Positions 1-64,000 of a DNA stretch of 64,000 bases are shown in pieces (positions within the stretch are counted from its first letter, which is position 1; every line of letters starts with the position of its first letter). The stretch comes from a bacterium (GTDB lineage Bacteria; UBP6; UBA1177). The translations under genes and the position numbers were made by a program. The stretch covers positions 1 through 64,000 of the forward strand of contig JAFYIZ010000035.1 of NCBI GenBank assembly GCA_017538365.1. Reading direction: 5' to 3'. The notes beneath the pieces were generated by a model that was not told the origin of the DNA, made no database searches, and saw only the letters and a program-made list of their open reading frames with translations.

Positions 1-1190
1 ATTATTTATCTAAAATAGAAAAAACTGCAAAAACTCTTTTTGACGAAAATACAGAAATTCAGTTCATAGTTATTCCTGAAAACGAAGAAAAAGGCCTACA
101 GCTTGAATTTGACTTTAAAGATGAAAATAAAACCAATAAAATCAACGATAAAATTCAGGATGAATACGAAAAATATAAAGATTATACTTTCAACAATTTC
201 GTAATGGGTCCGTCAAACGCCGGAGTTTATCTTGCAGCACAGGCTATAGCAAAAAATCCGGGAACAGGCTATAATCCGTTTTTTATATACGGTGATTCAG
301 GTTTAGGAAAAACTCATATAGTACAGGCTATAGGAAACTACATCGTAAATAACAAACACAAAAAAGTTTATTATTCGACTACAAACCAGCTTCTTATAGA
401 TTACATAAACGCAATTGAGTCAAAAACAATCAATGATTTCAGGGAAAAAATAATAAAAAATGATGTTCTTCTTATAGACGATATTCAGTTTTTGTCTGGA
501 AAATCAGGAACTCAGAACGAATTTTTCTACATTTTCAACCAGTTTTACGACAAGAAAAAACAGATAGTAATAACGTCTGATAAACACATAACCGAAATAA
601 ACGATATAGACAGCAGACTCAGATCACGTTTTTCAATGGGTGTAACTCTTGAAATAATTCCGCCTGAATACGAAACAAGAGTTGCTATAATCAAAAAGAA
701 ATCAGAACTTTATGACATGAAAATAGAAGATGAAGTAGCTGATTTCATAGCATCGAACATAAAAAACAACGTCCGTGAAATAGAAGGAGCACTTCAAACT
801 CTGAAAATATCTTACGAATTCATAGGAAACGGCGTTATAGACCTTAAATTTGCTGAAAGCATACTTAAGAAAATGATAAGAAAACAACCTAAGGAAATAG
901 AGGACATAATAAAAATAGTTTCAGCTGAAACAAAGGTTAAGCCTTCAGACATAGTTTCAAAAAGCAGAACAAAGGGAATATCCATATCCAGACAGATAGC
1001 TATTTATCTCACAAGAAAATACACTTCAAAAACTTTTAAGGAAATAGGAGAAAAATTTGGAAAAAGAGATCATTCCACAATAATAACATCTATTTCAAAC
1101 ATCGAAAAACTCATACTTGACAACGAGCAGATATCAAAACTTGTGGCAAAGCTGAGTAAAGAAATAGAGAGTTCGGAAAAAGGTTTATAA
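1..1190 (+). CDS. dnaA: Chromosomal replication initiator DnaA (5' end outside window)
   Basis: DnaA binds the origin and opens it, using ATP, to load the replicative helicase. The reading frame is open from base 3, so the N-terminus lies upstream of the window. Visible in order: the end of domain I, a short charged linker (domain II), the domain III entry YTFNNFVMGPSN, Walker A GDSGLGKT (bases 291-314), Walker B LLIDDIQF (about 464-487), and domain IV ending in the DnaA signature with GKRDHSTI. The C-terminus is intact. Ile codons are mostly ATA, unlike the ATC-rich genes further right. It is followed by dnaN and recF, the classic order at bacterial origins. Identity is certain; only the 5' end is missing. 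Confidence 0.98.
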   Translation, partial: YLSKIEKTAKTLFDENTEIQFIVIPENEEKGLQLEFDFKDENKTNKINDKIQDEYEKYKDYTFNNFVMGPSNAGVYLAAQAIAKNPGTGYNPFFIYGDSGLGKTHIVQAIGNYIVNNKHKKVYYSTTNQLLIDYINAIESKTINDFREKIIKNDVLLIDDIQFLSGKSGTQNEFFYIFNQFYDKKKQIVITSDKHITEINDIDSRLRSRFSMGVTLEIIPPEYETRVAIIKKKSELYDMKIEDEVADFIASNIKNNVREIEGALQTLKISYEFIGNGVIDLKFAESILKKMIRKQPKEIEDIIKIVSAETKVKPSDIVSKSRTKGISISRQIAIYLTRKYTSKTFKEIGEKFGKRDHSTIITSISNIEKLILDNEQISKLVAKLSKEIESSEKGL

Positions 1191-1294
1191 CAAATGTTGA
1201 AAGTTAGTATGTTGAAAACTGAAAACCATGAATAGACAACAAAAAACAAACACTTTTTTCAACACTGAAAAGTTTACTCATCATCATGTTTTTA

Positions 1295-1325
1295 TTGACA
1301 ATTTTTCAGCTTTAAACATTATAAC
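1295..1325 (+). promoter_or_regulatory. Candidate promoter for dnaN-recF
   Basis: TTGACA at 1295-1300 is followed by TATAAC/TTATAA at 1319-1325, a spacer of 18-19 bases, about 40 bases before the dnaN start. The dnaA-dnaN gap (1191-1366) is AT-rich. I found no clear 9-mer DnaA box (TTATNCACA) in it. Confidence 0.5.
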
Positions 1326-1366
1326 AAAGGTTATTTATAATTGTTTTTTTAATTAAGGAGAGAATT

Positions 1367-2518
1367 ATGATTAAATTAACTTTCAAAAAAGAGGAACTTC
1401 TCAAGGCTCTTGACTACTGCAGCTCATGTGTAGAGAAAAAACATCCGATGGTTGTTCTTACCAGTGTTCTTTTCAGCTTCAAAGATAAGGAATGTACTCT
1501 CAGCGCTACAAACCTTGAAATAACAGTTTTGGCAAAGGTAAACCTCGAAGAATCTGTTGAAGAAGGAAAAATAGCTGTTCCGGCAAGATCAATTCACGAT
1601 ATATGCCGTCTTTCAAGAGCTGAAAACATAGTATTCAAATACGGTGAATCAAATAATGTTCTTGATATAACGGCAGATAAGTCAGAATATAAAGTTCCGT
1701 GTTTCAATCCTTCAGATTTTCCTGAAATTTCAGATACTTCAAAAGAATATAAACCTGTAAAAATAAGCAAACTTATCTCTTTCTATAAAAAGGTTCAGTT
1801 TTCAATGACTGAAAATTACATGACTAAAGCTTATTCAGGTGTTCTTATAATAAAAATAAAAAATGATGACGGAACTGAGACTGTTGATATGGTAACTACT
1901 GATATTCACAGACTTTCTGTTCTTATGCTTAAAAACTTTACTCTTGATATTCCTGAATTTGAGAGCGGTATAGTTATTCCTGGAAAAAATTTTGCTGAAA
2001 TAACTAAAATTTTTGCCGACGTTGAAGATGCTCAAGTAGCTATAGACGATGAAAAAATGTTTATAAAGAATGAAAATGTAATTTTTATTTCGAGACTTTT
2101 CAAAAACGAATTTCCGAAGCACCGTCCTATTATAGGAACTTACGAAGTTTTGAACGGAAAAGAATTTGCTGTTGTCAACAGAAAAGAGCTTATAGAAGCT
2201 ATAAAGAGAGTAGTTATCGTTCTCAACTCAGAAGACAAGATGTGGGTTTCAAAGTATTTCTTCAACGGAAATGTTCTCAAACTTACTGCAAATTCAAATA
2301 CAGGTGGAACTTCAACTGATGAAATAGTTATTGAAAAAGGTTTTTCAACTGAAAGAAGCGTTGCTGTAAATGCCAAATACTTCCTTGATGTTATAAATGT
2401 TATAGATGACAATAACGTAAATGTTATAGTTGATGAAGCTGCAAATAAACCTATGACTTTGAAAGAAGAAACAGACGAATTCTTCTATGTTCACATGATT
2501 ATGCCGCTTAGAATCTAA
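1367..2518 (+). CDS. dnaN: DNA polymerase III beta subunit (sliding clamp)
   Basis: A 383-residue protein of the usual clamp length. It forms a ring that tethers the replicative polymerase to DNA. The C-terminus VHMIMPLRI matches the conserved MPMRL-type end of the family, and internal segments such as VVNRKELIEAIKR fit the third clamp domain. The start is supported by AAGGAG six bases upstream of the ATG. It sits between dnaA and recF. Identity is by overall pattern and synteny; nothing unusual apart from AT-rich codon use. Confidence 0.96.
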   Translation: MIKLTFKKEELLKALDYCSSCVEKKHPMVVLTSVLFSFKDKECTLSATNLEITVLAKVNLEESVEEGKIAVPARSIHDICRLSRAENIVFKYGESNNVLDITADKSEYKVPCFNPSDFPEISDTSKEYKPVKISKLISFYKKVQFSMTENYMTKAYSGVLIIKIKNDDGTETVDMVTTDIHRLSVLMLKNFTLDIPEFESGIVIPGKNFAEITKIFADVEDAQVAIDDEKMFIKNENVIFISRLFKNEFPKHRPIIGTYEVLNGKEFAVVNRKELIEAIKRVVIVLNSEDKMWVSKYFFNGNVLKLTANSNTGGTSTDEIVIEKGFSTERSVAVNAKYFLDVINVIDDNNVNVIVDEAANKPMTLKEETDEFFYVHMIMPLRI

Positions 2519-2522
2519 TTTT

Positions 2523-3551
2523 ATGAAAATAAACTCTATTTTCATATCCAACTTCAGATCACTTTCTGATTTTTCGTTAAATTTGCCTCAAAAACTGCTT
2601 ATAAAAGGAAAAACCGGATCTGGAAAGACTTCTATTCTTGAAGCCTGTTTTATAGTTTCAAGCGGAAGATCTTTCAAAACTTTCGACATAAAAGACTGTA
2701 TTTCAAAAGAGAGTCAGAATTTTTATATTGAGTCAGATTTTGACGATTTTGAAAATTACAGCAGAAAAGTTTCCGTTGCCTACGACAGAAAAGGAAATAA
2801 AAAAATAATTATTGACGGCAATGTTTCTTCGAGAAAGGACCTTTTGAATATAGCTTATCCTGTAGTTCACTCTCCTGATGATATGTTTATAGTCACAGGA
2901 AGCCCGAAATTCCGCAGAGATTTTATAGACAGAATCTGTTTTATCGAAGACAAAAGCTATTTTGATGACATGAGCGAATATATCAGGTACATCAGAAACA
3001 AAAATATAGCTTTAAAAGATAAAAATGTCGAAGTTGTAAAATATCTGAATGCAGCGGCAGCTCCGCTGATTGACAGAATAAGGAAAAAAAGAAATGTTTC
3101 ATGTGAAACAATCAATAGGAAAGTATCTGTTTTATTGGAAAAACTTTTTTCCGGAATGAAAGTTTTTTTTACTTACAATATTGATGAAAACTGTGCAGAA
3201 AAACTTGATTCAAGACTTGAAAAAGAGCTTGAAAAAGGCTTTTCGCTTTACGGACCTCACCTTGACAATATAAATATCACAACAGAGGTCGGAAACGCCA
3301 AAAACAATATTTCAATGGGTGAAACCTACATAACTTCATTTCTTATAAAACTTGCCGAACTCAGTATTTATGCTGAAAAAAACGAGTTTCCTATATTTCT
3401 TATAGATGACATTTTCGTTTTTGTCGATGATGAAACCAAAAAAACTCTTTTTAAGGAAATCGAAGCTTTGAAAAATCAGATTTTAATGACTAGTTCAATA
3501 GAAAATTTAAATAATTTCAATAATATAGAAGTTTTTTACCTGTCGAGATAA
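2523..3551 (+). CDS. recF: DNA replication and repair protein RecF
   Basis: A 342-residue SMC/ABC-like ATPase that helps load RecA at single-strand gaps. Walker A GKTGSGKT is at residues 29-36, the ABC-type signature region is NISMGET, and Walker B is IFLIDDIF near residue 300. The start is four bases after the dnaN stop with no separate Shine-Dalgarno sequence, so it is probably translationally coupled. The 3' end overlaps the convergent glycosyltransferase gene by 16 bases. A parS-like site lies inside it at 3095-3110. Confidence 0.95.
   Translation: MKINSIFISNFRSLSDFSLNLPQKLLIKGKTGSGKTSILEACFIVSSGRSFKTFDIKDCISKESQNFYIESDFDDFENYSRKVSVAYDRKGNKKIIIDGNVSSRKDLLNIAYPVVHSPDDMFIVTGSPKFRRDFIDRICFIEDKSYFDDMSEYIRYIRNKNIALKDKNVEVVKYLNAAAAPLIDRIRKKRNVSCETINRKVSVLLEKLFSGMKVFFTYNIDENCAEKLDSRLEKELEKGFSLYGPHLDNINITTEVGNAKNNISMGETYITSFLIKLAELSIYAEKNEFPIFLIDDIFVFVDDETKKTLFKEIEALKNQILMTSSIENLNNFNNIEVFYLSR
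3095..3110. promoter_or_regulatory. parS-like ParB site inside recF
   Basis: TGTTTCATGTGAAACA matches the parS consensus TGTTTCACGTGAAACA at 15 of 16 positions. Three further near matches occur at 14590, 38344 and 50682. Confidence 0.6.
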
Positions 3552-5791
3552 ATTCTTAAAAGTTCCGCTCTGTTATCGCTTTCAATGACTTCATTTTTAT
3601 TAGTGATATTAGCTCTGTATTCTTCCTGATATAAGCCGGTGTAGGCAATGTAATAGTTGTTTACAGATCCTTTTGGTATATTTATTTTTAAAGGATGTTT
3701 GATTATCTCACCTTTTTTCCAGAAATCGGTCGGGTATGTGCCGTTTGCCATACTTCCATCGCCTTTAGTTCTTTTATCTTTGTTGTTACCTTCATTGTGG
3801 AGAAAAACATCGTAATCTTTATTGATTTTGTCGGTAATTGATCTGAAATAAAGGTCGACATTGATAGTTGATCCTTCTTTTGCAAAGAATTTTCCGTCAC
3901 GCTCTTTAATGTTTCTTTTATCTATAACAAAGCCTTCAAGTTTAATCACATTATCAAAAATAACATTCAATTTTATTAGGTTTTCCGGTAAATTTTGAAC
4001 AATGTATCCGCTAGCTTTCGATACGTCGCGCTCCTGACCTTTTCCAAAAACTTTAAGTAAAGAGTTTTTGGCTCCGCTGTAAACGACTATAGTTTTTTTG
4101 TTTATTCTTTTCATCAGTGATTCAAAGCGTTTTTTGTCATTGTCGCGAAGTATTACATACTGAATGCCTGGTTTGTCGAAAAATCTGATGACATTTTTTT
4201 CTTTGTCTGTCTGCAGAAAAGTTATATCGTTTTTAAGCCAGAAACCAGCTGATTTTCTTAGCCATTTGTAGTAATCGGCAATAGGCGCTCTCTCAGGACT
4301 GTCTTTAAGATAAGCCTCAACATGAGGTTTCAAAGAATAATATTTTGAAATCTGCGGCAGCGGTTCGGCAAAATAGTAAGTCATAAATCCGGCACTAAGC
4401 GCAAAAAGGATATAAAAACCTTTTTTCTGCAGATTTTTATTTAAAATCATTAATAAAATGACAAAGCAGAAAACTGCAAAAACAGAAATTATAACAGGTT
4501 CCCATGAAGCCGGAGTCGGAACTTTTCTCGTGTTGTAGAAAGTTACGAGATGAAGGAAAAGGACATGTTTGTCACCGATATCACGTCCGATCGCGGCAAC
4601 CAGAAATATTGAAATGATGGCTTCTACTTTTGCTGCTAAAGTCCAGCGCACACTCCAGAGTTTTTCAATATAAATACCTAAAAATATTGCAAGAAAAGGA
4701 ACTACAGGCGCTATATAGTGATAAAATTTAGTAGATGAGAAAGAAAAGAAAAGGAAAGGTCCGATGAACGAACTGAAAAAGAAAAGTTTCTTGGTTTTTT
4801 CAGAATCTTCCTCTTTTTTTGTTAAAAAATTGTAAAGCGCGGCAGGCAGAAAAGCACTCCACGGAAACATCGCATAACCTAAAATCCTTATGTAAAGCGT
4901 GTAAAGATCGTTAGGTTTGTGGATTTCACCTGTCGTTCTTTTGAAATGGTGGTAAATGATGAAAGTATCAAAGAAACTTTTTCCTTCACTTATCCACATA
5001 TAACCGAACCACGGCATGACTACTGCAAGATATACAACCATGCCGATAAGGTGTTTTTTGAGATGTTTCCACGCGAAAAACCAGCTGAAATTGCGCGAAA
5101 AAACCATGAAAATGAAAAGAGCGATACCCGGAATGAGTATCGAAAGCAGACCTTTTGCGAGAAATGCCCACCCTTCGAAAAAGTAAAAAAGATATAAGTA
5201 TAAGTCTTTTCTAGGAATTTTTTTGAATATTTTCTCTTCTGCGCCGATGTTTCCGAAGTAATAAACAGCCATGCAGAGCATCGCAATCGTGTTGAGCGCG
5301 ACAAACGGAAGATCAACCATGATCTGGCGCGAAAGCATGAAGTATTGGGGCGAAAGCATAAGAACAAACGTTGAAATTATTGCAGATTTTCGCGAAATCA
5401 GCCGCGTTAGAAGAATATAGAAACCGACAAGAGTCAAAATTGAAAAAACTGCTATCGGAAACCTTCCCGAAAATTCCGAAATATTGAACTTGTAAAACGG
5501 CATCAGCATCCAGAAAAGAAGCGGCGGCTTCGACCAGAATTTATTGGAATTCTGGAACCACAGCTTTGCAAAAGAATTTTTATCGAGCGTTTCCCACGCA
5601 ACATGCGAATAGTGGTTTTCCCACGGGTCAATCATAAAAAAGTTTCCGAGAAGGGGAATGTAGAGCAATGCGCACAAAACGACGGTGAGAATAATCAGAA
5701 ACTTGTCCAGATTGTTGAGCGAACCGCTTCGGACATCGGAAAACGTATTTAAATCATTACCGATTTTGTCTTTTATGAATCTTATCAACAT
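3536..5791 (-). CDS. Membrane glycosyltransferase, PMT/ArnT (GT39/GT83) type
   Basis: About 750 residues with many hydrophobic segments, alternating with a periplasmic tail of about 250 residues. The first extracytoplasmic loop has DPWENHYSHVAWE, the acidic D-x-x-E site of lipid-linked sugar transferases, followed by the KPPLLFW segment typical of ArnT/PMT enzymes. It probably moves a sugar from an undecaprenyl carrier to lipid A, a glycan or a protein; the acceptor cannot be told. I prefer the ATG at 5791 (GGAG just upstream) to a GTG three codons earlier. Its 3' end overlaps recF by 16 bases, tail to tail. Confidence 0.8.
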   Translation of the reverse strand: MLIRFIKDKIGNDLNTFSDVRSGSLNNLDKFLIILTVVLCALLYIPLLGNFFMIDPWENHYSHVAWETLDKNSFAKLWFQNSNKFWSKPPLLFWMLMPFYKFNISEFSGRFPIAVFSILTLVGFYILLTRLISRKSAIISTFVLMLSPQYFMLSRQIMVDLPFVALNTIAMLCMAVYYFGNIGAEEKIFKKIPRKDLYLYLFYFFEGWAFLAKGLLSILIPGIALFIFMVFSRNFSWFFAWKHLKKHLIGMVVYLAVVMPWFGYMWISEGKSFFDTFIIYHHFKRTTGEIHKPNDLYTLYIRILGYAMFPWSAFLPAALYNFLTKKEEDSEKTKKLFFFSSFIGPFLFFSFSSTKFYHYIAPVVPFLAIFLGIYIEKLWSVRWTLAAKVEAIISIFLVAAIGRDIGDKHVLFLHLVTFYNTRKVPTPASWEPVIISVFAVFCFVILLMILNKNLQKKGFYILFALSAGFMTYYFAEPLPQISKYYSLKPHVEAYLKDSPERAPIADYYKWLRKSAGFWLKNDITFLQTDKEKNVIRFFDKPGIQYVILRDNDKKRFESLMKRINKKTIVVYSGAKNSLLKVFGKGQERDVSKASGYIVQNLPENLIKLNVIFDNVIKLEGFVIDKRNIKERDGKFFAKEGSTINVDLYFRSITDKINKDYDVFLHNEGNNKDKRTKGDGSMANGTYPTDFWKKGEIIKHPLKINIPKGSVNNYYIAYTGLYQEEYRANITNKNEVIESDNRAELLRIYLDR

Positions 5792-6003
5792 TTTCTCCAC
5801 TTTTAAAAAATAAAACGCGAAACGCTATAATCACAGGGAAAAAAGTCAAGAAAGACAGTTTTCAAGGTTTTGTCTTCAAAAAAATACACAAAAAATAATC
5901 AATAAAAATCCATAGTTATCAACTTTTTTCAAAAAAAGGTCATTTCGGAGTCAGAAAAATCGGCACTTGGTGGAACTAAATAAACGTGTTTTTTGATAAT
6001 TCA

Positions 6004-6067
6004 GATCCCCCTCAGGTTATGTTGTAATACTCAAACGGCAGTCCCCCGGCAACGGGGGATTTTTTTT
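6004..6067 (+). terminator. Rho-independent terminator with a competing upstream arm
   Basis: TCCCCC (6042-6047) pairs with GGGGGA (6054-6059) around a six-base loop and is followed by eight or more T residues. An alternative 5' arm ATCCCCC at 6005-6011 can pair with GGGGGAT at 6054-6060 instead. No rightward gene precedes it, so it either ends a short RNA or acts as an attenuator. The terminator itself is clear; the switch is inference. Confidence 0.6.
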
Positions 6068-6167
6068 GCTTTGCTGCGATTTGGTCGGAATGGCAGATAA
6101 AATCAGATATAACTATTTGTTTTTACTTTGAAAATTAGGAATATTACAAAAAAATTAAAGATTTTAT

Positions 6168-6195
6168 TTGACTAATGTCTTCTCAAGCGTATACT
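6168..6195 (+). promoter_or_regulatory. Promoter of tRNA-Asn
   Basis: TTGACT (6168-6173), a 16-base spacer and TATACT (6190-6195) lie about 45 bases before the tRNA. The same TTGACT-N15/16-TATA layout precedes tRNA-Leu and the short leftward unit at 63.9 kb. Confidence 0.75.
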
Positions 6196-6238
6196 CCCGC
6201 CCGTTCGAGTTCGTTACATTCGATCCAATTTTTGAGGT

Positions 6239-6314
6239 TCCTCGTTAGCTCAGTCGGTAGAGCGGGTGGCTGTTAACCACTAGGTCGGCGGTTCAAGTCC
6301 GTCACGAGGAGCCA
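6239..6314 (+). tRNA. tRNA-Asn (anticodon GTT)
   Basis: A 76-base cloverleaf. Acceptor TCCTCGT pairs with ACGAGGA. The D arm has GCTCAGTCGGTAGAGC, the anticodon loop is CTGTTAA with GTT, and the T arm has GGTTCAAGTCC. Discriminator G and an encoded CCA follow. Confidence 0.97.
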
Positions 6315-6354
6315 TTTTTTGCCTAAATCAGGCGGTTTTCAGGAAATTTTTAGA

Positions 6355-7338
6355 TTATTTTTTGGTTTTTGCAGGAGTTTTTGTCTGCTGTTTTGCGGGA
6401 GCCTTTTTGGCAGGTTCGGCTTTTTTTGCCGGAGCCGCTTTTTTCGGCATCTTCGAGTTTATAAGTTTTTCAAGTTCTTTTACTTCATCTGGAAACGCCG
6501 ACTGCGGGAACTTCCCTTTCATGCTTTCAAGAATTGCGTTTGCAACCTCAACTTTATTGATGTGGAAAAGCGAAAAGGCGATGTGAAGGTAGCTGCGTTC
6601 GATTTTTGCGCATCCGGGATAGGTTTTTTCGATTGGCTGCAGCGTTTCGATAGCCTTGTTGTAGCTTTTTTCCATGTAATAAGTTTCGCCGGTCCAGAAT
6701 GTTACGTCGCATTTTCTGGTTTCAGGCCACTTGTCGGCGAAAGTTTCCCACGCTTTTCTCGCGATTGCGGGGTCGCAGTTTTCGCTTTTCGTGTATTCGA
6801 CAAGCTGGTTGTAGCTTTTTTCCGAGTTTTCGGGAAGTCTGACGGCACCTTCTTTTGTCACGGTGAACTTGTCGACCGGTTTAAGGTTCTCCAGCTGCAA
6901 ATTCATATTTTCTTTCAATTGAGCGAGTTCTGTCTCGTTTTCGGCGATTTTTTTCTCAAGAGCGTTTATCTGCTCGGAAAAAAGAGAGTTTTTCTGCGCC
7001 GTCATATCTACATTGTCAATTCTGTGGTTGAGCTCTTTGATGGTTTCGCGCAACTCTTCAAGATTATTGAAAGAAAGGTCGATCTTGTTTTTCTGCATCT
7101 GCTTTTCGGTCTGCTGCGTTTTTTCGATCTCGTCGAGACGCGAATTCAGTTTAGCAACTTCTTCTTTAAGCGACTGAGTTACGTTTTTTGTGACGTTTTC
7201 TTCAAGAATCTTCATTTTTGCGGTCGTTTCGGCGCGAAGTTCCGTTTTTGCCATGTCAACATCGTTTTTCATCGCGATACACGAATTGAGAGTTAAAAAA
7301 AGAGCTGAAAAAAGTGAGATAAAAAGGATTTGTTTCAT
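6355..7338 (-). CDS. CpoB/YbgF-like lipoprotein with coiled coil and TPR repeats
   Basis: 327 residues. The N-terminal signal has a lipobox (LNSC, Cys20), so the protein should be lipid-anchored. Residues about 25-160 are charged and heptad-like (coiled coil). Residues about 175-290 contain three TPR-like units with the aromatic and glycine spacing of YbgF/CpoB, a periplasmic protein tied to Tol-Pal and peptidoglycan synthesis. The last 40 residues are Lys/Ala/Pro-rich, a low-complexity tail not typical of CpoB. The start has AGAGGA upstream. The gene follows ahcY by nine bases, so the two are probably co-transcribed. Confidence 0.7.
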   Translation of the reverse strand: MKQILFISLFSALFLTLNSCIAMKNDVDMAKTELRAETTAKMKILEENVTKNVTQSLKEEVAKLNSRLDEIEKTQQTEKQMQKNKIDLSFNNLEELRETIKELNHRIDNVDMTAQKNSLFSEQINALEKKIAENETELAQLKENMNLQLENLKPVDKFTVTKEGAVRLPENSEKSYNQLVEYTKSENCDPAIARKAWETFADKWPETRKCDVTFWTGETYYMEKSYNKAIETLQPIEKTYPGCAKIERSYLHIAFSLFHINKVEVANAILESMKGKFPQSAFPDEVKELEKLINSKMPKKAAPAKKAEPAKKAPAKQQTKTPAKTKK

Positions 7339-7347
7339 GTTTATCCT

Positions 7348-8757
<1,410 letters not shown>

Positions 8758-8776
8758 CTAAAAACAAAAAATTTTT

Positions 8777-8840
8777 GCGGCGCTCTCCTTAAGGACTTTA
8801 AGGACCTTAATGACCCTAAGGACCTTAGCGATGCGCCACA
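8777..8840. repeat. Short tandem repeat of about 10 bases in the ahcY/msrA gap
   Basis: At 8787-8827 four imperfect units of TTAAGGACC follow one another, flanked by inverted GGCGC (8779-8783) and GCGCC (8833-8837). The segment lies between divergent ahcY and msrA and could affect either leader. It does not resemble a known riboswitch to me. Confidence 0.6.
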
Positions 8841-8945
8841 CCGCCAAAAACCGCGCAATCATAGGAAAAAGCGGGAAAAAGGCAAAAGAAAATGGCAAAA
8901 GAAGCCGCTCTGTGCTAAAAAACCGCGGTTTTTAGGGAGGAAGCA

Positions 8946-9455
8946 ATGAAAACGATCTATTTTGCAGGGGGCTGTTTCTGGGGAACGCAGCGCTTTTTTG
9001 ACCAGTTTAACGGCATAAGATCAACAGTTGTCGGGTATGCCAACGGAAAAAGTGAAAATCCGAGCTATCAGGATGTCTGCGGCGGCAGCGGACACGCCGA
9101 AACAGTGAAAGTCGAATACGACGAAAAGCTCCTTCCGACGCAAAAACTCATCGGTTACTACTTCAAAGCAATAGATCCGCTCTCAGTCAATCAGCAGGGA
9201 TGTGACTGCGGAATCCAATACCGCACCGGGATTTATTACACCGACGAAACGCTCATTCCCGAGATCGTTGCTGCAGTTAACGAGGAAAAATCGCTTCTCG
9301 GAGAAAATGCGGCAAAGTTCGCAGTCGAAGTTAAACCGCTTGAAAACTTTTATCCCGCTGAAGAGTACCACCAGAAATATCTTGTCAAAAATCCCAACGG
9401 TTACTGCCACTTACCGCTTGAACTTTTCTGCATCGCTATGAAGGAAAAAGAGTAA
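8946..9455 (+). CDS. msrA: Peptide methionine sulfoxide reductase A
   Basis: 169 residues, the compact MsrA form. It reduces methionine-S-sulfoxide in oxidised proteins. The catalytic motif GGCFWG puts the active Cys at residue 10. Further matches are VGYANG, HAETVKVEYD and AEEYHQKY. Extra Cys residues (GCDCG and the C-terminal GYCHL) may serve as resolving cysteines. AGGAAG upstream supports the ATG. It is transcribed divergently from ahcY. Confidence 0.95.
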   Translation: MKTIYFAGGCFWGTQRFFDQFNGIRSTVVGYANGKSENPSYQDVCGGSGHAETVKVEYDEKLLPTQKLIGYYFKAIDPLSVNQQGCDCGIQYRTGIYYTDETLIPEIVAAVNEEKSLLGENAAKFAVEVKPLENFYPAEEYHQKYLVKNPNGYCHLPLELFCIAMKEKE

Positions 9456-9479
9456 AAAATTTGAAGCTGGTTTAAATTG

Positions 9480-10658
9480 TCAAACGGTTTCTTTGTCTGT
9501 CAACCCCTGTTCAATCTCTTCAATTGTCGGTATCGTGCCTTCAACTTTTCCCGGGTAGATTTTGGCAAGTTCAAATTCAGATATTCCCAAAGGCTGGCTG
9601 CTTGACTCAAGGGAATATTGTGCGACCAGATTGTCTTTCTGCTTGCAGACTAAAAGCCCGATTGTAGGATTGTCGCGCCCCTCTTTTCGCAGAATATGAT
9701 TGCAGGAAACAACATAGCCTCCAAGCTGTCCTACATCAGCAAAATCAAATTCTCCGATTTTTACTTCAACCACCACATAACAGGAAAGATTGAGGTTGTA
9801 GAATAACAAATCTATGAATTTTTCTTTTTCACCTATCTGCAAACGGTATTCCTTGCCGACATAGGCAAAACCTGTTCCGAGTTCAAGCAGAAACTGCGTT
9901 ATATTGTCGAGCAGTGCATCCTTTAATTTTCGTTCGTTGTGTTTTGGCGTAATTCCGGTAAAGGCAAAATTATATGGATCTTTGGTAAGCTCCTGAGCCA
10001 ACCCGCTTGTTTCTTCAGGAAGAGTTTCTTTGAAGTTCGTTAAAGCCTTTCCTTGACGCTCATAAAGGTCTGTTCCGATAAAATTGAGCATCGTGTCTCG
10101 GCTCCAGCCGTTTAATATTGTCTGGTGAACGAAAAAGAGTGCTTTCCTTGGTTCAAATTTGAATTTATCAATCAAAATTGTGTGATGGCCCCACGGAATA
10201 GAAAAAATATCTCCGGCGATTCGCTCAGCAACTTGCTGAGTAAATTTCAAATTATCTAATTGCTCAACAACTTGTTGAGTAATTGCCTTGTTGTCTAATT
10301 GCTCCACAACTTGTGGAGTAATTGTTTTATCTGATTGCTCCTCAACTTGGGGAGCAATTTCCAAATACGACTGATAAAGCAGAAAAAAATTTTTCATATA
10401 CAAAAGATTGGTCTGAGAAAAGCAGGTGGCATCCGGGTTTTGAGCTTTTAAATCCATACTCAAATTTTTCATAAAACCGCTTCCCCATTTGCTTTCCGCT
10501 TTCTTGGTCACGATGTCTTTTCCCAAGCTGTAGTAAAACCGCAGCATTTCATCGTTTACCTTGAGTGCCGCTTTAATCTGACTTTTCCGGTAGCGGGAAG
10601 AAAGTTCCCTTATCCAGTTTTTATATTCCTTATCCAAAATGGTTATTGTTTTGCTCAT
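9480..10658 (-). CDS. YhcG/DUF1016-family PDDEXK nuclease, copy 1, with in-frame palindrome array
   Basis: 392 residues. Residues about 10-95 form the DUF1016 N-terminal helical domain, and about 265-370 the PDDEXK nuclease-like domain with FIDLLFYN and the E-V-K of VVVEVKIG. The family is widespread, often near mobile genes, and its function is not settled. Between the domains, residues about 102-145 are a 13-residue tandem repeat (TPQVVEQLDN-like), encoded by four palindromes at 10224-10354, just before IPWGHH (154-159). Related genes lie at 31470 and 32879. The gene is alone between convergent msrA and the toxin-antitoxin pair. The nuclease fold is recognised by motif only. Confidence 0.85.
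   Translation of the reverse strand: MSKTITILDKEYKNWIRELSSRYRKSQIKAALKVNDEMLRFYYSLGKDIVTKKAESKWGSGFMKNLSMDLKAQNPDATCFSQTNLLYMKNFFLLYQSYLEIAPQVEEQSDKTITPQVVEQLDNKAITQQVVEQLDNLKFTQQVAERIAGDIFSIPWGHHTILIDKFKFEPRKALFFVHQTILNGWSRDTMLNFIGTDLYERQGKALTNFKETLPEETSGLAQELTKDPYNFAFTGITPKHNERKLKDALLDNITQFLLELGTGFAYVGKEYRLQIGEKEKFIDLLFYNLNLSCYVVVEVKIGEFDFADVGQLGGYVVSCNHILRKEGRDNPTIGLLVCKQKDNLVAQYSLESSSQPLGISEFELAKIYPGKVEGTIPTIEEIEQGLTDKETV
10224..10358. repeat. Four tandem in-frame palindromes with compensatory arm changes
   Basis: The units start at 10224, 10263, 10302 and 10338 (spacing 39, 39 and 36). Each reads CTC-NN-CAACTTG-NN-GAG, and NN changes in matching pairs: AG/CT, AA/TT, CA/TG and CT/GG (the last with one wobble). 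Flanking bases also tend to mirror as AATTG/TAATT. Confidence 0.9.
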
Positions 10659-11035
10659 CTATTTTTTCAACCCCCGAAAAGTCACTTAAAAAATCATCGA
10701 TGCAAATACCAAATATTTATATTACTAAAGAACCAAGCGAATCTCAAATATTGTAATAAAAATTTCACAAAATAAAAGTAAAAATATTTGCAAAAATAAT
10801 ATTGTACGGACCTTGAGCTTTTCTATATTTTTCAAATATCAGCAAGAAAAATTTTTCTAACAATTATGACTTGTCGGAGCGCTGGTGGCTTAGATAAGAG
10901 AAAAATCCGCTGAATCATCTGACAGAAAAGATTAAAATTTAACGGGGTATTTTTTTACTTTTTTGCAATTTTTACCCCGTTGAACGGCGAAATTATTCCG
11001 GTAAAAAGCGTTTGGTGAACATGACAATGTTTGGA
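10659..11035. other. AT-rich gap between nuclease copy 1 and the toxin-antitoxin pair
   Basis: No coding frame is supported. It holds an AT-rich stretch (10700-10860) that probably includes the nuclease promoter, a TGTCGGAGCGC repeat fragment at 10872-10890, and an inverted repeat AACGGGGTA (10941-10949) / TACCCCGTT (10973-10981) with a 23-base loop downstream of the toxin gene. Confidence 0.6.
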
Positions 11036-11314
11036 TTATTTCCCGAAAAGGTCTGAATGAGTGCCTGTGGCGGTGGCGGAAAGAACCAGTTTGTCTTCAA
11101 TAATCCGGTACATTAGAAGCCAGTCGTTTTCTATGTGACATTCCCTGAAGTCTTTGAGATTGCCTGTAAGCTGATGATCTCTATTTTCGTCCGGCAACTG
11201 AACGCCTGTTGAGAGCAGATTGAGAATATGAACGAGTTTGGACATATCTTTTCCGCGCTTCTGCATCAATTTTGCATCGCGTTTCATTCGGCTTGTGTAG
11301 ACAATGCTGTACAA
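11036..11314 (-). CDS. YafQ/RelE-family mRNA interferase toxin
   Basis: 92 residues, the usual toxin length. Conserved features are RDHQLTGN, RECHIENDWLLMY and the C-terminal THSDLF, which hold the catalytic His and Asp residues of YafQ-type ribosome-dependent endoribonucleases. The start is a TTG, supported by GGAGG seven bases upstream inside the end of the antitoxin gene and by the family's MYSIVYTS-type N-terminus. It begins two bases after the antitoxin stop, so the pair is co-transcribed and probably translationally coupled. Confidence 0.88.
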   Translation of the reverse strand: MYSIVYTSRMKRDAKLMQKRGKDMSKLVHILNLLSTGVQLPDENRDHQLTGNLKDFRECHIENDWLLMYRIIEDKLVLSATATGTHSDLFGK

Positions 11315-11316
11315 TT

Positions 11317-11526
11317 TTAGTCCTCCAGCATTGAAGAAACGGCTTCTTCCGCGGAATTGAACGGCCCGTAAAGATTTGTCATGTTGAGAGAGTCTGAAAC
11401 AGCCTTTTCAAGTGACAAATCATTTTCCTCGTTTTCCTTTATCAGGTTGGCAAGGTATGCGAGAAGATTTAACTGCTCTATCCTTGAGAGTCTTGCTGTT
11501 TCTTTGACAATTGCTTCATAACTCAT
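11317..11526 (-). CDS. Antitoxin of the YafQ-type pair
   Basis: 69 residues directly upstream of the toxin. The C-terminal YGPFNSAEEAVSSML is the GPF-x-S-AEEA ending seen in small antitoxins paired with YafQ/RelE toxins. The N-terminal helices presumably dimerise; I do not see a clear ribbon-helix-helix motif, so DNA-binding type is uncertain. GGAGGT supports the ATG. It should neutralise the toxin and autorepress the operon, as known for such pairs. Confidence 0.75.
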   Translation of the reverse strand: MSYEAIVKETARLSRIEQLNLLAYLANLIKENEENDLSLEKAVSDSLNMTNLYGPFNSAEEAVSSMLED

Positions 11527-11599
11527 GGTTTTACCTCCGTTATAAACAAAGCCGTAAATTATAAATTGCGGATTGAAAATTGCAATAGATTATTGAAAA

Positions 11600-11717
11600 A
11601 ATAAAAGATTTGAGGGTGTCCGGAAGCCACTCAACACCGGATTAAGTTCCCCCGACCGCCGTCCGTCGGCTCGCAAATTGCGCAGCACTTCACATCCTCG
11701 GGCTAAATTCTTTTATT
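11600..11717. repeat. Folded repeat element, copy 1
   Basis: Nested pairings: AATAAAAGA (11600-11608) with TCTTTTATT (11709-11717), GAGGGTG (11612-11618) with CATCCTC (11693-11699), TCCGG (11619-11623) with CCGGA (11637-11641), and CCGAC (11652-11656) with GTCGG (11665-11669). It shares GGATTAAGT and GGCTAAA-type blocks with copy 2. Family not recognised. Confidence 0.75.
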
Positions 11718-11830
11718 AAAAGAACTGAGGCTGTCCGGGAGCCGCATACCACCCGGATTAAGTCCCCACGCTGTACGCTAAGCAACGGGGTGCTGCACCG
11801 CTTCGACAATTCTCAGCCTCGCGCTAAAAA
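11718..11830. repeat. Folded repeat element, copy 2
   Basis: Same layout as copy 1 with compensatory changes: GAGGCTG (11727-11733) pairs exactly with CAGCCTC (11814-11820), TCCGGG (11734-11739) with CCCGGA (11752-11757), and CCCC (11764-11767) with GGGG (11787-11790). It ends in CGCGCTAAA. It lies about 140 bases before the RlaP start and could be a structured RNA, a leader, or a mobile inverted-repeat element. Confidence 0.75.
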
Positions 11831-11969
11831 CGCAGTAATGTTACAGACTTTTTGTGATTTGTCAAGCCAAAATTTTTTCGTGTCTACTCGAGAGCTGACA
11901 CAAACCAGTTTTTTTGCAAAAACCGCCGTTGTATGTAAAATCTGCCGTTTTATTTTTCAGGAGTATAAA

Positions 11970-12731
11970 ATGCCGACCATTGAAGAAACGATCAGACAAA
12001 AACTTTCGGAAGTCGAAGAGAAACACAATGTGAAGATAATTTATGCCTGCGAAAGCGGCAGCCGCGCGTGGGGTTTTGCTTCGCCGGACAGCGATTACGA
12101 TGTGCGTTTCGTCTATGTCAGGGATGTCCGAGACTATCTGAAACTTGAAGGAATCCGCGATGTTATCGAATATGAGCTGAATGACATTTACGACATCAAC
12201 GGCTGGGATATCAAAAAGCTGCTTCTGCTTCTTGCAAAATCGAATCCGGTGATTTTTGAGTGGGCCGATTCGCCGGTGGTTTACCGCACGACTGGAGATT
12301 GGAAGCGGGTGCGAAGCATTATGCCAGAATATTTTTCGGAAAAACGGATGCTTTACCACTATATTTCGATTGCAAAGAACACTCTTCGTGCCTATTTCAA
12401 AGAGGACAGCGTCATCCTCAAAAAATATCTTTATGTTCTGCGTCCGATCTTTGCATGCCGCTGGATTCTTGAGAAAAAAAGCCCGCCGCCGACACTTTTT
12501 TCAAAACTTTACGCCGATTCTCTTCCGGTTGAGATCGAATCCGATTTCATGTGGCTTTTGGAAGCGAAAAAGCACAATCTCGAAAAAACCGAAGGACCTC
12601 ACATCAAAACTCTTGACGATTTCATTCAGCAAAATATAGCCAAAATCGAAGAAATCCTGCAGACCAAAGAGGAAAATTATCCGTCAAATTGGGATAGCCT
12701 CAACAAAGTTTTTCTGGAAAATCTTCTGTAG
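11970..12731 (+). CDS. RlaP-type (YcgL-like) nucleotidyltransferase
   Basis: 253 residues from the ATG at 11970, which has CAGGAG upstream. A frame-open extension to 11790 runs through the repeat element and is unlikely to be translated. The polymerase-beta nucleotidyltransferase core is clear: GSRAWGFASPDSDYDVRF holds the GS motif (30-31) and the D-x-D metal ligands (42/44). The family (Pfam RlaP) is named for its association with RNA ligases in predicted RNA repair. An RNA ligase gene is in this window at 60947. Reaction and substrate are unknown. Two folded elements sit immediately upstream. Confidence 0.85.
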   Translation: MPTIEETIRQKLSEVEEKHNVKIIYACESGSRAWGFASPDSDYDVRFVYVRDVRDYLKLEGIRDVIEYELNDIYDINGWDIKKLLLLLAKSNPVIFEWADSPVVYRTTGDWKRVRSIMPEYFSEKRMLYHYISIAKNTLRAYFKEDSVILKKYLYVLRPIFACRWILEKKSPPPTLFSKLYADSLPVEIESDFMWLLEAKKHNLEKTEGPHIKTLDDFIQQNIAKIEEILQTKEENYPSNWDSLNKVFLENLL

Positions 12732-12774
12732 CATAAAAACTTTTTCAAAAGATCCGTCTAGCTCCATTTTTATC

Positions 12775-12802
12775 TTGTCGTTTCTCTATTTTTTTGTATA
12801 TT
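12775..12802 (+). promoter_or_regulatory. Candidate promoter for tkt
   Basis: TTGTCG (12775-12780), a 16-base spacer and TATATT (12797-12802), 34 bases before the ATG at 12836. It overlaps an upstream in-frame ATG at 12794, which argues against that start. Confidence 0.6.
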
Positions 12803-12835
12803 CAGCCGATTTATGAACTTTTTGTGGAGTTGAAA

Positions 12836-14830
12836 ATGGCTTTTCCCGATAAAATTTCTGAAAAAAGTGTAAATACTGTCCGTGTTCTGTCGGCAGACAT
12901 GATACAGAAGGCTAATTCGGGCCATCCGGGTCTTCCGATGGGTGCGGCGCCTACCGCTTACACGCTTTGGAAGAGGCATCTGAAGGTCGCTCCGACAGAG
13001 CCCGAGTGGATAAACAGAGACCGTTTCGTCCTTTCTGCAGGTCACGGCAGCGCGCTTCTCTATTCGATGCTCCATCTTGCGGGCTACAAACTTTCGATGG
13101 ATGATCTGAAAAATTTCAGGCAGTGGAAAAGCAAAACTCCGGGTCACCCCGAATTCGGCGTAACTCCAGGCGTTGACGCTTCGACAGGTCCGCTCGGTCA
13201 GGGTGTTGCGAACGCAGTCGGCATGGCTATCGCTGAAAAAATGCTTGCCGCGCGCTTCAATAAGCCCGGTTTCGATATCATCGACCACTACACTTACGCG
13301 CTTTTGGGTGACGGCTGCATGATGGAAGGAATTGCTTCCGAAGCCGCGTCTCTCGCGGGGCACCTCAAACTCGGAAAGCTCATTCTGCTCTACGATTCAA
13401 ACGATATTTCGCTCGACGGCCCCACCTCGATAACTTTCACCGAGGACGTTAAAAAACGCTTTGAAAGCTACGGTTTTCAGGTCATCACCGTTGCAGACGG
13501 CGACAGCGACCTCAAATCGATCGACCGCGCTATCGCAAAGGCAAAAAAAGAACTCTCGAAACCTACACTTATCATCGTAAAAACGACTATCGGATTCGGT
13601 TCTCCCAACAAGGCGGGAAGCTCTTCTTCGCACGGTTCACCGCTTGGTGCAGAGGAACTTGCGGCGGTAAAAAAAGGTTTCGGAATGAATCCCGAAAAAT
13701 TTTTCTTTGTCGACGATGATGTCAAAAAGGATTTTGCTTCGATAAAACGTGCCGGAAAACGTGCCGTAAACACATGGATTGCCCTTTTTGCAGGATACGC
13801 TGAAAAATATCCGCAGGAAGCGGCTATGTTTAAAGATATGCAGGAACTCAAGGTTGAAAATTTAGACAGCATCCTTCCCAAATTCGAAGCCGGAACGAAA
13901 ATGGCGACCCGTGCTGCCGACGGAAAAGTTCTTGCGGCTCTCGGCAAGGCGGTTCCGTGGCTCGTAGGCGGTGATGCCGACCTCAGTTGCTCGACAAAAA
14001 CGACGATCTCTGGCGAAAAATGGATCTCGGCTGACGATTTTTCGGGCAAAAACATCCACTTCGGAGTCCGTGAACACGCGATGGGAGCTATCGCAAACGG
14101 CATTTTCTACCACGGAATGCTCAAACCCTACACCGGAACATTCTTCTCGTTCGTTGACTATATGCGCCCGCCGATAAGGCTTGCCGCTCTCGCAAAACTC
14201 GGCTCGATATTCCTTTTCACGCACGATTCTCTTGCAGTAGGCGAGGACGGCCCGACTCACCAGCCCGTTGAACAGCTTGCGTCTATCCGCTGCATTCCCG
14301 GGCTTGAAGTATGGCGTCCGGCTGATGCAAACGAAGTTTCAGTCGCATGGAAACACATCCTTGAAAACAAAAACCAGCCCGTCGCACTCATTATGACCCG
14401 TCAGGATGTTCCCGTCATCGATAGAACAAGATACGCCGCAGCCGAAAACGCACTCAAAGGTGCTTACGCAATACTTGAAGAAGCGGCTCCCGAACTCATT
14501 CTCATCGCCACAGGTTCCGAAGTCCACATCGCGCTTGAGGCTGCCGAAACTCTTAAAAAAGAGGGAAAAAAGGTCAGAGTCGTCAACATGGTTTCACGTG
14601 AAACATTCGAGAAACAGCCTGAAAAATACAGGGAATCGGTGCTTCCGAAATCTGTTAAAAACTGCATCGTAATAGAAGCCGGAACAAGTTTCGGCTGGGA
14701 AAAATATGCAGGCGACAAAGGAAAAATAATCGCAGTCGACACATTCGGCACATCGGCTCCGGGAAGCCTGGTCATGGAAAAATACGGCTTCACCGCTGAA
14801 AATATCGTAAAAGCGGCAAAATCCAAGTAA
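12836..14830 (+). CDS. tkt: Transketolase
   Basis: 664 residues from the ATG at 12836 (GGAG upstream). It transfers two-carbon ketol units between sugar phosphates in the pentose phosphate pathway, with thiamine diphosphate. Visible landmarks are the N-terminal [21 protein letters not shown], the TPP/metal motif GDGCMMEG...N, the [10 protein letters not shown] segment and the C-terminal domain with ATGSE. Full length for the family. A parS-like site lies inside at 14590-14605. It converges with galE across a hairpin. Confidence 0.97.
14590..14605. promoter_or_regulatory. parS-like ParB site inside tkt
   Basis: GGTTTCACGTGAAACA matches the parS consensus at 15 of 16 positions; only the first base differs. 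Confidence 0.6.
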
Positions 14831-14852
14831 TTAAAATTATTCAACAATTGTA

Positions 14853-14878
14853 GAGACGCGGCCTGACACGTCTCGTTT

Positions 14879-14881
<3 letters not shown>
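14853..14881 (+). terminator. Hairpin between tkt and galE, part of a GTAGAGACG repeat
   Basis: GAGACG (14853-14858) pairs with CGTCTC (14869-14874), followed by GTTTTT. The same GTAGAGACG...CGTCTC element occurs at 32716-32740, so this terminator-like hairpin belongs to a dispersed repeat. Confidence 0.55.
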
Positions 14882-17559
<2,678 letters not shown>

Positions 17560-18396
17560 TTAATTTCCTCTTTCCGAAATCTCTTCTTCCTTAACTTTGA
17601 AAATGAGATATAAGCCTAATAAAAACAGAATAATTTCCATGATTTGTCCCATTGTGATGAAGTTGAAGACCAAAGGTTCTTCGCGGGAAAGTTCTATAAA
17701 GAAATTGAAGAATCCGTAACCTGAAAGTACCGTTCCTGCGATGATGTTCTTTTTTACTTTGAACTTATTCATCAGAACAACACCGATAAAAAGCATAAAC
17801 ATCGAAAAAATGATGTAAAGCTGCGTCGGATGGACGGGCAGCGATTCAACATAGCGCGACGGAAGCAGTGATTTGGCATAGTGCTGCTTTGACGCGAGGC
17901 TTGCCGGCGGGTATTTTATCGCAAAAGCGCCTTCATAAAGTTTGCCGAAGCAGCACCCTTTGAGGAAGCAGTTTATTCTGGTGAGCGCTGCAAAAAGCGG
18001 AAACGGCCAGAGTATCGCAAAAGTGAGTTTTTTAGCATCTTTCAAAGCAAACAAAAGAACGATTGAGAGAATAAGTATGCCGCCTGTTATCGAAAAACCT
18101 CTGAATGCGACCAGCAACACCGTTTTCAGCATTGCAAAACTGTTTATTTTCTGAATCAGTTTTCCTGCAGACGACAAAAACGGAAACAGATTTCCAGAAA
18201 CTATGATGATCAAAAGCGGGGATATTGCTGCTCCGAGTAATGAGAAAAGGCCGATTTTGATCAAAATTTTCACGTTCTTTTTGATGCCGATCTCTTTTTT
18301 TACCAATAAAAACCAGATTAAAACATCGATAAAAAAAAGAACGGGGGTGATATACCCTGCAATGTCTATCACTCCCGAAGAAAGCCAGTTCAACAT
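17560..18396 (-). CDS. Prolipoprotein diacylglyceryl transferase-like membrane protein
   Basis: 278 residues with about seven hydrophobic segments. The segment RINCFLKGCCFGK and the later VHPTQLY plus a GYGFFNFFIELSREEP segment match the Lgt family, which attaches diacylglycerol to the lipobox Cys. The classic GRxGNFxNxE signature is replaced by a Cys-rich R-x-N-C-F-x-x-G-C-C version found in divergent Lgt relatives, so it may be the true Lgt of this lineage or a paralogue with another acceptor. GAGG precedes the ATG. First gene of lgt-pgi-galE. Confidence 0.75.
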   Translation of the reverse strand: MLNWLSSGVIDIAGYITPVLFFIDVLIWFLLVKKEIGIKKNVKILIKIGLFSLLGAAISPLLIIIVSGNLFPFLSSAGKLIQKINSFAMLKTVLLVAFRGFSITGGILILSIVLLFALKDAKKLTFAILWPFPLFAALTRINCFLKGCCFGKLYEGAFAIKYPPASLASKQHYAKSLLPSRYVESLPVHPTQLYIIFSMFMLFIGVVLMNKFKVKKNIIAGTVLSGYGFFNFFIELSREEPLVFNFITMGQIMEIILFLLGLYLIFKVKEEEISERGN

Positions 18397-18432
18397 GTGC
18401 GACCTCTATTTTGGTATGCTTTAGGTCGGGAT

Positions 18433-18918
18433 TTATCTGACGCAGAAAACGTTGTAAGGAACATTCATTTTTGCCTCGGAAATTCTTGTGTTGTTGAGGC
18501 TGATTACCCAGTAGTGGTCAGTGTCGGGTCTCTGCGATGAAGACCAGAACCATCCTTTGCCGCCGAGAGTAGTGCGTCCTTTGCGGCAGCCGCGGCAATC
18601 CTGTTTGTTGTAGCTGTCCATAGTGAGTTTGCCGTTCTTTTCGCTGATTTCGCATTTTCCGCCGGTTGCCGTTTCGGGGCATTTTTCAACTATTGAGCGC
18701 CAGTCGTCGATGGTTGGCAGTCTCCAGTCTTTGTGACCGTCTTCCTCAAGGTTGGCGCAGTATTCGTTGGCAGCGGCCCATGTTGAATAAAATCTCGGTT
18801 TTTTTGACCACTGCAGAGTTTTCTGTGCTGCCGGTTTCTGTGCCGGAGCAGTAGTTTCAGCCGAAATAAAAACAAAACCAAAAACTAAAACCATCAGCAA
18901 CAACGCGATTTTTTTCAT
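18433..18918 (-). CDS. Secreted DUF1566 (Lcl C-terminal-like) protein
   Basis: 161 residues. A signal peptide (about residues 1-20, ending ISAET) is followed by a short Pro/Ala linker and one DUF1566 domain with the family hallmarks WRLPTIDDWRSI and FWSSSQ...YW. Such domains occur in extracellular and adhesin-like proteins; the function is undefined. Paired cysteines (CEIS, CRGC) suggest disulfides. It lies upstream of the lgt-like gene with a 36-base gap. Confidence 0.75.
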   Translation of the reverse strand: MKKIALLLMVLVFGFVFISAETTAPAQKPAAQKTLQWSKKPRFYSTWAAANEYCANLEEDGHKDWRLPTIDDWRSIVEKCPETATGGKCEISEKNGKLTMDSYNKQDCRGCRKGRTTLGGKGWFWSSSQRPDTDHYWVISLNNTRISEAKMNVPYNVFCVR

Positions 18919-19067
18919 TTTTTCACCTCAAAAAATAAGTTTCTGTCAAAATGTAAACAACAAAAAAGCAATGAATTATAGTAATTTAAAGAAAAATAAA
19001 CAGAAAAAAGGAAACTCTTTCTCAGGAAGTTCTTTTTTAATTGAAAACTTGATGTAATTCCCGAAAA

Positions 19068-22000
19068 TCATTTCTTTTCCGTCAGCTTTTCATACATCTT
19101 GAAAAGCTCGGCAACGATTTCAGATTCACTCATTTTCGGATTGAAGCCGTAAGCCTGCATAACCGCCTTGTCGTTTTCGCGGTGAGCTTTTAAAAGCTCT
19201 GGATATAGATATTGGTGTTCGCCATAGAGTTGAGCCAATGTTGTACCTTCATACTTTGCACGGGCGTCAAGAATTGCTTGTGCTGTCTTTTCAATTTGCT
19301 CTTTCTGCTTGTCGGTTGCATTGCACCACGGGAATGTATTGTAGACCATTGCACTAGAATACTGATAATCGCTCTTCAGGCGACCTGAAACAACACGCAT
19401 CCAAGCCATGTGAATACTAGACATCAACACTCCGAAGTGAAACAACGTTGCATCGGGAACAATTAGCATTTTATTACTTGCTATTGTGTTTTCATCAAGA
19501 AAGCCTATTGGAATATATTTTCTTCGCTCTGATGAAACTTCTGGAACACATAAACACGAACCTTTTTTCTGAGGTGTGGAAAAGAACTTCCAAGGCGTCA
19601 AAGCAGATTTTCTAGTAGGTTCAGCAGAACTCTTTTCTCTGAATGCCTTTATTGCATCAAGTCTTCGCATAATCTCTTTGTTTTTTGAAAACTCCGCAGG
19701 ATTAACATCTTTTAGCCACAAACAATAACGCACTTCATCATTGTTCAAAAAGTCTTTTGCTCCAACATAATGATGAAGCAAATGGGCTTCTTTCGGATAT
19801 TTTGAAACAAAATCATTGTATTCAGCTTCCGAAAAGATAAAGTTTCCGTCATCTGTTGGTTTATTTCCCAAAGTCATTTTGGGAATGTCGCAAAGGGGAG
19901 TTCCTCCGTGGCTTTCAATCAATACATTAGGCGCGTCTATCAGGTAAGGATTGATGTTACGCGCTTGTTCAACGGAACCGTCTGCGTTGTAAATATATTT
20001 GTTGACTGTTGATTCTTCTTTTTGTTTGAAATGGTACGAAAATCCTATAACCACACAGTGAACAGCCGCTTTGTCGCTGCTTTCACTATCCCATTTGAAA
20101 GTTTTATATGCAAAATCAATGCTTATGCCTTTTTTCAATATGCCATTCCACAAAGGAAAGACCTGCTCGCCTTGAGTGATTGAGTTTGTGGAAACGAACG
20201 CAGCTTTTGTATTCTTGTCAACTATAAGTTCTGTTGCTTTGTGATACCACGCTCCGACATAATCAATGCTGTTTGAAAGATGAATTTTGCCAAAAATACC
20301 TGTTGCATCTTTCTTTTGCTCTGCGCTCATCATTGAAGCACCCACAAACGGCGGATTCCCCATGATGTAGTCATAGTGATTTTCCGTTCGTTTCTGCTGC
20401 GGTTTTCCGACATTTATCTCATTTGTGACGAGATTTATTTCGTCATATTCGAATCCGTGTTCTTTATCGGAAAAGGTGTCTGAAGCACAGTATTCAGGTG
20501 CTGCCTCCCTGACCACCATAGAAGGATAAACTAGATTGGTTCTTTTTGCCTTTATTGTCGGAATTTCAGCTTCTTCGTGCAAGTATCTCCAGTCCATACG
20601 GAGAGCGTTGCCTTCAACAATAGTTGCACTTGTGGAAAGCGGCAGAAAATCAAGATTCTGTTCAACGATTTCTTCGGTTTCCTTCATCATCTGACTTTCG
20701 GCAATCCAAAGCGCAGTTTTGGCAACTGTTACCGCGAAATCGTTGATTTCAATGCCGTAAAACTGCGATATTCTGACTTTTATCGGTGAAAAATCCTCAC
20801 TTGAAAGAAGCATCTGAGAGCCGTGAATAACTTTCAGACATTCGTTTTCCAAGCGTCTCAGTGAAATATAGGTTTCCGTCAGAAAGTTGCCGCTGCCGCA
20901 GGCGGGATCAAGGAATTTCAATGAGGCTAATTTATTGCGGAACTGCTCAAGACGATTTTTTGTTTTCGCCGTCATGTTGAACGAATGTGAAACATCTCTT
21001 TGAGATTCAACGCTTCGCTCAGAATGCCGCGTTCCGACAATTTTAGCAAATTCCACTTTCAGATCATCCAGAAACAGAGGGTCAATGACTTTATGAATGT
21101 TTTCAATCGAAGTGTAGTGCATTCCGCCCTTGCGCCGTGTTTCCGGATTCAAAGTCGATTCAAAAACAGCTCCGAAAATCGTGGGTGAAATCTCCGACCA
21201 GTCGAAAGGAGCACAGTGATTTACGATAACATCAACGATTTCTTTAGTAAAATTAGGAATTTCTATATTGTCATCGGCAAAAAGTCCGCCGTTCGTGTAA
21301 GGAAATGAATTGATTTTTGTGTCATATTTGTCGCGGTTTTCAGGCTTTGTATTCAGAATTTTAAACAAGTCTTGAATACCGCGCCTAAGATTTTCTACCG
21401 AAAACGATTTTATATAGTCTTCAAAAGCTGTCCGCGTTTCGAAAAGCCCTGCATCTTCGGCATAAAGGCAGAAAACTATGCGGACGCACAGGATATTCAA
21501 ACTTCTGAAACTGTTTTCATCAGGCTCGATATATTCTTTGAAAAGCGCGTCATAGAGTTTGCCGACAAGCTCTCCGGCCTTCAAAGAAATTTTCTCTTCA
21601 CGGCTGATATCGGCGTTTCTCTGATCGACCAAAAACTGTAATCTGGCAAAATCTTTATCCAAATCTTTCAGAAATATATGTTCGGGCTTGGCTTCGCGGT
21701 GATCCATGTCGTAAATGAAAAACTCTTTAAAGTTGCAGGTTACGATCCAGCGCGCAACTTCCGAATAATTCTGTTCTTTTCTGTATCTGTCAGCCTGCTG
21801 ATAAGGCGTAAGAAGAGTTCCGTCCGACTGTTTTGCAGGTTTCAGAAGATCGACATCAATGCTTTTCTGTTCAATCAGTACTTTTGTTGACGGAATGTAG
21901 GCATCGATAAAACTTGTGTGCCCGAGCTTGATCCTTTTCTCAAATTGAATCGAATCTTCAGGATTTGCAACACCGAAAACATCGCGTAAAAGTGATAGCC

Positions 22001-22097
22001 AAAATGCCTGAGTGTCCTGCTTTTCGTCGCCACGGCCGCACCATTTTTCTGCAAATTCCTTTGCCGCCTTTTTCTGATTTATGCCGCTTTTCGCCAT
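19068..22097 (-). CDS. MmeI-like type IIG/IIL restriction-modification enzyme with in-frame repeat insertion
   Basis: 1009 residues. Order: N-terminal nuclease with D65 and E76-x-K78 (PDDEXK, EQKS); helical spacer; methyltransferase motif I DPACGSGNF from residue 397; catalytic motif IV NPPF near 590; then the target recognition region (LCDIPKMTLGNKPTDDG and onward). The order fits MmeI-type enzymes that cut and methylate with one polypeptide. Residues 357-377 (RHSERS...FNMTA) are encoded by a dispersed repeat inserted without breaking the frame, just before the methyltransferase. GGAG supports the ATG. It stands alone. Target sequence unknown, and activity with the insert is uncertain. Confidence 0.87.
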   Translation of the reverse strand: MAKSGINQKKAAKEFAEKWCGRGDEKQDTQAFWLSLLRDVFGVANPEDSIQFEKRIKLGHTSFIDAYIPSTKVLIEQKSIDVDLLKPAKQSDGTLLTPYQQADRYRKEQNYSEVARWIVTCNFKEFFIYDMDHREAKPEHIFLKDLDKDFARLQFLVDQRNADISREEKISLKAGELVGKLYDALFKEYIEPDENSFRSLNILCVRIVFCLYAEDAGLFETRTAFEDYIKSFSVENLRRGIQDLFKILNTKPENRDKYDTKINSFPYTNGGLFADDNIEIPNFTKEIVDVIVNHCAPFDWSEISPTIFGAVFESTLNPETRRKGGMHYTSIENIHKVIDPLFLDDLKVEFAKIVGTRHSERSVESQRDVSHSFNMTAKTKNRLEQFRNKLASLKFLDPACGSGNFLTETYISLRRLENECLKVIHGSQMLLSSEDFSPIKVRISQFYGIEINDFAVTVAKTALWIAESQMMKETEEIVEQNLDFLPLSTSATIVEGNALRMDWRYLHEEAEIPTIKAKRTNLVYPSMVVREAAPEYCASDTFSDKEHGFEYDEINLVTNEINVGKPQQKRTENHYDYIMGNPPFVGASMMSAEQKKDATGIFGKIHLSNSIDYVGAWYHKATELIVDKNTKAAFVSTNSITQGEQVFPLWNGILKKGISIDFAYKTFKWDSESSDKAAVHCVVIGFSYHFKQKEESTVNKYIYNADGSVEQARNINPYLIDAPNVLIESHGGTPLCDIPKMTLGNKPTDDGNFIFSEAEYNDFVSKYPKEAHLLHHYVGAKDFLNNDEVRYCLWLKDVNPAEFSKNKEIMRRLDAIKAFREKSSAEPTRKSALTPWKFFSTPQKKGSCLCVPEVSSERRKYIPIGFLDENTIASNKMLIVPDATLFHFGVLMSSIHMAWMRVVSGRLKSDYQYSSAMVYNTFPWCNATDKQKEQIEKTAQAILDARAKYEGTTLAQLYGEHQYLYPELLKAHRENDKAVMQAYGFNPKMSESEIVAELFKMYEKLTEKK
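20967..21029. repeat. Dispersed repeat (GTCATTCTGAGC family) inserted in frame
   Basis: 63 bases equal 21 codons of the host gene. Related copies lie at 31173-31230, 45354-45408 and 50373-50430. The CTCAGAATG end and the GTCATGTTGA end are recognisable here. Confidence 0.85.
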
Positions 22098-22196
22098 TTT
22101 GCGCTCCGCTAATCAAAATTAAAGCAAAAGATTATAACAATAGAAAAGCAGAAAACAAGTTTTAGATAGTTTTTGTTCAAAATTATTCTAGTGCTT

Positions 22197-22958
22197 TTAA
22201 AATTCTATTTTCATACCGTCTATGGCCGGAACAACGTTTTCCGGTACTTTTTTTAAGGTCTCTTCATAGTCGAAAGTGTGATTCATGTGGGTGAGATAAG
22301 CTCTTTCGGGCGAAATGTATTTTATCAGATCAAGAATTTCCTCAAAACTGAAATGCGTCGGGTGCTTTTTCTGAACTGTGGATGAAATAGCCAATATTTT
22401 TACACCTTTAACTTTGTCGAGTTCTGCAGGTTCTATCGAATTTATGTCGGCAAGAAGCGCAAAATCCTTGAAGCGCAGGCTTGTTACGACAGTTTCGCCG
22501 TGTTTGTGACGGATCGGCATAAGCGTCAGATTTTTGAAAGTGATTGGTTCTTTTTCAACGAAAACCGGCTTTAAGAAAGGACGCGGCAAATATTCGTTTT
22601 CGAAAAAAAGGTAGGGAAAACGCTTTTGGGCGATTTCAAAAGTCTCTCTGCTCAGAAAGAAGGGAAGAGGTTCGCCGTTTCTGAATGAAGCCATACGCAA
22701 ATCGTCGATTCCGGCAAAATGGTCGCTGTGTGCGTGCGTCAGCCAGCCGGCGTCAATGTGCGAAAGGCGCGATTTTAAAAGCTGCTGCCTGATTTCGTAG
22801 GGAAAATCGATCTGGAGAACGGTGTCGTTTTCGATCAGAGTCATTGAAAAACGGGTGCGGCGGTTGCGTTCATCGGTCAGTTTGCAGACATCACAATCGC
22901 AGAAAAGTTGCGGGACTCCCGTTGATGAGCCGTTACCGTTGAAAATTACTGTCGTCAC
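22197..22958 (-). CDS. PhnP-like MBL-fold metallohydrolase
   Basis: 253 residues if started at the GTG at 22958, whose GTGA overlaps the upstream stop and has AAAGGA before it; a longer frame reaches 22985 but lacks support. The metal site is THAHSDHFAG (HxHxDH). The N-terminus has STGVP followed by CDCDVC and R-x-x-R, the Cys cluster and Arg pair of PhnP-type phosphodiesterases. The substrate cannot be told; no phosphonate genes are nearby, so a general cyclic-phosphodiesterase role is more likely. Coupled to the unknown acidic protein upstream. Confidence 0.82.
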   Translation of the reverse strand: MTTVIFNGNGSSTGVPQLFCDCDVCKLTDERNRRTRFSMTLIENDTVLQIDFPYEIRQQLLKSRLSHIDAGWLTHAHSDHFAGIDDLRMASFRNGEPLPFFLSRETFEIAQKRFPYLFFENEYLPRPFLKPVFVEKEPITFKNLTLMPIRHKHGETVVTSLRFKDFALLADINSIEPAELDKVKGVKILAISSTVQKKHPTHFSFEEILDLIKYISPERAYLTHMNHTFDYEETLKKVPENVVPAIDGMKIEF

Positions 22959-24163
22959 TTGAACAATCCTTTTAAAATGCTCCAAAACGAGCGTTTTTTA
23001 TTTATCTCTGCTCCCAAATCTTCTATCAGGTTGTCTTTCTGTTTGATTTTTTCCTGAAGATCACGAATTTTCTTTTCAAGTCTCGCTATTGTTTCCGCTG
23101 GAGTTTCGTTCTGGGGAATGACTTCTTCAGGTTCGTCAGCCTCTTCCGTCTTTTCGACCTCGGTGTTTGTTTCTTCTGCGGGTTCTTCTTCTTTGATTTC
23201 CTGTTGCGGCTGATTCTCAGCAGGAGAGTCTTTTTCTTCTACTTTTTCCTCGGGTTCTTTGCGCTCTTCAGTCTCGTTTTCAGGTTTTTCCGAGTCTGCC
23301 GGTGCGCTTTCATTTTGCGGTGCTTCAGGAAGATCCATCAGTTCAATTCGCTTTTTCTCAAGTTCCGCCGGTTCCATGCATGAAAACGGATGATCCAGAT
23401 TCCATGACTGGTGACTGTCTCCGTCTTTGAATACAAACGTGATTTTTATCGTGGATTTAGTCTGACAGAACTCTTCTACATCCTTTTTGGAAGGGATGAT
23501 TTTGGATGTGTATTCCGTACGGACTCCGCTGTATTCGATGATAATGTCGAAAAAGGGCTGCGGACAGTTCTGTATGCAGGAACAAAGGAGAATCTTTATC
23601 GAAGGGGGAACCTTGTCGGCAAGAAGCCATGTAACAAGCTCCCGGTGTTCGTCAAAGGTTGTTATTGCACCGAATTTATTGAGATAATCCTGTATTTTGA
23701 TGATTTTTACGTTTGCCGGTTTATGTTGTACCGGTTCAAAAGAGAGCAGGTTGCGCGTCGCCGGTTTCGGGTCGATATTGTGAGTGAGACAGAAAGCTTT
23801 GATCGAAGATTTTTTTGCGCTGAGATACTGCTGCTTTGACATTTCGTCGAAACAGACATTGTTGTGCTCATCTATGGAAAATTTTGTATTCCCCATGATG
23901 AAAAACATCAAAGTTTTCGACTGTTTGTTAAGAAAAAACGGAAGGTAAGGATATTCTGAATCGAGCTTTTTAAACCATGCCTTGCAAGACAGTTCCTGCA
24001 GTTTGGTGGCAAGTTCAAACGATTTTAACTCACCGAATTTTATAGAAATATTGTTTTCGTTTTCGGCAGAAAGCCTGCTGTCCGGCGCAATTTTGTCAAT
24101 GCAGGTTTTTATTTTTGAAATATCACCCTTTAAAATGTCTTCCAGGGTAACTCTGATCTCCAT
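22955..24163 (-). CDS. Unknown protein with acidic Pro/Glu-rich linker and C-terminal coiled coil
   Basis: 402 residues, family not recognised. Residues 1-270 look globular, with several cysteines and a FDEHRELVTWLLADKVP segment. Residues about 280-355 are strongly acidic and rich in Pro, Glu and Lys. Residues about 357-392 form a short coiled coil ending in a basic FWSILKGLFK tail that could bind membrane. There is no signal peptide, so it is cytoplasmic. The last codons overlap the metallohydrolase GTG, tying the two together. GGAG precedes the ATG. Confidence 0.6.
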   Translation of the reverse strand: MEIRVTLEDILKGDISKIKTCIDKIAPDSRLSAENENNISIKFGELKSFELATKLQELSCKAWFKKLDSEYPYLPFFLNKQSKTLMFFIMGNTKFSIDEHNNVCFDEMSKQQYLSAKKSSIKAFCLTHNIDPKPATRNLLSFEPVQHKPANVKIIKIQDYLNKFGAITTFDEHRELVTWLLADKVPPSIKILLCSCIQNCPQPFFDIIIEYSGVRTEYTSKIIPSKKDVEEFCQTKSTIKITFVFKDGDSHQSWNLDHPFSCMEPAELEKKRIELMDLPEAPQNESAPADSEKPENETEERKEPEEKVEEKDSPAENQPQQEIKEEEPAEETNTEVEKTEEADEPEEVIPQNETPAETIARLEKKIRDLQEKIKQKDNLIEDLGAEINKKRSFWSILKGLFK

Positions 24164-24241
24164 TTCTTACTCCGTTTTCATTCTAACAAAAACCTGTTTT
24201 CTTTATCACAAACAAGAACGGTTTTCCAGTGTTTTTGCCGC

Positions 24242-25735
24242 TTATTTTGCGTTTATTTTGCTTTTGTGGCGGTTGTAGAGAAGCATAGCCGCGATCGAGA
24301 GAATGCCGAAGGAAGAAAGAACTATCCAGATTTTCCACGGAGCGTAGGCATCCCACAGAAGCTGGTTGGCCGCATACTTGTCAAGGCCTGTAAGTTCCTG
24401 AAAATACGGGAAAAAGTCGAATGTGTCGATGTTCATTTTCGCAATCGTTTCAGGGAGAAGATTGTCGGGATTTGCCGCTTTGTAGTCGTCAACGACTTTC
24501 ACAAGAGTTTCAAGCGGGACCTTTTTGACTTCAAGAAGATACTGCTTCGTTATCTGAAGTTTGTTTGCGAAAGCATCGTAAAGCGGTCCCGATACGACGT
24601 TTCCGACTATCCAGCCGACTGCGAAAGGAATGTTGGAAAGTCCCATGTAAAGCGCTTTTTTGTCAGCAGGAGCGTTGACTCCGATGTATTCGCTGAATTT
24701 GGGCGAGCAGGTCATTTCACCCAGGCTGAAAAAGGCGATGCAGATCGCTGTGACTACTCCGGCCATCGTGATCCCGGCGCAGAAAAAGGCTATTGTCGTG
24801 AGGCATATTCCGGCTGTTATCGCGACAAGACGCGGGAATTTGCCCGTCACTACGCTCCACGGAACGACAAAAAGGACAATGCAGAGCGAATTTATGTTGA
24901 TGAACTGCTCCGCTTTGACGCTGCCGTTATCTGTCATGAAGGAAGGCAGGATCTTTGCCAGAGCACGGCTGTCGGTCCACTGGTCGATGAAATTGGGGTA
25001 GAGATCCCAAAGCTGCATGAACATGAGCCAGAAACCGCTGAAAATAAGGAGAAAAATCATGAAATCCTTGTCTTTCAGCGCGGTCCACGTGTCGTTGAGC
25101 GCATCTTTCGCGGACTTTGTAGCCTTTAATTTATCGGGTTCTTTGAAGAAAAATGTCGCCGGAATGTAATTGAGAGCCGTGACAATAGCCGCCGCGTAGA
25201 AAACGTAGCTCCAGGTGTAGCCGTCGGTATCGTTTCCGCGCAGAGTGCTCGCCATGACGGGAGCCATGAGACCTCCGATGTTTACGACCCAGTAGAAAAT
25301 GCCGTATCCGACAGAGCTGTTTTCCTCAGTTACCGAACTTGCGACAGTTCCCTGAATTGGCGGCTTGAAGATCGCCGTTCCCGTTCCGACCGCGATACCT
25401 GCAAGCATCATGCTCCAGAAACCGGCCGCGTTCGCCATCAGAATGTAGCCGAAAACATTGGTCGTGAAGGCAATGTAGAGACTTTTGCGGTAGCCCAAAT
25501 AGTTGGCGAAAGAGCCGCTCAGCATCGGAATAAGGCTCTGGCACGCCGCCCAGACACCGAAAATAAGCCCTTTTTCAGTGAACGTGAGTCCGAGCCCGTG
25601 TTTGTCGGCAGTCGCGATCATCCAAAGCGGAAGTACAGCTCTGACCGAGAAAAATGCGAGCCGCTCGAACATCTCCATGACGTTCGCGATCCAGAAATTC
25701 CTCTGAAACCCTGTGACTTGTGATTTGAAACTCAT
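24242..25735 (-). CDS. MFS transporter, POT-like
   Basis: 497 residues, about 12-14 hydrophobic segments. The NFWIANVMEMFERLAFF start and FYWVVNIGGLMAP resemble the proton-dependent oligopeptide transporter branch (F-Y-x-x-I-N-x-G). A loop of about 70 residues (VDDYKAANPDNLLPE region) sits between the last segments. Di-/tripeptide uptake is a reasonable guess but the substrate is not proven by sequence. GAGAGG supports the ATG. It appears monocistronic. Confidence 0.7.
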   Translation of the reverse strand: MSFKSQVTGFQRNFWIANVMEMFERLAFFSVRAVLPLWMIATADKHGLGLTFTEKGLIFGVWAACQSLIPMLSGSFANYLGYRKSLYIAFTTNVFGYILMANAAGFWSMMLAGIAVGTGTAIFKPPIQGTVASSVTEENSSVGYGIFYWVVNIGGLMAPVMASTLRGNDTDGYTWSYVFYAAAIVTALNYIPATFFFKEPDKLKATKSAKDALNDTWTALKDKDFMIFLLIFSGFWLMFMQLWDLYPNFIDQWTDSRALAKILPSFMTDNGSVKAEQFININSLCIVLFVVPWSVVTGKFPRLVAITAGICLTTIAFFCAGITMAGVVTAICIAFFSLGEMTCSPKFSEYIGVNAPADKKALYMGLSNIPFAVGWIVGNVVSGPLYDAFANKLQITKQYLLEVKKVPLETLVKVVDDYKAANPDNLLPETIAKMNIDTFDFFPYFQELTGLDKYAANQLLWDAYAPWKIWIVLSSFGILSIAAMLLYNRHKSKINAK

Positions 25736-25809
25736 ATTAACCTCTCAATAAAAATGCTGCTGCTTTATATCGGAATAATGCTTTGTCGGCAAGATTTTTA
25801 AAGCAGTAA

Positions 25810-26559
25810 TTACAAAATATCCTTCGAGGGTTCTTTCAGGAGAAAATCGGGCTTTTGGTTGTATAACGCCTTGAAAATATTGTTTTTTGCCGTGCTGTCA
25901 TGCTTGACGATCTCTTCTATGAGCGAGCGGATATAGGCGCGCTCCGAAACTTTTCCGAAAGGGCAGCCTGAATCGAAAATTTTGATGCCGCTGTTTTCAA
26001 TTTCGGCTTTGACGGAACTTTCTTTGATGTAGAGCATAGGTCTGATGATGCGGTACTTTCCTTTGAAAAACGGGTTGACGGGTTTCATCGCCTCAAGCGA
26101 GCCGTTGAAAAAGAGGTTCATGAGAAATGTCTGCACGAAGTCGTCGCGGTGATGGCCGAAAGCAATGACATTTGCCCCGATTTCGTCGGCTAAATCAAAA
26201 AGAGCGAGCCTTCTTGTTCTTGAGCAGAGGTAGCACGCCTGCTTTTTTTCGGAAGCCATGATTTTTTCAAGCGATTTTTCTATCTCAAAATAGTTTACGC
26301 TGAGGTTTGAACTGAAATCGCGCAGATAATCGGAAATTTCATCGTCGTTCGCAAATCCCATTTTCACGAAAACTGCCGAAAGTTTAAAATCATTGGTTGT
26401 CTGAATCTTTTTTCTCGCCAAAAGTCGCAGCAGCATCGAGCTGTCCTTGCCGCCCGAAAGGCCGACTAAAACGTGATCACCCGGATTGATCATCTGATAA
26501 TCGAAAATCGCTGTTTCCAGCAGTTTGTGCATACTCAAAAAACACTTGCTTTCGCCCAT
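25810..26559 (-). CDS. ttcA: tRNA 2-thiocytidine synthetase TtcA-like
   Basis: 249 residues from the ATG at 26559, chosen because AGGAGG lies eight bases upstream; the frame extends 21 codons further without a ribosome site. The PP-loop is SGGKDSS, the cluster-binding Cys pair is CYLCSRTRR, and GHHRDD completes the TtcA pattern. TtcA adds sulfur to C32 of some tRNAs with an ATP-dependent, Fe-S mechanism. It is divergent from the mlaD operon. A different PP-loop tRNA thiolase is possible but less likely. Confidence 0.85.
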   Translation of the reverse strand: MGESKCFLSMHKLLETAIFDYQMINPGDHVLVGLSGGKDSSMLLRLLARKKIQTTNDFKLSAVFVKMGFANDDEISDYLRDFSSNLSVNYFEIEKSLEKIMASEKKQACYLCSRTRRLALFDLADEIGANVIAFGHHRDDFVQTFLMNLFFNGSLEAMKPVNPFFKGKYRIIRPMLYIKESSVKAEIENSGIKIFDSGCPFGKVSERAYIRSLIEEIVKHDSTAKNNIFKALYNQKPDFLLKEPSKDIL

Positions 26560-26615
26560 GAACCCTCCTAAAAGCGGAAAATCATACTGAAAAATCGGAA
26601 AAAAGCGAGAAAGCG

Positions 26616-26643
26616 TTGACAATCAGGTTTTTACACTTAAAAT
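26616..26643 (+). promoter_or_regulatory. Candidate promoter for the mlaD operon
   Basis: TTGACA (26616-26621), a 16-base spacer and TAAAAT (26638-26643), 26 bases before the ATG. Confidence 0.65.
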
Positions 26644-26669
26644 CGCGCGTGTGAATTTTTGAGGGTACG

Positions 26670-27659
26670 ATGCAGGTTACTTCAGCTCAAAAAAGACGCG
26701 TAGCAATATTTTTTATTTTAGGGATATTTGTAATCCTCGGTCTTACTGCGCTTCTTATCGGAAACCGCCTGCTCAAACGTGAGGACTGTTACTTCACCCG
26801 TTTCGAGGATATTTCGGTCGCAGGTCTTTCTGAAGGCTCCACTGTAAAATTCCAGGGCATGAACATCGGAACAGTTTCGAAAATCTCTGTTGACAAGGAA
26901 AATACAGCTGTCGTCGAAGTCGGATTCTGCCTGAAACCGGGTGTTCCGATCAAAGAGGGAACAAAGACGCAGCTCGGGACCATCGGCATCACCGGTCTTA
27001 AATTCCTCGAACTCAAAGGGGGCGGGCAGGGTGAAAACATTCCGGTCGGCGGTGAAATTCCTTCCGAAAAAAGCGGTTGGGACGAAATTACGGGCAAGGC
27101 TTCCGTTATTGCCGAAAAACTTGAATCGATTCTCAACCAGTTCAACGAGGCTTTGAAAGGTGTTCAGAAAGACGACGTCGAAAAGATCGTCAAAAACGTG
27201 AACGGTATTTCGGGTTCGCTTGACGAGCTTCTCGCAAAAAACAAAAACGAGATCAGCGGCGTCATAAAAGAAGCGAACGCATTTATGAAAGAACTCAACG
27301 GAAACATGGATAACGTCAAGTCGATCACAACGAATGTCAAAGAGCTCACCTCGAAAGAAGGCTCTCTTGCAAAGACGCTTACGATGATGGAAGAGGCGGT
27401 CTCCGATTTCAGGACAGACTACAAAGAAGCGAATGTTCAGGAGAAGGTCGACAAAATGTTCGGACTCGTCGAATCGACGCAGAGAACAGTCGATACACTT
27501 CAGCTTACGTTTGAGAGAAGTACCGAAAAAATCGACAAATCGCTTGACGACCTTTCCGATGCGATGAGCAACTTCAGCGAATTTACGAGAATAATCATGG
27601 AAAATCCGTCGTCTCTTTTCGGCGGCGGCAACTCTCAGACTGCAGAGGATAAAAAATGA
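26670..27659 (+). CDS. MlaD-family (MCE domain) lipid transport protein
   Basis: 329 residues. One N-terminal membrane helix (about 10-32) anchors it in the inner membrane. The MCE domain (about 38-125) has VKFQGMNIGTVSKI and TQLGTIGITGLKFLEL. A long helical region (about 140-310) could form the tube or needle seen in MCE assemblies. Known relatives pass phospholipids between inner and outer membranes with an MlaE permease and MlaF ATPase, which are not next door here. The stop overlaps the lipoprotein start by four bases. Confidence 0.87.
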   Translation: MQVTSAQKRRVAIFFILGIFVILGLTALLIGNRLLKREDCYFTRFEDISVAGLSEGSTVKFQGMNIGTVSKISVDKENTAVVEVGFCLKPGVPIKEGTKTQLGTIGITGLKFLELKGGGQGENIPVGGEIPSEKSGWDEITGKASVIAEKLESILNQFNEALKGVQKDDVEKIVKNVNGISGSLDELLAKNKNEISGVIKEANAFMKELNGNMDNVKSITTNVKELTSKEGSLAKTLTMMEEAVSDFRTDYKEANVQEKVDKMFGLVESTQRTVDTLQLTFERSTEKIDKSLDDLSDAMSNFSEFTRIIMENPSSLFGGGNSQTAEDKK

Positions 27660-28258
27660 AAAAAATCGGCGTTTTGATTGTTTGCATCACAGTTCTTTTC
27701 ACGATTTCGTCATGTTCGCTCTTCTCTTCAAAAGCGCCGCTCAAGCACTATTATCAGGTTTACTATCAACCGCAAGTCGGCTCCGAGCAGCCGATAAAGG
27801 CGACACTCAGGATAAAAACTTTCGATGCCGACAAGGCTTACAAAAAATACAATCTTGTTTACAGGACTTCTTTTGAGGAGATGTTCTACTATAACACCCA
27901 TTTCTGGGCATCAAGACCGGACGACATGATCACTGATCTTGTCGCAAACCACTTTGCAAAGCAGCGGATATTTTCCGACATCATCATAACGATGGATAAA
28001 AAACCGGACTACGTTCTGAGCGGCAGGATTTTAGCTCTTGACGAAGTGATCGAAGATGACAAAAGTTACGCCAGAGTCGCTATAATTTTTGAACTTAAAG
28101 ACTACAAGACCACGGATGTGATCGTCGCTCACTCTTTTGACACAAAGCTTGATGCGAAAGGTCGCAAGCCGGTAGATGTTGTTCGCGCGATGGGGGAGAT
28201 AATAAATTCCGAGCTAGAGATCTTTATCTCAAAAATTTATGAGACCATTGAACACTAA
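27656..28258 (+). CDS. ABC-transport auxiliary lipoprotein (PqiC-like)
   Basis: 200 residues. A lipobox (ISSC, Cys20) ends the signal peptide. The rest fits the ABC-type auxiliary component family (PqiC/YmbC): an early YYQVYY-type strand, WASRPDDMITDLVANHF, and a C-terminal helix. PqiC partners an MCE protein at the outer membrane, which fits the ATGA overlap with the MlaD-like gene. It probably receives the lipid-transfer tube at the outer membrane. Confidence 0.8.
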   Translation: MKKIGVLIVCITVLFTISSCSLFSSKAPLKHYYQVYYQPQVGSEQPIKATLRIKTFDADKAYKKYNLVYRTSFEEMFYYNTHFWASRPDDMITDLVANHFAKQRIFSDIIITMDKKPDYVLSGRILALDEVIEDDKSYARVAIIFELKDYKTTDVIVAHSFDTKLDAKGRKPVDVVRAMGEIINSELEIFISKIYETIEH

Positions 28259-28329
28259 CGCTTGTTGATTGAAAGAAGAGCCGTTCCCAGCATTCAGCAT
28301 TATGACCAATAAAAACGAGAGGTTTGTAA

Positions 28330-30783
28330 GTGAGCAGTAAAATAAAATTGATATTTCTAATGCTTTCTTCGGGCATTTTTTTTGTTCTGCCGCCGTTTCT
28401 TCTCGGAGGAGTCTACTACCACATCGGCACAAACCTTGTCATCATGTTCATCTGCGCTTTCGCGACTTTTCTCTATTCGGTTTATCTGCTCGCCACAAAG
28501 AAGTCTTTTGCCGTTTCTTCTGTGATTTTTCCACTTGCCGCGATAATCGTTTTCGCACTTATTCAACTCATTCCGCTGCCGCTGCCGCTTCTTAAAATAC
28601 TCTCTCCGCAGGGGCATTTTTTTCACACTCTCGAAGGGGCGGGCGCTCATCCGCTCACGATGTCGATACCCGATACTGTTTATTCGATATTCCGTGTTTT
28701 GACGCTGATATTTCTCTCCTGCATTCTTGCGCGCAACATTTTTTTGGGCAACAAAAAGTGGAAACAGAACACTATTGACACGGTAATTCTTATTTCGACC
28801 GTAGCCATAATCCTTTCGGTCGCGCTGAGATTTCTGCAGTCCGATGCATGGCTTTACGGAAAATTGCGCCACGGCGGATTTTTCATGGAGTCTATTCTTA
28901 TCAACACGAACAACGCCGCGGGATATTTCGGTATTTCCGGACTTCTCGCCCTTACCTCGATTTACACGACGACATTCCCGAGAAAAAAGATTTTTTACGC
29001 TTCTCTTTTCTTTTTCCACTCGGCAGCTGTTGCGGCGACTATCTCAAGAGCAGGTATTGCGGCTTACGTTGCAGCATTGATACTTTTCTTTTTTATCAAT
29101 AGAAAATCTGCAAAAAATTCAAGCGGCTACAAGTTTTATCTGCCGGTTGCGGCCCTTGTTCTCGTCTTGATTTTTATCTATCAGACAGGGCTTAAACTTT
29201 TAGAGCGTGAGTTCGATTTCGGAAGAGAAAACTACTTCGACAAATTTGATACGATAGCGAGAGCGAAAGACTATTTCTTCGATTTTCTTTTCACCGGCTC
29301 GGGGCTCGGCAGTTTTTCCAAAGTTTTTTCCTATTACCAGTCGAATCTCTGGATCTATGCCCGTGAGCTTGAGAACGAGCCGATACAGTTTATTCTTGAA
29401 ACCGGTATAGTTTTTGCCCTTTTCATTTTCGCATTTTTCATCTGGCTCGTTATCTTCGGTCATCGCGAAACGAAACGCAAAAACGGTCTTTTGGCGGTTC
29501 TCTTTTTCGTCGTAATGCACAATACGCTTGACTTCAATCTGCACAATTTCGCGACACTTTTCCCGATCATTCTGGTGCTTGTTCTTCTCGTAAAACCGAT
29601 GGAACTCCGCGGAAATACAAGAATAATTTCTCTTGTTTCTCTCGCGGTTCTCTCTCTGACAACGATGATTTTTACCTCTACCGGAAGCGGGCAGAAACTT
29701 TTGGGTTATCAGCCCGATGAAAAGCCGGCGGTATCTTATGAAGAAGCGGTTTACCTTGAGCCGGCGAATTTCAAGATCCCGCTTAACGCAGGTATTGACA
29801 AACTCAATTCGAGAGATCCGGAACAAATTCTTTCGGCGGGAACAGAGCTTTCATCAGCACTTTTAAAAGCTCCGAAATACTACTACACCCACTACATAAA
29901 CGGTGTTTATATGCTTCGGATAGGCGCTTACGAACAGGCTCTTGTTCTGTTCAAGCAGGCTCTCGATATTTCGGGAAGAAAATACACGAAGGCGCTTGAT
30001 ACGATTTACGACAGGATATCTCGTTTCGGTCTCAGCGAGCGGATAACCGAAATAATTTCATTGAACGAGAACAACAAACTTGAACTCGAAAGATTTATCT
30101 TCAAAATTTCGGACAGTAATGCCGCTGCACTCGATTTTGCCAATAAAAATCAGGATGTTTTCTTCATTTCAGTCATCAGAAACATGCTGAAGGAAAAAAG
30201 ATACGACGAAGCGCTTGAAATGATCCGCCGAATACAAAACGAGCGCAAGGATTTAACCGATACAGAGCGCGGACAGCTCATGATATACAACGGAAAGATC
30301 CTTGAGAAGGACCAGCTTTACAAAGAAGCATTCGATCTTTATATGCGCGGCGCCGACCTGACCCAGAGATTCAGCGACTATCTCACCGCGGCTTACTGCT
30401 CGCTCAAACTCGACAAAGAGTCGCAGGATCTTGTCGAAAGTACACTTAAAAACATGACTTTGAGAACGTCAGGAAACCTCGGAAACTACTACCGCTGGCT
30501 TTCGACGCGCGAATTTGCATTAAAAAATCAGGCCGCAGGTTTCAAATACCTCGAAAGAGCTGCCGAAGTGGCACACAATCCGTACTGGCAGCTCGAAGTC
30601 GCCAATATGTACGCAAGACGCGGAATGCACTACTTTGCGGCGCAGAATTTCCTTAAAATCACAAGAGATTATCCCAAATTCAAGCCCGAAGAAATGAAAA
30701 AACGCTACGAAGACGAAAAGCAGAAAATGGAGCGTGACGAGGAAAAAAATCTCAAAGAACTGATGTTCAGAGAGAAGAAATAA
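28330..30783 (+). CDS. O-antigen ligase-like membrane protein with C-terminal TPR region
   Basis: 817 residues starting at a GTG with GAGAGG seven bases upstream. Residues about 1-440 hold roughly 12 membrane segments, with the large periplasmic loop and FTGSGLGSFSKVF...YARELENEPIQFILETG typical of Wzy/WaaL-type O-antigen ligases. Residues about 470-800 contain TPR-like helical repeats. The combination is common in enzymes that join glycans to a lipid or protein acceptor. Acceptor not deducible. It may belong with the glycosyltransferases at 3.5 and 49 kb. Confidence 0.82.
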   Translation: MSSKIKLIFLMLSSGIFFVLPPFLLGGVYYHIGTNLVIMFICAFATFLYSVYLLATKKSFAVSSVIFPLAAIIVFALIQLIPLPLPLLKILSPQGHFFHTLEGAGAHPLTMSIPDTVYSIFRVLTLIFLSCILARNIFLGNKKWKQNTIDTVILISTVAIILSVALRFLQSDAWLYGKLRHGGFFMESILINTNNAAGYFGISGLLALTSIYTTTFPRKKIFYASLFFFHSAAVAATISRAGIAAYVAALILFFFINRKSAKNSSGYKFYLPVAALVLVLIFIYQTGLKLLEREFDFGRENYFDKFDTIARAKDYFFDFLFTGSGLGSFSKVFSYYQSNLWIYARELENEPIQFILETGIVFALFIFAFFIWLVIFGHRETKRKNGLLAVLFFVVMHNTLDFNLHNFATLFPIILVLVLLVKPMELRGNTRIISLVSLAVLSLTTMIFTSTGSGQKLLGYQPDEKPAVSYEEAVYLEPANFKIPLNAGIDKLNSRDPEQILSAGTELSSALLKAPKYYYTHYINGVYMLRIGAYEQALVLFKQALDISGRKYTKALDTIYDRISRFGLSERITEIISLNENNKLELERFIFKISDSNAAALDFANKNQDVFFISVIRNMLKEKRYDEALEMIRRIQNERKDLTDTERGQLMIYNGKILEKDQLYKEAFDLYMRGADLTQRFSDYLTAAYCSLKLDKESQDLVESTLKNMTLRTSGNLGNYYRWLSTREFALKNQAAGFKYLERAAEVAHNPYWQLEVANMYARRGMHYFAAQNFLKITRDYPKFKPEEMKKRYEDEKQKMERDEEKNLKELMFREKK

Positions 30784-30796
30784 ATTCATCTGTTTT

Positions 30797-30825
30797 TGTC
30801 GGAGCGCGGGCGGCTCGCCTGCAGG
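30797..30825. repeat. TGTCGGAGCGCGGGCGG repeat
   Basis: GC-rich imperfect palindrome (GCGGGCGGCTCGCCTGC). Partial or variant copies occur at 10872-10890, 31144-31170 and 63088-63113, all in accessory gaps. Confidence 0.7.
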
Positions 30826-30866
30826 TTTTTGAGGGTCAGCTTTCGCCGGATTTGAGTGCGCTGTGA

Positions 30867-31082
30867 TTATCTATCCTTTTTATCTTTTTCTTCATCCGTA
30901 ATTTGCTTTTCCGGCTGTTTTCCTTCCAATGTGAAAAATGTGCTGGCATTCAGCGGAGTCACAACACTTTTTCCGGTTTTGGATTCAAGTTCTTTTCTAT
31001 TGACTGAATTATGCGGAGTATGCCTTTTGTGTCGGCAGATTGAATCTCTCTCCGTTTTCCATCTCGTCCGATCATTTGAAGG
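30867..31082 (-). pseudogene. Remnant of a Bro-N/phage-antirepressor-like gene (C-terminus)
   Basis: The frame ends with NRKELESKTGKSVVTPLNA, which resembles the C-terminal element (AxNARxELExKTGKxVV) of Bro-N/DinD-type proteins. Upstream the family pattern is lost: SICRHKRHTPHNS looks like a frameshifted join. The 5' side runs into a palindrome (31083-31101) and then into a dispersed repeat, so the main domains are missing. I call it a decayed fragment. Confidence 0.5.
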
Positions 31083-31101
31083 GGGGTACAAATTGTACCC
31101 C
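31083..31101. repeat. Palindrome with CAA-N-TTG centre
   Basis: GGGGTACAA-A-TTGTACCCC, perfect nine-base arms around one base, at the broken 5' edge of the Bro-N-like remnant. Confidence 0.9.
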
Positions 31102-31172
31102 AGTTGAGTCAAATAAAATTTAGATTTTTGTTTCATCTGATTTTGTCGGAGCTTAGGTCTGCTCGCCCGCTC

Positions 31173-31230
31173 GTCATTCTGAGCGTGAGCGAAGAATCTC
31201 AGAGATCTTTCACATTCATTCAAGATGACG
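31173..31230. repeat. Dispersed repeat, GTCATTCTGAGC family
   Basis: Begins GTCATTCTGAGC, passes GAAGAATCTCAGAGAT and ends CAAGATGACG. The ends are inverted, and the same family interrupts the MmeI-like gene. Confidence 0.8.
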
Positions 31231-31469
31231 ATGGCATGCGTGGTCTTTTAACGCAAAAAATTAAGTATTATACTCGCCAACTCAGGCATATACCGCCTAA
31301 GTTGGAAAAATTCAGAACTTCAAACACACAAATATTTAGCTTGAAAATCGAGTATATTTTTATTATTTTTCAAAAACTGTTAAATAAAAATTGATTTTTT
31401 AAATTTTATTTTCTATTTATCAATTGTTTGACTTGTTATTTTTATCAATTTTCATCTTGAAAAAATAAA

Positions 31470-32618
31470 ATGAAGAAACACGAGAATCAAGCTATTTTAT
31501 TTGAAGCAGTACAGACGATAAAGACCGCGATACTGAAAAGTCAAGGTGACGCGGCAAGATCTGTAAATGAAAAGCAGTTATTGCTTTATTTTGGGGTTGG
31601 TAAATACATATCTCTAAATTCGAGATCGGGTTTTTGGGGAAAAGGAGCTATTGATGCCATAAGCAGTCAATTGGGCAGAGAGATGCCCGGGCTGAAAGGT
31701 TTTTCATCACGAAATCTAAGAAATATGCGAACTTTTTATGAAGAGTGGGCACTACTTGCCGGAGACAAGCAGGAACAGATATCCTCGAAAAATCTCTCTG
31801 GAAAGGCTGAACTGCAAATTTGGCAGACGCGTCTGCCAAATTCCGACATTTTTTCCAGAAATGAGTTTTTTAACATCAGCTTTTCACATCACACGCTCAT
31901 TTTGTCCAAAATAAAAAATTACGACGAGCGGATATTTTATATAAGGCTGGCAGCGGCAGAAAAACTCAGCCACGATGAACTGAAAATCAGAATCATTTCA
32001 GACGATTATCACCATCGCAGCATACTGCCGAACAATTTTGGGGAAACATTTTCCGAGTCGGAGCAGGCTTTTCGTGCAATAAATATGTTCAAAGACGAAT
32101 ATCTGCTTGATTTTATCAATGTTGAGCAACTCGGAATCCGTGACAATCAGGATATTGATGAAAAAGTCTTGGAAAATGCCATTGTTCACAATGTTAAAAA
32201 CTTTATTTTGTCGTTCGGCAAAGATTTCGCATTTATAAGAAACCAGTATCACATTGATGCTTTTGGCGAGGATCAATACATTGATCTCTTGTTCTTCAAC
32301 CGTGAACTGAATTGCCTTGTTGCAGTAGAACTTAAAAGCGGCAGATTCAAAACCTCATATTTGGGTCAGCTTTTCGGATATCTCAGCGTTCTCGATGAAT
32401 TCGAGAAAAAGCCGCATGAAAACCCCTCCATCGGAATCATTTTATGCAAAGATATGAATAAATCGTTTGTTGATTTTGTAATTCGAGATTATACGAAACC
32501 AATGGGGGTCGCCACTTACAAAACATCAAAAGATATGCCGGATAAACTGAAAAAAGCTTTGCCGGATATTGATGATTTAAGGAAATTGCTGGAATCAAAT
32601 GAAAAGAAAGAAGGCTAA
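31470..32618 (+). CDS. YhcG/DUF1016-family PDDEXK nuclease, copy 2
   Basis: 382 residues. N-terminal DUF1016 domain about residues 5-95; PDDEXK domain about 240-360 with YIDLLFFN and the E-L-K of VAVELKSG. It diverges strongly from copy 1 outside these motifs. A perfect 26-base palindrome at 31817-31842 encodes residues 116-125, just before ISFSHH (136-141), the equivalent of IPWGHH in copy 1. I see no Shine-Dalgarno before the ATG, unlike most genes here. It lies 260 bases upstream of copy 3, same strand. Confidence 0.83.
   Translation: MKKHENQAILFEAVQTIKTAILKSQGDAARSVNEKQLLLYFGVGKYISLNSRSGFWGKGAIDAISSQLGREMPGLKGFSSRNLRNMRTFYEEWALLAGDKQEQISSKNLSGKAELQIWQTRLPNSDIFSRNEFFNISFSHHTLILSKIKNYDERIFYIRLAAAEKLSHDELKIRIISDDYHHRSILPNNFGETFSESEQAFRAINMFKDEYLLDFINVEQLGIRDNQDIDEKVLENAIVHNVKNFILSFGKDFAFIRNQYHIDAFGEDQYIDLLFFNRELNCLVAVELKSGRFKTSYLGQLFGYLSVLDEFEKKPHENPSIGIILCKDMNKSFVDFVIRDYTKPMGVATYKTSKDMPDKLKKALPDIDDLRKLLESNEKKEG
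31817..31842. repeat. Perfect 26-base palindrome inside nuclease copy 2
   Basis: Thirteen-base arms, AATTTGGCAGACG and its exact complement, with no spacer. Chance expectation of a perfect 13-base-arm palindrome in 64 kb is about one in a thousand. Confidence 0.93.
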
Positions 32619-32660
32619 CGATTCGTCTTCCGTGAACGCGGGAAACTCCCCTGTTGTCCA

Positions 32661-32707
32661 AAGTCGCAATTTGTGACCTTGAACCCATTCCCCAAATAAA
32701 TTCAGGC
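32661..32707. repeat. Palindrome plus conserved tail, copy A
   Basis: GTCGCAA-T-TTGTGAC (one mismatch) followed by CTTGAACCCATTCCCC and AAATAAATTCAGGC. Copies B (34070-34116) and C (63005-63050) share the tail while the palindrome arms differ. Confidence 0.8.
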
Positions 32708-32715
32708 TGTTTGTC

Positions 32716-32740
32716 GTAGAGACGTGCCGTGGTGCGTCTC
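32716..32740. repeat. GTAGAGACG hairpin repeat
   Basis: GAGACG (32719-32724) pairs with CGTCTC (32735-32740). Same element as the hairpin at 14853. Confidence 0.6.
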
Positions 32741-32878
32741 ATTATGATGTGGAAAATTCGTGGAATTTATGAAAGTTTTTCGCAAAATCTAAAATTGCAA
32801 ACATAATTATTTAGATAAAATTTGATTTTTTTAATCACAAAGATATTTTCGTTAGTGTTTTTCTTTGGAGTTTGAAAC

Positions 32879-34048
32879 ATGAAAGTTGTTGAATTAGAAA
32901 AGTTAAAAGAAAACATTAAGGACACCCGACTTGGAGCCGCGCCATCCCAAGTCGAGTTGTTCAAAGATGCCTGCACGATTATTGAACAGGCTCAGACAGT
33001 TGCATATCGGGCTATCAATGAAACCCTTATCAAGCGTAACTGGCTTTTAGGTCTGAGGATTCAGCATGAAGTTTTGAAGGGCAAACGTGCCGAATACGGT
33101 GAAAAAGTTATAAAAATGTTGGCAAAAGATTTGGTAAAGCGTTTTGGAAACGGTTTCAGTAAGGCAAACCTTTACCATTTTACAGCATTTTATAATTGCT
33201 TTCCGGACATTTTCTACGCAGTGAGTAGAAAATCTGAAACTATTCCGGCGATAACAAAACTTACTTATACAGCCGACTTATATGAACAGATTCAAACTTC
33301 TCGAACTATATGTCTTTCTTGGACTCATTACCGGATACTTTTGCAGGAATCCGATCCCGATGCCAGAATATGGTATGAAAATGAAGCTGCAAATGAAATA
33401 TGGAGTACCCGTACTTTGCAGCGGAATATATCATCACAGTATTATCACAGGATGCTTTTGTCTCAGAACAAATCTGTCGTTCGTGATGAAATGAAGAAAC
33501 TGACCGGTCATTTGCAGGACAAACTGGAATATTTGAAAAATCCGGTCATTGCTGAATTTCTCGGATTCAAGAACAAAACCGAATATTCAGAGAGTTCCTT
33601 GGAACAAAGCATCATAGACCATTTGATATCGTTTCTTATGGAATTGGGGAAAGGCTTTGCGTTTGTTGACAGACAAAAACACATTCACACAGAAAAGCAG
33701 GATTATTATTTGGATTTGGTGTTCTACAATTATTATTTGCGCTGTTTTGTTCTTGTTGATTTAAAAACGACAAAATTGAGTTATCAGGATGTCGGTCAGA
33801 TGGATATGTATGTAAAAATATACGATGAACTTGTACGGCCGGAAGGTCACAATCCGACAATAGGTCTCTTGCTTTGTGCCGATACCGATGAAGATGTAGC
33901 TCATTATTCTGTTTTAAGCAGCAACGACCAGCTTTTTGCAGCAAAATATCTGACTTATATGCCGACAAAAGAGGAACTGCGCCGAGAAATAGAGCAACAG
34001 AAGGAATTTTTCAGATTGCAATGCAAGGAAAATAAAGATAAAGAATAG
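32879..34048 (+). CDS. YhcG/DUF1016-family PDDEXK nuclease, copy 3
   Basis: 389 residues. N-terminal DUF1016 domain about 25-110 and PDDEXK domain about 250-370, with YLDLVFYN and D-L-K (VLVDLKTT) in place of E-x-K, a conservative change. Two inverted repeats sit in frame: CGACTTGG / CCAAGTCG (32927-32954, residues 17-25) and ATTTTCTAC / GTAGAAAAT (33209-33233, residues 111-119). The second again precedes the aromatic-x-His motif, LSWTHY (146-151). GGAG supports the ATG. Third family member in 25 kb. Confidence 0.83.
   Translation: MKVVELEKLKENIKDTRLGAAPSQVELFKDACTIIEQAQTVAYRAINETLIKRNWLLGLRIQHEVLKGKRAEYGEKVIKMLAKDLVKRFGNGFSKANLYHFTAFYNCFPDIFYAVSRKSETIPAITKLTYTADLYEQIQTSRTICLSWTHYRILLQESDPDARIWYENEAANEIWSTRTLQRNISSQYYHRMLLSQNKSVVRDEMKKLTGHLQDKLEYLKNPVIAEFLGFKNKTEYSESSLEQSIIDHLISFLMELGKGFAFVDRQKHIHTEKQDYYLDLVFYNYYLRCFVLVDLKTTKLSYQDVGQMDMYVKIYDELVRPEGHNPTIGLLLCADTDEDVAHYSVLSSNDQLFAAKYLTYMPTKEELRREIEQQKEFFRLQCKENKDKE
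32927..32954. repeat. Inverted repeat near the start of nuclease copy 3
   Basis: CGACTTGG and CCAAGTCG, eight-base arms, 12-base GC-rich loop, in frame. Confidence 0.75.
33209..33233. repeat. Inverted repeat before the W-x-H motif of nuclease copy 3
   Basis: ATTTTCTAC and GTAGAAAAT, perfect nine-base arms, seven-base loop, in frame. Confidence 0.8.
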
Positions 34049-34069
34049 TATTAATTACTTTCGATTTCC

Positions 34070-34116
34070 AAGATCACAATTTGTGACCTTGAACCAATTC
34101 CCCAATAAATTCAGGC
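34070..34116. repeat. Palindrome plus conserved tail, copy B
   Basis: GATCACAA-T-TTGTGACC (one wobble) followed by the TTGAACC...AATAAATTCAGGC tail. Confidence 0.8.
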
Positions 34117-34183
34117 GTGTCTCAACTTGATTTTTGAAATAAAAGGGAGGTGACAATTTGTCCCACCCCCTCTAAGCTTGAAC

Positions 34184-34202
34184 TGTTCGGAATTTCCGAA
34201 CA
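34184..34202. repeat. Perfect palindrome TGTTCGGAA-T-TTCCGAACA
   Basis: Nine-base arms around one base, directly at the 5' edge of the KilA-N fragment. Confidence 0.9.
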
Positions 34203-34379
34203 ATTAAGGACATCGCCAAGCTAAAAAATCCTATGGAACCAAAGGATGTGGTAAAGAACTGGATGCGTTCAAAAAACACTTTGGAATATCTGGGTTTATG
34301 GGAAATGCTTAACAATCCAGACTTTAGGGGGGTCGAAATCGACCCCCTCCTAAAAGAAGCTGGCAGTAATGCTTATTGA
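34203..34379 (+). pseudogene. KilA-N domain remnant
   Basis: 59 codons ending in TGA read DIAKLKNPMEPKDVV, NWMRSKNTLEYLGLWE, NPDF and KEAGSNAY, which follow the KilA-N domain closely (phage-type DNA-binding domain). There is no start codon or N-terminal part; the frame begins at a palindrome. A second palindrome (34328-34347) lies inside, in frame, between NPDF and the KEAGSN segment. The C-terminal half of the protein is missing, so this is a fragment. Confidence 0.7.
34328..34347. repeat. Palindrome inside the KilA-N remnant
   Basis: GGGGGTCGA-AA-TCGACCCCC, perfect nine-base arms, in frame with the KilA-N residues. Confidence 0.9.
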
Positions 34380-34530
34380 AGAAAGAAGATTGCTGACGGA
34401 TAAAAAATAAGGCTGATAAAACAAATTACGCGGATTGAATCTTTACAGATTTCGGTCAAAAAATTTCTTGCAGAAAAGGCAAAAATCGGTATTTTTCAGC
34501 GGTTGTTTTAATAACTTTCGGAGGTCAAAA

Positions 34531-35559
34531 ATGAGTGCGGATCGCGGTCAGCTTGGTATCGTTGCCTGTAATTCAGGTAAGGTTTTTGCGGATGCAATGG
34601 TCAAATACCTTAAGGAAAAATATAAGAAAGAGCATTTGGAAGAGCGTTTCCGCTATATAAAAAGCACAGAGACGCACTTTGCGAACGGCGAGATCAAAAC
34701 TTCCATCGACGAGCCTATCCGCGGTATGGACGTTTATGTCGTTCAGCTCATGGACGATCCTCTTTCACCTTATTCTGTAAACGATAACCTGATGGCGCTT
34801 GCGACGGCTCTGAATGCGGTCCACAACAGCGATGCGGCTTCGATCACGGCTGTTATCCCGCAGTTCCCGAATGCAAGACAGGAGCGCAGAAAAGGGCGTG
34901 AGAGCGTTACGGCTTCGATGGTGGCTTCATTTATCGAGGCAAGCGGCGCGGCGAGAGTCCTTACGATCGATATTCACGCTGAAGCCATCGCGGGTTTCTT
35001 CCATGTTGCACGTCTCGACAACCTTCATGCATCAAGACAGCTTATGAAATCGATGAACGAAAGGCATCTCATCTCCGAAAATACGGTCGTTGTCGCTCCG
35101 GATGTCGGTTCGGCTGAGACCGCAAGGTATTATTCCCGTGAACTGGCGACCGATATGGCTCTCATCGTCAAGGAAAGGGATTATTCCAAGGCTTCGACGG
35201 TCGTTGACACAAAACTCGTCGGTACGGTCGACGGAAGAGATGTCGTTATCGTCGACGATATGATCGCAACAGGCGGAACTTTGATCGCGGCATGCCAGAA
35301 ACTTCACGAATTCGGCGCTAAGAATATAGATGTTTTCTGCACCTTCCCGTTCTTCAACGGCGAAGCGGTCGAAAAGCTCGACAAGGCTCACGCAGACGGC
35401 TTTGTAAGAAGCGTCACCGGAACGAACGCAGTCAACCGCGGCGAAGAGTTCAAAAAAGCGCATCCGTGGTACAACGAAGTCGATGTCGCAAGATTCTTTG
35501 CGAAAGTCGTTTACAGCATAAACCACATGGAATCGATCTCGAACATCCTGGAATCTTAA
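34531..35559 (+). CDS. prs: Ribose-phosphate pyrophosphokinase
   Basis: 342 residues from the ATG at 34531 (GGAGG upstream); an open extension to 34435 has no ribosome site. It makes PRPP from ribose-5-phosphate and ATP for nucleotide and amino-acid synthesis. Visible are FPNARQERRKGRESV, DIHAEAIAGFF, and the PRPP loop VIVDDMIATGGT. It is somewhat longer than E. coli Prs (315) and diverges at the N-terminus, so it may belong to a separate branch. mutS follows 51 bases later. Confidence 0.93.
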   Translation: MSADRGQLGIVACNSGKVFADAMVKYLKEKYKKEHLEERFRYIKSTETHFANGEIKTSIDEPIRGMDVYVVQLMDDPLSPYSVNDNLMALATALNAVHNSDAASITAVIPQFPNARQERRKGRESVTASMVASFIEASGAARVLTIDIHAEAIAGFFHVARLDNLHASRQLMKSMNERHLISENTVVVAPDVGSAETARYYSRELATDMALIVKERDYSKASTVVDTKLVGTVDGRDVVIVDDMIATGGTLIAACQKLHEFGAKNIDVFCTFPFFNGEAVEKLDKAHADGFVRSVTGTNAVNRGEEFKKAHPWYNEVDVARFFAKVVYSINHMESISNILES

Positions 35560-35610
35560 GGATTCATGCGGCTTTCCCGATATTCCGCAATCTGAAATCA
35601 AGGAGTAGAC

Positions 35611-38202
35611 ATGCCAGTAAAAACTGCGATGGAAAAGGCGATGGAAACGCCGGCTATGCGCCAGTATCTTGAAACGAAGAAACGCTACAGCGACGCGATC
35701 CTCTTTTTCAGAATGGGCGATTTCTATGAAATGTTTTTCGATGATGCAGTCGAGGCTTCGGAAATACTCGGAATAACGCTCACAAGCCGCCACAAAGACG
35801 CAGACATCCCGCTTGCAGGCGTACCGTGGCATGCGGCCGATTTCTATATCAAAAAGCTCCTCGAAGCAGGGAAAAAGGTCGCAGTCTGCGAGCAGAGCGA
35901 GAATATGGACAGCACAAAAAAGACGATGGAGCGCAATGTCGTCCGCATCATGACTCCCGGAACGGTGGTCGAAGAAAGTTCGCTCAACGAAAACAGCAAC
36001 AACTGGCTGATGTCGGTCTTTTTCAAAAAGAAAGAGGCTTTTTTCTGCTGGGTCGATGTCAGCTGCGGAAACGTGTTTTACGCTGTTTCGACCGAATCTT
36101 CAGCCTCTGACATAATCGATCTCGTCGATCCGAAAGAGACTATTCTTTCGGAAGCATCCTCGTTTGTTACAGGCGAAGTGCTCGACCTCGAAAAATTTGC
36201 GGACTGGGTCCCCTCGGCGACTGCTGCCGAATACCTTGAAAGCCTTTACGGATGCACCTTTGACAAGTGTGTCTTCGCTTCGTTGAAGCAGCTTCTTTTC
36301 TATCTCGATTCGCTTTATTTCGGCAATTTTCCGCCGCTCAGACTGCCGGTAGAGTGGAAAAACGGCGACACGGCTTCTCTTGACTACAACACGGTATCAA
36401 ATCTCGAGCTTGAAAGGACACTTATCGGCGGCGAAAGAGTCGGATCGCTGCTTTGGGCGATAGACAAAACGCAGACCCCGATGGGAAAAAGGCTCCTTTC
36501 GGAAGTTATAAAAAATCCGCTTAAAAACCGTGACAGAATAATCCTCAGGCAGTGCTGCGTCGCAACGCTCTTTGAAGATCCTGTTCTGCTGCGCGAGATC
36601 AGGGATTATTTAGGCGTGATCAAGGATTTTGAGAGAACTCTCAGCAGGATCCTTGTGAGACGGGGTGGTCCGCGCGAAATATCGATGCTTTCGGCTTCGC
36701 TTCTTCAGGCGGTGAAACTGCGCTCCTACATCATGTCGATGCCTGAAAAAATGCCGTTTTTCGCTGACGGTGAATCTTTAAAACTCACCGAAGAGCAGAT
36801 TCTGTCGTGGCAGAAGCGTTTTCTGGAAGATTCTCCGCTTCTTTACAGGGACGGCGGCTTTGTGAATGCCGATTTTTCACCCGAAGTTTTCGAACTTTCC
36901 GACTTCATCCACAATTTCCGCTCACACATCGTCGCCCTTGAAGCGAAAGAGCGCGAAAAATCGCAGATACCCACATTGAAAGTAGGTTTCACGAAAGTTT
37001 TCGGATACTATTTCGAGATCAGCAAGCGCTTTGAAAAGCAGGTCCCCGACTATTTCATCAGAAAGCAGACGACCGTCAACACGGAGCGATATTTCACGGC
37101 TGAACTCAAAGAACTCGAAGAGAAAATTTCATCGGCGCAGGAGCGTCTGACGGCGCTTGAACTCAAGATTTTGGACGACACGGTGACGGAGATCGCCTCG
37201 TTCAAAGACGACATCCTTGCAGTCGCGAAATTCGTTGCCTGGATCGATCTTTTCAGCGGTTTCGCAAAACTTGCGGTAGAAAAAAACTACTGCCGCCCCG
37301 AGATCACAGACGAAGAGGGGATAGAGATCGTTGACGGCAGACACCCCGTCGTTGAAGCGTGCCTCAAAGATGCGAGATACGTTCCCGCAAGCGTTTCTAT
37401 AGGTTCCGGGAACCGCCGTTTCTGCCTTATCACAGGGCCGAACATGGGCGGTAAATCGACTTTGATGAGAATGACGGCACTCATAGTTTTATTGGCGCAG
37501 ACCGGCAGTTTCGTTCCAGCCGAAAGCGCTAAGATCGGCATTGTTGACGCGATTTTTACGAGAGTAGGGGCGAGCGACAACCTTTCGAGAGGCGAATCGA
37601 CATTCCTCGTTGAAATGAAGGAAGCCGCATCGATCCTGAACGCGGCGACCGAAAAATCGCTCATAATCCTTGACGAGATCGGGCGCGGAACGGGAACTTA
37701 CGACGGCATCAGTTTGGCCCGCGCTATCGCCGAATACATCATAACAAAGATCAATGCGACGACCCTTTTTGCAACACACTATCACATTCTGACCGAACTT
37801 GCCGAAGATTTCAGTCAGGTCGCCAATTTCCACATGACAGTTAGGGAATACGCCGGAAAAATGCGCTTTCTCTACCAGATGGAGGAGGGCGGCAGCAGCA
37901 GAAGTTTCGGTGTCGAAGTTGCAAAACTCACCGATATGCCGAAGGAAGTCATCAGAAACGCCGAAAAGATCCTCAAAAAAATGGAAGGTTTCGACCGCAG
38001 AATGCGTTTTGAAAACGGCTCGATGCTTCAGGCCGATATCTTTTCAATGGCTGAAGAGCAGAATAAAAGCGTCGTTCCTGAATATCTGCGCGAGATCGAA
38101 AAAGTTTTAAGAAGAGTAGATCCGGAAAAGATAAATCCCCGCGAAGCGATGAATATCATTTTCCAACTGTTCGATATAATTAAGGAAAGCGAGGAAGAGT
38201 AG
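35611..38202 (+). CDS. mutS: DNA mismatch repair protein MutS
   Basis: 863 residues, full length. It recognises mispairs and signals MutL. The mismatch-probing F-x-E motif lies in MGDFYEMF near residue 37. The ATPase has Walker A GPNMGGKST, Walker B ILDEIGRGTGTYDG, and the ATHYH segment. AAGGAG supports the ATG. It converges with the TPR lipoprotein, 18 bases apart. Confidence 0.97.
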   Translation: MPVKTAMEKAMETPAMRQYLETKKRYSDAILFFRMGDFYEMFFDDAVEASEILGITLTSRHKDADIPLAGVPWHAADFYIKKLLEAGKKVAVCEQSENMDSTKKTMERNVVRIMTPGTVVEESSLNENSNNWLMSVFFKKKEAFFCWVDVSCGNVFYAVSTESSASDIIDLVDPKETILSEASSFVTGEVLDLEKFADWVPSATAAEYLESLYGCTFDKCVFASLKQLLFYLDSLYFGNFPPLRLPVEWKNGDTASLDYNTVSNLELERTLIGGERVGSLLWAIDKTQTPMGKRLLSEVIKNPLKNRDRIILRQCCVATLFEDPVLLREIRDYLGVIKDFERTLSRILVRRGGPREISMLSASLLQAVKLRSYIMSMPEKMPFFADGESLKLTEEQILSWQKRFLEDSPLLYRDGGFVNADFSPEVFELSDFIHNFRSHIVALEAKEREKSQIPTLKVGFTKVFGYYFEISKRFEKQVPDYFIRKQTTVNTERYFTAELKELEEKISSAQERLTALELKILDDTVTEIASFKDDILAVAKFVAWIDLFSGFAKLAVEKNYCRPEITDEEGIEIVDGRHPVVEACLKDARYVPASVSIGSGNRRFCLITGPNMGGKSTLMRMTALIVLLAQTGSFVPAESAKIGIVDAIFTRVGASDNLSRGESTFLVEMKEAASILNAATEKSLIILDEIGRGTGTYDGISLARAIAEYIITKINATTLFATHYHILTELAEDFSQVANFHMTVREYAGKMRFLYQMEEGGSSRSFGVEVAKLTDMPKEVIRNAEKILKKMEGFDRRMRFENGSMLQADIFSMAEEQNKSVVPEYLREIEKVLRRVDPEKINPREAMNIIFQLFDIIKESEEE

Positions 38203-38220
38203 ATCAAATAGAGAGAGCCT

Positions 38221-39237
38221 TTATTTTTTGCTGCAGAATTCAGCCAATTTTGCCGAAACTTCTTTGAATGGAATGATCTGGTCGATCCCTTCGACTTTGA
38301 TTCCCTGCTCTGAAACCTCGGTCGGAATTAGGTTTCCGGGATTTGTTTCACATGAAACAAAGATATTTTTTTCGGAATCTAAAGCGAGGACATAGGCACT
38401 TCCCTGTGTTGTCGAGCGGTCGAGAAGGGCGTATTTGCCTTCTTCGATGGTTTCAGCTTCAGCGAGTTCAAGTGCTTTGATGAGGTCTCCCCCTTTTGTG
38501 AAGAGGATCTTAGCGAGGTTCCTTATTCTGTTTTCAGCAAGGAGCTCTTTTTTCGCATAATTTGCGCCGTCGATAAAGTTTCCTGTAAGCTCGGCAATCT
38601 GCATGACTGCAAAAACTATTTCGGGGCTATCTTTATCGAGTTTTTCCCTGATGTTCCATGCGTTTTCAAACTGCTCGCTCTGAAGGTAGACAAGGAATAT
38701 CGCGTTCTGGATCTCGCTTGATTTAGGCTCGATCTTCTCGGCTTCCTTGTAGTATTTCAGCGCTTCGTTCATGTTCTGTTCGACATAAAAGATGTTGCCG
38801 TAGAAAAAGAGCGTCGCAACGTGCTTCGGATTGAGTTTCAGCGCTTTTTCAGCGTAGGTCTTGGCTGAGTTTATATCCTGTGCGTCATAAGAGATCAAAG
38901 CCAGATTGTAAAGCGATTCGACCGGCTGGATCCCTTTTTCAACGCAGGTCTCAAATGCTTTTTTAGCTTCGTCTGTGCGGTTGAGTGCAGCAAGCGAATA
39001 AGCGGCATAGAACTCAGCGTCTTTGACTGTGCTTTTTCTGAATGATTCCAGAGCTTTTTCGTAATCCTGCTTAGAGAGAAACTCTTTGCCTTCTGTAAAC
39101 GCGGCGTCTTTGCTCTCTTCTTCAAGCAGTTTGAGATTGGCATCTTTTTCGTCGTTTCCTTTTTTATCGACGCTTCCGCAGCCGAAAACAAGCGCGCAGA
39201 AAGCGATCAGAACTAAAATTATCGCTGTTTTTTTCAT
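38221..39237 (-). CDS. TPR-repeat lipoprotein
   Basis: 338 residues. Signal peptide with lipobox VFGC (Cys20). Residues about 50-240 contain five to six TPR units (for example YEKALESFRKST, LNPKHVATLFFYGNIFY and ALKYYKEAEKIEP), then a C-terminal region of about 90 residues that I do not recognise. Probably a periplasmic scaffold. It is the last gene of the gmk-to-pyrK leftward operon, nine bases after pyrK. A parS-like site lies inside at 38344-38359. Confidence 0.75.
   Translation of the reverse strand: MKKTAIILVLIAFCALVFGCGSVDKKGNDEKDANLKLLEEESKDAAFTEGKEFLSKQDYEKALESFRKSTVKDAEFYAAYSLAALNRTDEAKKAFETCVEKGIQPVESLYNLALISYDAQDINSAKTYAEKALKLNPKHVATLFFYGNIFYVEQNMNEALKYYKEAEKIEPKSSEIQNAIFLVYLQSEQFENAWNIREKLDKDSPEIVFAVMQIAELTGNFIDGANYAKKELLAENRIRNLAKILFTKGGDLIKALELAEAETIEEGKYALLDRSTTQGSAYVLALDSEKNIFVSCETNPGNLIPTEVSEQGIKVEGIDQIIPFKEVSAKLAEFCSKK
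38344..38359. promoter_or_regulatory. parS-like ParB site inside the TPR lipoprotein gene
   Basis: TGTTTCACATGAAACA matches the parS consensus at 15 of 16 positions. Confidence 0.6.
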
Positions 39238-39246
39238 TTTTCTCTC

Positions 39247-39987
39247 CTATTTTGATTTGAAGACAGGTCCTTCCTTGCATACGAGGAAGCTGCCGCCGGC
39301 TGTTTCTATCCTGCAGCCGAGGCATGCGCCTATTCCGCAGCCCATCGTCGTTTCGTAAGATTTATAAAGTTCCGTTAAATTGAATTTTTTGCACGTTTTT
39401 TCAACGCAGTCCATCATTATGAGAGGTCCGCAGGTGCAGATCTCACTTGGCGCAAACCCTTTTTCGAGCATGGTCTCGAGCACTTCATGCGGATATTTTT
39501 TAAGTCCATAGCTTCCATCGTCTGTAACTATCGTAACTTCACCCAATTCTCTGAATTTTTCTTCCATGAGAACAGAATCTTTATCTCTGAAACCGAGAAT
39601 GAAGTGTTTTTGTGCCGCTTTTGAGATTTTAGCAGTGTAGAAAAGAGGTGCGACACCTATTCCGCCGCCGATGCAGAGAAGAATTCCGGTCGTGTCGGGG
39701 AAGCTGTTTCCCAAATATCCCGTGATCCTGATTTTTTCGCCCGGCCTCATTTCTGAAAGCATCTTCGTTCCCTTGCCGACGACTTTGACAAGAAGCGAAA
39801 GAACGCCGTCATTCCAGTCGAAAACCGAGATCGGACGCGGAAGGAAAGGCATAGTCAAGCCGTCAGTTTTCGAGAGCATGAGGAACTGCCCCGCCTGCGG
39901 GACTTCGTCAAAATCCACATTCATCAAAAAAGTGTCTTTTGTGACAAAAACGTTTGAAACTATTGAGCAAATTTTACTTGTTTTCAT
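39247..39987 (-). CDS. pyrK: Dihydroorotate dehydrogenase electron transfer subunit PyrK-like
   Basis: 246 residues. A ferredoxin-reductase-type flavoprotein passing electrons between NAD and a partner dehydrogenase. FAD site FLPRPISVFDW, NAD-domain CIGGGIGVAPL, and the C-terminal [2Fe-2S] cysteines in MGCGIGACLGCRI...VCKEGP are all present, which is the PyrK pattern. No pyrD is adjacent, so the partner lies elsewhere, or the protein serves another oxidoreductase. It lies in a tight operon with the oxidoreductase upstream. Confidence 0.85.
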   Translation of the reverse strand: MKTSKICSIVSNVFVTKDTFLMNVDFDEVPQAGQFLMLSKTDGLTMPFLPRPISVFDWNDGVLSLLVKVVGKGTKMLSEMRPGEKIRITGYLGNSFPDTTGILLCIGGGIGVAPLFYTAKISKAAQKHFILGFRDKDSVLMEEKFRELGEVTIVTDDGSYGLKKYPHEVLETMLEKGFAPSEICTCGPLIMMDCVEKTCKKFNLTELYKSYETTMGCGIGACLGCRIETAGGSFLVCKEGPVFKSK

Positions 39988-39993
39988 GTTTCC

Positions 39994-41064
39994 TCAAAAA
40001 TTCGTTCTTCCGAGTTTCGATTCTTTCGGCTCGAAAACAAGGTGGACTTCCTTGCCGGTTTCGACCGATTCGTAGATCGCGTTGATGAGTTCGAGCGATT
40101 TTCTCCCTTCGAGACCGTCAACGAGAGCGTGTTTGCCGTTTTCGATGCAGTCGATGACGCTCTCAAGGTAACGGATGTGCCCGAATCCGTAGACATTAGG
40201 CGGGTTTTCGCTGTATTTTTCCAAAATTTCCTTTCTTTCGTCGGGAGTTTCGCCTTCAAAATTCCACTCCTGCATTTTGTTTACCGCAAAGCCGCCGATG
40301 ACGCAGTTTCCTTTCTCTCCCAAAATCGAAAGAGAGCCTTCAAGGTCTGCCGGACGCGTCGCCGTGGTCGCTTCGACTATTCCGAGTGCGCCGTTTCTGA
40401 ACTTGATTATCGCGGCGCAGGTGTCGTCAGCTTCGATGTTTACGAGATAAGTTCCGTTCATCGCCATGACGCTCACAGGTTCGCCGAGCATCCATTCGAG
40501 CAGGTCGATGTGGTGGCTTGCCTGGTTCGTGATGACGCCGCCGTCATAAGCCCATGTTCCGCGCCACGGATCGGCATCGTAGTATTCCTGCTTCCTGCAC
40601 CAGCGGACTCGGACTGTTCCCATCACGAGCTTGCCGAAACCGCCGCTTTCGAGTTTTTTCCTCAAAATCTGCACCGGCAGATTGAAGCGGTTCTGCTTTA
40701 CGATGAAAAGCCTTACTCCGTTCATGTCGCAGGTACGGATCATCTCGTCGGCATCGCTTAATTTCAGCGCCATCGGCTTTTCGCAGACGATGTGCTTCTT
40801 GTATTTTTTCACGATGTCGATAACGTGTTTGGGGTGAAGTCCGCTCGGAGTGAGAACGTTGACAACATCGACTTCGGGATGCTTTTGAAGCATTTCGTCG
40901 TAGCTTTCATACCACGGAACTCCGGCCATAACACCGGCTTTCTTAGCTTTTTCGGGAACGATATCGCACACCGCGACAAGCTCTGCTTTCGGTATGTTCA
41001 AAAGAGCATCAATGTGTTTTTTTACGATCCTGCCGCAGCCGACAAGGGCGAATTTAAGAGTCAT
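39994..41064 (-). CDS. Gfo/Idh/MocA-family sugar dehydrogenase, WlbA/WbpB-like
   Basis: 356 residues. Rossmann entry LVGCGRIVKKH and the family motif CEKPMA. The segments KQNRFNLPVQ, RVRWCRKQEYYD, WRGTW and NQASHHIDLLEWMLG closely follow the WlbA/WbpB type, which oxidises C3 of UDP-N-acetylglucosaminuronate on the way to diacetamido sugars of O-antigens. That assignment is by pattern; the pathway partners are not in the window. It lies 18 bases after dapA and six before pyrK. Confidence 0.75.
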   Translation of the reverse strand: MTLKFALVGCGRIVKKHIDALLNIPKAELVAVCDIVPEKAKKAGVMAGVPWYESYDEMLQKHPEVDVVNVLTPSGLHPKHVIDIVKKYKKHIVCEKPMALKLSDADEMIRTCDMNGVRLFIVKQNRFNLPVQILRKKLESGGFGKLVMGTVRVRWCRKQEYYDADPWRGTWAYDGGVITNQASHHIDLLEWMLGEPVSVMAMNGTYLVNIEADDTCAAIIKFRNGALGIVEATTATRPADLEGSLSILGEKGNCVIGGFAVNKMQEWNFEGETPDERKEILEKYSENPPNVYGFGHIRYLESVIDCIENGKHALVDGLEGRKSLELINAIYESVETGKEVHLVFEPKESKLGRTNF

Positions 41065-41082
41065 TTTTCCTCGGAATTTTGA

Positions 41083-41964
41083 TTATAAAGTTGCTTTGAT
41101 TTTTTCAAAATCTTTAATTATATCGGTAAGTTTTGCTAAATTTGCATCTTCCATGTTCGCAAGAGGTGCGCGGAAAACGTTTCCGCATTTTTTCATCAGG
41201 TGAAGGGCTTCTTTTACAGGGATCGGATTTGATTCCATGAACATCGCGTGATTGATCTTGTTCGTTGCGATCTGGATCTTAGCCGCTTTTGCAAAATCAC
41301 CCGTTAGAGCAGCATCCACCATTTTTACGCAGATTTCAGGATAAATATTGGACAAAACACTGATGACACCTTTGCCGCCCATCGAAATGAAGGGAACGAC
41401 CGTAAAATCGTCTCCCGAAAGGAAGTCGAAGCGGTTAGTTCCGACTGCATCGAGATAGTCCGCAAGTCTTCCGAGATCGCCTGTCGCCTCTTTGACTGCA
41501 ACGACGTTTTTGATTTCGGTTATCATTTTAAGTGCTGCAGGCGCGATATTGAGTCCGGTACGCCCAGGTACGTTGTAAAGCACGATCTTTGCGCCCGTTG
41601 CGGCAACTGCGCTGTAGTGCGCGAACAAGCCTTTCGGAGTGGGCTTATTGTAGTAAGGGGTAACGATGAGGACTTTTTCAAAGCCCACTTTTAGTGCGAT
41701 CTCAGTCTGTTTCACGCTGTCAGCCGTATTGTTGGTTCCCGTTCCTGCAACAAGGTCCAAAGCGGGGCAGTGTTCTTTCGTGAAGCGGAAAAGCTCTTCT
41801 TTTTCCTCGTGATTCAAAGTTGCTCCCTCGCCTGTCGTTCCTGCGACGACAACGCCAGAAACCTTAGCTTTTACCTGCTCTTCAAGCAGTTTTCCGAATG
41901 CATCGAAATCGATTTTCCCCGACTCTTTGAACGGGGTAACGATAGCCGTGTAGACACCTTTCAT
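41083..41964 (-). CDS. dapA: 4-hydroxy-tetrahydrodipicolinate synthase
   Basis: 293 residues, typical length. It condenses pyruvate with aspartate semialdehyde in lysine and diaminopimelate synthesis. GTTGEGATL, the Tyr of LYNVPGRTG and the Schiff-base Lys in VVAVKEATGD are all present. Its start is one base after the relA/spoT stop, so it is co-translated in the operon. Confidence 0.95.
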   Translation of the reverse strand: MKGVYTAIVTPFKESGKIDFDAFGKLLEEQVKAKVSGVVVAGTTGEGATLNHEEKEELFRFTKEHCPALDLVAGTGTNNTADSVKQTEIALKVGFEKVLIVTPYYNKPTPKGLFAHYSAVAATGAKIVLYNVPGRTGLNIAPAALKMITEIKNVVAVKEATGDLGRLADYLDAVGTNRFDFLSGDDFTVVPFISMGGKGVISVLSNIYPEICVKMVDAALTGDFAKAAKIQIATNKINHAMFMESNPIPVKEALHLMKKCGNVFRAPLANMEDANLAKLTDIIKDFEKIKATL

Positions 41965-41965
41965 T

Positions 41966-44284
41966 TTAACCTCTGTAATTTACGCTGTTGATCTTAAAAT
42001 CTATGATAACTTCTTTGTCTTTAAGTGATTCCTTAAGATTTTCAACACTTTGGATGTTCGAACCCTGAACCGTGACATAAACTTTGCCGGAGTATTCGTC
42101 GGCGTCGTCGGCGTTGAGGTGAAGACTCGAAATGTTGAAATTTTTGTCGTTGAGTTCGTTTGCAAGCTCCATCAGCGCCCCTTTTCTGTTCTGGAGACTG
42201 ATTATGAACGAAATCTCGTAGCGCGGATATTCGAACCAGTAGACGTTTTCCTTCAGATGTTCCGCATCGATTTTCGCGATTTTCGGACATTTGTGCTTGT
42301 GGAGGATGTAGCCTTCGTCCGATGAAACCACGGCGGCAACGATATCGCCTTCAGCAGGCTGGCAGCAGCGCGCGATTTTGTAGTCGCTTATCATGCCGAT
42401 ATCTTTGATGAAAATCGGGGAGAGATCTTCCGTTCTTTCGTCCTGAAGCACGAAAAGAGGCGCGACCCTGCGCGGGAATGCGTTTATGAGCCTTGAAATC
42501 TCGTCGGATGAGAAAAACGCCTCGATGACTGACTCGAGTTTGAGTTCGCCCGTTGCCGTCTTGATGAAAAACGTGCTCAAAGTGTTCTGTTTCGGCAGGG
42601 AATATTTTTTTGCGAAACTTAAGAAAGCGCGCTGTTTTTCAAGAGTGTCGAAGAATTCGCCTCTTTCCTGCGATACGAAAAGCGGTTTTAGAATGTCACG
42701 CCCTTTGTTTTCCAGAATTTTGTCCTGCTGCTTCTGCAGATAGCGCTTGATGAACTGTTTGGCCCGCTGCGTTTTGACGAAATCGAGCCAGTCTTCACGC
42801 GGATTCTGGTTTTCGGCAGTCTCGACCTTGACTTCGTCCTTGCTCTGCAGAACCTGGCTTATCGTCGCGCGTTTGCCGTTTACCGTTCCGCCGATGCACT
42901 TTTCGCCGAGATCGCTGTGGATCGCGTAGGCAAAATCGAGAAGCGTCGCACCTTCGGGAAGCGAAATTTCTTCTCCGGTAGGTGTGAAAACTATCATTTT
43001 GTCGAGCGGAAGAAGGTTTTCGATGTCGCTGACGAAGGCTTCGGGCTTAGACGACGAGTCGATAAGTTCGCTGAAAATCGATTTGAGCCACTCGGCAAGA
43101 GTGTCGCGGTATGCCGGGTCGTCCTTGATCTTCCACTTGGAAAGCTGTCCTTCCTGCGCCACGCGCTCCATCTCTTCGGTGCAGATCTGAAATTCGACAA
43201 AGTATTCCTTAAAACGTATCAGTGTGTGGAGCGACTGGTAACCGTTCACTTTCGGAGTCGAAATGTAGTCCTTGAGGTAGCGCTGCACCAGCGAAAATCC
43301 AGGGAAAAGGTGGAGCATTCCGAGCACTGTGTAGCAGTCGAAAACATCGTCGGTTTTGAGGACGATCCTGACAGAAAGTATGTTTTTGAGGTCGCCGACT
43401 TCAAGGTTTTTCTTCAGTGTTTTCGTGTAGATGTAGTAGTAGGACTTAGTTTTGCAGTAGACTCTCGCAATCTTTTTCGCCATGAACGGAGCGAAATCCC
43501 TGAAAACATTTTTCGTCTTTTCGTCGAGCGTTTCGGCGGTCGCTGCCAGATTAGGGTAAGTTTCGTTTACGCAGCGGTCGATCTGAGCCCATTCTTCGGG
43601 AAATCCGAAGTAGAATGAAAGTGATTCAAGAGCCTCTTTCAGCCAGTAGATACCGAGCCTGTGGGCGAGCGGAACGTAAAGATTGAGAGTTTCGAGCGCG
43701 ATCCGTTTCTGCTTTTCGGGGATCATCGCGTCAAGCGTCGTCATGTTGTGCAGACGGTCGAAAAGTTTTATTATGATTATGCGCGAATCGTTCTGTGCGA
43801 AAGTGAGAAGTTTTTTTATTGCGGTTGCCTGCTTTTCTTCCCGCGTAAGTTTACGGCAGATCTCTTCGTTTTCGATTTTTTCCCTGATTTCGGTGAGTTT
43901 CGTGACGCCGTCAACAAGGTTTGCGACATTTTTCCCGAAAGCCGCTTCGATTTCTTCGACAGTCATGCTCGTATCTTCGACCGTGTCGTGCAGAAGTCCG
44001 GCAATAACGCAGTCATCATCCATTCCGCTAACGGCCAGAAGGTATGCGACGGTGTATGGGTGGAAAATGTAAGGTTCGCCGCTTTTTCTCACGACTCCGC
44101 TGTGTGCCGCGGAAGCCATCGCTATCGCCTGATGGATCCTTCCCGTGATTGCCGCGAGTTCGTCGGGGTCTTTGATTCCGGAGTGTTTCTCGACTTCGCG
44201 GATTATCGAATCGGGTCTGACAACTTTCGGAATGTTGATGTAAAGTTCGCTTTTTAAAATGGAGAGCAGTTTCTTTTTGTCCAT
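41966..44284 (-). CDS. RelA/SpoT-family (p)ppGpp synthetase/hydrolase
   Basis: 772 residues. HD hydrolase domain with HPYTVAYLL and LLHDTVEDT, so hydrolysis is probably active; synthetase domain with SVRIVLKTDD, KDYISTPKVNGYQSLHT; TGS domain around FTPTGEEISLPEGATLLDFAYAIH; a helical/Cys region (ARCCQPAEGD); and a C-terminal ACT domain. It should control the stringent response as a bifunctional Rel. It lies one base after gmk, which uses GMP, a layout recalling gmk-rpoZ-spoT without rpoZ. Confidence 0.94.
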   Translation of the reverse strand: MDKKKLLSILKSELYINIPKVVRPDSIIREVEKHSGIKDPDELAAITGRIHQAIAMASAAHSGVVRKSGEPYIFHPYTVAYLLAVSGMDDDCVIAGLLHDTVEDTSMTVEEIEAAFGKNVANLVDGVTKLTEIREKIENEEICRKLTREEKQATAIKKLLTFAQNDSRIIIIKLFDRLHNMTTLDAMIPEKQKRIALETLNLYVPLAHRLGIYWLKEALESLSFYFGFPEEWAQIDRCVNETYPNLAATAETLDEKTKNVFRDFAPFMAKKIARVYCKTKSYYYIYTKTLKKNLEVGDLKNILSVRIVLKTDDVFDCYTVLGMLHLFPGFSLVQRYLKDYISTPKVNGYQSLHTLIRFKEYFVEFQICTEEMERVAQEGQLSKWKIKDDPAYRDTLAEWLKSIFSELIDSSSKPEAFVSDIENLLPLDKMIVFTPTGEEISLPEGATLLDFAYAIHSDLGEKCIGGTVNGKRATISQVLQSKDEVKVETAENQNPREDWLDFVKTQRAKQFIKRYLQKQQDKILENKGRDILKPLFVSQERGEFFDTLEKQRAFLSFAKKYSLPKQNTLSTFFIKTATGELKLESVIEAFFSSDEISRLINAFPRRVAPLFVLQDERTEDLSPIFIKDIGMISDYKIARCCQPAEGDIVAAVVSSDEGYILHKHKCPKIAKIDAEHLKENVYWFEYPRYEISFIISLQNRKGALMELANELNDKNFNISSLHLNADDADEYSGKVYVTVQGSNIQSVENLKESLKDKEVIIDFKINSVNYRG

Positions 44285-44285
44285 T

Positions 44286-44936
44286 TTACTCCGTGAGTTT
44301 TTTTATAGTCTCCAAATTGTGGAATATAGAAGAATCGGTGTGCGCCGAAATTATCGCAGTCATCTGGGCTTCAGCGACTTTCAGGTCGTTGTTTACTACA
44401 ACAAAATCGAAGTGCGGATACTGCCGCATCTCGTTTTTCGCATTGTGAAGGCGCGTTTTTATAACTTCGGGATTATCTGTCGCCCGCAGACGGAGGCGCG
44501 ATTCAAGCTCTTCCATCGAAGGAGGCAGCACAAGAATGAGAACAGCCTCTTGCGGAAAGGCTTTTTTGATGTTTATCGCACCCTGATAGTCGATGTCGCA
44601 GATTATATCCTTGCCGCAGTCAAGCTGATGCTGCAGAAAATCGAGCGGTGTTCCGTAGAAGTTGCCGTGGACTTCGGCCCATTCTGCAAAAAGTCCAGCT
44701 TCTCTCTTTGCAAAAAACTCCTCTTTTGAAAGGAAAAAATAATCAACGCCGTCAATTTCTTTACCGCGCGGAGCTCTCGTTGTGCATGAAACCGATTCGG
44801 CAAGGAGCGGAAAACGCTCGCGCAGAAGGCCTACCAAAGTGGTTTTGCCCGCGCCTGACGGAGCCGAAATAACGAAAATTTTACCGTGATTGATATGTTT
44901 TGAGTCGTTCAAGGCAAACTCCGAGTCAATTTTCAT
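44286..44936 (-). CDS. gmk: Guanylate kinase
   Basis: 216 residues. It phosphorylates GMP to GDP. P-loop SAPSGAGKTTL, then SCTTRAPRGKEIDGVDYFF and the GMP-binding EWAEVHGNFYGTP are all canonical. The N-terminus is about ten residues longer than usual. It is the first gene of the compact leftward operon to the TPR lipoprotein; a 93-base gap separates it from the ACP gene. Confidence 0.95.
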   Translation of the reverse strand: MKIDSEFALNDSKHINHGKIFVISAPSGAGKTTLVGLLRERFPLLAESVSCTTRAPRGKEIDGVDYFFLSKEEFFAKREAGLFAEWAEVHGNFYGTPLDFLQHQLDCGKDIICDIDYQGAINIKKAFPQEAVLILVLPPSMEELESRLRLRATDNPEVIKTRLHNAKNEMRQYPHFDFVVVNNDLKVAEAQMTAIISAHTDSSIFHNLETIKKLTE

Positions 44937-45029
44937 AAAACCGCGGTAATATATAATATTTTATATATAATTCAAAAAAATGCAGGCTGAAAAAGAGAGG
45001 TTAAAGTGATTTTTTAGTGTTGGTTCAAT

Positions 45030-45278
45030 CTATTTCGATTGATTTTTGTAAATAAGATCGACCGCATCACCGATGGTTTTGATGTTGTCCATATCCTTGT
45101 CGTCCATCTTTATTTTGAAGACGTTTTCAAGTTCCATGGCAAAATCGGTTATATCGATGGAATCGGCATTGAGATCTTCCTGGAAATAGGAAGTTTCCTT
45201 GATTTCGATATTTTTCTTGGGAACCAGCTTTTCTTTTGCAAGCTTTATGACCTTTTCCAAGATTTCGTTTCTTTCCAT
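45030..45278 (-). CDS. Acyl carrier protein
   Basis: 82 residues from the ATG at 45278 (GGAGGA upstream); a TTG four codons earlier overlaps that ribosome site. The phosphopantetheine Ser is S40 in NADSIDITDF, where the usual DSL is DSI. Not next to fatty-acid genes, so it may be the general ACP or a specialised one, for example for lipid A or a glycolipid. Confidence 0.88.
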   Translation of the reverse strand: MERNEILEKVIKLAKEKLVPKKNIEIKETSYFQEDLNADSIDITDFAMELENVFKIKMDDKDMDNIKTIGDAVDLIYKNQSK

Positions 45279-45353
45279 TTTATCCTCCAAGTTTCATAAT
45301 ACCCAAAACGACGTGCTTTTTTAATCGTTACACAAAAATTGTCAAATTTCTAT

Positions 45354-45408
45354 GTCATTCGGAGAGAAACGAAGAATCTTGAGATGTTTCGCTTTGCTCA
45401 ACATGACG
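45354..45408. repeat. Dispersed repeat, GTCATTCTGAGC family
   Basis: GTCATTCGGAGA...GAAGAATCTTGAGATGTTTCGC...CAACATGACG, just after the 3' end of the EEP lipoprotein gene and before the ACP gene. Confidence 0.8.
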
Positions 45409-45414
45409 ACGGTA

Positions 45415-46650
45415 CTATTTGTTTTCCACACTCATGACGGCTGTTATTCCGTAGTGGTCGGAGACGGAATAGCTTGTTTTTGTCTGAGTTTCTTTGTTAA
45501 AATCGGTGAATTCGTTGAGGAAAATTCTTCCCGATGAAAATTCATAGCCTTTTTTCTCCAAAAAGAAGATGTGGTCGGGAACCGATTCCTGCGCTTCGTC
45601 CGAAACGAAAGGATTGTCAGGGCATACTGTGCAGTCGAGTTCTTCTTTCGGTTCGACATCGAAATAGGGGTCGTACCAGCCGTTTTCTTCAAGAAGTGCG
45701 ACCGGGGCAGGGTTGTGTTCGCTGATGTTTCCGGCCGCAATGTTTCCGTCAAAATCACCAAGAATGATGCGCTGAACGACATCGTCCTCGACCGGGATAG
45801 CGAGGATTTGTTCGATCTGAGTCAGCTGTTCGTCTTCCCAGCTTTCTCCGAAGCCGTCGTATTCGGTTTCACTTACAGGTGAAAGTCCGGTGCAGATAAT
45901 TTGTATTTTGCCGATGCCGTCTTTTTCTACATTTGCTGCTACCGCAGTTCTCATTCTGCCGAAAGATCTTAATTTTACTGGCGTTTTGTTCGACATCGGA
46001 AGTTTTGACGCAAGAAGGACACCGCTGTTTCCGTCGAACTCGTATTTAAGTTTTTTTGCCGGAATTTTTGTGTCCGTCATGCATGTTTCCAGGATTTCCT
46101 GATAATTGCCGCCCGCAATGGCTTCAACACCGTTTCCTATCATACAGTTTCGGCAATCTGCCGGAAGTTCGAGAAAACTCTGCCAGCAGTTCTGTACGAT
46201 ACATGCTGCATCGTAGTCGGAACAGTTCTGCATAACGCATGAGAGTACCGGAGTAATGTCTTCCGTTGAACATGAGGCCGGAATAGTCTGAGCTGAGGTA
46301 TGTTCAAGGTCGTCGTCTTCGTTGCTCGTTTTTGCATAAAGAGCGTAGTCGTAACCGTAATCTCTTTTCAGCATATTGCGGACTTCGTCAATGATCTTCA
46401 CTTTTTTGCTGTTCTCACCGTAAAGATCCTGAATACAGAGAATGTCACTGTTATTTTCGGCTAAAACAAATTCCATTTTCTTGAATCTTTTGCCTTTAAA
46501 TGCGAGATCGTCGGTCATTTTTGCATTGAAAGTCGTAAGCGATAGCATTCTGTCGCTGGTCTCGAAACCTTCAATGTTGTTGCTGCACGAAACGAGCGCA
46601 AATGCAGCGGATAAAGCCGCAAATATGTAGATTTTAAAACGGTTTTTCAT
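45415..46650 (-). CDS. Secreted lipoprotein with endonuclease/exonuclease/phosphatase-like fold
   Basis: 411 residues. Lipobox LVSC (Cys22). Fold landmarks in order: LTTFNAKM, the ILCIQDLYG strand (Asp where Glu is usual), ILGDFDGN (GDFN-like), DHIFF and the terminal SDHYGITA. That order fits the EEP superfamily. A Cys-rich insert (residues about 118-165 with at least seven Cys) and CTVCPDNPF are unusual. Activity could be on DNA, RNA, phospholipid or sugar phosphates; the changed acidic residue leaves activity uncertain. Confidence 0.65.
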   Translation of the reverse strand: MKNRFKIYIFAALSAAFALVSCSNNIEGFETSDRMLSLTTFNAKMTDDLAFKGKRFKKMEFVLAENNSDILCIQDLYGENSKKVKIIDEVRNMLKRDYGYDYALYAKTSNEDDDLEHTSAQTIPASCSTEDITPVLSCVMQNCSDYDAACIVQNCWQSFLELPADCRNCMIGNGVEAIAGGNYQEILETCMTDTKIPAKKLKYEFDGNSGVLLASKLPMSNKTPVKLRSFGRMRTAVAANVEKDGIGKIQIICTGLSPVSETEYDGFGESWEDEQLTQIEQILAIPVEDDVVQRIILGDFDGNIAAGNISEHNPAPVALLEENGWYDPYFDVEPKEELDCTVCPDNPFVSDEAQESVPDHIFFLEKKGYEFSSGRIFLNEFTDFNKETQTKTSYSVSDHYGITAVMSVENK

Positions 46651-46668
46651 GTTTGACCTCTTTATTTA

Positions 46669-48411
46669 TCAATCATAGTAAAGTGCTTTTACGATTTCGC
46701 TGAAAGTCGTGACTCCGTCGGCAAGTTTGCGGATCGCAGCTTCCTTCAAAGTCATCATTCCGTCCATGACCGCATTGTTTCTGAGTTCTTCGGTAGTTGC
46801 GCCGCTTGAAATCAGAGAGCGCATTTTTGCCGTTACCGGCATATACTCAACAATAGCGGTTCTTCCTTTGTAGCCGGTAAAGCGGCATTTGACGCACCCT
46901 TCAGAATCGCGGATTTTGTAAGTGTGTTCAAGCGGAAGGTGGAGCGTTATCTTTTCTTCTTCAGTCATTTCGCGGGTGAAAGCGCAGTGCGGACAGACTC
47001 TTCTGACGAGTCTCTGCGCGACGACGGCATTGAGAACGCTTGCGATAAGGAAAGGTTCGACTCCCAAATCTCCGAGCCTTTCAACTGCGGTCGCAGTATC
47101 GTTTGTGTGGAGCGTCGAAAGCACCAGGTGACCGGTGAGTGCGGCCTGAACGGCATTTGCGGCGGTCTCTTTGTCTCGAATCTCGCCTATCATAACGATA
47201 TCGGGGTCCTGTCTTAAAATGTGTCGCAGCGCGCTTGAAAAAGTGATCCCCGCTTTGACGTTGACACCCATCTGGTTGATTTCATTGATTACGATTTCAA
47301 TAGGGTCTTCAACGGAAATGATGTTTATTTCGGGAGAAGCCATGGTTTTCAGAGTCGAATAAAGCGTAGTCGATTTACCGCTTCCGGTAGGGCCTGTGAC
47401 AAGCACCATTCCGTAAGATTTTTTCATCGCCTCTTCGAAAGATTTCTTCTGCTCGTCCGTAAAGCCTATATTGCTGATATCTTTAATAAAATTACCGGAT
47501 TCCAAAATTCTGAGAACCATTTTTTCGCCGCTGACTACCGGAATCGTGCTGGCACGGAGTTCGACAGTCTGACCCGTTTCGGTGAGAACCTTTATTCTGC
47601 CGTCCTGCGGACGCCTTTTTTCGGCAATATCCATTTTTGCAAGCATTTTGAGACGGCTCAAAAATGGAAGGTGCGCCTCGGCCGGAAACGAATAAATCGT
47701 GTGGAGAACGCCGTCAAGCCTGAAGCGGATCAGGGTCTCCGCGGGTTTCGGCTCGATGTGGATGTCGCTTGCCTCCTGCTCGATTGCGTATTTCAGCATA
47801 TAGTCGACAGCATTGATGATGTGCTTGTCGTCCATATTTTTTGCCTGACCCAGACCGGTGAGGTTTTCCAAATTGTTGTAATTTTCTTTGGAATGATCGT
47901 CCGCTGCCGCCTTTATTGACTTTTTGAAGCCGAAAAGATCGTCGATGGTTTTATCGATTTCCTGAGCTGAAGCGACAACCGGAATTATTTCACATCCGCA
48001 TGATGTCGAAAGCTGGTCGATGAGATCCATTCTGAAAGGGTCTGCCATCGCGACAACAAGAGCATCGCCTTCTTTGTAAAGCGGGATAAGCCGGTTGAGT
48101 TTGCCGTATTTCGCGCTTATCAGCTTAACCACAAGCTGTGAATCGATTTTCAGCGGGTCGATGACCATGTATTCGCAGCCGCTGCGCGCCGCAATCAGCT
48201 TTAAAAGCTGTTCTTCTTCGCACTTGATTTTTTCACCTTCGCACGCAAAAGCGACAAGCTCGGTAACAAAAGGTTCCCTGCGGAAGTTGTTCTGAAACAT
48301 CGACTCGTAGTAGTCGCGCCTTGCAAGAATAAGCTCCTTCTGGTTTTTGTTTATCACCGAATATTCTTCAAGCATATCGAGAAGAATCGAAGGGGTAAGC
48401 TCTATTTTCAT
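46669..48411 (-). CDS. PilB/GspE-type secretion ATPase
   Basis: 580 residues. An MshEN-like N-terminal domain (about 1-150) precedes the ATPase: Walker A GPTGSGKSTTLY, Asp-rich ISVEDPIEIV, Walker B IVMIGEIRD, His box STLHTND, and a zinc tetracysteine (CPHC and CVKC). It powers type IV pilus extension or type II secretion. No pilin or PilC/GspF genes are adjacent. The FrzS-like gene at 51 kb would fit pilus control. AAAGGAG supports the ATG. Confidence 0.92.
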   Translation of the reverse strand: MKIELTPSILLDMLEEYSVINKNQKELILARRDYYESMFQNNFRREPFVTELVAFACEGEKIKCEEEQLLKLIAARSGCEYMVIDPLKIDSQLVVKLISAKYGKLNRLIPLYKEGDALVVAMADPFRMDLIDQLSTSCGCEIIPVVASAQEIDKTIDDLFGFKKSIKAAADDHSKENYNNLENLTGLGQAKNMDDKHIINAVDYMLKYAIEQEASDIHIEPKPAETLIRFRLDGVLHTIYSFPAEAHLPFLSRLKMLAKMDIAEKRRPQDGRIKVLTETGQTVELRASTIPVVSGEKMVLRILESGNFIKDISNIGFTDEQKKSFEEAMKKSYGMVLVTGPTGSGKSTTLYSTLKTMASPEINIISVEDPIEIVINEINQMGVNVKAGITFSSALRHILRQDPDIVMIGEIRDKETAANAVQAALTGHLVLSTLHTNDTATAVERLGDLGVEPFLIASVLNAVVAQRLVRRVCPHCAFTREMTEEEKITLHLPLEHTYKIRDSEGCVKCRFTGYKGRTAIVEYMPVTAKMRSLISSGATTEELRNNAVMDGMMTLKEAAIRKLADGVTTFSEIVKALYYD

Positions 48412-48502
48412 TTGAACTCCTTTTTCAAAAAACGGTGATTTTTACCATACTACAAAAAAACATCAATAAAATTAAAACAATTAAAGGAAACTCAGCAAAA
48501 AA

Positions 48503-49513
48503 TTAAAAAGATTTCCTAAAATCCGAGATTTTCCTTACAAATTCATCAACATTTTTGCAGATGTTGTCAGGCTCGGAATAGAGCGGAATGTCACCTACAG
48601 GAAAAGATAAAATTTTGCTCTTTTTATGAAATTCCCAGAAGACGACGGGCATGCTTTCGCTTCTTGAAGTTATGCACAGAATGTCAATAAAATCAGCATA
48701 ATAGGAAAGCTCAGGCAAAGAAATTTCCCCAGCCCACGAAATAAGTTCTTTTTCCTGAGCCGAAGCAGCGGAATTTCTCATAGAGCCGTCTCCGAAGGCA
48801 AAAAATGCAACATCGCGGCGTTCTTTTTTCACTTTTTCCGCAATTTTAAGATAAAAATCAAAACCCTTGACTTCTTCAAGACGCCCGACAAACGCAACAC
48901 TAACATTGTTTTTGTCGATTTTCAAAAGATTTTCAGGTGTTACAGGACTCGGCAGAGAAGAGCGAGTCGGCAGAATTTCGATATTCAAACCGGAGATTTT
49001 GTTTGTTACGATCTCTGAAAGCCTGTTGCTGTTTGAGTATATTCTGTCAGCATTTTTCAGTGTTTCCGGCAGAACAAAAGGAAAATTTATGAATTTATTC
49101 ACATCTGTTCCCAAAAGCCAGACATCATAGTTTATTTTACATAATTTTTTCAGAAAATAGGCCGAAAATCCGGCAGGAACAGCCCAGCATGCGAAAATTT
49201 TTTCAAAATCGTACTTTTTCAGCAGTTTTTTCGCGTTTAAAAAAAATCCGAATAGCAGTTTCAGCGTCACGAACAAAGTTGCCGGCTGATAAACTCTTCT
49301 GCCTGCCAGATAGTCGTGGTCCCAGTTGAAATAATGGATAAACGCGCTGCCGATTTTTGTTTCAAAACTCTTTCCTCGAAAGGGTGCAACAATGTGAAAA
49401 TCCGTTTCTGGATGATCTTCTACATAATCCAGAATGAACCTGCCGCGGTAGTCGTTTTCGTGCTGCGGAAAAGAGTGGGCAAGTATAAGAATTTTGTTTT
49501 TTCCAGTGTTCAT
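48503..49513 (-). CDS. Glycosyltransferase, GT-B fold (GT4-like)
   Basis: 336 residues. The N-terminal half has LILAHSFPQHENDYRGRFILDY. The C-terminal half has VAFVGRLEEVKGFDFYLKIAEKV and the ending SRSESMPVVFWEFH, which matches the E-x7-E donor-binding region of GT4 enzymes in relaxed form. Cytoplasmic. Start overlaps the stop of the GT2 gene by four bases. Probably builds an O-antigen or capsule-like glycan. Confidence 0.8.
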   Translation of the reverse strand: MNTGKNKILILAHSFPQHENDYRGRFILDYVEDHPETDFHIVAPFRGKSFETKIGSAFIHYFNWDHDYLAGRRVYQPATLFVTLKLLFGFFLNAKKLLKKYDFEKIFACWAVPAGFSAYFLKKLCKINYDVWLLGTDVNKFINFPFVLPETLKNADRIYSNSNRLSEIVTNKISGLNIEILPTRSSLPSPVTPENLLKIDKNNVSVAFVGRLEEVKGFDFYLKIAEKVKKERRDVAFFAFGDGSMRNSAASAQEKELISWAGEISLPELSYYADFIDILCITSRSESMPVVFWEFHKKSKILSFPVGDIPLYSEPDNICKNVDEFVRKISDFRKSF

Positions 49514-50340
49514 AAATGCCCTGCCCGTTTAAAGAAAGCGTGTGAAATCCGCCGCAAAGCGAGAGTGATTCCGCCTTGTTTTGCAAGCCACGTGAATTTT
49601 GCTGTAACGTATGAAAATTTATGGATTTTTTTTGTAAAAGAATCGGTTTTGTCAAAGCCGTATTTTGCATCAATGACACGCTGTTCGTCGAGAGCTCTTT
49701 TGTCGATTCTGTCGCGCTTCGTTTTTTGATCCTGATGACGCCTGAACGCACCGAGAAAAAAATCAGTTTTTACAAAAATATCGGATCCCTGATTCAGTAT
49801 CACGCTGAAAAGAAAGTCGGTATCCATGAGCTGGTGAAGGTTTTCGTCAAAAGCTTCGAATTTTTCAAAAACTTCTCTCTTCCAGAACATCGACTGAAGG
49901 TTTGAATCAAACCCCTCGTATGAAAAATGCGGTACTCTCGGTTTGGGCGCGGAATATGTTTTGTCGATAACTTTATCGTTCTCGTCGATTTCGTACCAGT
50001 TGCCGTAGACGATTTTTTTATCGGGAAATTTTTCAAAGACCTCAAGCACTTTCTTGAATGCGCCCGGCATATAGACGTCGTCGCTGTTCTGCCAGCCGAA
50101 AATGTCGCCTGTCGCTTTTGCAAAACCCTTGTTCAGCGCATGGCTCTGTCCGCGGTCTTTTTCTGAGACCCAGTAAGCGATTTTGTCTTCATATTTTTTG
50201 ATGATATCGACAGAATTGTCGGTCGATCCGCCGTCGATTACGATAATTTCGGTGTCAACGCCCTGATTTATGACCGAAAGGAGCGTCCGCTCCAAAAACT
50301 CGCCCTGATTATAACTTGGGATAACTATTGAAAATTTCAT
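49510..50340 (-). CDS. Family 2 glycosyltransferase
   Basis: 276 residues from the ATG at 50340 (GGAG eight bases upstream). The GT-A fold is clear: FSIVIPSYNQGEFLERTL, EIIVIDGGSTDNS, WVSEKDRGQSHALNKG and the GWQNSDDVYMPGA site with the D-x-D-like acidic pair. Family members transfer hexoses or amino sugars to glycan chains. It is followed by the GT4-like gene with an ATGA overlap. Confidence 0.87.
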   Translation of the reverse strand: MKFSIVIPSYNQGEFLERTLLSVINQGVDTEIIVIDGGSTDNSVDIIKKYEDKIAYWVSEKDRGQSHALNKGFAKATGDIFGWQNSDDVYMPGAFKKVLEVFEKFPDKKIVYGNWYEIDENDKVIDKTYSAPKPRVPHFSYEGFDSNLQSMFWKREVFEKFEAFDENLHQLMDTDFLFSVILNQGSDIFVKTDFFLGAFRRHQDQKTKRDRIDKRALDEQRVIDAKYGFDKTDSFTKKIHKFSYVTAKFTWLAKQGGITLALRRISHAFFKRAGHL

Positions 50341-50372
50341 AAAATCTCCTGCAACCTGATCATGCGAGAGCA

Positions 50373-50430
50373 CGTCATGTTGAGCGAAAGCGAAACATCT
50401 CTCAGATTCTTCGCTATGCTCAGAATGACG
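50373..50430. repeat. Dispersed repeat, GTCATTCTGAGC family (inverted)
   Basis: Begins CGTCATGTTGAGCG and ends CTCAGAATGACG, in the opposite orientation to the copies at 31173 and 45354, upstream of the GT2 gene. Confidence 0.8.
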
Positions 50431-50568
50431 ACCCTACAGCGCATATTATATTATTTTTCCGAAAAAGCGAGCGGAAAAACAGTTGTTATAACAAATAAGA
50501 TTTAAATTCTTGCAAAAAGAAAGGGGTTATGATAAAAAAACGAGCTCTTTGGCTGAGAGGTTCAGTGC

Positions 50569-51021
50569 ATGATTTCTATAGAAGAAGCAGTCAGAAAGAA
50601 TGACGCGGTAATGAAAATCTTAAATTCTCTTTCAAAAGGAGCATCCTTCGGAGTCTCGGTAGAATGCGGTGAGGCGGCAATTGTTTCACGTGAAAAGTGC
50701 GGGATTTCGTTCCGCGAACTCGGCAGCGAAAAGCCCGATTTTGTCGTAAGTATGCAGAAAGAAGTTTTCGAGAAACTTTTCTCCGAAGATACTTCTAATT
50801 TAAGTGTGGAAGATTTTTTGGTTTTTGCGGCAAAGCTGCTTTCAGGTGAAAAAGAAAAGGTGGATTTGGTTGTTTACGCGAATTTTTTGAAACTTACCCT
50901 TCACGGTTATCCGAAACTCATTTCTTTAGGCGGCAGCGCTTTTTGGAAAGTTCTGAAAGAGAACGGTGTCGGTTCGATTTTTGCGATAGAAAAAAAACTT
51001 TCGGCTTTTAAAAACAAATAA
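50569..51021 (+). CDS. Unknown 150-residue protein upstream of the FrzS-like gene
   Basis: Not recognised. No signal peptide or membrane segment; a small alpha/beta pattern (ISIEEAVRKND, then FVVSMQKEVFEKLF and VVYANFLKLTLHGYPKL). The middle resembles the layout of SCP2-like lipid-binding proteins, but the match is weak. It ends 14 bases before the FrzS-like gene on the same strand, so a linked role is plausible. It contains a partial parS match at 50682-50697. Confidence 0.6.
   Translation: MISIEEAVRKNDAVMKILNSLSKGASFGVSVECGEAAIVSREKCGISFRELGSEKPDFVVSMQKEVFEKLFSEDTSNLSVEDFLVFAAKLLSGEKEKVDLVVYANFLKLTLHGYPKLISLGGSAFWKVLKENGVGSIFAIEKKLSAFKNK
50682..50697. promoter_or_regulatory. Weaker parS-like ParB site
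   Basis: TGTTTCACGTGAAAAG matches the parS consensus at 14 of 16 positions, with the central 14 bases exact on the left side. Confidence 0.45.
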
Positions 51022-51035
51022 TCAGGGGATTTATC

Positions 51036-52790
51036 ATGAACAAAAACCTTCTTATTTACGAATCCGATTCAGCAAATGCCGGAAATCTTTCGGCTCTTTT
51101 TGAACAATTCGGTTTTTCCGTTTTTGTTGCGGATTCCGAAACAAAGGTTCAGGAAATTCTCGACAGTACGAAAATCAACGCCTTTATAATCCGTGCGGAA
51201 AATCCCGGAATGCAGGGTTTTATGCTCTGCAAGAAAATCAGGGCTCTGAGCCTTTACGCATCAAGGCCGATTCTCCTTATTTCGAGCAATGCGGACGAGG
51301 CGACTTTCGACAGGCACAGAGAGTTTGACTATCATGCCGACTATTACTTGAAAATCCCGACCGATGACGAGACGATTCTTGCTTCAATGAATGCAATCTA
51401 TCCCTTCCTCGACGCTTTGGCTGCTGAAGAAAGCGCGGCGGAACTTGATGCTTTGAAGGGAAAACTCGCGGAAGACGCCGAAAAAATCGATTTGATGAAC
51501 AAACAGGTTTCTGAAAGTGAAGAGAAGCTCCGCGTTCAGGCTGAAAAAATCGCGACTCTCGAGAAAAATCTTTCGGAAGCCTCAAAAATAGAGGAGGAAA
51601 CGGGCGAACTCAAAGACGCTATCGTGCAGAAAGGGCTTCGCATCAAAAATCTTGAAGAGCAGATCGCTGAACTTGAAGAGAAACTCACTGCCGCCGGAAA
51701 TACTGCAAAAGAGCGCGACGAACTCAAAAAACAGCTTGACGCAGCTTCCGCGGAAAAGGAAAAACTTGTCTCCGATCTGAAAAAAGCCGCAGATGAAAAG
51801 GCGGAAACCGTTTCCAAACTTGAAGAAGCCGAAAAGAAAAACGCAGCTCTTGAAAAATCGGTTCAGGAACTCGAAGGATCGCTCAAAAATTCGTTCAGCC
51901 AGAAAGACATGGACGAACTGAAAAAGAAAATCAACGAGGTCAAAGATCAGAACGATGTCCTTTCGGTCTACAACAAAGAGATGAAAGAGCGTGTTAAAAA
52001 GGCTGAGGCTGAAACCAAAGAAGTCGCGACTGAAAAAGATAAACTTTCAAAATCATTGGAAGAAACCAAGAAATCGGCTGCAGCTGAAAAAGAAAAACTG
52101 GTGGAATCGCACAAAAAAGAAACCGAAGAATTGAAGAAGGCTCTCGAAGCTGAAACTGCGAAAGTTAAAAAGAATGATTCCGAAATAGCAGACCTCAAAA
52201 AAGCGGTCGATGCGGCTGCGGCTGAGAAGAAAACTCTTGAAACTTCGCTGAAAAAAGCGACAGACGAGGTAGCTGAAAAATCCCGCCTTGTCGAAGAAAA
52301 GGAAGCTCTTTTAAAAGAATCCGAGTCCGAGGCTGCAGAGCTAAAGGATACGATATCGAATCTTACGATCATTGCCGATGAATTTGAAAAAGTCCGTCAG
52401 GAAAAGGCGGAACTTGAAAAGGTTTGTTCGACGCAGAAAAGCGAAATCGAAGAACTCGGCGAAGCTATAGCGAAAGCGGCAGAGATCACCGACCAGAACG
52501 ACGAGCTCGTAAAAGAAAACGAGTCTTTGAAAAGCAAAAATGCCGAAAAACTCGACAAAATCAAAACTCTCAACGAGCAGATTGATAAACTCATGGAGAC
52601 GAAAGAAGCTCTTGAAACGGCTCACACCGAATTGGAAGCTCTCAAAAAGAATGCAGCTGAATCTGCTGAAAAACTTGCTGCGGCAGAGAAAAAGGTTTCC
52701 GAGTTTGAAGCTGAGATCGGCAAAATGAAAAAAGAGGCTGAAAAATTCAACGCTCTTAAGGAACAGCTCAAGCATCTTGCAGGCGATTAG
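51036..52790 (+). CDS. FrzS/AglZ-like pseudo-receiver protein with long coiled coil
   Basis: 584 residues. Residues 1-125 form a receiver-like domain: NLLIYESDSANAG, then ENPGMQGFMLCKKI, LLISSN, HADYYLKIPTDD. The phospho-acceptor position (D in LxDxxMPG) reads Arg, so phosphorylation is unlikely. Residues about 130-580 are an almost unbroken Glu/Lys/Ala coiled coil. FrzS of Myxococcus has the same build, a pseudo-receiver plus coiled coil, and directs type IV pilus polarity. A pilus/motility or polarity role is inferred. GGGGA supports the ATG. Confidence 0.75.
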   Translation: MNKNLLIYESDSANAGNLSALFEQFGFSVFVADSETKVQEILDSTKINAFIIRAENPGMQGFMLCKKIRALSLYASRPILLISSNADEATFDRHREFDYHADYYLKIPTDDETILASMNAIYPFLDALAAEESAAELDALKGKLAEDAEKIDLMNKQVSESEEKLRVQAEKIATLEKNLSEASKIEEETGELKDAIVQKGLRIKNLEEQIAELEEKLTAAGNTAKERDELKKQLDAASAEKEKLVSDLKKAADEKAETVSKLEEAEKKNAALEKSVQELEGSLKNSFSQKDMDELKKKINEVKDQNDVLSVYNKEMKERVKKAEAETKEVATEKDKLSKSLEETKKSAAAEKEKLVESHKKETEELKKALEAETAKVKKNDSEIADLKKAVDAAAAEKKTLETSLKKATDEVAEKSRLVEEKEALLKESESEAAELKDTISNLTIIADEFEKVRQEKAELEKVCSTQKSEIEELGEAIAKAAEITDQNDELVKENESLKSKNAEKLDKIKTLNEQIDKLMETKEALETAHTELEALKKNAAESAEKLAAAEKKVSEFEAEIGKMKKEAEKFNALKEQLKHLAGD

Positions 52791-52800
52791 CCGAAAATTC

Positions 52801-52827
52801 TTGACTATAATCCGTTTTGAGTATAAT
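52801..52827 (+). promoter_or_regulatory. Promoter of tRNA-Leu
   Basis: TTGACT (52801-52806), a 15-base spacer and a perfect TATAAT (52822-52827), 18 bases before the tRNA. Confidence 0.75.
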
Positions 52828-52844
52828 TACCGCGCTTTTTGTGT

Positions 52845-52932
52845 GCCGGGATGGTGGAATTGGCAGACACGCTAGATTCAGGTTCTAGTGGGGGCAACTC
52901 CGTGCAGGTTCAAGTCCTGTTCTCGGCACCAG
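52845..52932 (+). tRNA. tRNA-Leu (anticodon CAG)
   Basis: 88 bases. Acceptor GCCGGGA pairs with TCTCGGC (one G-U). The anticodon loop TTCAGGT has CAG. A long variable arm (GTGGGGGCAACTCCG region) and the T arm GGTTCAAGTCC are typical of class II tRNA-Leu. CCA is encoded. Confidence 0.96.
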
Positions 52933-52984
52933 TTCATAATAGAAAATCACGAAAATCGGGTCTTGGGCAGAGGTTTTAAGTGTT

Positions 52985-53617
52985 ATGAAAAAGTTTTTCC
53001 TTCTTCTGTGTTTTCTCGCTTCTTTTGTCGTTTTGAAAGCTGAAGAAAGCGCTTCAAATCAAGAAAAAACACCATCGGAGCAAGCTATACAAGAAGAGAA
53101 GGCTGATGAATATGTGTCCAAGGACAAAATATGGTTCATTCAGCCGAGAATAGGCATCGGAACAGGATTCCCTATAGTTTTCGTATACAATTTAGGCGTC
53201 GATTTTGCAGTCAGACCCGTTAAATATTTTTATCTTGCTGTTGATCTTGGGTTTAAATCTGCGCCTCCTTTTAAAAAAGGTAATCATCCTATGATGTTTT
53301 TACCGATCAAAGGAAAGATGCTTTTTGACATTCCGATTGAAGAGAGTCCGTGCGTGAAATCTTTGAGTCTCTGGGCTGCGGCAGGCATCAATCTTATATG
53401 GGCGGTTCCGGATAAAGACGCTGAAATGTTTTTTGGTTTAGGTCACCGTGAATCCGATAATGAATACTATTTTTTCAAAAGATTGGCTGTAGGTTTCGGC
53501 ACAGATTTGGTATTTAAAAACGACATGGTTTTGAGATTCAGCTTTGCCGATGCCGTTCTCGAAGATCCGATACTGATGTTTCTTCACTTTAATATTGATT
53601 TTGGATACAGATTCTAA
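52985..53617 (+). CDS. Secreted small beta-barrel candidate, unknown
   Basis: 210 residues. Signal peptide (about 1-20, VLKAEE). Residues about 20-45 are charged and flexible. From residue 50 on the sequence alternates hydrophobic and polar residues in strand-sized blocks (WFIQPRIGIGTGF, VYNLGVDFAV, YFYLAVDLGF), ending in NIDFGYRF with a terminal Phe, the usual outer-membrane barrel signature. Family unknown. It converges with the SPFH gene, three bases apart. Confidence 0.6.
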   Translation: MKKFFLLLCFLASFVVLKAEESASNQEKTPSEQAIQEEKADEYVSKDKIWFIQPRIGIGTGFPIVFVYNLGVDFAVRPVKYFYLAVDLGFKSAPPFKKGNHPMMFLPIKGKMLFDIPIEESPCVKSLSLWAAAGINLIWAVPDKDAEMFFGLGHRESDNEYYFFKRLAVGFGTDLVFKNDMVLRFSFADAVLEDPILMFLHFNIDFGYRF

Positions 53618-53620
53618 GCC

Positions 53621-54601
53621 CTATTTCGGCAGATTTTTGAACATTTCCTGAATCGAGCCGACCGAACCGAGTATTCCGCTCGCTTCGTAAGGCATGTAAA
53701 CGACTTTGTTGTCCTTGCCCGATGTGATCGCAGCCAGAGTTTCTATGTATTTGAGTGCGATGAGATACTGCGCCGGGTCCATTTTCGTGTCTTTGATCGC
53801 GTCTGCAATGAGTTTGATCGATTCGGCTTCAGCCGTTGCGACTTTGATTTTTGCAGCAGCAGTACCTTCCGCTTCGAGGATGTTCGATTCCTTCATGCCG
53901 GCAGCGTAGTTGATGTTTTTCTGCTTTTCACCCTCAGACTCAAGGATCTTCGACTGTTTGTCAGCCTCAGCCGTAAGGATGGCCGCACGTTTGTCGCGCT
54001 CTGCACGCATCTGTTTTTCCATTGCGTTTTTGATGTCCTGCGGCGGGTTGATGTCCTGAATTTCGACGCGGTTGACTTTTACGCCCCATTTGTCAGTCGC
54101 TTCGTCAAGGATCTCTGTCATTTTGGAGTTTATATCGTCCCTGCTTGACAAGGTGTGGTCGAGATCCATGTTTCCGATGATGTTTCTAAGCGTCGTTTTT
54201 GCGAGCTTTTCGATCGCATCGGGAAGATTCGAAATTTCATACATCGCCTTGAACGGATCGGTGATCTGGTAGTAAAGTATCGCATCGATCTCGATCACGA
54301 CGTTATCTTTCGTAATGACGTTCTGCTTCGGGAAGTCATGGACGGTTTCACGCAGATCGATGAAGGTCTGCTCTGTCGTGACCATGATCTTTCTGCCGTC
54401 GTAAAGCTGTTTCATTACTCTTGTTTCCATTTTGCGCGGCTTGTCGATGATGGGAACTATGATGTTGAAGCCGCTCTGAAGCGTGCAGTGATACTTTCCG
54501 AGCCTTTCAACGATGATGACTTTCGCCTGCGGAACGATCTTCGCCCCTTTTGCGATGATGATTACTGCAAATACGCAGAGAACAACGATTACCCAAACCA
54601 T
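53621..54601 (-). CDS. SPFH/band 7 (stomatin, QmcA-like) protein
   Basis: 326 residues. An N-terminal membrane helix (1-17), the SPFH domain (PQAKVIIVERLGKYH ... DAILYYQITDP ... LRNIIGNMDLDHTLSSRDDIN), then a long helical region rich in Ala/Glu. It oligomerises in membrane microdomains and affects quality control and protease activity in relatives. It is the last gene of the RNase J-NfeD-SPFH leftward operon, nine bases after nfeD. AGGAGG supports the ATG. Confidence 0.92.
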   Translation of the reverse strand: MVWVIVVLCVFAVIIIAKGAKIVPQAKVIIVERLGKYHCTLQSGFNIIVPIIDKPRKMETRVMKQLYDGRKIMVTTEQTFIDLRETVHDFPKQNVITKDNVVIEIDAILYYQITDPFKAMYEISNLPDAIEKLAKTTLRNIIGNMDLDHTLSSRDDINSKMTEILDEATDKWGVKVNRVEIQDINPPQDIKNAMEKQMRAERDKRAAILTAEADKQSKILESEGEKQKNINYAAGMKESNILEAEGTAAAKIKVATAEAESIKLIADAIKDTKMDPAQYLIALKYIETLAAITSGKDNKVVYMPYEASGILGSVGSIQEMFKNLPK

Positions 54602-54610
54602 TTTCGCCTC

Positions 54611-55063
54611 CTAATTGTGAGATTTAACTATAATTTTTGCACCGTCAACGGCGGTGATTTCAACTGTTTCGCCTTCATTGAAAACAGCTTCCTCGTTTTC
54701 CGGAATAGCTGTCCACACTTCGCTGCCGATCTTTGCTTTGCCCGGTTCGTCTGCCGTTATTTTTGAAAGGACTTTTGCCTTTTTGCCGATCATTGCGTTT
54801 GTATTTGCCTCGCGTTTTTCAGACGATTTGAAGAAGTATTTAAGTGCGAGCGGTCTGAAAAAGATTCCTGCAACAATCGAAACGACTGCAAAAACGAGTA
54901 TCTGCCATGTCGTTCCCGCTCCGAGAGCCGCCAGAGGAGCCGCAGCAAGCGCGCCGATGCCCAAGATTGCTACCCAGAAACCTGGGATGAAGATTTCAAG
55001 AATGAACGAAGCGACGGCTACTATAAGCCAGATTATCCACGGAGCGACAGCTAAAGATTCCAT
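54611..55063 (-). CDS. NfeD-family membrane protein
   Basis: 150 residues: three or four membrane segments (about 7-75) and a C-terminal OB-fold domain (about 90-150) with VGSEVWTAIPENEEAVFNEGETVEI. NfeD proteins pair with SPFH proteins, as here, where the two genes are nine bases apart. This is the short form lacking the protease domain. AGGAGG supports the ATG. Confidence 0.88.
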   Translation of the reverse strand: MESLAVAPWIIWLIVAVASFILEIFIPGFWVAILGIGALAAAPLAALGAGTTWQILVFAVVSIVAGIFFRPLALKYFFKSSEKREANTNAMIGKKAKVLSKITADEPGKAKIGSEVWTAIPENEEAVFNEGETVEITAVDGAKIIVKSHN

Positions 55064-55072
55064 TTTTTCCTC

Positions 55073-56710
55073 CTAATCCAAATTTACGATTATCGCCTGC
55101 ACCACCGGTTTTTTGTCGGTGAGTTCAGTGAGATAGTGGCGCACCATGATGCGGATATCCTCTTCGACATCCTTCCAGATGGGCTCGTCGGCAAGTTCGT
55201 CTTTGAAGTAGTCTTCGATCATATCCTTTATCTCGCGCTCGATCATTTTCATTCTCGCCGCATTCGCGATGCCTGCCGAAATTATTCTCGGAGCGGCCAG
55301 AAGCTCGTTCGAGAAGAAGTCGACCGTCATCATAACTGTCATGAAACCCGCTTTGGCAATACGTTTGCGCTCTTTTATGTTCTCGAAATCGATGAGGTCG
55401 GAGTCGCCGTTGGAAACCACTTTTGTCGAAAGTTCGAAAGTGTGCGAAACGAACGGGCGTCTCCCTTTTTTGAAGCAGAGCATGTCGCCGTCACTGATGA
55501 CTACCGAGCTGAAACCGTTCTTTTCCGCAAGTCTCGCGCTGAGATCGAGGAACCTTCTGTGGCCGTGGACCGGAACTACATAGCGCGGATGAACATCTTT
55601 AAAAGCCTGAACTATGTCATCCTGGAAAGCGTGGCCTGAAACATGGATCTTGTCGGTATTTTCGTAGTAGACATCAGCCCCTTTTTCAATGAGCTTGTCT
55701 ATCATTCTGCCGATAGAAAGTTCGTTCCCGGGAATATTTTTCGAGCTGAAGAATATCGTGTCACCGTAGCGCACCGAGACCGATTTCATCATGTCCAGAC
55801 TCATCCGCTTCATGACGCTGCGCGGTTCAGCCTGAGAGCCTGTAACTATGAGGGTTATCTTGTTTTCGGGAACGCGGTTTATCTTTGTCTGATCGGTGAG
55901 GACCGATGCCGGAAGCTTGATGTGACCGAGCTCAGACGCTATCTGCATGTAAGTGTTTACACTGCGTCCCAGAAGTCCGACAGTTCTGCCTTTGAGGAGC
56001 GAAATATTGATGATGTTTCCGATTCGCGTCGTATTTGACGAAAATCCCGTTGCAATGACGCGCCCCGTTGCGTTTTCAATGATGTCGGCGATATTTCCGA
56101 GAATCGATTCTTCGCTTTCGGAGTGCCCCTGACGCTCGATATTCGTGCTGTCAGAGAGGAGAATGTCGATATTTTCAGGGATTTTTCCGATAAAAGGAGA
56201 ACCTTTGCCCGGCTCGTATTTGAAATCGCCGGTGTGGAGGATCGTGAAGTCGCCGATCTTGATGACGAGTGCCTTCGCCTCGGGAATAGAGTGGGGAACA
56301 TCGATCATCTCTATCGTGAAATCACCGAGTTTTATAGGTTCGGGATGCTTGTAGTTCAAAGTCCTGATATTCTTTTTATAGACTGCGAAACGCTCGATCC
56401 TCTCTGCAAGAACGAGTGCCGGAAAATTCGTCATGTAGACCGGAATATCGAACTGCTGCAGAAGATACGGCACGCCGCCGATGTGGTCTTCGTGCCCGTG
56501 GGTTATCACGCAGCCGAGCAGATTTATCCCCAATTCTTCAATAATATCGAAATCGGGAATGAAAAAATCATCTTCCATAAAGTCGTCGTTGCCCGGAAAA
56601 CCCATGCCGCAGTCGATCATTATCGCGTCTTCGCCCGCTTTTATGAGCATGCAGTTTTTTCCGATCTCTTTCAGTCCGCCGAGCGGCAGAATTTCGATTT
56701 GTTCGAACAT
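55073..56710 (-). CDS. Ribonuclease J
   Basis: 545 residues from the ATG at 56710 (GGAGAAAG upstream); an extension to 56752 has no ribosome site. MBL/beta-CASP RNase with LGGLKEIGKN, the metal motif THGHEDHIGG, HTGDFK and the beta-CASP domain with SGHAFQDD. It degrades and matures RNA by 5' exonuclease and endonuclease action. First gene of the operon with NfeD and SPFH, an unusual partnership worth noting. Confidence 0.92.
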   Translation of the reverse strand: MFEQIEILPLGGLKEIGKNCMLIKAGEDAIMIDCGMGFPGNDDFMEDDFFIPDFDIIEELGINLLGCVITHGHEDHIGGVPYLLQQFDIPVYMTNFPALVLAERIERFAVYKKNIRTLNYKHPEPIKLGDFTIEMIDVPHSIPEAKALVIKIGDFTILHTGDFKYEPGKGSPFIGKIPENIDILLSDSTNIERQGHSESEESILGNIADIIENATGRVIATGFSSNTTRIGNIINISLLKGRTVGLLGRSVNTYMQIASELGHIKLPASVLTDQTKINRVPENKITLIVTGSQAEPRSVMKRMSLDMMKSVSVRYGDTIFFSSKNIPGNELSIGRMIDKLIEKGADVYYENTDKIHVSGHAFQDDIVQAFKDVHPRYVVPVHGHRRFLDLSARLAEKNGFSSVVISDGDMLCFKKGRRPFVSHTFELSTKVVSNGDSDLIDFENIKERKRIAKAGFMTVMMTVDFFSNELLAAPRIISAGIANAARMKMIEREIKDMIEDYFKDELADEPIWKDVEEDIRIMVRHYLTELTDKKPVVQAIIVNLD

Positions 56711-56803
56711 TTCTTTCTCCGAAATTAAAAAAACTGCCCGTTTATAGCACAAAAAGCATATAAACAGAATATTTTCTTTAAATTTTTAAGAGAAGTTAAT
56801 CGT

Positions 56804-57007
56804 TCAACCGATAAACTTGTATCCGTTATCTTCGATCACTTTGCGGACCGCCGCTTCGTCAAATTCGCCAGAAAGCGTGAGAACAGCTTCGCCTTTTTCG
56901 TGGCTTGTTGCCGCGCTCTGAATGAATGGAAGTTCTTCGAGAACTTTTTTGACTCTCGCTTCGCAGTGCGGGCACATCATTCCTTCGATATGAACCGTTT
57001 TTTCCAT
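56804..57007 (-). CDS. Possible internal gene: CopZ-like copper chaperone
   Basis: 67 residues in the same frame as the copA 3' end, from an ATG with AAAGGAG seven to eight bases upstream. HMA fold with metal site GMMCPHC. In E. coli, copA yields a chaperone by programmed frameshifting from the 5' end; here an internal start at the 3' end could do the same. The ribosome site is seen; separate translation is inference. Confidence 0.45.
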
Positions 57008-59335
57008 TTTTCTGCTCCTTTTTCCGTTAAATTTTTCCGATATTTCTCTTTTTAGTTCTGCTGATGAAAAGCCTAATGCTTTAAGAGGTTTATCACGATT
57101 TGTGCTGTATATTCCGAATAAATTCAGTCTGAGTGCGTTCATGCAGACTGTGAAACTTGAAAGACTCATAGCAGCCGCACCTATCATGGGGTTCATTTTC
57201 CAGGTGAAAAGCCCTGCGGCAAGGGGGATGCAGACAACGTTGTAGAAAAATGCCCAGAAAAGATTTTCATTAATGTTTTTAAGGGTTTTTCTGCTTAAAC
57301 GGATCGCCGCCGCTGCATCTTTGAGAGAGCTGCTCATAAGCACGATGTCGGCGCTCTCTATCGCGATGTCGGTTCCGGCACCTATCGCAATCCCTGTGTC
57401 AGCCTTTGTGAGAGCCGGTGCGTCGTTGATCCCGTCACCTACGAAAGCGACTTTTCCATATTTCTGCATCAAAACTATTGCTTCGGCTTTTTCTTCGGGC
57501 ATGACTCCCGCAATGACCTCGTCAACTCCCGCTTCCTGGCCTATCGCACGCGCAGTCCGTTCGTTGTCGCCTGTGAGCATGAAGACCTTGAGTCCCATTT
57601 TGTGAAGCTCGCCTATCGCTTCGGCGGAATCACTTTTTATCGAATCTGCGACCGCGATGATCCCTAAAAAAGAGTCGTTTTCGGCAAAATAGAGCGGGGT
57701 TTTGCCTTCCTTGGCAAGTTCTTGATAAGAATCTTCAATGGAATCAGAAGTTTTTATAAATTCTGACATATATTTTCTGCTTCCTCCGCGAAGGAGTTTT
57801 CCCTCACATTTTGCTTCTACTCCGTTGCCCGGCAGAATGCGGAAATCTGTCGTTTCAAGCTGCTTTATCCCCGATGTTTCGGCGCGCGATACAATGGCTT
57901 TTGCCAGAGGATGTTCGCTTTTTATTTCAAGTGAAAACGCTTTTTGCAGAAGTTCTTCTTGCGTGATTCCTGAAGCAGGCAGAATGTCGGTCACAACGGG
58001 CTCTCCCGAAGTTATCGTTCCCGTTTTGTCGAGCGCAACGATCGCAGTTTTTCCGGCAGATTCGAGAGCTTCGCCGCTTTTGAAAAGGATACCGTTTTTG
58101 GCGCCTACTCCGTTTCCCACCATTATCGCAACAGGTGTCGCCAGGCCCAAAGCACAGGGGCACGAGATAACAAGCACCGATATAGCTCTCGCCAGCGCAA
58201 ACGCTAAGGTTTCACCCGCAACCATCCAGCCGATGCACACGATAAAAGCGATGATGATGACAGCTGGAACGAAATATGCCGAAACTTTGTCAGCGATCCT
58301 CGCGATCGGAGCTTTTGTCGCGGCGGCATCCGAAACAAGGCGGATGATACGTGCCAGAGCGGTGTCTTCGCCCACTTTTGTAGCTTTGCAGGTAAGGCAG
58401 CCGGTCTGATTTATTGTTGCCGCGCTCACGTTTGAACCAATGTTTTTATCAACCGGAACCGATTCGCCTGTCAGAGCCGATTCATCGACCGCGCTTGTTC
58501 CCGAAATGACGATCCCGTCAACCGGAATCTTTTCTCCGGGGCGCACGATGAAAATGTCCCCGACCTTGACTTCCTCGGCTTTTACCTCGGTCTCAACGCC
58601 CTCTTTAAGCAGAATCGCCTTTGCCGGAGCAAGTTCGATGAGCCCTTTGAGAGCGTTTGTCGTTTTTCCTTTTGAGATCGCTTCAAGCATTTTTCCGACC
58701 GTTATCAGAGCCGGGATCATCGCCGCCGATTCAAAGTAAAGCTGATTGTGGTAAAGTTCTGCGATATTTTCTCCGTGCATGAAAATTTCGCAGACTACGC
58801 CTAAGCTCCAGCCGAAAGAGACCGTAGAACCCAATGCAACGAGAGTATCCATGTTGGGAGAAGCGTGAAAAAGTGCCGAAAAACCGTTTGTAAAAAATTT
58901 CCTGTTCACAAACATCACAATGAGCGCGATCACCATCTGCAAAAGGGCGAGAATGATGAAATTCCCCTGCAAAAATGCGGGCAGGGGAAGGTGCAGCATG
59001 TTGTGCCCCATCGTGATATACATGAGAAGCAGCAGAAAGACGGCTGAAACAACGAGCCGCCCTTTAAGAACGGGAGTTTCGCGGTCTTTCAACGACTCCT
59101 TTTCACTTTCAAAAACCGATTTTCTGCCGGAATTTTCATCTTTTAGTTTTGCGCCGTAACCCGCATCAGTGACTGCCTTGATCACCGCTTCGTCGCTGAC
59201 TGGACCCTCGACACCCATCGAATTTGTGAGCAGGCTGACACTTACCGAAGTAACTCCCTCGACTTTCGCGACAGCCTTTTCGACACGCGCCTGACACGCG
59301 GCGCAGCTCATTCCCGTGACGATGTAGTGTTTCAT
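56804..59335 (-). CDS. copA: Copper-exporting P1B-type ATPase with N- and C-terminal HMA domains
   Basis: 843 residues. N-terminal HMA domain with GMSCAAC, six to eight membrane helices, the TGES actuator motif, the Cu(I) channel motif CPC ([12 protein letters not shown]), phosphorylation site DKTGT, HP in SEHPLAK, and GDGINDAP. The last 67 residues are a second HMA domain with MMCPHC that most CopA proteins lack at this end. An internal ATG at 57007 with AAAGGAG upstream could also yield that domain as a free CopZ-like chaperone. The start overlaps the DUF3795 stop by four bases. Confidence 0.93.
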
Positions 59336-59664
59336 GCTCTATTTTTATGAAGGTTTTTAATAATATCTGGATTGTTCGCGACAATTGTTCCGAGAGTCGG
59401 GCATTTTTCCATTTTCCGGCAGTTGCCGCAGGTCGCAAAACCTTGTTGCAAAGCGCATTTGCGGACAGCGCAGATGCTTTCACAGAAAACAGTCTTTACT
59501 CCATCGGCGCGGCATCCGGCGCAGTTGATCTGTTCAGGCAGAATGGTCGTGTGGTTCAGTTCGCTCCAGAGTTTCGCCGTTTTTTCACGAAGTGCATCAT
59601 CATTGTTTTTTGTTGCGATGTATGCGTCGCACTCTTCGCAGTTTAAACCGCAGTAACCGATCAT
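59332..59664 (-). CDS. DUF3795 Cys-rich protein
   Basis: 110 residues with 12 or more cysteines: [12 protein letters not shown] at the N-terminus, [16 protein letters not shown] and [14 protein letters not shown]. This is the DUF3795 pattern, probably metal or Fe-S binding, function unknown. Co-transcribed with copA through a four-base overlap, which suggests a role in copper or metal handling. Confidence 0.8.
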
Positions 59665-59851
59665 ATCTTGTTTTGCCTCGCTTTTTTTGATGTTTTTATT
59701 CGGCTCTCCAAGAACTAGTTTTTCAGCAGGATTTTGGCCAAAAACGCCGGTTTTTCAATAAAATGTTTACGGAGGCACACGTGCCAGAACATTTTTTAGG
59801 TAAATCTTATTTGTATTTTAAAAATATTTGCAAAATACATAAAAATATGAC

Positions 59852-59881
59852 TTGATTTTTTAGAGTTTATTTTCATAATAT
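59852..59881 (+). promoter_or_regulatory. Candidate promoter for the RhuM gene
   Basis: TTGATT (59852-59857), an 18-base spacer and TAATAT (59876-59881) in an AT-rich run. Confidence 0.4.
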
Positions 59882-59921
59882 ATTTGTAAAAAGTTTCTTT
59901 TGTATTTTATGGAGTGCTAAT

Positions 59922-60929
59922 ATGGAAGAAGTCAGCAAGACAAATGAAATCGTTTTTTATCAGACTGAAAATTCTGATGTGGTCGTAAATGTAGTGTTTA
60001 AAGACGAGACCTTCTGGCTCACGCAGAAGGCAATGGCGGCATTGTTCGATGTTAATTCGCAGGCTATCACAAAACATCTTGCGAATATTTATGAAGATCT
60101 GGAATTAGAGAAATCGGCAACCTGTTCCATTTTGGAACAAGTTCAAAAAGAAGGGAACCGCAGTGTCAAACGCTCGCTTGAGTTTTATAATCTCGATGCA
60201 ATAATTGCCGTCGGTTACCGCGTAAATTCCAAAAAAGCCACAAAATTCCGCCAGTGGGCGACAAAAACATTGAGGGAATACATCACCAAAGGTTTTGTAA
60301 TCAACGAAAAGATGTTGAAAAACGGAAAGCCGTTCGGGAAAGACTATTTCGATGAACTTCTTGAAAAGATTAGGGAAATCCGTGCAAGCGAAAGGCGTGC
60401 CTACCAGAAAATCACTGATATTTTCGAGCAGTGCAGCTGCGATTTCGACAAAGAGAGCGAAACTACCAAAGAATTTTATGCTTTCGTGCAGAACAAACTT
60501 CATTTTGCGGTTAGCGGAAAAACTGCGGCAGAACTTGTTTACAACCGTGCTGACGCAAAGAAAGAGCACATGGGTCTGACTAACTGGAAAAATTCTCCCG
60601 ACGGAAAAATCTATAAATCTGATGTCACGATTGCGAAAAATTATCTGAACGAGAAGGAAATCTCACGATTGAACCGCCTTGTCACCATGTTCATTGACTA
60701 TGCTGAACTTCAGGCTGAAGACGGAAATCTGATGAGAATGCAGGACTGTGTCGATGCCGTGAATATGTTTTTGCAGAGCACACGCCAGCAGATCCTCGAA
60801 TCAAAAGGGAAAATCAGCCACGATCAGGCAGTCGAAAAAGCTCTCGGTGAATATGAGATTTTCCGAATAATTCAGGACAGGGAATATATTTCGGAATTCG
60901 ACAGACAAACTAAAAATCTGAAAAAGTAA
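59922..60929 (+). CDS. RhuM-family protein
   Basis: 335 residues. The N-terminal half carries the RhuM signature: FWLTQKAMAALFDV, ITKHLANIYEDLEL, YNLDAIIAVGYRVNS and FRQWATKTLREYI. The C-terminal half is helical (FYAFVQNKLHFAVSG). The family was named in a Salmonella island as a virulence protein but is widespread among mobile genes, with an unknown biochemical role. The palindrome at 60123-60139 falls in the part that varies between family members (SILEQVQKEG). GGAG supports the ATG. An RNA ligase gene follows 17 bases later. Confidence 0.85.
   Translation: MEEVSKTNEIVFYQTENSDVVVNVVFKDETFWLTQKAMAALFDVNSQAITKHLANIYEDLELEKSATCSILEQVQKEGNRSVKRSLEFYNLDAIIAVGYRVNSKKATKFRQWATKTLREYITKGFVINEKMLKNGKPFGKDYFDELLEKIREIRASERRAYQKITDIFEQCSCDFDKESETTKEFYAFVQNKLHFAVSGKTAAELVYNRADAKKEHMGLTNWKNSPDGKIYKSDVTIAKNYLNEKEISRLNRLVTMFIDYAELQAEDGNLMRMQDCVDAVNMFLQSTRQQILESKGKISHDQAVEKALGEYEIFRIIQDREYISEFDRQTKNLKK
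60123..60139. repeat. Palindrome inside the RhuM gene
   Basis: TGTTCCA-TTT-TGGAACA, perfect seven-base arms, in frame, in the variable segment of the RhuM N-terminal half. Confidence 0.75.
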
Positions 60930-60946
60930 AACGGAGGAGAAATCGA

Positions 60947-61990
60947 ATGAGAAAACTCGCAAGTATCCAGCGTATCTGGAAGATCGAGCCAATCGAAGGT
61001 GCGGACAGGATCGAGCTGGCGCATGTGCTCGGCTGGCAGTGTGTGGTGAACAAAGGGCAGTTCCAGCCCCTGGATATCGGTGTTTATTTTGAGATCGACA
61101 GTTTTCTTCCTATCCGCCCCGAGTTCGAATTCATGCGGGCGACGAGCTACAAAAAAAGCGATGTCATGGGTGAAGGTTTCAAGTTGCGCACGATGCGTTT
61201 CCGCGGAGAAATTTCTCAAGGCTTGCTGCTTCCGCTGTCACAATTCCCTCAAATTCCTGTTAAAACTGAGATTGGAACAGATGTTACGGAGCTGCTCGGA
61301 GTAAAAAAATGGGAGATCGAAGAGCGCGTTACCACGGGCGGAACAGCCATAGGCACTCTTCCGTACGACATTCCGCATACTGACGAGACCCGTGTTCAGG
61401 AGGAACCCGCGCTGATTCAGGCTTTTGCCGGACTTGAGTATTATATTTCGACAAAAATGGACGGCTCGTCCCATTCCATCGGTATTGACGAGAACGGTTT
61501 CCATGTCACCGGGCACAATTACGAATACAAAGACGACGGTGCAAGTTCTTTCTACGAGCTGGTGAAGGCACGCGGCTACCGTGAAAAGATGGAAGCGTTC
61601 GCAAAAAAAGAAAACCTGACCACCTTTACTGTTCAGGGCGAATTGTGCGCTCCAGGCATTCAGCAGAACCGTCTGCGCCTCATAAAACCTGAGTGGTATG
61701 TCTTTACGATTCGGGAAAACGGAAAGCGTGTCGGCTTGCGGAGAATGCTCGAAATCTGTGATTTACTCGGCCTTGAACACGTTCCGATTGAAGAAGTCGG
61801 CATGGATCTTCCGTCAAAGTATCCAACGGTCGAGGCTCTGCTTGCACGCGCTGACGGCGACTATCCCAAAGGCGGCAAAAAAGAAGGAATCGTTGTCCGT
61901 CCGACGGAGCCGGTTTTCTGTCCGCTTATCAGCGCAAGCCTTTCAATGAAGATCGTAAGCAACAAATACCTGCTGAAAAATGAGGAGTGA
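60947..61990 (+). CDS. RNA ligase, DraRnl (DRB0094)-like
   Basis: 347 residues. N-terminal OB-fold domain (about 1-120) followed by the nucleotidyltransferase: motif I STKMDGSS with the AMP-accepting Lys at residue 170, motif III around FTVQGELCAPG, motif IV EGIVVRP and motif V SMKIVSNKYLLK. The OB domain before the catalytic domain is the layout of the Deinococcus-type Rnl5 ligase, which seals nicks with a 3'-OH RNA end. GGAGGAG supports the ATG. With the RlaP-type gene at 11970 it suggests RNA repair. Confidence 0.88.
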   Translation: MRKLASIQRIWKIEPIEGADRIELAHVLGWQCVVNKGQFQPLDIGVYFEIDSFLPIRPEFEFMRATSYKKSDVMGEGFKLRTMRFRGEISQGLLLPLSQFPQIPVKTEIGTDVTELLGVKKWEIEERVTTGGTAIGTLPYDIPHTDETRVQEEPALIQAFAGLEYYISTKMDGSSHSIGIDENGFHVTGHNYEYKDDGASSFYELVKARGYREKMEAFAKKENLTTFTVQGELCAPGIQQNRLRLIKPEWYVFTIRENGKRVGLRRMLEICDLLGLEHVPIEEVGMDLPSKYPTVEALLARADGDYPKGGKKEGIVVRPTEPVFCPLISASLSMKIVSNKYLLKNEE

Positions 61991-62002
61991 TTTGTTCACC
62001 TC

Positions 62003-62045
62003 TTAGGGAACTTTTTCACCGGTTTCTTAGCACAAAGTTCCCTAA
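62003..62045. terminator. Bidirectional hairpin between the RNA ligase and nudC
   Basis: TTAGGGAACTTT (62003-62014) and AAAGTTCCCTAA (62034-62045): perfect 12-base arms, 19-base loop, between convergent genes. Confidence 0.65.
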
Positions 62046-62065
62046 AAACAAGGTTAGACCTGAAA

Positions 62066-62899
62066 TCACTTGATGAAAGGATCTTTCCCCTCTTTAAACA
62101 CCTTCATCATTTCGTTTGTGAGGCTGATGCTGTCGGGTTGCAGCGTGATCTCGTCACGCGGGACCCACTGTGCGTATTTCAGTTCGTTTTCGTCCATGCG
62201 GATCTCGTCGTCGCCCTCGGCTTCGCAGAAGTATCCGACCAGAATATCCTGCGCGATGCCCCACGGCTGTGATTTGTAGTAGCGGATGTTTTTGACCTTT
62301 ATGCCGGTCTCTTCCATCACTTCGCGTGCAACTGTCTCTTCAAAAGTTTCGCCGATCTCGGTGAATCCGGCGACAAGGGCGTTGTGGTTGTAACCGTTGC
62401 GGTAACGCGTGACTAAAAGCGAATCTCCCTTCGTGACGGCAACGATGACGGCTGGATTTATGCGCGGATAGATGGTGTTTCCGCATTTTTTGCACACCAA
62501 AGCGCGTTCGGTCTTTGAAAAATCGAGTTTTTCGGCGCACTTTCCGCAGAAGCGGTTCTCCATGTACCAGTGCCACAGGTGATAAGCTGTGAACGCAGTA
62601 AAAAGAGCGGCATTTACGCACTTTCCGCGCAGTTCACGCAAACCCTGATACTCAAAACCGGCGAGTTCGATCTCATTTTGGGTCATAGCAAGAAAATAGC
62701 GTTTTTCATCAATGGAAAAAAGGTAGATCGTTTCTTCCGGATCGGGTGAATTTTTTGCAGTCGGGAACAGAATCGTGCCATTTTCCGCTTTGGCGAGTAT
62801 TTCACCTTTTTGATTGAAATACATAATAAAATCACAAGTTTTAGCTTTGATGTCTTTGAAAGCGATATCGATCTTGCTCGGGAATATGTCCTGGATCAT
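62066..62899 (-). CDS. nudC: NADH pyrophosphatase NudC-like
   Basis: 277 residues from the ATG at 62899; a TTG five codons earlier overlaps the GAGG ribosome site. A zinc ribbon (FCGKCAEK ... VCKKCG) precedes the Nudix box GFTEIGETFEETVAREVMEETG, as in NudC, which splits NADH and removes NAD caps from RNA. Specificity between NADH hydrolysis and decapping cannot be judged by sequence alone. Confidence 0.9.
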   Translation of the reverse strand: MIQDIFPSKIDIAFKDIKAKTCDFIMYFNQKGEILAKAENGTILFPTAKNSPDPEETIYLFSIDEKRYFLAMTQNEIELAGFEYQGLRELRGKCVNAALFTAFTAYHLWHWYMENRFCGKCAEKLDFSKTERALVCKKCGNTIYPRINPAVIVAVTKGDSLLVTRYRNGYNHNALVAGFTEIGETFEETVAREVMEETGIKVKNIRYYKSQPWGIAQDILVGYFCEAEGDDEIRMDENELKYAQWVPRDEITLQPDSISLTNEMMKVFKEGKDPFIK

Positions 62900-63004
62900 G
62901 GTGTTTGTCCTCAAAAAAACAAAATGCCTGATATTGTAACGGAAATCTTTCTGATTGGAATGTTTTTAGCCGCTTTCATTGAAAAGTTTGATGGTTGGGG
63001 AACT

Positions 63005-63050
63005 GGTCGCAAATTGCGACCTTGAACATATTTCACAATAAATTCATGTG
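63005..63050. repeat. Palindrome plus conserved tail, copy C
   Basis: GGTCGCAA-A-TTGCGACC, perfect eight-base arms, then CTTGAACATATTTCACAAT and AAATTCATG, a diverged form of the tail in copies A and B. Confidence 0.8.
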
Positions 63051-63087
63051 GTTGAAAAATTTTTACATTTTATTTAACACGAGGCGG

Positions 63088-63113
63088 TGCCGGAATACGG
63101 GCGGCTCGCCTGC
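63088..63113. repeat. TGTCGGAGCGCGGGCGG-family repeat
   Basis: TGCCGGAATACGGGCGGCTCGCCTGC, a variant of the repeat at 30797. Confidence 0.6.
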
Positions 63114-63191
63114 AAATCATTTTTTCAGAATCTCGTTGACTGCTTTTTCCAAGAGTAAAATGGTCTGATTATTTTGATTATTTCGCTCAGA

Positions 63192-63873
63192 CTACAGGAA
63201 CTTCTTTTTTCTAATGGGTTTCAAGAACTGCTTTTTCAACTCCCGTTCGTTGTGAAAAATCAACTGTTCCGAACGGAAAAGTTCGTGACGATCGCATTTG
63301 AGTGAAAGCAGCTGCAGTGTGCAAATCAAATCGGCTGCCTGAAACAGTTTATAATCTTTCGGAAGAACCTTCCGCACATCATACTGGGAAAGTTCCGTTG
63401 CAAGAACGGTATTCAAAATACGGTTCAACTCATGCTGTCCGTTGTCGTAATACAAAATCACACTTTCAAAACTTTGGAAAAAATCCTGAATTGCCGCGAA
63501 TAAATTGAGAAATTTCCTTCGCCATTCTGCCTTCCAGTTTGAGAACATTTTCGAACTGACGCTTTTCAAAGATGAAAGTTTTGTAGTGAATATCCGATTT
63601 TATCACGAAATAAAACAGCTTCGTGAACAAGGCACGCCGTTCGTTCGGCGAAACGGAAGAAAACATTTCCTCTTTTCTGATAAGAGGCGCAGTATGAATT
63701 ACAAAATCTTTTTCGTAGCCGAGCGAAAGAATCTCTTGATCCAATTTTTGAATTTGTTCTGTGATTTTGCTTTCTTGATTGTGAAAAACCATTGTTACGA
63801 TGTAATACGGTGAATGCTGGCTGTAAGTGCCGAAATCTCCGCTTTCGTCAACGAAAATACTTAAAAATCCCAC
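63192..63873 (-). pseudogene. DUF3800 protein, frameshifted
   Basis: The N-terminal part (GTG start at 63873) carries the DUF3800 motif FVDESGDFG; the C-terminal part (ILYYDNGQHELN, AADLICTLQLL) continues in another frame. The frames meet at a run of six A on the plus strand (63478-63483). With five, NSGFFQSFES would read through. This may be a true mutation, slippage or an assembly error. The family is nuclease-like (RNase H-like fold proposed) and common near phage defence genes. Confidence 0.75.
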
Positions 63874-63890
63874 AGCAACGAACTCCGGGC

Positions 63891-63919
63891 AAAAAAAATG
63901 GCGGGTCAGTCTGCCCGCC
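63891..63919 (-). terminator. Rho-independent terminator of a short leftward unit
   Basis: On the minus strand GGCGGG and CCCGCC (63900-63919) form a stem, followed by eight T residues, just before the DUF3800 start. Confidence 0.7.
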
Positions 63920-63956
63920 GCATCAGGTTGAACCTGGGTCTTTCGACCAGCTCAAT
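63891..63956 (-). ncRNA. Candidate short RNA or attenuated leader
   Basis: About 65 bases between a good leftward promoter and a terminator. Three hairpins can form: CTGGTC-GAAA-GACCCAG (GNRA loop, one bulge), CAGG-TTCAA-CCTG, and the terminator. No reading frame of note. It could be a stand-alone RNA or a leader controlling the DUF3800 gene. Confidence 0.45.
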
Positions 63957-63962
63957 GTCTGC

Positions 63963-63990
63963 AATATATACGCTTTATCACAAAAGTCAA
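63963..63990 (-). promoter_or_regulatory. Leftward promoter before the short unit
   Basis: Minus strand TTGACT (63985-63990), a 16-base spacer and TATATT (63963-63968), nearly the same as the tRNA-Asn promoter. Confidence 0.65.
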
Positions 63991-64000
63991 ATAAATTTTA

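What the first reader, a model, noticed from the sequence alone, without database searches (positions are those of the whole stretch)
10224..10358. Four tandem in-frame palindromes with paired base changes in one nuclease gene
Repeats of 39, 39 and 36 bases keep the frame (13 or 12 codons). Within each, CTC-NN-CAACTTG-NN-GAG has NN pairs AG/CT, AA/TT, CA/TG and CT/GG. Three of four are exact complements, the last has one wobble. Protein repeats alone would not predict complementary changes on both sides of the centre.
Basis: seen in the sequence. Interest (0 to 1): 0.8.

Follow-up and report, generated by a model that had tools for sequence, protein, structure and literature searches.

The report
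Covarying palindromes inside a bacterial nuclease gene
Genes for a widespread bacterial DNA-cutting protein (YhcG, also in E. coli K-12) carry, at one fixed spot inside the coding sequence, a roughly 27-letter mirror-image DNA motif whose two halves change together over evolution, so the DNA symmetry is kept even at the cost of changing the protein, for a reason nobody has yet explained.

Summary
In detail: four in-frame palindromes with matched arm changes lie in a YhcG/DUF1016 (PDDEXK) nuclease gene (9480-10658, minus strand). In 160 distinct YhcG genes from at least seven phyla, the best palindrome of the whole gene lies in the interdomain linker in 149, though that linker is about 10% of the gene. 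Scores average 9.65, against 4.55 after synonymous-codon shuffling. With the centre fixed beforehand, arms pair in 86-96% of genes at positions 3, 5, 7 and 9, with several pair types; random re-pairing never reached this. Copy number is 1-6. One 25-bp palindrome is read in two different frames in genes from two phyla. E. coli K-12 yhcG has three in-gene copies and one just past its stop; another lies 8.3 kb upstream, and an allele lacking yhcG keeps a single palindrome. The noncoding copy shows a paired G-to-C/C-to-G change. Two other mobile-gene families, RhuM and ORF6N, carry their own in-gene palindromes. This is a DNA-level cis element, not just a protein repeat. Best guess: the gene product's own recognition site; function untested. 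Rivals: self-correcting palindromes (template switching), RPE-like insertions.

The parts
9480..10658 (-). YhcG/DUF1016 nuclease gene (392 aa): DUF1016_N (residues 19-201 as matched) and YhcG_C PDDEXK domain (222-376)
   Evidence: Pfam PF17761 E 2.2e-30 and PF06250 E 1.4e-54; PADLOC PDC-S02 candidate defence E 1e-147
10224..10240 (.). palindrome 1 CTCAGCAACTTGCTGAG (encodes TQQVAE on the - strand), nearest to the C-terminal domain
10258..10284 (.). palindrome 2 AATTGCTCAACAACTTGTTGAGTAATT (TQQVVE)
10297..10323 (.). palindrome 3 AATTGCTCCACAACTTGTGGAGTAATT (TPQVVE)
10334..10358 (.). palindrome 4 ATTGCTCCTCAACTTGGGGAGCAAT (APQVEE), one wobble
31470..32618 (+). second YhcG homologue in the window
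31817..31842 (.). perfect 26-bp palindrome AATTTGGCAGACGCGTCTGCCAAATT in the linker of the second YhcG; its arms match one of the E. coli yhcG palindromes
32879..34048 (+). third YhcG homologue in the window
33209..33233 (.). palindrome ATTTTCTACGCAGTGAGTAGAAAAT in the linker of the third YhcG
59922..60929 (+). RhuM-family gene (PF13310), a different family with its own in-gene palindrome class
60119..60143 (.). palindrome AACCTGTTCCATTTTGGAACAAGTT in the RhuM gene
   Evidence: (L257)

Best explanation
The palindrome is a DNA-level cis element built into the coding sequence of YhcG nucleases, in the disordered linker between the N-terminal helical domain and the PDDEXK domain. Shown here: fixed location, arm complementarity kept through paired changes, noncoding copies near the same genes, and persistence at a site without the gene. 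Inferred: each palindrome is the recognition site of the gene's own product, probably bound as a symmetric dimer or as an extruded hairpin. Binding in the gene, and before or after it, would let the nuclease control its own expression and give a place where DNA carrying yhcG is gained, lost or exchanged. Half-sites drift with the protein, which is why the arms differ between species but stay symmetric.
For: Fixed place: in 149 of 160 genes the best palindrome of the whole gene is in the linker; 9 of 9 readable viral-contig YhcG genes found afterwards agree, at 0.25-0.33 of the gene. Not set by the protein: synonymous shuffling halves the score, and each synonymous base on one arm faces a non-synonymous base on the other, so paired changes alter amino acids (PQLVEE, PQTAGQ, RQQPVDD, QTLSGE). 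Covariation with the centre fixed in advance. Both strands equivalent: G.T and A.C mismatches are equally common, 20 and 26 at arm positions 2-8. The same 25-mer is read in two frames in genes of two phyla. Sequence specificity: half-sites agree at 5.3 of 7 positions within a gene against 2.6 between genes (tandem duplication could also cause this). Noncoding copies with the same core lie next to YhcG genes in E. coli, Clostridia, Rhodococcus and Pseudanabaena. E. coli: K-12 has palindromes 14 bp after gltD and 16 bp after yhcG, 8.3 kb apart, and strain 4/1-1 without yhcG has one palindrome between gltD and nanQ. RhuM and ORF6N genes have their own palindrome classes.
Against: No binding data exist and no solved structure is similar. 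Half-site similarity is not tied more closely to the N-terminal domain than to the nuclease domain: partial rank correlations 0.18 and 0.23. Within one gene, palindromes differ at positions that still pair, which a simple tolerant half-site does not explain. Most genes have no detectable flanking copy within 250 bp: 17 of 151 upstream and 23 downstream have any palindrome scoring 9 or more, and not all of those are of the family type.
Confidence: 0.42

Rival explanations
1. Self-perpetuating palindrome without function. Replication template switching in a quasipalindrome copies one arm onto the other, so a mismatch is corrected in one event. An ancient palindrome in a tolerant linker would then persist and covary by mutation bias alone.
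For: Quasipalindrome-associated template-switch mutation is known in E. coli (PMC7202029). It gives paired changes and no strand bias. The linker is modelled as disordered, pLDDT below 50 at residues 102-142. K-12 has one A.C mismatch where the O157 allele is a perfect palindrome.
Against: It does not explain why the same position carries a palindrome in YhcG across phyla, why RhuM and ORF6N have their own classes while other genes in a 743-kb sample have almost none, why extra noncoding copies sit next to YhcG genes, or why outer AATT and centre bases are conserved while the stem varies.
Confidence: 0.22
2. Mobile coding palindrome of the RPE kind that keeps inserting in frame into linkers of these genes.
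For: Coding palindromes that insert in frame are known (RPE, reviewed in PMC10969869). An identical 25-mer occurs in two frames in two phyla. Tandem copies and solo intergenic copies exist.
Against: Copies are hardly dispersed: the window's core pattern occurs only in this gene, and the GGCAGAC pattern gives one place per genome in 2 of 118 genomes. Half-sites drift gradually with protein identity, as expected for inheritance, not repeated insertion. Centres sit at codon position 1 in 184 of 193.
Confidence: 0.15
3. mRNA hairpins that regulate translation or bind the nuclease, as in RNA-antitoxin systems.
For: The mRNA strand folds better than shuffles, z -5.9; tandem hairpins resemble type III antitoxin arrays.
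Against: No excess of G.U over A.C on the mRNA strand, 20 against 26; in the window the wobbles lie on the other strand, which folds better, z -9.1. Noncoding copies occur downstream of the stop and at a site without the gene.
Confidence: 0.12
4. Only a protein repeat: a helical linker motif ([PQ]Q[LV]V) tandemly duplicated, palindromic by chance of codons.
For: Gln-Leu or Gln-Val codons (CAA CTT, CAA GTT) are themselves nearly palindromic; the linker peptide is recognisably similar across the family.
Against: Synonymous shuffling removes the palindrome, and amino acids change in step with the opposite arm; noncoding copies exist; one palindrome is read in another frame.
Confidence: 0.03

Closest known systems
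Rickettsia palindromic elements (RPE), Wolbachia and Methanocaldococcus coding palindromes
   Same: Palindromic DNA inside protein-coding genes, in frame, in unstructured protein regions
   Different: RPEs are about 100-150 bp and dispersed over unrelated genes (PMC4316617, PMC10969869). Here: about 25-27 bp, one place per family, single-locus, found across phyla, arms covary
PARCEL (palindromic amphipathic repeat coding elements, DUF285)
   Same: Tandem coding repeats with dyad symmetry, mobile-gene association, unknown role of the symmetry (PMC2996958)
   Different: Different protein family and 75-nt repeat; imperfect symmetry; the paper does not mention DUF1016, YhcG or RhuM. Here a single palindrome is the ground state
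REP elements with RAYT transposases
   Same: Short palindromes associated with a nuclease-type protein
   Different: REPs are extragenic and in high copy (PMC3733652 abstract); here few copies and mainly inside the coding gene
Quasipalindrome correction by template switching
   Same: Gives paired changes in inverted repeats
   Different: A mutation process; does not by itself explain family-specific position

Membership tests
YhcG/DUF1016 PDDEXK nuclease | DUF1016_N plus YhcG_C domains above curated cut-offs | tested here: met
   106 and 184.7 bits against cut-offs 32.8 and 32.5
YhcG/DUF1016 PDDEXK nuclease | nuclease activity | not testable with these tools
   no biochemical data; catalytic-type residues D283, E298 and K300 are invariant in A2
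Rickettsia palindromic element | dispersed copies in many unrelated genes of a genome | tested here: not met
   window pattern only in this gene; related pattern one place per genome
Rickettsia palindromic element | in-frame palindrome in a coding gene | tested here: met
PARCEL | 25-residue DUF285-type repeat | tested here: not met
   repeat is 12-13 residues; Pfam finds only DUF1016_N and YhcG_C
REP/RAYT | many extragenic copies | tested here: not met
   few copies, mostly intragenic
own-product binding site (autoregulatory operator) | binding by the encoded protein | not testable with these tools
   needs EMSA or ChIP
own-product binding site (autoregulatory operator) | copies with the same half-site near the gene's ends | tested here: inconclusive
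   clear in E. coli, clostridial, Rhodococcus and Pseudanabaena loci, absent in most
RNA hairpin under selection | excess of G.U over A.C mismatches on the transcribed strand | tested here: not met
   20 G.T against 26 A.C at arm positions 2-8

The most novel reading that the evidence does not exclude
YhcG, RhuM and ORF6N proteins each recognise a palindrome that is written into their own coding sequence, and these sites act as attachment or exchange points by which the genes move into and out of restriction and defence operons: a self-addressed class of mobile defence genes.
Probability: 0.2. Interest if true: 0.93.

Novelty: new variant of a known kind. Interest (0 to 1): 0.78.

Why it matters
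YhcG is a very common candidate phage-defence nuclease with no known mechanism, present in E. coli K-12. A symmetric DNA site kept inside its coding sequence across phyla, even where that forces amino-acid changes, is a direct handle on what the protein recognises. It also bears on two open questions: what coding palindromes are for, and how accessory genes get into restriction-modification and BREX operons.

Tried and rejected
Viral-contig scan for two spaced CAAGTTG units: mostly chance matches in unrelated proteins. Dispersed-element idea: pattern searches in 118 and 5 genomes gave long-armed matches only at YhcG genes. RNA-hairpin idea: no wobble bias. Domain-swap idea: apparent N-terminal replacement in E. 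coli ET210 and EBJ001 is truncation by insertion sequences; N- and C-domain identities are broadly concordant. Linking half-sites to the N domain: no preference. Structure model and fold search: model mean pLDDT 59, no significant PDB match. PDB sequence search: no relative. Papers: nothing found on palindromes in yhcG, DUF1016 or RhuM.

Full report
WHAT IS THERE. The window's minus strand encodes a 392-aa YhcG/DUF1016 protein (9480-10658), a candidate defence nuclease (PADLOC PDC-S02). Its linker is encoded by four tandem units of 39, 39 and 36 bp spacing. Each carries an in-frame palindrome CTC-NN-CAAGTTG-NN-GAG, in three of them extended to 25-27 bp. The pattern exists nowhere else in the genome.

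ORTHOLOGUES. Sister species have 3 units (G009, G013) and 2 (a remnant in G007), with different NN pairs, mostly complementary; one G009 unit (AA/TG) is not. A genome scan and other searches gave relatives in Spirochaetota, Bacteroidota, Bacillota, Pseudomonadota, Cyanobacteriota, Actinomycetota, Deinococcota and Wolbachia phage WO. Nearly all carry one or more palindromes at the same place, although the encoded peptide differs: PQLVEE, PQTAGQ, RQQPVDD, PQVGVD, QQVAED, QTLSGE. The two other YhcG genes in the window have them too (31817-31842, 33209-33233).

STATISTICS. I took 160 distinct genes. Palindrome score is paired bases minus twice the mismatches. In 149 of 160 the best palindrome of the whole gene is centred in the linker, which is 10% of the aligned length. 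The mean linker score is 9.65; synonymous shuffling gives 4.55, and the rest of the gene 5.1 (N side) and 5.9 (C side). Fifteen linkers have no palindrome scoring 7 or more, so the feature is general but not universal. In 166 distinct palindromes aligned on the centre, pairing is 96-98% at arm positions 3, 5, 6 and 7, with all four pair types seen; outer AATT and the centre are conserved. Those palindromes were chosen by score, so I repeated the test without that bias: 56 genes with a short linker and a centre fixed by linker length. Pairing was 48, 40, 52, 47, 54, 51 and 48 of 56 at positions 3-9; the maxima of 2000 re-pairings were 32, 27, 34, 28, 34, 39 and 31. Re-pairing does not correct for relatedness; 27 representatives below 50% identity gave the same picture, and a held-out set of 9 viral-contig genes agreed.

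DNA, NOT PROTEIN. The centre is at codon position 1 in 184 of 193. The third codon base of one arm then faces the second base of a codon in the other, so every compensation changes an amino acid. An identical 25-mer is read as LPQLVAK in a Bacteroidales gene (L090) and SATTCGK in a spirochaete gene (L009), in different frames. G.T and A.C mismatches are equally frequent, 20 and 26, so there is no sign of RNA wobble on the mRNA strand.

OUTSIDE THE GENE. Palindromes with the same core lie 16 bp after the stop of K-12 yhcG, at the stop and 16 bp before the ATG of clostridial yhcG genes, and near Rhodococcus and Pseudanabaena genes. Most genes lack a detectable flanking copy. In E. coli, K-12 and strain 2021CK-00607 differ in the noncoding copy by a paired change, TGCAGACAGTGTCTGCA to TCCAGACACTGTCTGGA, in an otherwise identical flank, while the linker is far more divergent than the rest of the gene. 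K-12 also has a palindrome 14 bp after gltD. The segment gltF-yhcADEF-yhcG thus lies between two palindromes 8.3 kb apart, and strain 4/1-1 has gltD, one palindrome, nanQ. This fits recombination between the two; whether it is a gain or a loss is not known, and only one such strain was read in full (a 37-base query gave matches in many others).

OTHER FAMILIES. In a 743-kb sample of the genome, 15 ORF palindromes score 10 or more; they fall mainly in YhcG, ORF6N, Bro-N and a RhuM-like stretch. RhuM (21 genes: best 8.8, second best 5.9, shuffled 4.4) and ORF6N (14 genes: 12.9, 7.4, 4.5) each have their own palindrome class at about one fifth to one quarter of the gene. The ORF6N set is small because half the loci were not parsed, and several members are close relatives.

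MECHANISM. Shown: location, symmetry kept by paired change, noncoding copies. Inferred: recognition by the gene's own product. In favour is the sharing of half-sites within a gene and with flanking copies. Against is the lack of a link to one protein domain. Template-switch correction of a functionless palindrome is the strongest rival; it explains the covariation but not the fixed place or the family-specific classes. I put 0.42 on the self-site and 0.22 on template switching.

WHAT IS KNOWN. Coding palindromes are known as RPEs (dispersed, 100-150 bp; PMC4316617, PMC10969869) and PARCELs (DUF285 repeats; PMC2996958). Neither is this. I found no report on YhcG, RhuM or ORF6N; the library holds only open-licence papers.

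Noticed in passing
window 60119-60143; L244-L272: RhuM-family genes carry a different in-gene palindrome class (AACTATCCGGAATTTCCGGATAGTT and similar, arms covarying) at about one fifth of the gene.
   Followed up: partly
L290, L298, L303, L304, L314-L326: ORF6N-domain genes carry 25-31 bp palindromes (TTTTTGAGGTCGCAAATTGCGACCTCAAAAA and similar) inside the ORF6N domain; 7-18 ORF6N matches in many of the genus's genomes.
   Followed up: partly
L286:19177-19208: A Bro-N (DinD-like) gene has a 32-bp palindrome CGACCATTTTGCCGAGGTCGGCAAAATGGTCG.
   Followed up: no
L299:18991-19017; L283:7970-7992; L213 downstream; L287:796-826: Solo intergenic palindromes of YhcG or ORF6N type, some probably remnants of lost genes; the palindrome seems to outlast the gene.
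   Followed up: partly
L165 (Aeromonas veronii plasmid): The yhcG gene lies between two methyltransferase genes with the same protein accession, as if the operon part had been duplicated around it.
   Followed up: no
L162 (Methylomonas koyamae plasmid): yhcG sits between pglX and pglZ of a BREX operon.
   Followed up: no
L144 against L242: The yhcG linker in E. coli is strongly diverged while flanks of the gene stay nearly identical, as if only the linker had been exchanged.
   Followed up: partly
L090:4041-4559; L096:469-497; window near 32700: GTAGAGACG...CGTCTCTAC palindromes, in several copies in L090, look like GTAG-tagged REP elements.
   Followed up: no
L007/L100 (G013), L006 (G009), L038 (G007): Orthologues of the window gene in sister species are broken by frameshifts or stops or reduced to a 101-aa remnant; the window copy is open throughout.
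   Followed up: no
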